NCBI GenBank assembly: GCA_003152355.1
Contig: PMAA01000198.1
Location: 1 to 34,154, forward strand
Reading direction: 5' to 3'
Source of the DNA: Acidobacteriota bacterium
GTDB taxonomy: Bacteria; Acidobacteriota; Terriglobia; Acidiferrales; UBA7541
Length of the DNA stretch: 34,154 nt
Shown here: positions 1-34,154 of the stretch, piece by piece
Layout of the letters: the number at the start of each line of letters is the position of its first letter
Position numbering within the stretch: position 1 is the stretch's first letter
Notes under the pieces: generated by a model
Seen by the model: the letters and a program-made list of their open reading frames with translations, nothing else
What the model was told of the DNA's origin: nothing
Databases searched by the model: none
Translations under genes and position numbers: made by a program

Positions 1-1
1 G

Positions 2-124
2 CTGCAGTGCGGGTTCTGCACCCCGGGCATGGTGATGGCCGCGGTCTCGCTGCTGGCGGAGAACCCCTCGCCCACCGAGGAAGACGTCCGGTCGGGCCTG
101 GAAGGCAACCTGTGCCGGTGCACC
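2..124 (+). pseudogene. Fragment of [2Fe-2S] subunit of a xanthine/CO-dehydrogenase-type molybdenum hydroxylase
   Basis: The frame opening at base 2 reads the second half of a CoxS/XdhC-type iron-sulfur subunit. It begins with CGFCTPGM and ends with GNLCRCT at about residues 35-41 of the fragment; together these supply the four cysteines of the second [2Fe-2S] cluster. These subunits pass electrons from a molybdopterin active site to flavin or another acceptor. The family normally continues GYxxIxxAI after the last cysteine, but here the match stops at bases 119-125, where sequence that is clearly rlmB on the opposite strand begins. The frame stays open by chance to base 541. The 5' part lies outside the window. 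I call it a fragment because both genes are cut mid-domain at the same point, which could be an assembly chimera or a true rearrangement. Confidence 0.75.
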
Positions 125-442
125 GAGATTGTGCGGATCCTCGACGCCATCGAGGAGTACGATCAGGCCGGGCCCGGCGTCCGAAACACGCAACAAGTCT
201 TCGAGAGTTGCGGGCGGCTTTGCGGCGGCGAACGCCACCACGCCCTGATGCTCGCGCGTGCCGCCGGCGCGGTCCACCTGCGCACGTTCCTCGAAGCGCA
301 CCGGCACGCCGCGTTCGCGCGCGCGGCGAACGATTTCCTCCATGCGCGTGCCATGCCGGCCGATGGCTATGACGATGCGATCGAGAGGACGCCCTGCCTG
401 CAGCGCTTCTTCCACCGCGTGAATTCCGAGAAGGTAACTCAT
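119..442 (-). pseudogene. rlmB: RlmB-type 23S rRNA 2'-O-methyltransferase, N-terminal part, truncated
   Basis: The frame from the ATG at 442 gives 108 residues that match the TrmH/RlmB family. It starts [14 protein letters not shown], the L30e-like substrate-binding domain, includes HQGVVAF near residues 65-71, and enters the SPOUT methyltransferase domain at [13 protein letters not shown] (residues 96-108). The family normally continues with an IxRTA-like segment and about 130 more residues carrying the knotted SAM site, but here the homology stops at base 119. RlmB methylates a ribose in the 23S rRNA peptidyl-transferase region. Its ATG lies one base after the stop of the upstream GluRS-C-domain gene (TGA-G-ATG), so it was the last visible gene of the ispD-ispF operon. 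If the join at 119-125 is real, the enzyme has no catalytic domain; if it is an assembly artefact, the gene simply continues elsewhere. Confidence 0.85.
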
Positions 443-443
443 C

Positions 444-1031
444 TCATTCGAGCGCCGCGCAAAATTCGAGCATGCGCTGGCGCGTTCCTTTCACTTGCAC
501 GTCAAACGGCAGCGCCGCTGCGGAATCGAGAAGCAAGATGACGCGATCGAGTTCGCCTTCACCGGTGCGTCCAGCGAGTGCCACGCGGATAGGATGAAAA
601 AGTTCGCGGCTGCGATAGCGCGTCTCGGCTTTCAACGCTTCGACGATCGTTCTGAATTGTTCCGAGTCTATTGCCGCGCCGTCGAGAACCAGATTCGCGA
701 GTTCGCGGATCACTTCGCGCGATCCCACCCGCGCCATCACCTCCTGCGCGTCAGGCGTCGCGAGCGTCGCGGATGCATCGTAGTGAAAAACAAGGCTCAG
801 GAGATCGGTGAGCGCGTTCCGATCCGACGCGTGCGGGCCGAGAAGCGAAGCAGCATGTTCCATCCAAGCTGAAAGCTGCGCAGCGTGAGTCTCAGTTGCG
901 GATTCTTGAGCTCCCAGAGCGAGCCAACCGCGCTCTCGCAGAATATCCTCGACATCGCGCGGGACGAATGCGTTTGAGAGAGGCGCGACTTGAGTGCTGG
1001 CCGCGTGAGCCTCGTGTGACTCCCGGCTCAT
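444..1031 (-). CDS. Stand-alone glutamyl-tRNA synthetase-like anticodon-binding domain protein
   Basis: The 195-residue product resembles the C-terminal anticodon-binding bundle of class I GluRS. Residues about 110-175 show the tail of that domain, with a [13 protein letters not shown] helix, then a stretch resembling the family's 'glkgkelf-PlRvaltG' segment ([13 protein letters not shown]), then an ILLLDS helix. No HIGH or KMSKS motif and no Rossmann domain is present, so it cannot aminoacylate by itself. The first 50 or so residues are polar and unrecognised. The ATG at 1031 overlaps the ispF stop in an ATGA, and its own stop is one base from the rlmB start, so translation is probably coupled. 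It sits where gltX sits in the Firmicutes yacL-ispD-ispF-gltX-cysE-cysS-rlmB order, which suggests a reduced gltX. Its role as a tRNA-binding or regulatory protein is inference. Confidence 0.6.
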
Positions 1032-1600
1032 GGTCGCTTGCGCGGGCGCGAGCTTGATCGAAGCTTCCGCTGAGCTTTCTTTTCAATCTGACGAATTCGT
1101 TCTCGCGCATTGGCGGCGGGCTTGATCGCTTCGCCGATCGTCGCCACGGCGTACGCGGCCAGTGCCTCGCCGCGGCCGATTGCGTCAACGCCTTCATTGG
1201 TTTTTGCTTTCAAGTTGATTCGTTCCAGCGGGATGCCGAGCGCGCGAGCGAGCGCGGCGCGCATCGCCGGGAAATGCGGCCCGAGTTTTGGCTTCTCCGT
1301 TACGACGACTGCGTCCACGTAGACAATGAATAGCCCGCGGGCATTGAGCAGCTTTCGTGTGTGTTCGAGGAATATTAGGCTCGACACGCCTTTCCATTCT
1401 GGATCCGTGTCCGGGAAATGCGAGCCGATATCGCCGAGGCCGCCCGCGCCTAGCAGCGCATCGCAAATGCAATGGCTCAATACATCGCCGTCCGAATGCC
1501 CGACAGGGCCTTTCTCAAATGGCAATTCTATCCCGCCGATTATGAGCTTGCGGCCTTCCGCAAGACGATGCAGATCGTAGCCGACGCCCGTTCTTGTCAT
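1028..1600 (-). CDS. ispF: 2-C-methyl-D-erythritol 2,4-cyclodiphosphate synthase
   Basis: IspF converts CDP-ME-2-phosphate to MEcPP and CMP in the non-mevalonate isoprenoid pathway. The N-terminus reads GVGYDLHRL, with the metal-binding Asp and His, followed by GHSDGDVLSH, which holds the third metal ligand, and DIGSHFPDTDPEWKG. The late signature TNEGVDAIGRGEALAA is intact. The core ends near residue 160, the usual family length. About 30 strongly basic residues follow (ending [13 protein letters not shown]), which is unusual. The gene lies 43 bases downstream of ispD and overlaps the next gene by ATGA. Start chosen at the ATG of MTRTGVGYDLH; its Shine-Dalgarno is poor. Confidence 0.95.
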   Translation of the reverse strand: MTRTGVGYDLHRLAEGRKLIIGGIELPFEKGPVGHSDGDVLSHCICDALLGAGGLGDIGSHFPDTDPEWKGVSSLIFLEHTRKLLNARGLFIVYVDAVVVTEKPKLGPHFPAMRAALARALGIPLERINLKAKTNEGVDAIGRGEALAAYAVATIGEAIKPAANARERIRQIEKKAQRKLRSSSRPRKRP

Positions 1601-1643
1601 CTGTGACCATTCGGAAAAGATTGAATTTCAGTGAATTCGAACT

Positions 1644-2360
1644 TCATGTCTTCACGCGCTCCTGCTCGAGGTAGAAGCGCGCGAGGTCCATGTCCGATGG
1701 CCGCGTGATCTTAAGATTGCGCTCCGAGCCGAGGACCACGAAAACTTCGCGGCCAATGCGTTCGACGAGCGACGCCTCGTCTGAGGCAGTCACATCATCT
1801 TGCTTGGCGCGCGCGAAGGCTTCGCGAAGGATCGCGTATTGAAACGCCTGCGGTGTTTGCGCAAGAACGATTCGCTCGCGGGGAATCGTCGAGGTGATTA
1901 GAGCCACATCTTCGGGCAGACTCGCGCGCTTTACTTCTTTCACCGTGTCAATCGCCGGAATTCCCAGAATCGCCGCGCCGCGCGTTCGGGCTTCTATGAT
2001 AAGCCGGTCGATTTGCGCCGGCGTGACAAACGGCCGGACGGCATCGTGCACCAGGACGATCTCGGTCTCCGGCGCAACTTGGGCGAGCGCATTGGCCACG
2101 GACTGCTGTCGCGTGTCGCCGCCATGCACCACACGCGCCGGGCGGCCAAGCCGCGCCTTGCCCACTCGATCTTCGAGCGACGTGAGTTCTTCTCCGCGCG
2201 TGGCGAGGATGAAATCGGTAATTGCCGCGCAAGCCGCGAGGCGCCTTAGCGTGAAGATCACAAGCGGCTCACCGCCGAGTTCAAGGAATTGCTTCGGCGT
2301 GCCCGCGCCCATGCGCGTTCCGAGTCCTGCAGCAGGAAGAATGGCAGCGATGCGGCTCAT
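1644..2360 (-). CDS. ispD: 2-C-methyl-D-erythritol 4-phosphate cytidylyltransferase
   Basis: IspD joins CTP and MEP to form CDP-ME in the MEP isoprenoid pathway. The nucleotide-binding loop ILPAAGLGTRMGAGTPKQF is at residues 7-25, and GGDTRQQSVANAL and VLVHDAVRPFV mark the CTP and metal site in mid-protein. ALITSTIPRERIVLAQTPQAF and the DDVTASDEASLVE and NLKITRPSDMDLA segments match the family C-terminus. Length (238 residues) is normal. It is directly followed by ispF, so the second and fourth MEP enzymes of the pathway are co-transcribed; ispE, which acts between them, lies about 9.5 kb away in the same window. Confidence 0.96.
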   Translation of the reverse strand: MSRIAAILPAAGLGTRMGAGTPKQFLELGGEPLVIFTLRRLAACAAITDFILATRGEELTSLEDRVGKARLGRPARVVHGGDTRQQSVANALAQVAPETEIVLVHDAVRPFVTPAQIDRLIIEARTRGAAILGIPAIDTVKEVKRASLPEDVALITSTIPRERIVLAQTPQAFQYAILREAFARAKQDDVTASDEASLVERIGREVFVVLGSERNLKITRPSDMDLARFYLEQERVKT

Positions 2361-2445
2361 AGAGCGGCGGCCAGTTTAACGCACATGTGCGCGCATAGAA
2401 ACACGCACGGGAATGCGGGGGCTCGAAATGCGATAAGCACTGCGG

Positions 2446-3639
2446 CTAAGAGCGTGAAGTGTCCGGATAGAGCGGCCGCGGCGGACGATCGGCGGCGTGG
2501 CCTTCGACGGCGGCAATCGGCGCAGGCCGCGGTTGATCGCCGCGGTCATCGTAGCGGCCGAAGATCATTTTGCCGGCGGTCGTTTGGTGAACGGAAGTGA
2601 CGGAGATATCGACCGTCTTGTTGATCATTTTGCGCGCCGCATCCACGACGACCATGGTGCCGTCATCGAGATATGCAACGCCCTGATTGTATTCCTTGCC
2701 TTCACGGAGGATGAAGACGCGCATCGTCTCGCCAGGGAGAACCACGGGCTTGAGCGCGTTCGCGAGCTGATTGACATTCAGAATATCGATTCCCTGAAGC
2801 GTTGCGACTTTGTTGAGATTGAAATCGTTGGTGATGATTTTCGCGTCGTAGCGTTTCGCAAGCTCGATCAATTTCATATCCACGTCCGCGACGTTTTGGA
2901 AATCATCTTCAGCGATTTGCACGTCAATTAGCGGAATTTTCTGGATGCGCTGCAAGACTTCCAGCCCGCGCCGCCCGCGCTGCCGCTTGAGAGGGTCGGC
3001 GGAATCAGCGACCAACTGCAATTCGCGGAGCACAAAATGAGGAATGATGAGTGTGCCATCGAGAAACTGCGATTCGGCGACGTCGGCAACGCGGCCGTCA
3101 ATAATTACGCTCGTATCGAGAACTTTGCACGTGTGGCGCGAATTGCGCTCGTTGCCGAAGAGGCCGCCAAGCGCCTGAAGGTTGAGCATGTCCCCTTTGT
3201 TCGCGCCGAGAATCAGGCCGATGTAAGCCATGACGAGAAACGCGGCGAGGCTCACAAATGATCGCGTGCTTTCCGGCATGGACGTGTGCGCGAGCACGAG
3301 CGTCGTCAAGTACGCGCCGAGAATGCCGAGGATCGAGCCGGCGGCCGCGCCGATCAGCCGGCGCAGGCTCGCGCGGCGAAGGCGCAGCTCGAACAGAATC
3401 ACGGAAATTGCGAAGATCAGGCCGACCAGCGATGCCGTCTCGCGCGTGAGGCTGAACGGACGGAAATGAAATCCCGCAGCGACGCAGATGATCGTGAAGA
3501 TTACCCGGATCGCAAGCATGTCCCAGAAGGTGCCCACCTGAGCGCCTGCATTGCGCGTCGCGGACGATGTTTTCGCAGGAAGATTTTCGGGTTGCCCCAC
3601 GGATTGATTGCGAGGAAGCGGATTAGAATAGCGAGCCAT
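2446..3639 (-). CDS. YacL-like membrane-anchored PIN-TRAM domain protein
   Basis: The 397-residue protein has four hydrophobic segments at about residues 43-59, 70-85, 95-117 and 127-146. A PIN nuclease domain follows (about 170-295), then a TRAM RNA-binding domain (about 300-360) and a Pro/Arg-rich tail. Acidic PIN residues are present: D175 in VLDTSVIIDGR, E206 in VLRELQ, D252 and D254 in ADVD, and D272 in TNDFN. This is the architecture of Bacillus YacL, which is also encoded just before ispD. Its role as a membrane-tethered nuclease acting on RNA, tRNA or rRNA is inferred from the family. The start is supported by AAGAGG seven bases before the ATG. A good promoter lies about 130 bases upstream. 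Confidence 0.88.
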   Translation of the reverse strand: MARYSNPLPRNQSVGQPENLPAKTSSATRNAGAQVGTFWDMLAIRVIFTIICVAAGFHFRPFSLTRETASLVGLIFAISVILFELRLRRASLRRLIGAAAGSILGILGAYLTTLVLAHTSMPESTRSFVSLAAFLVMAYIGLILGANKGDMLNLQALGGLFGNERNSRHTCKVLDTSVIIDGRVADVAESQFLDGTLIIPHFVLRELQLVADSADPLKRQRGRRGLEVLQRIQKIPLIDVQIAEDDFQNVADVDMKLIELAKRYDAKIITNDFNLNKVATLQGIDILNVNQLANALKPVVLPGETMRVFILREGKEYNQGVAYLDDGTMVVVDAARKMINKTVDISVTSVHQTTAGKMIFGRYDDRGDQPRPAPIAAVEGHAADRPPRPLYPDTSRS

Positions 3640-3772
3640 GCGAACCTCTTATAAAACGATGAATCTTGATAACCGGCGCTGCAAATAACCGCCTGAAAGC
3701 GACCGCACTCAATCGAGCTGTAAAAGTTTCTCCCGGCTGCTCGTAAGAAATTTATAAGTAATGTTGCCCGGC

Positions 3773-3803
3773 AGTATAGCACCAGTGTTTCGAGGCTAGT
3801 CAA
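3773..3803 (-). promoter_or_regulatory. Sigma70-type promoter for the yacL-ispD-ispF operon
   Basis: On the minus strand TTGACT (3798-3803) is followed after 19 bases by TATACT (3773-3778), which is preceded by TG one base before it (extended -10). The spacer is slightly long but the extended -10 compensates. The predicted transcript has a leader of roughly 125 bases before the PIN-TRAM ATG at 3639. Confidence 0.55.
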
Positions 3804-3861
3804 CTCTGAAAGATGTGGGAAAGATGACGGCGGAGACGCTCGTGATGCAGAGAGCGGCGAT

Positions 3862-5034
3862 TTACGCGAGGTAAAAGCGGCGGACGCGACGCCCGAGCGC
3901 GCAGAGGAGATCGGAAGTGACGGTATTAATCTCGCGCGCGACGTCGGAAACTTCAATGGAATCTAATTTTTCCTTGCCGTAGATGGTCACGATGTCGCCG
4001 ATGGCGGCGTTAGGCACCTCGGTGGCATCAACGGTGGCAAGATCCATCGAGATCGTTCCCACGAGAGGAACGCGCCTGCCGCGCAGAAGCACGGAGCCGT
4101 TGTTCGTGCGCTGCCGGACGACGCCGTCCGCATATCCCGCGGCAATAACGGCGATGCGCGACGGGCGCTTGGCAACGAATCGCGCGCCATAGCCGACAGC
4201 CTGGCCCGCGGCGATATCGCGAAGCGAAATGATTCGCGCGCGAAGCGAAAGGCACGGACGGAGATCCATCTGCGCCATCACTTCCGCTTTCTTTTCCGGC
4301 GGCGTGAATCCCTGGTGATAGCCGTAGAGGATCGCGCCGGGACGGACGATGTCGGCCCATGTGCTCGGCCGCGCGCAAATCGCGCCGCTGTTCGCAAGGT
4401 GAATCATGCCGGGCGAAACACCGAATGCGCGCAGGCGGTCCAGCGCCTCGCTGAATTTGTTTTCCTGTTTGATGGTTTGATCGCTCGTAAAATCTTCCGC
4501 CGACGCGAAGTGCGTGTAAGTGCCTTCGAGCGCGAGTCGCGGGCATTTCTTGAGCGCTTTCACGAACGCTTCCACTTCGCAAGGCTCGATGCCCAACCGG
4601 TTCATTCCCGTATTGATTTTCAGGTGGAATGGCGCGCGGAAATTCTTTTTGCGCTTCGCGATTCGGGCGGCAGCGCGATCGAGTGTGCGGAGTTGATCCA
4701 CCCGCGTTACCGTTGGCGTGAGATCGTGATCGAGCAGGATCTTTTCTTCGCCCGGCCAGAAGCCCGTTAGAACAAGAATGCGCTTGTGGATGCCTGCATC
4801 GCGAAGTTCAATCCCTTCGCTCGAGCAAGTGACGCCGAACCATTCCGTTCCCGCGCGAGCCAGCGCCTTCGAGATGGGAACGGCGCCGAGTCCGTAGGCG
4901 TTTGCCTTCACGACAGCCAGAACCTTGCGCTCGCGCCCGACTTGCCGCCGGATCACGCGAAGATTGTGGAGGATCGCAGCGATGGACACTTCCGCCCAAA
5001 TCGGCCGGCCATCAAATTGAATCGTTTTCGCCAT
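3862..5034 (-). CDS. alr: Alanine racemase
   Basis: This PLP enzyme interconverts L- and D-alanine for peptidoglycan synthesis. The PLP-binding lysine is K43 in VVKANAYGLG, and the second catalytic base is Y282 in AVGYGARF. HLKINTGMNRLG (residues 137-148), THFASA, HLANSGA and VGTISMDL are all family signatures. At 390 residues it is full length: an N-terminal TIM barrel plus a C-terminal beta domain ending CALGRRVRRFYLA. It follows dnaB on the same strand, separated by 303 bases, and is followed by a 222-base gap that holds a separate promoter, so it may be its own transcription unit. Confidence 0.96.
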   Translation of the reverse strand: MAKTIQFDGRPIWAEVSIAAILHNLRVIRRQVGRERKVLAVVKANAYGLGAVPISKALARAGTEWFGVTCSSEGIELRDAGIHKRILVLTGFWPGEEKILLDHDLTPTVTRVDQLRTLDRAAARIAKRKKNFRAPFHLKINTGMNRLGIEPCEVEAFVKALKKCPRLALEGTYTHFASAEDFTSDQTIKQENKFSEALDRLRAFGVSPGMIHLANSGAICARPSTWADIVRPGAILYGYHQGFTPPEKKAEVMAQMDLRPCLSLRARIISLRDIAAGQAVGYGARFVAKRPSRIAVIAAGYADGVVRQRTNNGSVLLRGRRVPLVGTISMDLATVDATEVPNAAIGDIVTIYGKEKLDSIEVSDVAREINTVTSDLLCALGRRVRRFYLA

Positions 5035-5337
5035 TGTGTTTCCGAAAACCTAGAATGCCAGACTCCGGAGGACACGCGCGCGAGAAAATCACGCTGTTGT
5101 GCCAAGTCCGCGGTTCAGTAAACAAATTGAGTAAACACCGCGACAAAAGAAATGCAGGCACGATGCCAATTAGCATGTTGGGCCGGTGCAAGACTCCAGA
5201 TGCAGTGCGGGGCGCATTTAGAAGGACTTGGAGGCAGTTTGTCGGAAGTCCCAGGGAATTCAGACTGTCCGGATTCCTGCGATGCCGTGGCAGGCGCGAC
5301 ACAGACGTGCCGAATCGCGACAATTGATCGCGGGGAT
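5035..5337. other. Intergenic region between dnaB and alr with a repeat-containing dyad
   Basis: I find no convincing gene in these 303 bases. On the plus strand AGTAAACA occurs at 5117-5124 and again at 5130-5137 (13-base period), enclosed by an inverted CGCGGT (5109-5114) and ACCGCG (5137-5142). This lies about 75-125 bases upstream of the alr start and could be an operator or a transcript hairpin. A CxxCH-encoding stretch at 5287-5301 is followed directly by a stop and is not supported as a gene. Confidence 0.4.
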
Positions 5338-6687
5338 TTACTCTTCCATCGCTTCCGGGGCGGCGACTTCAAAGCGCGTCCACCGGCTGTTGAACACGAA
5401 ATGGACCACGCCGGTGGGGCCATTGCGCTGCTTGCCGATGATGAGTTTCGTTCGGTTCCGGTCTTCATCGGGAGCGTCTTTATCGTAGAACTTCGGACGA
5501 TTGATGAAGAGTACAACATCCGCATCCTGCTCGATGGCGCCCGATTCGCGAAGGTCGGCGAGCTGGGGATCGCGCTCGTCGCGCTCCGGAGCGCGGGTCA
5601 ACTGGCTCATCACCAGAACCGGCACCTTCAACTCTTTCGCCAGTCCTTTGAGCGACCGGGAAATACTGGAAACTTCTTCGTTCCGGTTGCTGAAGCGGCC
5701 ACGAGCCGAGACGAGCTGAAGATAATCCACGATGACGAGTGACAATCCCTTATCGCGCATCAAGCGCCGCGCTTTCGCGCCGATCTCCATCACCGTCGTC
5801 GAAGCCGAGTCGTCAATCCAGATCGGGGCCTCGCCAAGCTCGTTGAGCGTCTCCGTGATGCGTCCCCAGTCGTCGCGATTGATATGGCCGGTGCGGAACT
5901 TGTGCGCATCAACGTGCGCGCGCGACGCGAGCAGGCGAAGCAGCAAGGATTCCTTCGACATTTCGAGGCTGAAGATCGCCACCGGCGCATTTTTTCGAAG
6001 GGCGACGTTTTCAGCGATATTCAGCGCCAGGGCTGTTTTCCCCATCGAAGGGCGCGCCGCGAGGATGATGAGCTCAGAGGGCTGGAGGCCGGCGAGTTCA
6101 TTGTCGAGTTCCGGGTAGCCGGTGGCGAGGCCCGTGATTCGGCGGCCTTCCGTGAAAATTTTCGAGAGGCGTTCCCAATTTTCCGAGACGAGCTCTTTGA
6201 CGCCGATCAGGCCGCTGCGAACGCGATCCTCTGCCAGCTCGAAAATCGACGATTCCGCGCGGTCGAGAATCGCGTCGGCATCCTCATCGGCATCGAGCGC
6301 CTGTTGTTGAATGGCCTGCGCACGATGCGCGAGGCTCCGCAGAACCGCTTTCTCCTTCACGATGCGGGCGTAGTGCTCGACGTTTGAGATTCGCGGCACG
6401 CCGTCCACGAGTTGCGCCAGGTACGCCGCGCCGCCGGCCGCATCGAGCTCGCTGCGCCGATGCAGATCTTCGGTGAGTGTGACTAGATCGATGGCTTGCT
6501 GCGTTTCTCCGAGGGTCATCATGCGCTCGAAGATGCGGCGATGTTGATCGAGGAAAAAATCGTCCGAGCGAAGCTTCTCGACCGCCGTGTTCAGCATGTG
6601 ATTATCGAGCAGAATCGCGCCGAGAATACTGCGTTCGGCCTCCAGATTGTGCGGTAACGGGCGCTCGAGGTTGGAATCGTTGGCCAT
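5338..6687 (-). CDS. dnaB: Replicative DNA helicase DnaB
   Basis: DnaB is the hexameric 5'-3' helicase that unwinds the replication fork. The N-terminal DnaG-interacting domain begins PLPHNLEAERSILGAILLDN (residues 10-29). The RecA-like ATPase domain begins near residue 180. Walker A is ARPSMGKTA (211-219) and Walker B is LVIVDYLQL (about 318-326). The later ESGAIEQDADVVLFI and LIIGKQRNGPTG segments are intact, the latter near the arginine finger. Length (449) is normal and I see no intein. It is separated from the ribosomal-protein operon upstream by a strong terminator, so it needs its own promoter. Confidence 0.97.
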   Translation of the reverse strand: MANDSNLERPLPHNLEAERSILGAILLDNHMLNTAVEKLRSDDFFLDQHRRIFERMMTLGETQQAIDLVTLTEDLHRRSELDAAGGAAYLAQLVDGVPRISNVEHYARIVKEKAVLRSLAHRAQAIQQQALDADEDADAILDRAESSIFELAEDRVRSGLIGVKELVSENWERLSKIFTEGRRITGLATGYPELDNELAGLQPSELIILAARPSMGKTALALNIAENVALRKNAPVAIFSLEMSKESLLLRLLASRAHVDAHKFRTGHINRDDWGRITETLNELGEAPIWIDDSASTTVMEIGAKARRLMRDKGLSLVIVDYLQLVSARGRFSNRNEEVSSISRSLKGLAKELKVPVLVMSQLTRAPERDERDPQLADLRESGAIEQDADVVLFINRPKFYDKDAPDEDRNRTKLIIGKQRNGPTGVVHFVFNSRWTRFEVAAPEAMEE

Positions 6688-6809
6688 TTATTCGCTTTAT
6701 GTTCGCCTAAGTGGTTTTCGAGCGCAAGCTATTTTCGCCGCGCGAAGAAGCGCTGCAAATTTCATCTTAAATCGCGGTTTTGAAAATTGAACGCCGAAAT
6801 GAGAATCGC

Positions 6810-6838
6810 ATTGTGTGCGCGTGTGCGCCGCGCGTCAA
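6810..6838 (-). promoter_or_regulatory. Candidate dnaB promoter
   Basis: Minus strand: TTGACG (6833-6838), a 17-base spacer, then CACAAT (6810-6815). The -35 is good and the -10 matches four of six consensus bases. It lies downstream of the rplI terminator and 123 bases before the dnaB ATG, as a dnaB promoter must. Confidence 0.35.
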
Positions 6839-6910
6839 TCGCACTGAGCTGTGGATTTCACAGGAGCTGTGCAAAAGCTTTTGGATGGCGAGAGCGTCGT
6901 CGGGCTGGCC

Positions 6911-6950
6911 AGAAATAAAAAGCGCGCCGCGAACGTTGCACGGCGCGCTT
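6911..6950 (-). terminator. Rho-independent terminator of the rpsF-rpsR-rplI operon
   Basis: On the minus strand AAGCGCGCCG (6941-6950) pairs perfectly with CGGCGCGCTT (6920-6929) across an 11-base loop. The transcript then runs TTTATTTCT (6911-6919), so the stem is followed by a U-rich tract. It begins 39 bases after the rplI stop and separates the ribosomal genes from dnaB. Confidence 0.88.
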
Positions 6951-6988
6951 CAAATCTTCCTGCGGAGATGGTCTTGAAAAGTTGAAGA

Positions 6989-7435
6989 CTACGCTTCGCG
7001 GCTCACCGTCAGCTTCACGGTTGCGGCGATATCGCGATGGAGCTTAATCGGAACTTGATATTCGCCGATGAGCTTAATGGGTTCGGCGAGCTGAATTTTG
7101 CGGCGGTCAATAGTGAAGCCCTGCGCCGCCAGCGATTCCGAGATGTCGGCGGTGGTGACGGAACCGAAGAGCTGATCGTTTTCACCGGCCTTGCGGGCAA
7201 TCGCAAGCGAGACGCCGTTGAGAACCTCGGCCTGCTTTTCCGCATCGCCTTTCTCCGTTGCTTCGCGCTTGGCGAAGACCACGCGCATGCGCTCCAGCCG
7301 CTTCATATTACCCGGCGTGGCGAGCATGGCAAGCTTTCGCGGGAGAAGAAAATTGCGGGCGTAACCCGGGGCGACTTCCACCACTTCGCCGCGGTTGCCC
7401 AGCTTGTCTACGTCTTCCTGCAAAATAATCTGCAT
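6989..7435 (-). CDS. rplI: 50S ribosomal protein L9
   Basis: L9 binds 23S rRNA near the L1 stalk and extends from the ribosome through a long central helix. The N-terminal domain reads MQIILQEDVDKLGNRGEVVEVAPGYARNFLLPRKLA, the canonical L9 signature. The connecting helix lies at about residues 45-75. The C-terminal domain has NDQLFGSVTTADI and ends KLHRDIAATVKLTV. The length of 148 is typical. AGGA lies a few bases before the ATG. It is the last gene of rpsF-rpsR-rplI and is followed by an intrinsic terminator. Confidence 0.97.
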   Translation of the reverse strand: MQIILQEDVDKLGNRGEVVEVAPGYARNFLLPRKLAMLATPGNMKRLERMRVVFAKREATEKGDAEKQAEVLNGVSLAIARKAGENDQLFGSVTTADISESLAAQGFTIDRRKIQLAEPIKLIGEYQVPIKLHRDIAATVKLTVSREA

Positions 7436-7473
7436 TGTCCTGTCCTCAAGTCGTTTTCAAATACGACGCGTTT

Positions 7474-7980
7474 CTAGAACTCGGCAGCAAACGGCAACAG
7501 AGCGATGTTCTGCGCCCGCTTGATCGCCACTGTGAGCCAGCGTTGGTGCCGCGCGCAGGTGCCCGTCATTCGCCGCGGAAGAATCTTCCCCCGCTCTTGA
7601 ATGAACGGCGCGAGGATATCCGCCTTCTTGTAGTCAATGTAGTCCACGCGGTCCACGCAGAAGCGGCACACTTTCTTCTTGCGCACGTAGTTTCGCTTGC
7701 CGCGTTTGTGCGGGCCGCCCGGCCCTGGACGTCCGCCCGGTCCGCCTCCGGGACCGCCTGGCCCACGGCTCGGGCCGCGATTTCCCTGGTATCCGCCGGA
7801 AGAAGGACCGCGCGATGGCCCCGATGGCGCTGATGATGGCGCGCCTGACGGCGCCCCCGATTGAGCCGAGGATGGCGTCGCTGCTGGAGCCGATGCTGCC
7901 TGCGTTTTTTCGGCCGGTGCGGATGATTCCGCCGGAGGCGCTGCCGCCGGCGGTTGCTGCGGTACGTTTGGATCAGCCAT
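7474..7980 (-). CDS. rpsR: 30S ribosomal protein S18 with long low-complexity N-terminal extension
   Basis: S18 partners S6 on the 30S platform. The S18 core occupies residues about 95-168 and is complete, with [34 protein letters not shown]. It is the zinc-binding form, with a plausible Cys3His site at C105, C108, C142 and H145. The first 90 or so residues are an unusual Pro/Ala/Ser then Gly/Pro/Arg-rich tail (for example [17 protein letters not shown]), roughly doubling the usual S18 length. The long start is supported: GAGGAG lies about six bases before the ATG at 7980, and the rpsF stop is only 12 bases upstream. The compositional bias continues in frame without a stop or better internal start. 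Confidence 0.93.
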
Positions 7981-7992
7981 TCGATTTCTCCT

Positions 7993-8409
7993 CTATCCAG
8001 CGGCGGAGGCGGTTTGCTCTCCGGCCGGGGGCGCCGATGTCGGCGCTGGTTTGCGCGGCCGGCGGGCGGCGCGGCGCTCGCGATGCTTCGCGAGCTTCTG
8101 CTGGCGCTTCATTTCTTCATCAATGCGGATGGTCAGATACTTGATCACCGGATCCGCGACTTTCAAGCGGCGCTCGAGCTCTTTGATCAATTCGCCGTGA
8201 TTCGAGCGAATCGACATGTAGACGTAAAATCCCTCGCGAAGCTTGCGGACGCGATAGGCCATCCGCTTGCGGCCCCACTTCTCGATCTTTTCGATCTTCG
8301 CGGACTTGTCGGCGACAGTGTGCTCGAGCGTCGCAACGAGCTTGTCCACTTCCGCTTCGGGTGTATCCGGGCGGCAGATGAAAATCAGGTCGTACAATCT
8401 TTCTTCCAT
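7993..8409 (-). CDS. rpsF: 30S ribosomal protein S6
   Basis: S6 is a small-subunit platform protein that dimerises with S18. The core reads MEERLYDLIFICRPDTPE, then WGRKRMAYRVRKLREGFYVYM at mid-length, then RRLKVADPVIKYLTIRID, matching S6 through about residue 98. A further 40 residues are basic and then Pro/Ala-rich (RERRAARRPRKPAPTSAPP), a modest C-terminal extension. AGAGGA precedes the ATG. The stop overlaps the ribosome-binding site of rpsR. Confidence 0.96.
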   Translation of the reverse strand: MEERLYDLIFICRPDTPEAEVDKLVATLEHTVADKSAKIEKIEKWGRKRMAYRVRKLREGFYVYMSIRSNHGELIKELERRLKVADPVIKYLTIRIDEEMKRQQKLAKHRERRAARRPRKPAPTSAPPAGEQTASAAG

Positions 8410-8418
8410 GTGTCCTCT

Positions 8419-8440
8419 ATTCCGATATTCCGACTATTCC
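8419..8440 (-). repeat. Triplicate TATTCC repeat in the rpsF leader
   Basis: The plus strand carries TATTCCGA, TATTCCGAC and TATTCC back to back; the message reads GGAATA three times. The repeats sit just upstream of the rpsF ribosome-binding site, where S6:S18 autoregulatory leaders occur in many bacteria. I see no clear fold, so the regulatory reading is only a possibility. Confidence 0.4.
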
Positions 8441-8467
8441 TGCAAAATCTTCTCGCCGCTAATCGGA

Positions 8468-8489
8468 CCCCGAGGCTGGAGCCTCGGGG
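8468..8489. repeat. GC-rich palindrome (REP-like hairpin) between pth and rpsF
   Basis: CCCCGAGGCT (8468-8477) and AGCCTCGGGG (8480-8489) form a perfect 10-base inverted repeat around GG. No T-run follows on either strand, so it is not a standard intrinsic terminator. Compact extragenic palindromes of this type are often dispersed in bacterial genomes, and here it separates pth from the rpsF operon. Confidence 0.6.
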
Positions 8490-8567
8490 CTCTGAAACTT
8501 AATAGCGCGCGTAAAGCGCGGCAAATCGTAAAGCTCGCGCGATGCGCGGCCAACCTTGAATCTCGCG

Positions 8568-9152
8568 CTATGCTTCGGCCGGTGGCGCGACACGGCGATT
8601 GAATCGAGTCATCGCCCGCTCGACGCCTACAGTCAAAATTAAATCCACAGCTTCGGCAGCGTCTTCCGCCATTTGAGCGGCGATTTTCCGTTTGTCGCGG
8701 CTCATCGGGCACAAAACGTAGGCGGCCAGATCGCCCAGCGGATGTTCCGGCTGAACTCCCATCCGCACACGCGAGAACTCTCCGCCGCCGACAGCGCCAA
8801 TCACCGACTTCATGCCGTTATGCCCGCCGGCTGTGCCGCGCTCTCGAATTCGCAACATGCCCCACGTCAGCGCGACGTCGTCATACAGAACAATCAAGTC
8901 CGACGGGCCGCATTCCAGCCGCTCGAGCAGGCTCTGCACGGCGATGCCGCTCAAGTTCATCATCGTCTGCGGCTTTGCGAGCACCACTTGCTGCCCTGAA
9001 ATCTCACCGCGCCCTACAAAAGACTTTGCCTCCGGCCGCGTCACCCGGATTCCCGCTTTTTCAGCGATCTGATCAACCGCCAGGAAGCCCAGGTTGTGCG
9101 GCGTCCACTCGTATTTCGGGCCGGGATTGCCGAGGCCAACGATCAGTCGCAT
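8568..9152 (-). CDS. pth: Peptidyl-tRNA hydrolase
   Basis: Pth releases tRNA from prematurely dropped peptidyl-tRNA. The start at MRLIVGLGNPGP is chosen because family proteins begin there; a TTG-initiated extension to 9209 has no support. The active site shows N9 in GLGNPGPKYEWTPHN and catalytic H19, with LAKPQTMMNLSG and VLYDDVALTWGMLRIRERG (catalytic Asp) and the GGHNGMKS segment. The usual TRHN motif is TPHN here. The 194-residue length is normal. It lies 65 bases after rplY on the same strand, as in many bacteria. Confidence 0.95.
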   Translation of the reverse strand: MRLIVGLGNPGPKYEWTPHNLGFLAVDQIAEKAGIRVTRPEAKSFVGRGEISGQQVVLAKPQTMMNLSGIAVQSLLERLECGPSDLIVLYDDVALTWGMLRIRERGTAGGHNGMKSVIGAVGGGEFSRVRMGVQPEHPLGDLAAYVLCPMSRDKRKIAAQMAEDAAEAVDLILTVGVERAMTRFNRRVAPPAEA

Positions 9153-9217
9153 GAAAGAGCTCAATCCGATCTCGCCAAAATTCGCGCCGCCGAAACTCAC
9201 ACCGCGCAAAAGACCGG

Positions 9218-9937
9218 CTACTTCTCCTTGGGCTTCTTCTCCGTCTTTTCGGCCTTTTCTGCGGGCGCAGCGTCATCGCCCTCTTCGGCTTCCTTCTTGC
9301 CCTTCTTGATGACTTCCGGCTCAGCCGGCGCAGCTTCGGCAGTGACCGCCGCTTCCGCCACCGGCTCGGCTTCGGCCTTCAACGTCACAACGTGGAACAA
9401 GACGCGCGTCGGATCGGTGACGAGTTTGATCTTTTCCTTGTCCATGGGAACATCGGCCGCGCGAATCTGCTTGCCGATGAGAAGTTCGGTCACATCAACC
9501 TTGAACTCTTCCGGGATGTCGGCGGGCAAACATTCTACTTCCACTTCGCGGGTGACGGTTTCGAAGATGCCGCCCTGCACCTTGACGCCCTGCGGTTCAC
9601 CGAACGGGTGAACGGGAACTCTGACGCGCATGCGAACGTCCATTGCCACGCGCAACAGGTCCACGTGAATGAGCAAGCCGGTGACCGGGTCGACCTGCCA
9701 GTCCTTCACGATGGCCTGCTCTGCATCTCCGCCGGCAAGGTTCACCGTGAAAATCGAGTTGTGGCCCGTCTCCGACCGCAGAATTCGGGTGAGCTGCTTC
9801 GTGTTCACCGAAAGCGAAATTGAGTTTCCCTTCCCGCCGTAGAGAACTGCGGGAATCATGCCGGTGAGCCGTTCGCGCCGCGCCGGACCTTTGCCACGCG
9901 TTTCGCGCGCGGCGCCTTCAACGACAAATTTCTCCAT
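9218..9937 (-). CDS. rplY: 50S ribosomal protein L25/CTC family
   Basis: L25 of the CTC type binds 5S rRNA. The N-terminal L25 domain (residues 1 to about 95) includes RLTGMIPAVLYGG and HNSIFTVNL. The C-terminal beta domain (about 100-190) includes VPVHPFGEPQGVK and EVECLPADIPEEFKVDV. The last 45 or so residues are a charged Ala/Glu/Lys tail. A GAAGGA sequence precedes the ATG. It sits 18 bases after prs and just before pth; prs-rplY-pth is a widely conserved order. Confidence 0.95.
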   Translation of the reverse strand: MEKFVVEGAARETRGKGPARRERLTGMIPAVLYGGKGNSISLSVNTKQLTRILRSETGHNSIFTVNLAGGDAEQAIVKDWQVDPVTGLLIHVDLLRVAMDVRMRVRVPVHPFGEPQGVKVQGGIFETVTREVEVECLPADIPEEFKVDVTELLIGKQIRAADVPMDKEKIKLVTDPTRVLFHVVTLKAEAEPVAEAAVTAEAAPAEPEVIKKGKKEAEEGDDAAPAEKAEKTEKKPKEK

Positions 9938-9955
9938 ACGTCCTTCCTTCGTGTC

Positions 9956-10900
9956 CTAGATGAAGAGCTCGCTGATCGAGGTCTCTTCGTGAATATTGCG
10001 AATGCCGCGAGCGAGAAGTTCCGACACGCTGAGCACCGTGATATTCGGGATTTTCCGCGCCTCCGCAGAGAGAGGAACAGAATCCGTTACTACCACTTCA
10101 TCAATCGAAGACTTCGTGATGCGCTCCACCGCGGGTCCCGAAAGAACCGGGTGCGTCGAAGCGGCGAATACTTTGGTCGCCCCGTTGTCGAGTAATGCTT
10201 CAGCCGTTTTCACCAGCGTTCCCGCAGTATCAATAATGTCGTCAATTACAAGCGCCGGCCGGCCCGAGACGTCTCCGATCAGGTGCATCACTTCGCTCAC
10301 GTTCACGTCAATTCGGCGTTTATCCACGATGGCCAGCGGCGCGTCCATTTTCTTCGCGAAATATCGCGCCCTCTCAACGCCTCCGGCATCCGGCGATACT
10401 ACAGTGAGCGGGCCGAGACCCTTCCTCTTGAAATATTCCACGATCACCGGCGCTGCGAACAAATGGTCCACCGGAATATTGAAATAGCCCTGAATCTGCG
10501 GCGCGTGCAAATCGAGCGTCAACGCGCGGCTCGCTCCCGCCGTCTCGAGCAAATCCGCCACGAGCTTGGCCGAAATCGCAACTCGCGGCCGGTCCTTGCG
10601 ATCCTGCCGGGCGTACGGGTAATACGGAATCACCGCCGTGATGCGCCAAGCCGAAGCGCGCTTGAACGCGTCAATCATCAGCAGCAACTGCATCAAGTGA
10701 AAATCCACCGGATGCGAGCACGGCTGCACGACGAACACGTCCGCGCCGCGCACGTTCTCTAGAATCTGATAGCGAGTCTCGCCGTCGCTGAACCGGCCGT
10801 GCTCAGCCCTGCCGAGTTCGACGCCGAGATACTGGCAAATCGCATTCGCGAGCGCAGGGTTCGCACTGCCGCAGAAAATTTTGAATCGATCGTCGATCAA
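9956..10900 (-). CDS. prs: Ribose-phosphate pyrophosphokinase
   Basis: Prs makes PRPP from ribose 5-phosphate and ATP for nucleotide, histidine and tryptophan synthesis. The N-terminus IFCGSANPALA, the ATP-site segment YYPYARQDRKDRPRVAISAKLVADL, TLDLHAPQIQGYF, SPDAGGVERARYFAK, and the PRPP loop ALVIDDIIDTAGT are all present in a 314-residue product. The start is TTG: an in-frame TAA lies two codons upstream, there is no nearby ATG, and GAGGG sits seven bases before the TTG. The gene begins ten bases after the ispE stop, so the two are likely co-transcribed. Confidence 0.95.
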   Translation of the reverse strand: MIDDRFKIFCGSANPALANAICQYLGVELGRAEHGRFSDGETRYQILENVRGADVFVVQPCSHPVDFHLMQLLLMIDAFKRASAWRITAVIPYYPYARQDRKDRPRVAISAKLVADLLETAGASRALTLDLHAPQIQGYFNIPVDHLFAAPVIVEYFKRKGLGPLTVVSPDAGGVERARYFAKKMDAPLAIVDKRRIDVNVSEVMHLIGDVSGRPALVIDDIIDTAGTLVKTAEALLDNGATKVFAASTHPVLSGPAVERITKSSIDEVVVTDSVPLSAEARKIPNITVLSVSELLARGIRNIHEETSISELFI

Positions 10901-10910
10901 CGATTAACCC

Positions 10911-11804
10911 TCAGGCGTAAACCGGCGAGCGCAGTGCCCGGACGTATTCTTCCCTGGCAAGAGTTTCTACCACGAAGACCTGGTCTTCCGGGAAACTGAC
11001 CGCGGTTCGGCGCGCCTGCGCTGGGCTCCGGAATAATCCGAACACCGCCGACCCGCTACCTGCCAGCGCGGCTCTTGCAGCTCCTCGCTGAAGCAAGCCC
11101 CTATGGATTTCTCCGAGTCGGGGATGGCGGCGGAAAACCGGAGCCTCGAAATCGTTTTCGAGGGCGGTGTCCCGCTGGCTCCAGCACAGAGCGCAGAAAC
11201 TAAAGATTTTACGGGGCGTTTTGCGCTTTGTCAATTCCAAAGAAACCCACTTGAAAGCGTCGCGCGTGCTCACCGCGATGCCTCTAGGCGAAACGACAAC
11301 GGCCCAATATTTCCGCCCATCCGGTAGCGGATAAATCTCGTCGCCCCGGTTAACGCCGAGAGACCGGCCGCCAAAAAGAAAGAACGGAACATCGGCGCCG
11401 AGGCCGGCAGCAAGCTCGATCAGCCGCGCGAGCGGGAGCTTGCGGCCGGTTAACCGCAGCATCGCGAGCAGCGCCGTTGCGGCATCGCTTGAGCCGCCGC
11501 CGAGACCCCGCGCCACCGGAATCAATTTCTCGAGGCGCGCGTGAATGCCGCCGCGGAAATCGAGTTCGCGCCGCGCCGCTTCGATCGCGCGATACACAAG
11601 ATTCTCTCGCCCCGTAGTGAGAGACGGGTCGTCGATTTCAAGCGTGATGCCCCGGCGGCGGGATCGCGTCAGCTCGAGCGTATCGTGAAGCGCGATGGCC
11701 TGAAAAATCGTTCGCAGCTCGTGATAGCCGTCGGGGCGGCGACCCAGAACGTGCAGGCATAGATTGATCTTCGCGAACGCCGGCAGGCGCACCGAATTTT
11801 TCAT
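10911..11804 (-). CDS. ispE: 4-diphosphocytidyl-2-C-methyl-D-erythritol kinase
   Basis: IspE phosphorylates CDP-ME in the MEP pathway, between IspD and IspF. It is a GHMP kinase: the N-terminus reads LPAFAKINLCLHVLGRRPDGYHEL, the ATP loop is PVARGLGGGSSDAATALL, and ADVPFFLFGG and the late AALAGSGSAVFGLF motif are intact. ATG at 11804 is chosen over an upstream TTG because the family begins just before FAKINL; 297 residues result. It follows the TPR gene by ten bases and precedes prs by ten. Confidence 0.95.
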   Translation of the reverse strand: MKNSVRLPAFAKINLCLHVLGRRPDGYHELRTIFQAIALHDTLELTRSRRRGITLEIDDPSLTTGRENLVYRAIEAARRELDFRGGIHARLEKLIPVARGLGGGSSDAATALLAMLRLTGRKLPLARLIELAAGLGADVPFFLFGGRSLGVNRGDEIYPLPDGRKYWAVVVSPRGIAVSTRDAFKWVSLELTKRKTPRKIFSFCALCWSQRDTALENDFEAPVFRRHPRLGEIHRGLLQRGAARAALAGSGSAVFGLFRSPAQARRTAVSFPEDQVFVVETLAREEYVRALRSPVYA

Positions 11805-11814
11805 GCGGGCTATG

Positions 11815-13917
11815 TTATTGCGGTTTGGTGTCGGTCGGTGCGGGTTTTTCCGCAACCTTACTGTGCTTGAGGTTTTTCAGCCGTTGGTCGAGCTCGCTCA
11901 CTTTGTCCGCTTCGTAATCCGCGGGAAGCGCGTGCTGCCATTCGGCGAGCGCCTTCTCCCACAATGCCGCGGCGCGCTCGGTGCGGCCCATCTTGGCGTA
12001 AACATCGCCAAGATGTCCGAGAATCGTCGGATCGTGCGCCGAGCGGTCCACGGCCTTCTTCAAATATTCTTCGGCTTCGGCAAGTTTATTCTGTTTGTAG
12101 TAGACCCAGCCCATGCTGTCGAGATACGCGCCGTTCGATGGTTCCTGCTCGAGCGCGTGGTGGATCATGGATGTGGCCTCTTCCAGGCGCACGCCGCGGT
12201 CCGCGAGCTCGTAGCCGTAATAATTCAGTACGGCGGCGTTCTTCGGGTCAGCTTCAAGGGCTTTCTTGAATTCCGCTTCCGATTGTTCGTATTTCTTCTG
12301 GCGTTCGTAAATCGCGCCGAGCATGAACCACGCCGCTTCTTTCTCAGGCGCTCCGCTGGCGAGTTCCTCGGCCTTCATGGCACTTTGTTCAGCGTCCGCG
12401 TAGCGCCGGCCGCGCTCTTCGACCTGCGCGAGATCGAGATAGACCTCCTGGTCCTCGGCATTGTGCTTGAGAAGGCCGCGCAGAACTTTTTCGGCCTCGT
12501 CGGTTTGGCCCTTTTCGCCGAGAAGGATTGCGTAGGTGACGGTCATGCCGCGATCCTTATCGTTATCCTTCAAAGCTTTCTGTGTTTCGGAAATCGCGCG
12601 GTCAATCTCGTGGCTCTCGCGGTAGGTGTCAATCAGGAGCATTTGCGCGCGCTTTGATTCTTCCGGCCCCAGCTTTCCAAGCTCCTCGTAGCTGCGTTCC
12701 GCTGATGCGTAATCCTCTTTCTCACGGTAAATTCGGCCCAGTTCTTCGTAGAGAATCGCGAGTGCGTTGGGACTGCTGGCGCTATCTCCTTGTCCTGTGA
12801 TTCCGGCGATTGCATCGGCGAGGACATGCGCGGCGTCGTCGAATCGCCCTTGCGCGTCATAGAGAAGAGCCTCGTTGTAGGTAACTTCGAGATTGCCGGG
12901 CGCAAGCTGCTTGGCGTGGACGATATTGCTTTCAGCCAGGTCGAACTGGTTCAGGTGCCTGTAGATCTGCGAGAGCCGCAAATAATTATCCGGGTTTTCC
13001 GGCTCGAGCTCGGCCAGCCGCTTGTATTCCTCGAGCGCCTGCGGAAATTTCTCTTCGGTCAGCAATGCCTGCGCGAGACCTTTGCGATGGGACGCTTCAT
13101 CCGGATCGCCTTCCACGGCCTTCTTGTAGGCCTCTTCCGACTTCGCGTACTCGTGGGTTTGCGCGTAAGCATCGCCGAGCAAATCATAGAGAGTCGAGGA
13201 CGTGGATTCTGCTGCCGCCTTGTTCAAAAGCTCGATCGCGTCGCTGGCGCGGCCCTCGTCCATCAGCAACTGGCTCAACTGTTCGAGGCCGCCTTCATTG
13301 GTCGGATCCCAGCGCAGCACTTCGCGCAGCGTCTGCTCGGCCTTGTCGTGCTCGTTCTCAAAGCGGTAGAGCCGCGCCAGCCAGAGCGCGGACTGACTGT
13401 CTCTCGGATCAATGCGGAGAATCTCGCGAAACTGATCGACGGCCTTGTCAATCATGTCGCGCTGGCCGGAACCCGCGCTCAAATCCCCCAGGTTGCGGAC
13501 GTAAATGCGCGCAAGCAGTCGGTGCGGTCCGGGATTATCCGGGTTGGCTTTAATCGCAGCTTCCGCTTCGTGCACCGCATCCTGGATATGTTGCGACTTG
13601 GCGTATGTTTCGGCGAGCCGCTCGATGATTACCGATGATTCGGGATCGAGTTCGAGGGCTTTCTTGTAATAATCGACGGCCTCATTGGCATTTTCGGAGC
13701 GCCCGGTCAGCTCGAATTCTTCTTCTTCCGCATGCCCCATCGCGAAGTTGAAATAGGCATCGGACTTGTGGCTCGAGTCCACATGGGCCGACGGGTTCGC
13801 GGGAGTCTGCGATGAAGCAGGTTTGCCCTCGGTCCGGGGCTTCGCGTCCTGCGCTCGTGCGGAAAGAGGCAGCAACGCGATAGCCGCCAGGGTCAAGCTG
13901 AAACGAGTCTTTGTCAT
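11815..13917 (-). CDS. Exported tetratricopeptide-repeat protein
   Basis: The 700-residue protein begins with a Sec-type signal peptide (MTKTRFSLTLAAIALLPLSARAQ), with likely cleavage after ARA. An unstructured Lys/Pro/Ser stretch follows, then TPR units almost throughout. Examples are EAVDYYKKALELDPESSV, DKAEQTLREVLRWDPTNEG, QSEAEFKKALEADPKNAAVL and AEAEEYLKKAVDRSAHDPTIL. TPR arrays are protein-interaction scaffolds, so this is probably a periplasmic or outer-membrane-associated adaptor; its partners are unknown. It leads a run with ispE and prs at ten-base spacings. A good promoter lies 19 bases before the ATG. Confidence 0.88.
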   Translation of the reverse strand: MTKTRFSLTLAAIALLPLSARAQDAKPRTEGKPASSQTPANPSAHVDSSHKSDAYFNFAMGHAEEEEFELTGRSENANEAVDYYKKALELDPESSVIIERLAETYAKSQHIQDAVHEAEAAIKANPDNPGPHRLLARIYVRNLGDLSAGSGQRDMIDKAVDQFREILRIDPRDSQSALWLARLYRFENEHDKAEQTLREVLRWDPTNEGGLEQLSQLLMDEGRASDAIELLNKAAAESTSSTLYDLLGDAYAQTHEYAKSEEAYKKAVEGDPDEASHRKGLAQALLTEEKFPQALEEYKRLAELEPENPDNYLRLSQIYRHLNQFDLAESNIVHAKQLAPGNLEVTYNEALLYDAQGRFDDAAHVLADAIAGITGQGDSASSPNALAILYEELGRIYREKEDYASAERSYEELGKLGPEESKRAQMLLIDTYRESHEIDRAISETQKALKDNDKDRGMTVTYAILLGEKGQTDEAEKVLRGLLKHNAEDQEVYLDLAQVEERGRRYADAEQSAMKAEELASGAPEKEAAWFMLGAIYERQKKYEQSEAEFKKALEADPKNAAVLNYYGYELADRGVRLEEATSMIHHALEQEPSNGAYLDSMGWVYYKQNKLAEAEEYLKKAVDRSAHDPTILGHLGDVYAKMGRTERAAALWEKALAEWQHALPADYEADKVSELDQRLKNLKHSKVAEKPAPTDTKPQ

Positions 13918-13936
13918 TCAATCACCGTAATTCTCC

Positions 13937-13965
13937 ATTATCGGCCACCAGTTGAAGATCGTCAA
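13937..13965 (-). promoter_or_regulatory. Sigma70-type promoter of the TPR-ispE-prs operon
   Basis: Minus strand: TTGACG (13960-13965), exactly 17 bases, then GATAAT (13937-13942). The -10 ends 19 bases before the ATG, giving a very short leader that contains GGTGA. Confidence 0.65.
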
Positions 13966-13996
13966 AACAATCCGTTCCTCTCATTGCCATTAAGAT

Positions 13997-14062
13997 TAAG
14001 ACTCTCGCATTGGGGCTCTCGTTCCCTAAAAAAGGGACTCCCGCCCTTAAATAAGACTCTCG
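13997..14062 (-). repeat. Repeated CGAGAGTCTTA units upstream of the TPR promoter
   Basis: TAAGACTCTCG occurs exactly at 13997-14007 and 14052-14062 (plus strand), 55 bases apart. Between them lie two related units, GGGGCTCTCG (14012-14021) and GGGACTCCCG (14034-14043), so four similar boxes recur at about 16-22-base spacing. They lie 30-100 bases upstream of the -35 element, where activator or repressor sites are expected. A short TCCCT/AGGGA dyad (14023-14037) lies inside. Confidence 0.45.
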
Positions 14063-14159
14063 AAAGATGCGAAAAGTTTTCAATTAGGTGCCTCCGACCA
14101 AAGATTTCTTCCATCGTGTTGAATTGAACGTCCTGGCCGATATTTGTCAGTCGGTCTTT

Positions 14160-15722
14160 TTAGTGGCGGAAGTGACGGATGCCGGTGAATACCATCGCCA
14201 TACCGAAATGGTTCGCCGCCGTGATTACTTCGTTATCGCGCACAGATCCGCCCGGCTGTATCACGGCGGTTGCCCCCGCTTTTCCGGCTTCCTCGACGCC
14301 ATCGGGAAACGGAAAGAATGCATCGGACGCGACGACGGTTCCAGCAAGCGGCGATTGCGCCTTCATCACGGCGAGTTTTACGGAGTCCACGCGGCTCATC
14401 TGCCCCGCGCCGATGCCCACCGTCTCGCCCTCGCGCGCGAAGACGATCGCATTCGATTTGACGTGCTTGCAGACTTTCCACGCAAACGCGAGCGCGCGGC
14501 GCTCCTCGTCAGTCGGCTCGCGCGCGGATACGGTCTTCATCTCTCTTTCGCTCAAAATATGCAGGTCGGGATCCTGAACGAGGATCCCTCCGGAGATGCG
14601 CTTCAATTCGAGCTCGCGAGCTGCAGCTTCTTTCGTGATTTCCAGGAGGCGCAGATTTTTCTTCGACGAGAATTTTTCAAGCGCCGCGGCTGAATATCCT
14701 GGCGCTGCGATGCATTCGACAAACAGCTTCGCTGCCTCTTCCGCCGTTGCGGCGTCCACCGCGCGATTGAACGCTAGCACGCCGCCAAACGCTGAGACCG
14801 GATCGCACGCGAGTGCTTTCACGTAGGCATTCACGAGCTTGTCCTGCTCTGCCGCGCCGCATGGATTGTTGTGCTTGATGATCGCTACGGCCGGTTGCTT
14901 GAATTCCCTCGCCAGCGCCCACGCTGAATCGAGGTCCACCAGATTGTTGTAAGAGAGCTCTTTTCCCTGAAGCTGCTTTGCCCCGGCGATTCCCGAAGGG
15001 GCTAAGCCTGCAGGCACGTAGAGCGCGGCCGATTGGTGCGGATTTTCGCCGTAGCGCATCGCCTGGCGCCGCTCGAGCGCGATGTGCAGCCGTTCGGGCA
15101 GTTCGGGGGCAGCGTGCATTTCCACTTTTCCATTCGCCGCGAGGCGCTCGAGTTCGGTTGAGATTTCGCCGTCGTAGCGTGCTGTCCGCGCAAAAGCTTT
15201 CCGCGAGAGATCGAGCCGCGTCGCAAGGCTCACGCAGCGCGTGGCTTCGATCTCCTGCGCCACACGATCGTAATCAGCCGGATCGGTGACCACCGCGACA
15301 CTCTCGAAATTCTTCGCCGCTGACCGCACCATCGCCGGCCCGCCAATATCAATGTTCTCGATAAGCTCCTCAGGCGTCACGCCCAACTTTTGCGCCGTCG
15401 CAGAAAATGGGTAGAGATTCACGGCGACGAGATCGATCGGAACAATTCCGTGCTCGGAAGCTTGATTGCGGTCGCTATCCTTGCTGCGCTGAAACAAAAT
15501 CCCGCCGTGAACCTTAGGATGAAGAGTCTTCACCCGTCCGCCGAGCATTTCCGGCCAACCCGTTAACTCCGCGACATCGCGCACCGGAACGCCCTCATCG
15601 CGAAGCAGTCGCGCCGTTCCGCCCGTCGAGACGATCTCGATTCCAATCGCTGTGAGTCTCCGCGCAAATTCAGCCACGCCTGTTTTGTCGTAGACGCTGA
15701 TCAGCGCGCGCTCGATGGCCAT
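14160..15722 (-). CDS. purH: Bifunctional AICAR formyltransferase/IMP cyclohydrolase
   Basis: PurH performs the last two steps of IMP synthesis. The N-terminal cyclohydrolase (residues 1 to about 200) starts ALISVYDKTGV and contains STGGTARLL, GGRVKTLHPKVHGGIL and ENIDIGGPAMVRSAAKN. The C-terminal formyltransferase has RYGENPHQ, the catalytic KHNNPCG (K283, H284), DPVSAFGG, SNAIVFA and FPFPDGVEEA. The length is 520. GGAGGAG five bases before the ATG gives strong start support. It is not clustered with other purine genes. Confidence 0.97.
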   Translation of the reverse strand: MAIERALISVYDKTGVAEFARRLTAIGIEIVSTGGTARLLRDEGVPVRDVAELTGWPEMLGGRVKTLHPKVHGGILFQRSKDSDRNQASEHGIVPIDLVAVNLYPFSATAQKLGVTPEELIENIDIGGPAMVRSAAKNFESVAVVTDPADYDRVAQEIEATRCVSLATRLDLSRKAFARTARYDGEISTELERLAANGKVEMHAAPELPERLHIALERRQAMRYGENPHQSAALYVPAGLAPSGIAGAKQLQGKELSYNNLVDLDSAWALAREFKQPAVAIIKHNNPCGAAEQDKLVNAYVKALACDPVSAFGGVLAFNRAVDAATAEEAAKLFVECIAAPGYSAAALEKFSSKKNLRLLEITKEAAARELELKRISGGILVQDPDLHILSEREMKTVSAREPTDEERRALAFAWKVCKHVKSNAIVFAREGETVGIGAGQMSRVDSVKLAVMKAQSPLAGTVVASDAFFPFPDGVEEAGKAGATAVIQPGGSVRDNEVITAANHFGMAMVFTGIRHFRH

Positions 15723-15763
15723 CGTGCTCCTCCAGTTGCGTCGAATTCTGAAAAAGACCGATT

Positions 15764-15791
15764 AGTGTATTCGCATGAGCGAAAATCGCAA
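15764..15791 (-). promoter_or_regulatory. Candidate purH promoter
   Basis: Minus strand: TTGCGA (15786-15791), 16-base spacer, TACACT (15764-15769), 41 bases before the ATG. A perfect TTGACA lies farther upstream near 15825-15830 but lacks a good -10 at the right spacing, so the choice is uncertain. Confidence 0.35.
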
Positions 15792-15924
15792 GAGGACCAT
15801 TGTGGGCTTCGTCTGCGGTGTCAAAACTTCAAGGCGAGAATAACAATTAGCATACATATGCGGTTTTCGCGCGATGCGGGATTCGTGGACGTTGGGATTA
15901 TGCGAGAACGTTTCTGAGAAAAAA

Positions 15925-16593
15925 CTAGCGGCTGACTCGCGCCTTCAACTTCACTTTCCCGCCTTCAACGCTCACGGTGTACTCGATTTCCTTGCCGCCG
16001 CGCCTCTTGAGTTCTTCAGTTTTCTTCTCAACAAAGCGTTCGAAGTCTTCGAGACTTGGCGCACCCGACTTTTCTCCCGTAGCCATTCGCGTATCGATCA
16101 ACGCTCCGTAGAGATCGTGAACCTTTCGCGTTTCACGCGCGGGGTTCGAGAACTGAACGGAAAATGGCGGCGGTGCATCAATTCCTGTTCCGTCGCGGGA
16201 CTTCCGTTCTCCACGCGAGGCCGCGGCCGCGGCTGAAGGCCTCGAGGCCAGCGCTCGCCGCGCTTCGGCCATCGCCTTGTTGCGTTGCGCGGCGATTGCT
16301 TTTGCGGCAGCCCCGAAGTGATGCGGCACCGACGAGCTTTCTTTCAACATCAGCTTCTTCCGCCACATGTCCTGATATTTGGCGTAGGTGGAGGCAATAT
16401 TGTTATAGCGGAATCGCTGCGCCAGGTTGACCTCGGCCATTCGTTCGGCGTAGCGCTTGATAAATACGTCCACGCGCCACTGGGTATCAACCGGTGGGCG
16501 CTTTCGTCCGCCGCCGAAGAATTGCTCGTACTCAATCTTCAGCGTGCGAATGTCGTGCTCGACTTGTGCTAGATCGTCGTCGATTGTGGCCAT
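15925..16593 (-). CDS. Conserved hypothetical protein, MXAN_5187 C-terminal-like
   Basis: The 222-residue soluble protein starts with a helical region. Residues about 12-85 contain LKIEYEQFFGGGRKRPP and LAQRFRYNNIASTYAKYQDMWRK, which I associate with the MXAN_5187 C-terminal domain found in myxobacteria and acidobacteria; no biochemical function is known to me. A Ala/Arg/Ser-rich linker (about 95-135) follows, then a second small domain (about 150-222) ending in a beta-like EIEYTVSVEGGKVKLKARVSR. There is no signal peptide or membrane segment. The Shine-Dalgarno is weak. It is upstream of purH on the same strand, but a 202-base gap with a candidate purH promoter separates them. Confidence 0.7.
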   Translation of the reverse strand: MATIDDDLAQVEHDIRTLKIEYEQFFGGGRKRPPVDTQWRVDVFIKRYAERMAEVNLAQRFRYNNIASTYAKYQDMWRKKLMLKESSSVPHHFGAAAKAIAAQRNKAMAEARRALASRPSAAAAASRGERKSRDGTGIDAPPPFSVQFSNPARETRKVHDLYGALIDTRMATGEKSGAPSLEDFERFVEKKTEELKRRGGKEIEYTVSVEGGKVKLKARVSR

Positions 16594-16725
16594 GGTCTAA
16601 TTGGCAGCCATTTCAGGCTACGGGCACCGGCGCACAGCGTCAACCCACCGGGACACAGTGAGTGACGCAAGCGGCAAGCCCTTCGGTTGCTCCTTTTATT
16701 CGCGCTGTGCTCCAATACTCAAACG

Positions 16726-18141
16726 ATGAATCCCCCGGCCGATCCAGTCACCGGCAAGCTTACGAATGCGCTGCGCGGCGTTCCGTCCGTGGATGAATTG
16801 CTCGGGCGTCCGGCGATTGTCGAAGTGGCGAAGAACGCCGGGCGCACTTTGGTCACGAGTGTCATCCGCGAGGTTCTTGCCGAGGAGCGCCGGAGCTTAA
16901 AGGAAGGACCAAGCGCTGCCGTAGAATTGTTGAAGCTCGAAGAGCGCATCCTCGCCGGAATCCAAAAGGCGCTCGCGCCGTCGCTGCGCCGCGTCATTAA
17001 CGCCTCCGGCGTGGTTCTCCACACGAATCTTGGCCGCGCGCCGCTCTCGGCTGCCGCTCTCGAACATCTCGCTGCGATCTCGGGCCGCTATTCAAATCTC
17101 GAGTACGACGTTCCGTCGCGGGCGCGCGGGAAGCGCGACATTCACACGGCGCAGCTTCTCGCAGACTCCGTCGGAGCCGAAGCCGCTATCGTCGTCAACA
17201 ACAACGCCGCCGCCGTTTTCCTCGTTCTGAACGCGCTCGCGAGCGGCGGAGAAGTGGTGGTGTCGCGCGGCGAATTGATCGAGATCGGCGACGGATTCCG
17301 CATCCCGGACATCATGGCGGCCAGCGGCGCGGTCCTGCGCGAAGTGGGCACGACGAACCGCACGCGCATCGCGGATTACGAACGCGCGATCAACGAGCGA
17401 ACGAGATTGCTCCTTCGCGTTCACCCTTCGAATTTCCGTATCATCGGATTTACCGCGCGGCCATCGCTCGAAGAAATCGTGGATCTCGGCCGCCGTTCAA
17501 AGATTCCCGTATACGAAGATCTCGGCTCCGGATGCATCGCCGATCTTGCCGCGGTGGGCATCAACGAGCCCGTGGCTCGCGAGAGCTTCATCGCCGGCGT
17601 CGGCGTAATTTCGTTCAGCGGCGACAAACTCCTGGGAGGACCGCAGGCCGGAATCATCGCGGGCAAAAAAGAAATCGTGGAGCGTATTCGCCGCAATCCG
17701 CTCTTCCGCGCCCTGCGCGTAGACAAACTGACGATCGGTGCGCTGGAAATGACCTTGCAAGCCTATCGCCGCGGCGCGCTAGATGAAATTCCGGCATTAC
17801 GCATGATCCGTATGAGCGCCGAAGAAATTGCGCGCCGCGCGCATGCGCTTCTCGAAAAACTCCGCCCATCGCTGCCTAAAGATGTTGAAATTGAGTTTAT
17901 CGACGGAAAATCCGTGATTGGCGGCGGCTCAACTCCCGATCAATCATTGCCCACGCATCTCATCGCCGTCAAAAGCCGACGCCGCTCCGCGGAAGAAATC
18001 GAATCGCGCCTCCGCGAGCCCGCCGCGGGCATTCCAATCATCGCCCGCATCGAAGACGACCGCGTCGTGCTCGATCTACGCACAGTATTCGCGGATGAAG
18101 AGTCGGCGCTGGCGGATTCGCTTCTAATCGCAATTCAGTAA
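16726..18141 (+). CDS. selA: L-seryl-tRNA(Sec) selenium transferase
   Basis: SelA converts seryl-tRNA(Sec) to selenocysteyl-tRNA(Sec) using selenophosphate. The ATG at MNPPADPVTGK is preferred over an upstream TTG. The N-terminal tRNA-binding helix region includes VPSVDELL. The PLP fold includes VINASGVVLHTNLGRAPLS, VNNNAAAVFL, SRGELIEIGDGFRIP, EVGTTNRTRIADYE and the PLP lysine K301 in ISFSGDKLLGGPQAG. The C-terminus has VIGGGSTP. At 471 residues it is full length, so it appears functional. No selB, selD, tRNA-Sec or in-frame Sec codon is evident in this window, so partners must be elsewhere. Confidence 0.95.
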   Translation: MNPPADPVTGKLTNALRGVPSVDELLGRPAIVEVAKNAGRTLVTSVIREVLAEERRSLKEGPSAAVELLKLEERILAGIQKALAPSLRRVINASGVVLHTNLGRAPLSAAALEHLAAISGRYSNLEYDVPSRARGKRDIHTAQLLADSVGAEAAIVVNNNAAAVFLVLNALASGGEVVVSRGELIEIGDGFRIPDIMAASGAVLREVGTTNRTRIADYERAINERTRLLLRVHPSNFRIIGFTARPSLEEIVDLGRRSKIPVYEDLGSGCIADLAAVGINEPVARESFIAGVGVISFSGDKLLGGPQAGIIAGKKEIVERIRRNPLFRALRVDKLTIGALEMTLQAYRRGALDEIPALRMIRMSAEEIARRAHALLEKLRPSLPKDVEIEFIDGKSVIGGGSTPDQSLPTHLIAVKSRRRSAEEIESRLREPAAGIPIIARIEDDRVVLDLRTVFADEESALADSLLIAIQ

Positions 18142-18173
18142 CGCGCGAACATAGAAGCTTGAAATTATAAAAC

Positions 18174-18362
18174 GGAAAAGAGAAAACCTTGTCGTTGCCA
18201 CGATGACGCTGGTTGCGAAGTCTTTAATTTCCCTCTATCTTGCGGTTACCAAACTCCACTTTCCAATTCTCGCCGTCATAGCACTAGTTACAGGATAATT
18301 ACGGCTGTCTTGCCATTTTCACTTTTCTCTTTTCCAAATGCCCTTTTCTATTTTCCCTTTTC
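18174..18362. repeat. Inverted purine-rich arms flanking the selA-larB spacer
   Basis: The plus strand carries GGAAAAGAGAAAA at 18174-18186 and its exact reverse complement at 18323-18335. The right arm extends through 18313-18362 as a polypyrimidine tract with a CCATTTTCACTTTTC segment that recurs inverted at 19911-19925. The arm supplies the last codons and stop of larB (EKGK then TAG). The 136 bases between the 13-mers show no gene. Confidence 0.6.
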
Positions 18363-19121
18363 CAGATTCCTCAGCTTATTAATCACTGTCGCCACGCATG
18401 CCGCGCCGAACCCGTTATCAATATTCACCACACTCACGTTCGACGCGCAACTGTTCAACATACCCAGCAGCGCCGCGACGCCGCCAAAGCTCGCGCCGTA
18501 GCCCGTGCTCGTCGGCACCGCGATCACTGGCACGCCAACCAATCCTCCGAGCACGCTCGGCAGCGCGCCCTCCATTCCAGCCACGCAGATGATCACGCGC
18601 GCTTCGTTGAGCCGCGCGCGATGCTCCATCAGCCTATGCAGCCCTGCGACGCCCACGTCGTAAATCGCTTCGGCGCGATTGCCCATCATCTGCGCGCTAA
18701 TCAACGCCTCCTCGGCTACCGGGATGTCGCTCGTCCCCGCCGTCACCACGAGCACGAGGCCCTCGCCCGTGCGCTCGCGGCTGCGCTCGATCGCGATCAC
18801 TCCCGACAGCGGATGAAACTTCGCGTTGCGCGCCACGCGCTTGACGGCGGCGTAGGTAGCTTTGCTGCCGCGCGTGATCAGAATGTTGTGCGAGGCCTTT
18901 GCACGCAGCATTCCACGCACGATTTCCGCCACCTGTTGCGGCGTTTTCCCCCGGCCGTAGATCACTTCGGAATAACCCTGCCGCAGCGAGCGATGATGAT
19001 CGATTTTCGCGAAGCCGAGATCTTCGAAGGGAAGTTGCCGCAGTTTTTCGAATGCTTTATCGAGCGACACTCGCCCCGAACGGACATCCTCCAGGAATTT
19101 TCTAGCGTCGCTCTCGTTCAT
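18348..19121 (-). CDS. larB: LarB, nickel-pincer-nucleotide cofactor biosynthesis carboxylase
   Basis: LarB carboxylates and hydrolyses nicotinic acid adenine dinucleotide to the biscarboxylic mononucleotide, the first step of the lactate-racemase nickel-pincer cofactor; it is related to PurE. The N-terminal helical region is followed by EVIYGRGKTPQQVAEIV, then a PurE-like domain with VVTAGTSDIPVAEEA, YDVGVAGLHRLM, VIICVAGMEGALPSVLGGLV, PVIAVPTSTGYGASFGGVAALLGMLNSCA and VSVVNIDNGFGAA. The start at 19121 is chosen for GGTGAGG seven bases or fewer upstream; an ATG ten codons earlier is possible. larC and larE are absent here. The gene is divergent from ubiX, and its C-terminus lies in a purine-rich repeat arm. 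Confidence 0.93.
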   Translation of the reverse strand: MNESDARKFLEDVRSGRVSLDKAFEKLRQLPFEDLGFAKIDHHRSLRQGYSEVIYGRGKTPQQVAEIVRGMLRAKASHNILITRGSKATYAAVKRVARNAKFHPLSGVIAIERSRERTGEGLVLVVTAGTSDIPVAEEALISAQMMGNRAEAIYDVGVAGLHRLMEHRARLNEARVIICVAGMEGALPSVLGGLVGVPVIAVPTSTGYGASFGGVAALLGMLNSCASNVSVVNIDNGFGAACVATVINKLRNLEKGK

Positions 19122-19257
19122 CGCCTCACCATTCCGCGCGCATTGTAGCATTCCGCTGACGAATGGACCTGCCGCACGAACCTCGATGCGGCGCTACAAG
19201 TGCATCCCGCGATTCTTGACTTTGTCGAAAGCGCCTGCCTAGAGTGGGTTTCGGCGC

Positions 19258-19905
19258 ATGGCGAAGAACAAACCAGTGGGAAAGGTCATCACGGTCGGCG
19301 TGACCGGCGCGAGCGGCGCAATCTATGCGCGCGCGATTTTGCGGCTGCTCGATGCTGATAAGCGCGTGGCGCGCGTCGCGCTGGTCGCGAGCGAGATTGG
19401 ATTGCGCCTGATTGCGACCGAGCTTGGCATTGTCGCGGCGGATCCAAAAAAGTTGCCCGCGCTTCTTACCGGTACTTCCGCGAAGAAGATCGAATATCTT
19501 CCGAACAAAGACGTTGGCGCTTCGATCGCCTCCGGCAGCGCGCCGGTGGACGCAATGGTCGTGATTCCTTGCTCGGCGGGCACTCTCGCGGCGATCTCCG
19601 TAGGAATCGCCGATGATTTGCTCGCCCGGGCGGCGGATGTCTGCCTGAAAGAACGCCGCCCACTCGTTCTCTGCCTGCGCGAAACGCCGCTCAATCGCAT
19701 CCACATCGAGAACATGCTGCGCGTCACAGACGCAGGCGCTATCGTGATGCCCGCGATGCCCGCGTTCTATTACGGCCCGAAAACAATCGAAGACGCTGTC
19801 GAACAATTTGTCTGCCGCGTCCTCGCGCAAATCGGCTTGCCGCAGGAAACGCAGTATCGCTGGGAGGGCGGGGGGAGGAGCAGAAAATGGAAAAGGGAAA
19901 CGTGA
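19258..19905 (+). CDS. ubiX: UbiX-family flavin prenyltransferase
   Basis: UbiX prenylates FMN with dimethylallyl phosphate to make prFMN, the cofactor of UbiD-type decarboxylases. VGVTGASGAIYARAIL at residues 13-28 is the FMN-binding signature. SGSAPVDAMVVIPCSAGTLAAISVGIADDLLARAADV, KERRPLVLCLRETPLN and DAGAIVMPAMPAFY are family motifs. The last 14 residues (GGGRSRKWKRET) are atypical and come from a purine-rich repeat that also provides the TGA. Directly upstream of a ubiA-family gene and mqnE, it probably serves the menaquinone pathway through a UbiD-like enzyme not in this window. Confidence 0.94.
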   Translation: MAKNKPVGKVITVGVTGASGAIYARAILRLLDADKRVARVALVASEIGLRLIATELGIVAADPKKLPALLTGTSAKKIEYLPNKDVGASIASGSAPVDAMVVIPCSAGTLAAISVGIADDLLARAADVCLKERRPLVLCLRETPLNRIHIENMLRVTDAGAIVMPAMPAFYYGPKTIEDAVEQFVCRVLAQIGLPQETQYRWEGGGRSRKWKRET

Positions 19906-20050
19906 AATAAGAAAAGTGAAAATGGAGATTAGCACTCGGCAGGTGGAATATACGAAACGAAAATAGGAATCAGCATGAATCGCCGCAACGCTAACTCGGA
20001 GCAAATCGCTCTTTCGAGGCCCCTTTTTTCTTTCCCCTTTTCTCTTTTCC
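19881..20050. repeat. Inverted purine-rich arms flanking the ubiX-ubiA spacer
   Basis: The plus strand is purine-rich at about 19881-19925, including TGGAAAAGGGAAA and GAAAAGTGAAAATGG (19911-19925). It is pyrimidine-rich at 20021-20050, ending CTTTTCTCTTTTCC. These share exact 13-15-mers with the arms around the selA-larB spacer. The interior has no gene and does not resemble the other spacer. Confidence 0.55.
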
Positions 20051-20063
20051 ACGCGGTGTCCGC

Positions 20064-20933
20064 GTGACCAGCCGCATCCGCACTATTCTCGAAATGATCA
20101 AGATCGAGCACTCTGTCTTCGCGCTGCCGTTCGCGCTCGTCGGAGCACTGCTAGCCGCGCGTTCGGCGGGCACATGGCCGACATGGTCGCAAATGTTGTG
20201 GATCATCGTCGCAATGGTGGGCGCGCGCTCAGCCGCAATGACCATCAACCGCATCGCCGACATCGAATATGATCGCCGCAATCCGCGCACGCGGAACCGC
20301 GCGCTTCCACAGGGCACTCTATCGGTAGGATTCGCGTGGGGATTTACGCTCGCGGCGGCTGCGTTGCTGATGATCGCGGCATGGCGATTGAATCGTCTCG
20401 CGCTCGAGCTGTCGCCCGTAGCGCTGGCCGTCCTCTTCCTTTATTCCTACACGAAGCGATTCACATCGTGGTCACATTTCGTTCTCGGATTTTGCCTCGG
20501 CATGTCGCCCGCGGCCGCCTGGATCGCAATTCGCGGCTCGCTCGACGCACGCATTCTGATTCTTTGCGCCGCGGTGACGCTCTGGGTGGGCGGTTTCGAC
20601 GTTCTCTACGCGTGCCAAGACGTCGAATTCGACAAATCCGCCGGCCTCCATTCAATCCCGAAAAAATTCGGCATCGTTCGCGCGCTAATCATCGCCCGCG
20701 CGATGCACGTCGGCGTGATTGTGCTGCTCATCTGGCTGGCGTGGAGCTTCGCGCTCGCGTGGCCCGCGTGGATGGGAATCGCCGTCGTCGCCTCGCTGCT
20801 TGCCTACGAGCATTCGCTTGTAAAACCAACCGATCTGTCAAAGTTGAACGCGGCTTTTTTCACCGTAAACGGCTATATCAGTATGTTATTCTTGCTCTTC
20901 TGGGGCGCGGCGACGTTTGTGTCGCGCCCGTAA
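20064..20933 (+). CDS. UbiA-family prenyltransferase, probably menaquinone (MqnP-type)
   Basis: The 289-residue integral membrane protein has about eight hydrophobic segments and the two Asp-rich prenyl-diphosphate motifs of UbiA enzymes: NRIADIEYDRRNPRTRNRALP at about residues 62-82 and a DVEFD motif near 190 within YACQDVEFDKSAGLHSIP. The opening EHSVFALPFALVGALLA is typical of UbiA/MqnP proteins. It attaches the polyprenyl chain to an aromatic headgroup. Position between ubiX and mqnE points to futalosine-pathway menaquinone rather than ubiquinone. GTG at 20064 is the longest plausible start, without a clear Shine-Dalgarno; ATG at 20094 is an alternative. Confidence 0.88.
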   Translation: MTSRIRTILEMIKIEHSVFALPFALVGALLAARSAGTWPTWSQMLWIIVAMVGARSAAMTINRIADIEYDRRNPRTRNRALPQGTLSVGFAWGFTLAAAALLMIAAWRLNRLALELSPVALAVLFLYSYTKRFTSWSHFVLGFCLGMSPAAAWIAIRGSLDARILILCAAVTLWVGGFDVLYACQDVEFDKSAGLHSIPKKFGIVRALIIARAMHVGVIVLLIWLAWSFALAWPAWMGIAVVASLLAYEHSLVKPTDLSKLNAAFFTVNGYISMLFLLFWGAATFVSRP

Positions 20934-20949
20934 AACAGGTCCATCGAGA

Positions 20950-22128
20950 ATGAGCTCCGAACTCCAAATCACAGACGCGCGCCTCCGGCCAATTGCCGAT
21001 AAAGTCCTCGCCGGGGAGCGTCTCGACGCGGGCGAAGGCCTGAGACTCTTCGAATCAAACGATCTTTTGGCCGTTGGCTGGCTCGCAAATCACGTCCGCG
21101 AGAAGCGCCACGGCGACATCTGCTATTACAACGTCAATCGCCACATCAATCCGACGAACGTCTGCGGCGCGCACTGCAAGCTCTGCGCCTTTGGCCGCGA
21201 CGCGAATTCGCCGGGCGCTTACACCTTCACGCTCGACGAAATCTGGGCGCGCGCGGCGGAAGGCGTCGCCGAAGGCGCCACGGAATTCCACATCGTCGGC
21301 GGCCTGCATCCCGATCTTCCGTTCAGCTACTATCTCGATCTCATCCGCGGCATCAAGCAGCGCCACCCGCAAGTCCATCTCAAAGCATTCACGATGGTCG
21401 AGGTTGGATTTTACTCGCGCATTTCGAAGCTTTCGATTCGCGACACGCTGCTCGCCATGAAAGAAGCCGGAGTGGATTCTCTTCCCGGCGGCGGAGCCGA
21501 AATTTTCGCGCCGCGCGTGCGCAAGATTATTTGCGATCACAAAGTCAGCGGTCAGATGTGGCTCAAGATTGCGCGCACCGCCCACCAGGTCGGCCTGCGC
21601 TCGAACGCCACCATGCTCTACGGCCACATCGAAACGCACGAAGAGCGCGTCTCGCATCTTCTCGATCTCCGCGAATTGCAGGATGAAACGCACAGCTTCG
21701 TCACATTTATTCCGCTGCAATTTCATCCCGACAATACCGGACTGAGCCACGTGCCGAAGCCGACGGCATTCGACGATCTGAAAACAATCGCCGTATCGCG
21801 CCTGCTCCTCGATAATTTCGATCACATCAAGGCGTACTGGATCATGCTGACGCCGCGAGTCGCGCAGGTCGCGCTGCGATTCGGCGCTAACGATCTCGAT
21901 GGCACCGTCGTCGAAGAAAAGATTTATCACGATGCCGGCGCCAGCACTCCGCAGGGCCTCACGCATGCCGATCTCGAGCGACTGATTCGCGCGGCCGGCC
22001 GCGTTCCCGTTGAGCGCGACACTCTTTATCGCAAGGTTGATCGCTCGCAGCTTCCGCCGATTCGCGCGCCGAAGCGCACGGCTGGCGATCTGATCCCCGA
22101 ATCATCTCTCACCGCTCGCGCGCAGTAA
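20950..22128 (+). CDS. mqnE: Aminofutalosine synthase
   Basis: MqnE is a radical SAM enzyme that joins 3-[(1-carboxyvinyl)oxy]benzoate to the adenosyl radical to form aminofutalosine in menaquinone synthesis. The CxxxCxxC cluster motif is at C72, C76 and C79 in NVCGAHCKLCAFGR. EFHIVGGLHPDLPFSYYLDL, KAFTMVEVGFYSR, AGVDSLPGGGAEIFAPRVR and GLRSNATMLYGHIET match MqnE. MqnC is a close paralogue, but the EIFAPRVR and HAHC/AHCKLC-type features fit MqnE better. The ATG at 20950 (MSSELQ) is preferred, giving 392 residues. It begins 16 bases after the prenyltransferase stop. Confidence 0.93.
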   Translation: MSSELQITDARLRPIADKVLAGERLDAGEGLRLFESNDLLAVGWLANHVREKRHGDICYYNVNRHINPTNVCGAHCKLCAFGRDANSPGAYTFTLDEIWARAAEGVAEGATEFHIVGGLHPDLPFSYYLDLIRGIKQRHPQVHLKAFTMVEVGFYSRISKLSIRDTLLAMKEAGVDSLPGGGAEIFAPRVRKIICDHKVSGQMWLKIARTAHQVGLRSNATMLYGHIETHEERVSHLLDLRELQDETHSFVTFIPLQFHPDNTGLSHVPKPTAFDDLKTIAVSRLLLDNFDHIKAYWIMLTPRVAQVALRFGANDLDGTVVEEKIYHDAGASTPQGLTHADLERLIRAAGRVPVERDTLYRKVDRSQLPPIRAPKRTAGDLIPESSLTARAQ

Positions 22129-22255
22129 GCTATCCGCGATTCGCACTTTGCAATTTTCCGCTCTTCAGTCACGGTTTCGTTCACGTGTGCGCCCACATCT
22201 TCTCCGTATTGCTCGCAGCGTAGGATTACGGAGCCAATTTCCGTATTCCTGCGGA

Positions 22256-22284
22256 TTGACGCTTTCTGCCCGTGCGCGTAGTTT
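22256..22284 (+). promoter_or_regulatory. Candidate promoter of the coiled-coil membrane protein gene
   Basis: TTGACG (22256-22261), 17-base spacer, TAGTTT (22279-22284), in the 275-base gap after mqnE. It leaves a leader of about 110-115 bases. Nearby, CTCCGTA (22202-22208) and TTACGGAG form a weak dyad that could lie at the end of the mqnE transcript. Confidence 0.35.
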
Positions 22285-22403
22285 CCCTTCGCCTTCGAGC
22301 ACATTAGCCGCGAATGCAGTAATCTTCATCGCGCTACTTATTCTCGATTGGCCATCCGAAAACTAAAACTAGGCAACAAATTCTCCGGAGGGGGAACCCA
22401 GCC

Positions 22404-22934
22404 ATGCCCTACGAATGGAGAACGCGCACGGGTCTCATTCGATCCCGCGTTTTCAATGCAATCCCAGTTTCTCTTATTCTGGCGCTGATCGTTTTCTTTT
22501 TCCTCGCCGGATGGCGAGCAACCACTTACGACTCGGCGGCTGCGGGGGCTGATACCCTTCCTGCCCCCGAGACTGTCGCGCCGCCAAGTCCTCCTCCGAG
22601 CCTAGAGACCCAGGCACAATCGGAAATCTCGGGCCTGCGCCAGGAGGTCGCGGATCTCGACACGCAGGTTAAGCATCAAACTCTCGTTTCAATGGCGGCG
22701 AATGACAAGGTTCAGACTCTCCAAAGCGAGCTGATGGATGCTCAAAAAAAAATTCTCGTCGCGAGCACCGATCGCGACGAAGCAATCCGCAAGATCAGCG
22801 AATTGCAGGCGGGACAACAGGAGAAAACAAAGGATCTGAACGTCGTGTGCAGGGCGCTCCGCCCCGGAATCGCAGAGCCCCGGGGCCGCGCGCCCGCCGC
22901 CGCACTCGCCGTGTGCGGCGCCACCCCGAAATAA
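22404..22934 (+). CDS. Hypothetical single-pass membrane protein with coiled coil
   Basis: I do not recognise this 176-residue protein. A short cytoplasmic N-terminus precedes one transmembrane helix (about residues 20-38, ILALIVFFFLAG). A Pro/Ala-rich spacer follows (PAPETVAPPSPPP), then a heptad-like helical region from about 70 to 145 (for example ISGLRQEVADLDTQV and DKVQTLQSELMDAQKKI). The last 25 or so residues are Arg/Ala/Pro-rich, encoded by very GC-rich, palindrome-like DNA, so the natural end may have been altered. GGAGGGG upstream of the ATG is a strong ribosome-binding site. It is convergent with the DUF2071 gene. Confidence 0.7.
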   Translation: MPYEWRTRTGLIRSRVFNAIPVSLILALIVFFFLAGWRATTYDSAAAGADTLPAPETVAPPSPPPSLETQAQSEISGLRQEVADLDTQVKHQTLVSMAANDKVQTLQSELMDAQKKILVASTDRDEAIRKISELQAGQQEKTKDLNVVCRALRPGIAEPRGRAPAAALAVCGATPK

Positions 22935-22947
22935 TCAAACAGCAGCC

Positions 22948-23679
22948 TTAAGGCGCAAGGCCCCAGATTTTGACGTCTTGAAACCGTGCGAAGTGCAGAA
23001 GAGGTTTTGCGTCGGGAAGCGCGATACCGTGCGCTGCAGCCATAGTGTTGGTTTCGATTTCCACTTCCGCAGGCTGCAATGGCCAGGGCGGATGATCGAT
23101 CTCCCCGCGAAAAATTCTGGGGCCCGCCGCTGCGTAGAGGCAGTAACGCTCGGTGAGAAAATAATCCAGCGTGCCTCGCTTCGCGCGGAATACCTCTCCA
23201 GTCGGACGATACTTCGCGCGAAAGTCTGCTCTCGGTGTGCCGCGATGTGTTCGATGGCTCTTATAGAAAATCGTACCATCGGAATTCTCAACTGACATGC
23301 GCGCGCGAAAATATGGCAAGTGAAACCATCGCCGTGCTGCCGACACCGCAATGGCGCTCGCCGCTTCAAGCCCGAAGAACCACACGCCGGGCTTTTCGCC
23401 AGATCGGACGTACGTGCGAACGTTTAGCTCGGGAAATGCGGAGAGCCCCGGAATGGGCGGCAATCCGCGGAGTCGAATTCCCGACATGTGAAAAGGCACG
23501 ACGCCAACCCACGCCGTGCCATCGAACGTTTCAAGCTCAAGCGCGGGGGGAATTAGCGGCCGCAGTTCCTGCTCCGCGATCGGCCAGTGCATGAATAGCA
23601 AGTCGTGCCACTTCTGCTGCATGACCCAGGGTGAAGCAGGTGCAGGCCACGGCCGAAGAGCGTCCTCTCCGTTGATCAT
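22948..23679 (-). CDS. DUF2071 (YqjF-like) family protein
   Basis: This 243-residue protein matches the DUF2071/YqjF family of unknown function. It shows MQQKWHDLLFMHWPIAEQELRPLIPPALELETFDGTAWVGVVPFHMSGIRLRG at the N-terminus, then ELNVRTYVR, GVWFFGLEAASAIAVSAARRWFHLPYF, and LTERYCLYA late. There is no signal peptide or membrane helix. The start at 23679 is fixed by an ATGA overlap with the stop of the upstream glycosyltransferase, in preference to a longer frame within that gene. Translational coupling to a membrane glycosyltransferase is notable, but the functional link is unknown. Confidence 0.87.
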   Translation of the reverse strand: MINGEDALRPWPAPASPWVMQQKWHDLLFMHWPIAEQELRPLIPPALELETFDGTAWVGVVPFHMSGIRLRGLPPIPGLSAFPELNVRTYVRSGEKPGVWFFGLEAASAIAVSAARRWFHLPYFRARMSVENSDGTIFYKSHRTHRGTPRADFRAKYRPTGEVFRAKRGTLDYFLTERYCLYAAAGPRIFRGEIDHPPWPLQPAEVEIETNTMAAAHGIALPDAKPLLHFARFQDVKIWGLAP

Positions 23680-25028
23680 AACGATTTCGGTTTCTGACTG
23701 GCAGCGATACGCACACGGTTGCGAGAGGCATGCCAAAGAAGCAGAGCATAGAACGGCGCGTAGGTAAGCGCGACGCAGCGCGGATCGAAATGCCAATGCC
23801 CCGACGCCGAATAATCAATCAACACTTGGTACGACAGGAACTGAAGCACGGTCAGAAGTAGCCACGCCGTATTCGGATAGAAACAGAGAAACGGAATTAC
23901 CCATGTGAAATACCACGAATAAGCATTCGGCGCGAAAAGCAGGATCGCACCGAAGATCCAGAAAGCGGCGCGCGCGGGCTCGGCGCCTCGAATCGCTGCC
24001 CACAACGCCAACACGCTCGCAACGGCGACGCCGGTGCCCGCCGCGATCGCGTGCGAATGCGTGAGCAATTTCAGAATCGAGTAGAGACTCGCGTTGTTAT
24101 CCTGCCAGCGTGATTCAAAATACGCCATCGTCACCGGAACTTGGCGCAGCGCCGCGCGATAGGGCCAAGTGCACACCGCAGCGATGGCCGCAGCTGCAAA
24201 CGCGCTAGCCCACGATCGCCGTGATTTTGGCCAGCCTTGCCGCCAAAGCCACAGCGGGAAGAGCATGATCGGAAACGACTTGAGCAACGCCGCACACGCC
24301 AGCAGCAGCGTTGACAGCGTCGGCCTGGACTTTATAATCACGAAGGCGCCGACTAGCGCCGCGAGGGCCAGCGCATCGCTGTGCGCACTGTCAGCGAACT
24401 CGACCACCACAAGCGGGTTCCACGCGTAGATGGCAAGCTGATAAGCGCGTCCTCCTGCCGCACGCAGCCATACGGCAAGAAGAATCATGGTCAGGACGTC
24501 CGCGGCTTCCATCGGCAACTTGAATGCGACGGGCCGAGGCAGGAATCGCGCTGCCGTGCGGAAGACGAGTTCGGCAAGCGGCGGGTAGATGGTGGGAATT
24601 TCCTGGGCTGGCATTCGCATGTCGTTCGAATTGGCCGGATCGCGCAGGCCGCGAAGACGCGCGTCGTTCGGTGTGGCGAGATAGGGATTTTCGCCCGTTA
24701 GTTGCGCGCGCCCGTCCCAGCGATAGCGGTAGAGATCGTTCGAGAGCGTCGGTGCGAGCGGCCAAAGGGTGGCGCGGAAAAGAATTGCGGCGGCGAGAAC
24801 CAGCCAAAATGCCCCGCGTCTCTCTCTCGTGTGCTCGAGGCCATACAGCGCGATGAAATAGATCGCACCGGCTGCAAGCCCGATCGCGATCGTCTCGACG
24901 ACAAACGTTTCGAGATTGCCGAATCGCCGCAGACGCCAGAAGAGCGCTTCTAGAAGAATGAAGCCGGCGAATAGAATTTGCGTTTGCGAAATTCGGAGTC
25001 GCGCGGGAAAATTTTCAGTCGGAGCCAT
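23676..25028 (-). CDS. GT87/DUF2029-like polyprenyl-phosphate-sugar glycosyltransferase
   Basis: This 450-residue polytopic membrane protein has about ten or more hydrophobic helices. An extracytoplasmic loop near residues 92-120 contains LSNDLYRYRWDGRAQLTGENPYL, typical of GT87 and MptA/B-like GT-C mannosyltransferases that use polyprenyl-phosphate sugars; the Asp in SND is a likely catalytic residue. IPTIYPPLAELVF and LLKSFPIMLFPLWLWR are also typical. The acceptor is unknown. It overlaps DUF2071 by ATGA, and its ATG lies only 17 bases from the start of the oppositely oriented GT2 gene, so its promoter must lie inside that gene. Confidence 0.8.
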   Translation of the reverse strand: MAPTENFPARLRISQTQILFAGFILLEALFWRLRRFGNLETFVVETIAIGLAAGAIYFIALYGLEHTRERRGAFWLVLAAAILFRATLWPLAPTLSNDLYRYRWDGRAQLTGENPYLATPNDARLRGLRDPANSNDMRMPAQEIPTIYPPLAELVFRTAARFLPRPVAFKLPMEAADVLTMILLAVWLRAAGGRAYQLAIYAWNPLVVVEFADSAHSDALALAALVGAFVIIKSRPTLSTLLLACAALLKSFPIMLFPLWLWRQGWPKSRRSWASAFAAAAIAAVCTWPYRAALRQVPVTMAYFESRWQDNNASLYSILKLLTHSHAIAAGTGVAVASVLALWAAIRGAEPARAAFWIFGAILLFAPNAYSWYFTWVIPFLCFYPNTAWLLLTVLQFLSYQVLIDYSASGHWHFDPRCVALTYAPFYALLLWHASRNRVRIAASQKPKSL

Positions 25029-25045
25029 CAGGAGGCGCTAGGACC

Positions 25046-26677
25046 GTGATTTGGCAGTTTGCATGGGCGATCGCGTTTCGTTCGGGCCCGCCGCTCTCGA
25101 ATTACTGGCGCCGCCTGACGGATCTGACGTTCGCCGGACAATATCAGCCGAACGCGTTCGATCTCGCGATCATGATCCCGTATTTCCTCGTGCTCGTAAT
25201 TCTTGCGGCCTACGGCCTGCATCGCTACGCGCTCGTCTACAATTTTTTTAAATACAAGGATCACGTTCCGGGCCCGCCGCCGCCGGTCATTGAGTGGCCC
25301 AAGGTTACCATACAGCTTCCCATCTTTAACGAGCGCTACGTCATCGAGCGGCTGGTGGATTGCGTCGCGCAGTTTGATTACCCGCGCGAAAAAATGGATA
25401 TTCAAGTCCTCGACGATTCTACCGACGAGACGCAGGAAGTCGCGCGAAATTGCGTCGAGCGCCATCGCGAACTCGGCCTTCCGATTTCCTACATTCACCG
25501 CGACAACCGCGAGGGTTTCAAGGCTGGCGCGCTGCAAGAGGGCCTGAAGACTGCAGCCGGAGAATTCGTTGCCATCTTCGACGCTGACTTTCTTCCACCG
25601 GCGGAGTTTCTCAGGCAGACGCTCCCGTATTTCGCCGACCCGAAACTCGCTATGGTTCAGACGCGCTGGAGTTACGTCAATCGCAGCTACTCCGCGCTCA
25701 CTGAAGTCGAAGCGATTCTTCTCGACGGCCACTTCGTCATCGAACACTCGTCGCGCTATCGTCGCGGAAATTTTTTCAATTTCAATGGAACAGCCGGCGT
25801 CTGGCGGCGCGTGGCAATCGACGATGCGGGCGGCTGGCAGCACGACACGCTCACCGAAGACACCGATCTCTCCTATCGCGCGCAGCTTCGCGGCTGGCAG
25901 TTTGTTTATTTGCCCGAGATCGATTGCCCGTCCGAATTGCCGGTGGAGATGAACGCGTTCAAATCGCAGCAGGCGCGCTGGGCCAAGGGCCTAATGCAGA
26001 CCGCGAAGAAAATTCTTCCGCGCGTTTTGCGCTCGAAGGAGCCCGCGCACGTCAAAAGCGAAGCCGTGTTTCACCTGACGGCCAACATCAGCTACCCGCT
26101 GATGGTGTTTCTCTCGATCATTTTGTTGCCGGCGATGGTCGTGCGCTTCTATCAGGGATGGTTTCAGGTGCTGGTGATTGATTTGCCGCTCTTCATTGCG
26201 TCCACGTGCTCGATTTCGAGTTTCTATCTCTGCTCGCAGCGCGTGCTTTACCCGAAGACGTGGAAGCGCACCTTTCTCTATCTTCCATTCGTAATGGCTG
26301 TCGGGATCGGGCTTTCGATTCGCAATGCAGTCGCTGTCCTCGAAGCTATTTTCGGCGTGAAATCGGATTTCGTGCGCACGCCGAAATATAAAATCGAAGG
26401 CCAGCAGCGCTCCGCTTGGGCGAAGAAGACGTATCGCAAGAGCGCCGGATGGATGCCATTCGCCGAAGTCGCGCTCGGACTTTACTTCGCGGCAACGGTT
26501 GGCTACGCGATTCAGAATGAAAACTACGCCACCGTCCCGTTCCTACTTCTTTTCGTGTGGGGCTATCTCTACACGGGGCTGATGTCGATTGCACAGGTCT
26601 ACCTAGAACGCTTGCGCTTCGGCGTCGTCGAGGCTGGTGAAGTCCGCCCCGCCGCCACCGGCGCTCCGGGTTTCTAG
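25046..26677 (+). CDS. Processive family 2 glycosyltransferase (cellulose synthase-like)
   Basis: The 543-residue membrane protein has one hydrophobic segment (about 40-57) before a cytoplasmic GT-A catalytic domain and about four or five helices after residue 330. The catalytic residues of processive GT2 enzymes are present: D123-D124 (LDDSTDET), DAD at 179-181, TED at 270-272 and QQARW at 308-312. The last motif is typical of processive synthases and related mannan/glucomannan-type enzymes. The product polysaccharide or glycolipid cannot be told. No PilZ domain is seen. The GTG start is supported by AGGAGG ten bases upstream. It is divergent from the GT87-like gene. Confidence 0.88.
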   Translation: MIWQFAWAIAFRSGPPLSNYWRRLTDLTFAGQYQPNAFDLAIMIPYFLVLVILAAYGLHRYALVYNFFKYKDHVPGPPPPVIEWPKVTIQLPIFNERYVIERLVDCVAQFDYPREKMDIQVLDDSTDETQEVARNCVERHRELGLPISYIHRDNREGFKAGALQEGLKTAAGEFVAIFDADFLPPAEFLRQTLPYFADPKLAMVQTRWSYVNRSYSALTEVEAILLDGHFVIEHSSRYRRGNFFNFNGTAGVWRRVAIDDAGGWQHDTLTEDTDLSYRAQLRGWQFVYLPEIDCPSELPVEMNAFKSQQARWAKGLMQTAKKILPRVLRSKEPAHVKSEAVFHLTANISYPLMVFLSIILLPAMVVRFYQGWFQVLVIDLPLFIASTCSISSFYLCSQRVLYPKTWKRTFLYLPFVMAVGIGLSIRNAVAVLEAIFGVKSDFVRTPKYKIEGQQRSAWAKKTYRKSAGWMPFAEVALGLYFAATVGYAIQNENYATVPFLLLFVWGYLYTGLMSIAQVYLERLRFGVVEAGEVRPAATGAPGF

Positions 26678-26744
26678 GTCCGTCCTCGTCACTCCCACCA
26701 GCACGTGGGTCCCACCGATGCCCGCGACCTAAACGAAGCCGGGG

Positions 26745-28628
26745 CTACTTCGACGCCGCGAATTTCAGCGGTAACACCATTGATGTCGGCAGGCTGGCTT
26801 CCCAGACTTCCAACGTGGCAACACTCGCACTCGCTGCCTGATATTCCACGTCGTAGGTTTCGCCGACCGTCAGGAACATGTCGGCTGTCGAACTTTTCAG
26901 CTGCGCCGGCGGCAAGTCCGCGCCGTCTTTCGCGATTATTTTCCATTGCACCGGAGCGCCGTCGCTCGTGAGACGCACGCGCATGTCGACGAAATTGTCG
27001 GTGATGTTGATCAATCGCAGCCGATATCGCGTTCCGGCCTGCAGTTGGAGCGGATCGGGCTGAGGATTGCCGTTAATCAGCAAGAGATAGCCGAACGGAT
27101 CGTACTTGCCGATGCTGAAGACGATGGTCCGGTCACGCTCGGGATCGTACTTTTGTCCCGGTTCGAGAACGATCAGCGGTCCATAGATTCCATTCAGAAT
27201 TTGCGTTGGGTCGTGCCAGTGTGTGTGATAGATAAATGTTCCGGCGCGCGGCGGAGTCATGCGCGCGATGAAGGATGTCCCTGGCGAGATGGCCGGTGAA
27301 AGTTTCTCGTTTGTGCCGGTCCAACCGGAGACTCCATCGTAGTAGCTTTCAATCTCTATTCCGTGCCAGTGAATCGTCGTTGGCTGGGTGGTCTGGTTCT
27401 TCACTTCGATGTCTGTTGTCTCTCCCCGCGTCAAAATGATCGGCGGCCCGAGCCAAACGGGCGGCGCAGTGGCGCCCGGAGCGGCAGTCGCTGGCGGCGG
27501 TGCCAACGGATCTTTCACCTCGAGCCTAAAGAGCGGAATCTTCGCCGGATTCTCCGAGATCACGAGTTGCAGTTTCCGCGCGTCTCTCTTCGCCACTGGT
27601 GCCACTGCCGAATTCGAACTCGGAAGCACCGTGATTCCAATCACAAGGCTGCCCATCGTGGGGCCATGATCGTGGTCCGGCGAGTAGCCGGCGGGCTCGG
27701 GTGCTGGAGGATGGAGAGACTCCGACGGCAACATGTGCACAACCATGTGGCAATGGAAGAGCCAATTCCCCGCGCGGTCGGGCGTCCACGTCATGTCGAA
27801 CACGTGCCCGACGTCAATCAATTCGGTGACGGCCTTGCGACGCTGGTCTTCCGAGTAACGCTCGTAGTGCTCGCCGTCACCGACCGCATCGACATTGAAA
27901 AAGAAACCGTGCAGATGCATTGCGTGCGGAGAGACCGTCGGATTGATCACTCGCCAATGAATTGTCTCGCCGGTCTTGTAAGTTACGCGCTCGTCAAAAG
28001 GCCATGCTTTGCCGTTTATGGACGCGATTTCCACGCCGTCCGCGGCAAAGAAGTCCTTGCCCCAAAGACCGAGAACGAAAATCCTGTCGTCCGGCCTAGC
28101 TCCCGGCGGATCGATGATGAACGCGCCGGAAAGCATGGTCTCCGCAAGTTCGCGAGTGTCGAGGGAATGGTCCGAAGTTGCTGCCCAGTACATGTACGTT
28201 CCCGGTTCGCCCGCGACGAATTGAACATCGCGCGATTCGCCCGGTGCGACACTGATCTCGTCTTTCGGATCTCCCGGATGGCGATGCAGGCCGTAAATTT
28301 TGGCGGCGATGGGAAGCGCGTTTCGGACACTGGCGTGAATCTGCGTTCCCTGCGGCACCCGGATCAGCGGGCCGGAGCTTTGCGGCGCATGTCCTTCCTC
28401 CGCGAACGCGTAAATATCTCGATGGGCGCCACCTTCATCTTCCGGATACCAGACGCTCTCGTGCAATTCGAGACGCAAATTCAAAACGCCATTATTAAAT
28501 TGACCGGCAGGAGTTCGATTGTCGTTCGCGACTACCTTCGGCAAATCCGATTTCGGCGCAGACTGCGCAAATGCTGCCGCGCTGAATAAGACCAGTATTC
28601 CTAACCCGAGGAACTTCCAATGCCGCAT
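26745..28628 (-). CDS. Exported multicopper oxidase with permuted copper motifs
   Basis: The protein has 627 residues with a signal peptide (residues 1-21, cleavage after AFA). Four cupredoxin-like domains are inferred. Domain 1 (about 40-175) has degenerate copper motifs: GLHRHPGDP and GTYMYWAATSDH where HWHG and YHSH would be. Domain 2 (about 185-335) has SPHAMHLHG (H235, H238, H240) and FHCHMVVHM (H292, C293, H294, H298), the motifs usually at the C-terminus. Domain 3 (about 350-490) has TIHWHG (H420, H422) and IYHTHWHD (H468, H470), the motifs usually at the N-terminus. Domain 4 (about 500-627) has no obvious copper ligands. All type 1 and trinuclear ligands are thus present but in order 3-4-1-2. 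The start is chosen for CGGAG five bases upstream of the ATG and the signal peptide. Substrate unknown; a laccase, metal-oxidase or other role is possible. Confidence 0.87.
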   Translation of the reverse strand: MRHWKFLGLGILVLFSAAAFAQSAPKSDLPKVVANDNRTPAGQFNNGVLNLRLELHESVWYPEDEGGAHRDIYAFAEEGHAPQSSGPLIRVPQGTQIHASVRNALPIAAKIYGLHRHPGDPKDEISVAPGESRDVQFVAGEPGTYMYWAATSDHSLDTRELAETMLSGAFIIDPPGARPDDRIFVLGLWGKDFFAADGVEIASINGKAWPFDERVTYKTGETIHWRVINPTVSPHAMHLHGFFFNVDAVGDGEHYERYSEDQRRKAVTELIDVGHVFDMTWTPDRAGNWLFHCHMVVHMLPSESLHPPAPEPAGYSPDHDHGPTMGSLVIGITVLPSSNSAVAPVAKRDARKLQLVISENPAKIPLFRLEVKDPLAPPPATAAPGATAPPVWLGPPIILTRGETTDIEVKNQTTQPTTIHWHGIEIESYYDGVSGWTGTNEKLSPAISPGTSFIARMTPPRAGTFIYHTHWHDPTQILNGIYGPLIVLEPGQKYDPERDRTIVFSIGKYDPFGYLLLINGNPQPDPLQLQAGTRYRLRLINITDNFVDMRVRLTSDGAPVQWKIIAKDGADLPPAQLKSSTADMFLTVGETYDVEYQAASASVATLEVWEASLPTSMVLPLKFAASK

Positions 28629-28946
28629 CGCATCTCCGTGCGGGCAGATCTTCGTTCGATCATCCCGCCGTTGAGCGGCAACGTTACTGCGTCCTTCGGA
28701 GCCGGTCAACGAATTCCGGAATCTCGTGTGCGCCGACGGGCGGGCCAGAAGAGAGTTAACGCCGCGCGTTCGGTGCTTTCCATAGGGAAATCCGTGCGTC
28801 GAATCAGGAGGCGACTCCCGCATCGACGATCGCACGGGGAATGTGAACTTGCACGATGTCGGAATTGCTGGCCTTTCGTCGCTGTGCTAGCGTGGTCCGA
28901 GTCCTGTTCGCGCAAATCATTCGCGCTAGTCAAAGGAGACCGCAGG
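28629..28946. other. Divergent intergenic region between the multicopper oxidase and aminopeptidase genes
   Basis: I find no gene in this roughly 320-base region, although frames on both strands stay open through it. It should hold both promoters. A weak plus-strand candidate is TTGCTG, 17 bases, TAGCGT near 28875-28905, about 45-75 bases before the aminopeptidase start. I see no clear operator. Confidence 0.4.
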
Positions 28947-28976
28947 TTGGCTCATCGAAGCGAATGCCCTTCAAAA

Positions 28977-30395
28977 ATGAACGTAACCAACACTAAATTC
29001 CGGCCCGGCCCAGAATTTCGATTCCTAAGCTCGCGCGCAACGCATCTCACTTTGCTCCTCGCTCTGGCACTCGTCGGGGCAACCGTCGCGACGGCGCGTT
29101 TTCGCCAGCCGAACGAAGAATATCGCGCGCGACGCGCCAAGCTAACCTCCCAACTCGATGGCCCACTCGTCGTCTTCGGCTACTCCGGCAACGAAGACCC
29201 GTCCGAATTCGCCGTCTTTTTTCAGGAGAAAAATTTCTACTACCTCACCGGCGATGACGAACCCGGCGGTGCGGTGCTCCTAATTCCCGATCCGCCCGCG
29301 GGCAAATCCCTAACAGGCCCGCGCGAAATTCTCTATCTTCCGCCGCGCAATCCCGCAATCGAACATTGGGAAGGCCCGCGGATGGGCCCCGACGATCCCG
29401 GCATCGCCGAAAAAACAGGTTTTGCGAAAGTCGAAGTCTTCGCCAATCTGCGCGGCAAGCTCGAAGACCTGGCTAGAATTTATCCAACGTTTTACACGCT
29501 CCTCCCCGGCCAACAGGAAGAAGGCTATCCGCACCTCCGCAACTGGAGCGATTGGCTGAAGCGCACAGTTCCCGGAGCAAATATCCGTGATGCCGGCCCG
29601 ATGATCGCCGCCATGCGCCAAGTAAAATCGCCCAGTGAACTCGCGCTGATGCAAAAAGCCATTGACGCCTCAATCGACGCGCATCTCGACGCCATGAAAC
29701 GCATGCGCCCCGGGCTATTCGAATATCAAGTGGCCGCGCGAATGAAAGAAATCCACGAATTCGAGGGCTGCTCGCGCGAATCCTACGCGCCGATTGTCGG
29801 AACCGGATTCAATTCCACGGTGCTGCACTACAGCACGCTCGATGCCCAAATTAAAGACGGCGACATCGTCGTGCTCGATGTGGGCGGCGAATACGGCGGC
29901 TACGCGGCCGACATCACACGAACGCTCCCGGCGAACGGAAAATTTACGCCGCGCCAGCGCGAAATCTACGAAATCGTTCTCGCCGCGCAGAACGCCGCGC
30001 TCGCCGAGGTCAAACCCGGCGCCACGATTTACGGCGGCGCGATAAATCTCAATGCTATCGCGCGCCAGTACATCAGCACGCACGGCAAGGATCTTCACGG
30101 CCAGCCGCTCGGCCAATATTTCATCCACGGCCTGAGCCATCATCTTGGACTCGATGTTCACGATCCCGGAAGCACCAGCAGGCCACTCGAGCCCGGAATG
30201 GTAATCACCATCGAGCCGGGCATTTACATACCCGAAGAAAATCTAGGAGTGCGCATCGAAGACGACGTTCTCGTCACAAATGACGGTCACGAGCAGTTAA
30301 CGGCGCGCCTGCCCCGCGGCGTGGACGAAATCGAGAAGATCATGGCCGCAGGCGCTCAAGAAAAGCCCCAAAATGCCCAAATCGGGCCTGATTGA
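28977..30395 (+). CDS. Exported aminopeptidase P-like (M24) metallopeptidase
   Basis: M24B peptidases such as PepP remove an N-terminal residue ahead of proline using two metal ions. The N-terminal AMP_N domain (about 45-215) includes FFQEKNFYYLTGDDEPGGAVLLIP. The catalytic pita-bread domain (about 215-440) has the ligands D301 (VLDVGGEY), D312 (ADITRT), H388 (HGLSHHLGLDVHD), E413 (TIEPGIYIP) and E428 (VRIEDDV). Residues 22-40 form a hydrophobic stretch ending ATVATA, so the protein is probably exported or membrane-anchored, unlike E. coli PepP. The start is uncertain: ATG at 28977 has a weak ribosome-binding site, while TTG at 28947 has GGAG eight bases upstream and adds ten residues. The gene is divergent from the oxidase. 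Confidence 0.9.
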   Translation: MNVTNTKFRPGPEFRFLSSRATHLTLLLALALVGATVATARFRQPNEEYRARRAKLTSQLDGPLVVFGYSGNEDPSEFAVFFQEKNFYYLTGDDEPGGAVLLIPDPPAGKSLTGPREILYLPPRNPAIEHWEGPRMGPDDPGIAEKTGFAKVEVFANLRGKLEDLARIYPTFYTLLPGQQEEGYPHLRNWSDWLKRTVPGANIRDAGPMIAAMRQVKSPSELALMQKAIDASIDAHLDAMKRMRPGLFEYQVAARMKEIHEFEGCSRESYAPIVGTGFNSTVLHYSTLDAQIKDGDIVVLDVGGEYGGYAADITRTLPANGKFTPRQREIYEIVLAAQNAALAEVKPGATIYGGAINLNAIARQYISTHGKDLHGQPLGQYFIHGLSHHLGLDVHDPGSTSRPLEPGMVITIEPGIYIPEENLGVRIEDDVLVTNDGHEQLTARLPRGVDEIEKIMAAGAQEKPQNAQIGPD

Positions 30396-30428
30396 CGGCT
30401 GTTTACAACTCTGCTATCGTGCCCGGAT

Positions 30429-31061
30429 ATGGCAGCGCGCGGAAAGTCAACGAAAAGAACAGCTTCCAAATCCGGGAATCGCTCCCGGGGCAGCTCAAAG
30501 TCATTGAAAAGTAAGGGCTTAAGCGCAGGCGCGCGCGCTAAGGCAGCGGCACACCCGGTAGATCCTGCCTTCCAGCAGCAACTTAAGTTCTACGAAGAGG
30601 GACTCAAGGAAATCCAGCAGCAGCGTTTCCAGCGCGCCAAGCAGATCTTGGAAAAGGTCATTGAAGGGCCCAACAAAGAGCTTGGCGACCGGGCACGCGT
30701 CCACATCCGCGGCGTCGAAATTCGGCTCTCCAAGACTCCGCCAGCCGCGCCGAAGAACGCCGAGGACCACTACACGCAAGGCGTTGCCCTCATGAATCTC
30801 GGTCGCTGGGACGAAGCCCGTGTGCACCTCGATCGTGCACTGAAGGCCGCGCCGAAGGCCGATCACATCGTCTATGCCATGGCCGCGCTCGATTGCCTTA
30901 CGGGCGAAGCAGAGAGCGCCATGGAACGCCTGAAATTCGCCATCCAGTTGCGCCCCGAGAATCGCTATCACGCGCGGAACGACGAAGACTTCGCATTCCT
31001 TCAGGAAGATCCTCGTTTTACAGAGCTTCTCTATCCGGAGCGTGAGGGTTCCGTCGGATAG
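30429..31061 (+). CDS. Small TPR-like protein with basic N-terminus
   Basis: The first 45 residues of this 210-residue product are Lys/Ser/Arg-rich and probably disordered (for example SKSGNRSRGSSKSLKSKG). Helical repeats follow: QQLKFYEEGLKEIQQQRFQRAKQILEKVIEGP (about 49-80) and DHYTQGVALMNLGRWDEARVHLDRALKAAP (about 113-142), both TPR-like. The C-terminus NDEDFAFLQEDPRFTELLYPE resembles a motif common in TPR-end proteins. No signal peptide. Its function is unknown; it lies 33 bases after the aminopeptidase and eight bases before yvcK, so it is probably co-transcribed with them. Confidence 0.78.
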   Translation: MAARGKSTKRTASKSGNRSRGSSKSLKSKGLSAGARAKAAAHPVDPAFQQQLKFYEEGLKEIQQQRFQRAKQILEKVIEGPNKELGDRARVHIRGVEIRLSKTPPAAPKNAEDHYTQGVALMNLGRWDEARVHLDRALKAAPKADHIVYAMAALDCLTGEAESAMERLKFAIQLRPENRYHARNDEDFAFLQEDPRFTELLYPEREGSVG

Positions 31062-31069
31062 TTTTCCCT

Positions 31070-32092
31070 GTGAAAAATACTCATCAGCATCGCCCACGTC
31101 CCGTGCGCATCGTGGCCATGGGAGGCGGCACCGGACTTTCAACGCTTCTGCGCGGATTGAAAGAGTATGTAGCGCGGCGCAAGGAAGAGCGGAGCCGTTT
31201 GCCGATTTCGGATCTCGCCGCGGTCGTAACCGTTACGGACGATGGCGGCAGCTCCGGACTTCTGCGCCGTGAGTATAGCGTCTTGCCGCCCGGCGATATT
31301 CGGAACTGCATCGTGGCGCTCTCGAAAGACGAAACTTTGCTCAGCCAGCTATTTCAGTATCGTTTCGCGAAAGGTGGCGCTCTACGCGGCCACAGCTTCG
31401 GCAATATCTTTCTGACCGCGCTCACGCAAGTTACCGGCGATTTCCCCGAAGCGGTTCGGCTTTCGGGACAAGTACTTGCCATTCGCGGCCGCATTTTTCC
31501 TTCCACCGAAAGCAACGTCACCCTCGAAGCCGAACTCGAAAATGGGAATATCATTCGCGGCGAGACGAAAATCTCCCGCTCGCGAAGCCGCATTCGCCGC
31601 GTTCGCCTCGTGCCCCGCCGCGTCAAGCCTCTTCTGGAAGTTCTCGAAGCCATTCGCCACGCCGACCTGATTCTCATCGGACCGGGTTCGCTGTACACGA
31701 GTCTCATTCCCAATCTGCTTCTATCGCAGGTCAAGGAAGCGCTGGTGCGTTCGCGCGCCACGCGTGTCTACATCGCGAATCTCATGACGCAGCCCGGCGA
31801 GACCGATGGATATTCCGTCGCCGATCACGTCCGCGCGATTTATGCTCACACGCAAGACGGCCTCTTCGACTGGGTTGTGCTCAATCGCAAGCCCGTTACG
31901 CCGGGCGCGCTCCACCGCTATCGTGCCAAAGGCGCCGAGCCGGTCGAGAAGTCTCAAAAAGAATTGGCTCGCATGGGACTCGGCTGTGTAACTGGCGATT
32001 TGCTGCAGGAAGGCAAAGTAGTGCGCCACGATCAGCGGCGCCTCGCGCGTCTCGTCCTCGACGAATTCGTGCGCCGCTCCCGCCAGAATTAG
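31070..32092 (+). CDS. yvcK: YvcK/GlmR-type gluconeogenesis factor (CofD-like fold)
   Basis: YvcK proteins bind UDP-sugars and affect carbon partitioning and cell-wall synthesis in Firmicutes and Actinobacteria. The protein begins RIVAMGGGTGLSTLLRGLK (about 13-31), then VVTVTDDGGSSGLLR (about 52-66), PPGDIRNCIVAL and GHSFGNIFLTAL, then LILIGPGSLYTSLIPNLL and ANLMTQPGETDGYSVADHV, all family motifs. At 340 residues it is a typical length. The GTG at 31070 has no clear Shine-Dalgarno, so the exact start is uncertain, and coupling to the TPR gene eight bases upstream may drive translation. Whether it acts on GlmS as in Bacillus is not visible here. Confidence 0.92.
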   Translation: MKNTHQHRPRPVRIVAMGGGTGLSTLLRGLKEYVARRKEERSRLPISDLAAVVTVTDDGGSSGLLRREYSVLPPGDIRNCIVALSKDETLLSQLFQYRFAKGGALRGHSFGNIFLTALTQVTGDFPEAVRLSGQVLAIRGRIFPSTESNVTLEAELENGNIIRGETKISRSRSRIRRVRLVPRRVKPLLEVLEAIRHADLILIGPGSLYTSLIPNLLLSQVKEALVRSRATRVYIANLMTQPGETDGYSVADHVRAIYAHTQDGLFDWVVLNRKPVTPGALHRYRAKGAEPVEKSQKELARMGLGCVTGDLLQEGKVVRHDQRRLARLVLDEFVRRSRQN

Positions 32093-32140
32093 CCGCCTCA
32101 CTCCGTCGTAATCACATTGTTCCAATTTCCGTCGCGATTC

Positions 32141-32169
32141 TTGCGCTGATTTCCGCGTATCCGTATACT
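32141..32169 (+). promoter_or_regulatory. Sigma70-type promoter of the glutamate dehydrogenase gene
   Basis: TTGCGC (32141-32146), exactly 17 bases, then TATACT (32164-32169), lying 112 bases before the ATG at 32282. The close -10 match and correct spacing make this one of the clearest promoters in the window. Confidence 0.65.
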
Positions 32170-32281
32170 GGCCGGCGCTGCCAAAACGCCGGAGTTTCAC
32201 TCCCAGGACAACGCGGACGCAAAGTTTCCGCCCCGCTGCCCCTCGAGGAATCTTCCATCGAATGCGCTAGCGGAGGAATCC

Positions 32282-33550
32282 ATGCCAACTCTCGTCAAGA
32301 ATGAACTCAATGTCTACGAATGCGCGGAAGCGCGTTTCGAGATGGCCGCGGCGAAGTTGGGCCTCGAAGATGACCTTTACCGCTACCTCCGATTTCCAAA
32401 CAAGGAAATCACAATCTATATTCCCGTCACGATGGATGACGGCCGCCTAGAAGTGTTCACCGGCTATCGCGTACAACATTCGCTGGTGCGGGGCCCGGGC
32501 AAAGGCGGAATCCGGTATGCACCGGACGTAACGCTCGATGAAGTGCGCGCGCTGGCATCGTGGATGACCTGGAAGTGCGCCGTGGTAAACATTCCCTTTG
32601 GCGGCGCGAAGGGCGGAATCATTTGCGATCCGCAAAAAATGTCCCAGAAGGAACTCGAGCGCATGACGCGCCGCTACACCGCCGAACTTACCGATTGGAT
32701 CGGTCCCGAGCGAGACGTTCCCGCTCCCGATCTCGGCACGAATGAAAAAGTGATGGCATGGGTGATGGACACCTACTCAATGCACATGCGCCACACGGTC
32801 ACCGCCGTCGTCACCGGCAAGCCCCTGGATCTTGGCGGCTCACGAGGCCGTCGCGAAGCCACCGGGCGCGGCGTGCACTTCGTCTGCGACAAGGCCATCG
32901 AGAAGCTGGGCATGAAGCGCGAAGAATGCCGCGTCGTGATTCAGGGCTTCGGCAATGTCGGCTCAATGGCCGCCATGCTTCTGAGCGAAGCGGGATACAA
33001 AATCGTCGGTGTCTCAGATATTCACGGAGGTCTCTACAACGAAAATGGTTTCAACGTTCCCGCGGTGATCGAATGGGTTCATGGCCAACGCAAGCCATTG
33101 CCCGACTTTCCGGGCGGCGGCGCGAAGATGGCCGGGCAGGAACTTCTCTTCCAACCCTGCGAGATTCTCATTCCCGCGGCGATCGAGAACCAGATCACCA
33201 GCGCGAACGCGCATCGCGTCCAGACGCGCATTCTCTGCGAAGGCGCAAACGGCCCGACGACTCCTCCGGCAGATGATGTCCTGCGGGATAAGGGTGTGTT
33301 TGTCCTGCCGGATATTCTCGCCAACGCCGGCGGTGTTACGGTCAGCTACTTCGAGTGGGTGCAGGACCGCCAGGGCTTCTTCTGGCGCGAGAGCGAAGTG
33401 AACGAGCGGCTGAAGGACGTGATGGAGCGTAGCTTCGACGAGATCGTGCGTTACGCCGAATCCCACGGCGTGAACAATCGAATCGCCGCGTATATGGTCG
33501 CCATCGATCGCGTAGCGTTCGCCTTGAAACTCCGCGGGCTCTACGCCTAG
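32282..33550 (+). CDS. Glutamate dehydrogenase (Glu/Leu/Phe/Val family)
   Basis: This enzyme interconverts glutamate and 2-oxoglutarate plus ammonia with NAD(P). The substrate domain contains [38 protein letters not shown] with catalytic K110, and DVPAPDLGT with the catalytic Asp near 148. The Rossmann domain has [14 protein letters not shown] (about 219-232) and a following acidic segment [37 protein letters not shown] and the C-terminal [14 protein letters not shown] match hexameric GDHs of about 420 residues. Leucine dehydrogenase and others share the fold, but length and motifs favour GDH. GGAGGAATCC before the ATG is a good ribosome-binding site. Confidence 0.94.
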
Positions 33551-33669
33551 CCGCGGACGCCGCCCGCGCGAAATCCACACATAGAGAAAGCCTATCTTCT
33601 CGCCCTGGTGTATCATGGCCCACCATTGGGGCGCTTCGCTTCCGAAGAAGCACGGCGTTCGCAGGAGCC

Positions 33670-34154
33670 ATGTTGCCTGACTCGATACTGCCCGGATCTC
33701 TGAAGACGGAAGACGAACATCGCCGCGAGCTTTGTACGGCCGGCCGGTGGCTCCATCAGCGCGGCTACACGCCTTCAACCGACGGAAATATTTCCCTTCG
33801 CCTCGACCCGCGCCGCATCCTGAGTTCGCCGACCGCCATCAGCAAAGGCATGATGGAGCCGGACGATCTCGTCGTCACCGACCTGCAGGGAAACAAAATC
33901 AGCGGCCGCCGCAATCGTTCCTCCGAGCTCGCGATGCATCTACTGATTTATCGCCGTAGGCCGGATGTGTTCGCGATTTGCCACGCGCATCCTCCGGTTG
34001 CGACGGGCTATGCTGCGTCGGGTATTCCGCTAAATCAAGCGCTGTTGAGCGAGTGCGTGATGGCGCTGGGTTCCGTGCCCGTGGCGCGCTATGGCACACC
34101 GGGCACGCCGGAGTTGAGCGAGGCGATTGAGCCGCTGATCCAGAATCATGACGC
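33670..34154 (+). CDS. Class II aldolase/adducin family protein, 3' end outside window
   Basis: The frame from the ATG at 33670 gives at least 161 residues and runs off the window. It matches class II aldolases such as fuculose-phosphate and rhamnulose-phosphate aldolase: RELCTAGRWLHQRGYTPSTDGNISLR at residues 19-44, ISKGMMEPDDLVVTDLQG, RNRSSELAMHLLIYRRRPDVFAICHAHPP with the catalytic Glu and the zinc-binding HAH pair, then GTPGTPELSEAI. The third zinc histidine would be just beyond the end. The substrate cannot be assigned. AGGAG precedes the ATG. It lies 119 bases after glutamate dehydrogenase. Confidence 0.9.
   Translation, partial: MLPDSILPGSLKTEDEHRRELCTAGRWLHQRGYTPSTDGNISLRLDPRRILSSPTAISKGMMEPDDLVVTDLQGNKISGRRNRSSELAMHLLIYRRRPDVFAICHAHPPVATGYAASGIPLNQALLSECVMALGSVPVARYGTPGTPELSEAIEPLIQNHD

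Follow-up and report, generated by a model that had tools for sequence, protein, structure and literature searches.

A four-domain multicopper oxidase family with copper motifs in the order 3-4-1-2

In laccases the trinuclear copper cluster lies between the first and the last domain of the chain, and in two-domain multicopper oxidases (MCOs) it lies between subunits. A gene on an Acidobacteriota contig (PMAA01000198.1; the 34,154 nucleotides analyzed are hereafter the window) encodes an MCO of 627 aa in which the copper motifs follow each other in the order 3-4-1-2. Can such a chain assemble a working copper site, where would that site lie, and how did the arrangement arise? The swapped order is already known from six-domain MCOs, and the four-domain form described here is a compact variant, not a new kind of enzyme. 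We consider it probable (roughly three in four) that the protein is an O2-reducing MCO of a distinct four-domain family, with the T1 copper in domain 2 (D2) and a single trinuclear cluster at the interface between D2 and domain 3 (D3).

Copper motifs and domain architecture

The gene starts with ATG, and direct reading of its translation showed a signal-like N-terminus (MRHWKFLGLGILVLFSAAAFA), which suggests that the protein is exported or secreted. Along the chain we found HxxHxH (H235-AMHL-H240), HCHxxxH (H292-CHMVV-H298), HWHG (H420-WHG, 420-423) and YHTH (Y467-HTH470). Pfam Cu-oxidase_2 (205-299) likewise precedes Cu-oxidase_3 (392-490), with Cu-oxidase matching at 517-599. No NCBIfam model for CopA, CueO, ascorbate oxidase or laccase came near its cut-off (copper_res_A, 98.8 bits versus 479; CueO, 74.6 versus 525).

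Each chain comprises four cupredoxin domains (D1 to D4; Table 1). Profile comparison typed them as A-like, C-like, A-like and C/B-like (A'-C-A-C/B), where A stands for laccase domain 1, B for the middle domain and C for the T1-bearing domain. The chain can be written A'-C-A-B, in which the first and fourth domains are inert, the second bears T1 and the third completes the trinuclear site. Specifically, D2 provides the T1 ligands together with one half of those of the trinuclear site (H235, H238, H240, H292, C293, H294, and H298), and D3 holds the other half (H420, H422, H468, and H470); the ligand table recorded all of these residues in 14/14 diverse members. The ligand set of the MCO superfamily (His, Cys, and His for T1, and the eight trinuclear His of HxH, HxH, HxxHxH, and HCHxxxH) is therefore complete, and a working O2-reducing oxidase is predicted from it. 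D1 and D4 lack copper ligands, and in the domain alignments the counterparts of the 11 D2/D3 ligands are not retained as a set in either of them. The original prediction had described a degenerate first domain and a ligand-less domain in the C-terminal half. The latter was borne out, as D4 has no T1 or trinuclear set. For D1 the loss of trinuclear ligands was upheld, but the ligand columns showed that the His residues of its GLHRHPG segment do not form a normal HxH. In D1 a gap and H/Y/R/T occupy the motif-1 columns, and mostly W and R/A/S/T occupy those of motif 2.

Table 1. Features of the four-domain multicopper oxidase gene, in window coordinates
Feature	Position	Strand	Basis
Four-domain multicopper oxidase gene, 627 aa	26745..28628	-	ORF/translation; Pfam Cu-oxidase_2/_3/Cu-oxidase
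Signal-peptide-like N-terminus, residues 1-21	28566..28628	-	Sequence reading; model helix 2-19
Domain 1 (40-175), Cu-oxidase_3-type cupredoxin, trinuclear His set lost	28104..28511	-	Profile comparison, ligand table
Domain 2 (178-336), Cu-oxidase_2-type, T1 site and four trinuclear His	27621..28097	-	Pfam, profile comparison, ligand table
Motif 3, H235xxH238xH240	27909..27926	-	14/14 in ligand table, near-invariant in 26-member alignment
Motif 4, H292-C293-H294-xxx-H298	27735..27755	-	Sequence, 26-member alignment, ligand table
His-rich low-confidence loop 299-324, ending at Met325	27654..27734	-	Ligand table; pLDDT <50 at 304-323
Domain 3 (347-492), Cu-oxidase_3-type, motifs 1 and 2	27153..27590	-	Pfam, profile comparison, ligand table
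Motif 1, H420-W-H422-G	27360..27371	-	Sequence, 26-member alignment, ligand table
Motif 2, Y467-H468-T-H470	27219..27230	-	Sequence, 26-member alignment, ligand table
Domain 4 (495-625), Cu-oxidase_2/middle-domain type, T1 and trinuclear set lost	26754..27146	-	Profile comparison, ligand table

The axial T1 ligand was not found at its usual place, since the position +5 after H298, where the axial Met normally stands, is not conserved in the family; this counts against reading the protein as an ordinary MCO. The loop that follows H298 varies between 21 and 36 residues and contains 10% His versus 4% overall, and the residue at its end (Met325 here) is Met in 25/26 members and Phe in 1/26. Because Met325 sits immediately ahead of the final strand, where laccases have their axial Met, it is probably the axial ligand of the T1 copper. 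The alternative that the site is incomplete or non-functional, and the protein a copper-binding or structural one with no oxidase activity, could draw on this non-canonical axial position and on the low model confidence of the loop beside the T1 site. Nevertheless, all T1 and trinuclear ligands are strictly conserved even in distant members, and we consider this alternative very improbable.

The loop itself (window 27657-27734), which is His/Asp-rich and poorly predicted in the model, is present throughout the family and might serve to bind additional copper or a substrate metal.

Distribution of the family

Among more than 55 homologues whose sequences were checked (Acidobacteriota, Gemmatimonadota, Bacteroidota, and other taxa), the swapped motif order is fixed. 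A scan of GTDB genomes retrieved 36 loci, among which 28 (L001-L028), L022 excepted, show the swapped order in every complete stretch, and eight (L029-L036) are ordinary three-domain enzymes. The motif residues were all invariant or nearly so in an alignment of 26 members sharing 35-75% identity with the window protein, and the order was confirmed in 30/31 further loci from other genomes. In the one exception (L044; G006:C3:180351-182140) the gene is split across two reading frames and lacks motif 3, through either a frameshift or a sequencing error. The recurrence of the order in the aligned members and further loci argues that it is not due to chance, frameshift or an assembly artefact, and the 3-4-1-2 order read originally from the translation of a single gene was thereby confirmed. 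Moreover, the D1 to D4 profiles match in the same order across the 31 further loci, one set in each, partial ORFs excepted.

In the Acidobacteriaceae locus L022 (6019-7578) an in-frame loss of about 100 residues removed HCHxxxH and kept the other three motifs; this is either an inactivated copy or an assembly fault.

Frequencies were estimated with a D2-D3 profile that only a swapped-order protein can match end to end. Gemmatimonadota were positive in 77/249 genomes, with up to five copies each, compared with 4/296 genomes of Bacteroidota and 4 end-to-end matches among 297 of Acidobacteriota. Among 398 genomes of Pseudomonadota, a full-length match was obtained only in the genome that had already yielded a member. 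Three of 60 relatives of the window's genome carry the gene, one of them split over two frames, and one family member sits on a complete plasmid of the isolate Gemmatirosa kalamazoonensis. The abundance and paralogy in Gemmatimonadota argue for a selected function and suggest a real physiological role in these soil bacteria; we found no study of such a role for four-domain MCOs of Gemmatimonadota in the open-access literature, nor any account there of the biochemistry of a family member.

By default, the substrate candidates for the MCO superfamily are phenols or metal ions. Gene neighborhood was considered as a further clue and dropped, since neighbors vary from locus to locus. In the window, the adjacent genes encode a glycosyltransferase and an aminopeptidase P. 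Ten neighbor proteins that were examined belong to unrelated Pfam families. No conserved neighbor pointing to a substrate was common to more than four family loci, and the 20 Gemmatimonadota regions had no shared neighbor save one protein cluster in six and another in three.

Predicted structure and proposed mechanism

The AlphaFold2 model of the whole protein reached a pLDDT of 83 and a pTM of 0.84, and the model of the D2-D3 pair was moderate (pLDDT 75, pTM 0.71). Queried with Foldseek against the PDB, the whole chain gave its highest TMq among the matches listed to MnxG (0.66, 9bxa), followed by ceruloplasmin (0.60-0.63) and laccases (0.30-0.36), the last being low because laccase domains stand in another order. 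These matches have an rmsd of 6.7-10 A, so that the packing is only roughly ceruloplasmin- or MnxG-like. On the one hand, the modeled overall packing would resemble that of ceruloplasmin; on the other hand, ceruloplasmin has six domains and its trinuclear site between domains 1 and 6. The D2-D3 pair matched ceruloplasmin (TMq 0.51-0.59) and factors V/VIII (about 0.5-0.57) better than two-domain laccases (0.26-0.30), which suggests that the predicted D2/D3 contact is unlike the contact within a two-domain unit. The predicted contact is compatible with a trinuclear-site interface. The original proposal of one trinuclear site between D2 and D3 of a single chain thus finds support in the complementary ligand halves and in modeled contacts resembling those of a six-domain MCO. 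By sequence, the closest solved proteins were three-domain laccases (4f7k and 6vox) and two-domain laccases, and MnxG was absent from the best 60 of 242 PDB sequence matches.

From these observations we infer the following mechanism. A reducing substrate would give electrons to the D2 T1 copper, held by H235, C293, H298, and probably M325. The electrons would travel via the Cys293-His292/His294 bridge to a single trinuclear cluster, coordinated by H238, H240, H292, and H294 of D2 and by H420, H422, H468, and H470 of D3, where O2 would be reduced to water. The cluster would lie between consecutive domains of one chain, as in MnxG-type and algal Fox1-type enzymes. The protein may function as a monomer, with D1 and D4 as structural caps.

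Relation to known oxidases and possible origins

The original prediction knew of no described family with this arrangement, which agrees with our search of the open-access literature for the four-domain form but is wrong for the motif order. In all bacterial six-domain MCOs analyzed by Vasin et al. (2013, PMC3600357), as in green-algal ferroxidases, the trinuclear His are located in domains 2 and 3. In the bacterial proteins domain 2 alone carries T1, and algal ferroxidases keep T1 sites beyond domain 2 that were lost in prokaryotic proteins (PMC3600357). The MnxG-type Mn oxidases (Bacillus MnxG, PDB 9bxa, and the 23 bacterial and archaeal sequences of that study) therefore share with the 627-aa protein the order 3-4-1-2, T1 in D2 and the D2/D3 trinuclear site, but have six domains and 1217-2681 aa. 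Algal ferroxidases (Chlamydomonas Fox1, Dunaliella) are similar in their trinuclear His and differ in being six-domain and eukaryotic. Published mnxG primers span about 700 bp, forward from motif D to motif B (PMC3039467), which implies the same motif order as in the 627-aa protein. Type B two-domain MCOs (SLAC, CjMCO, and plasmid 'copper oxidases') have alternating A and C domains, T1 in C and a trinuclear site where the C of one unit meets the A of the next, but they form trimers of two-domain chains (PMC13151041), whereas here both units are in a single chain, which has kept only one site. Three-domain bacterial laccases are the nearest solved structures by sequence; they, like CopA and CueO, have three domains and the order 1-2-3-4, neither of which holds for the 627-aa protein. 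We found no description of a four-domain MCO family of 620-700 aa, or of a permuted one, in the open-access literature: MCOs of two, three or six domains are the ones named in a 2026 paper (PMC13151041), and the profiles of a large survey of bacteria were limited to two- and three-domain forms (PMC3192119).

The origin of the family was addressed with A-type and C-type domain trees of two-, three- and four-domain MCOs, in which each of D1 to D4 formed its own fully supported group. The original prediction saw a fused pair of type B two-domain oxidases that lost complementary sites. D1-D2 and D3-D4 would then derive from the same kind of two-domain unit, and the site would work as proposed above. 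The alternating domain types (A'-C-A-C/B) fit this scenario, D1 matched best, at up to 45.7 bits, the profile of the first domain of two-domain MCOs encoded on plasmids, and D4 matched the second domain of such proteins over most of its length. Likewise, D1 and D3 as sisters were not rejected (lnL difference 0.12), nor were D2 and D4 (p 0.2). Against it, D2 grouped with the third domain of three-domain laccases in two trees (98/92 and 99/93), and a concatenated-core tree placed three- and four-domain MCOs apart from the two-domain ones (95/89). Fusion is a possible origin, with the odds leaning somewhat against it. The grouping of D2 (99/93) would instead suit a three-domain laccase that was circularly permuted (C-A-B) and preceded by an additional degenerate domain of type A, produced for instance by tandem gene duplication followed by deletions. 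The highest hhalign scores of D3 and D4 were also to laccase domain 1 (197) and the laccase middle domain (73), respectively, although the larger three-domain profile set inflates such scores. However, the grouping of D4 with laccase middle domains reached only 72/40 and was not recovered with broader sampling, and the A-type D1 requires an additional internal deletion, so we regard permutation as possible but doubtful. The rejection of D2 with two-domain C domains by AU test in a narrow sample (p 0.048) was lost in a broader one (p 0.387) and is not claimed; with the broader sample none of the tried topologies, fusion and permutation included, was rejected. Truncation of a six-domain MnxG/Fox1-type relative by loss of domains 5 and 6 would account for the shared motif order and site location (PMC3600357) and for MnxG having the top TMq among the matches listed. 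It appears unlikely, considering that the solved proteins nearest in sequence are three- and two-domain laccases, with MnxG outside the best 60 of 242.

MCO classes have been sorted as two-, three-, and six-domain, and evolutionary models predict intermediates. At just under even odds, we suggest that the proteins described here form an undescribed four-domain class whose trinuclear site lies between D2 and D3; its center would be in Gemmatimonadota, with sporadic transfer into Acidobacteriota and other groups. Three-domain laccases may have gone through a two-unit stage, of which this class would retain all four domains but with the opposite units active. Such a class would provide a small and probably expressible model of the MnxG/Fox1 arrangement and a direct test of how a trinuclear site survives domain loss and permutation. 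Such proteins could escape profile searches built on the order 1-2-3-4.

Several other MCOs were encountered in these searches. A contiguous-looking candidate for a six-domain relative in Pseudomonadota (G666) was discarded, as it proved to be an MCO of three domains in normal order with a long insert rich in His and Met. In locus L092 (1990-4164), likewise a three-domain MCO of normal order, about 130 residues rich in His and Met are inserted between the middle domain and the third. L093-L105 are two-domain proteins with T1 in domain 1 and were set aside as comparators. Five plasmid-borne proteins of about 615-680 aa (L110, L111, L112, L118, and L119), one of them annotated DUF4396, have a two-domain MCO in their C-terminal half. 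Finally, a three-domain MCO of 518 aa on a Niallia plasmid (L114, 955-2511) has a T1-like middle domain that scored 52 bits to the D2 profile and 32.6 to the D4 profile, and is a possible intermediate for laccase middle domains.
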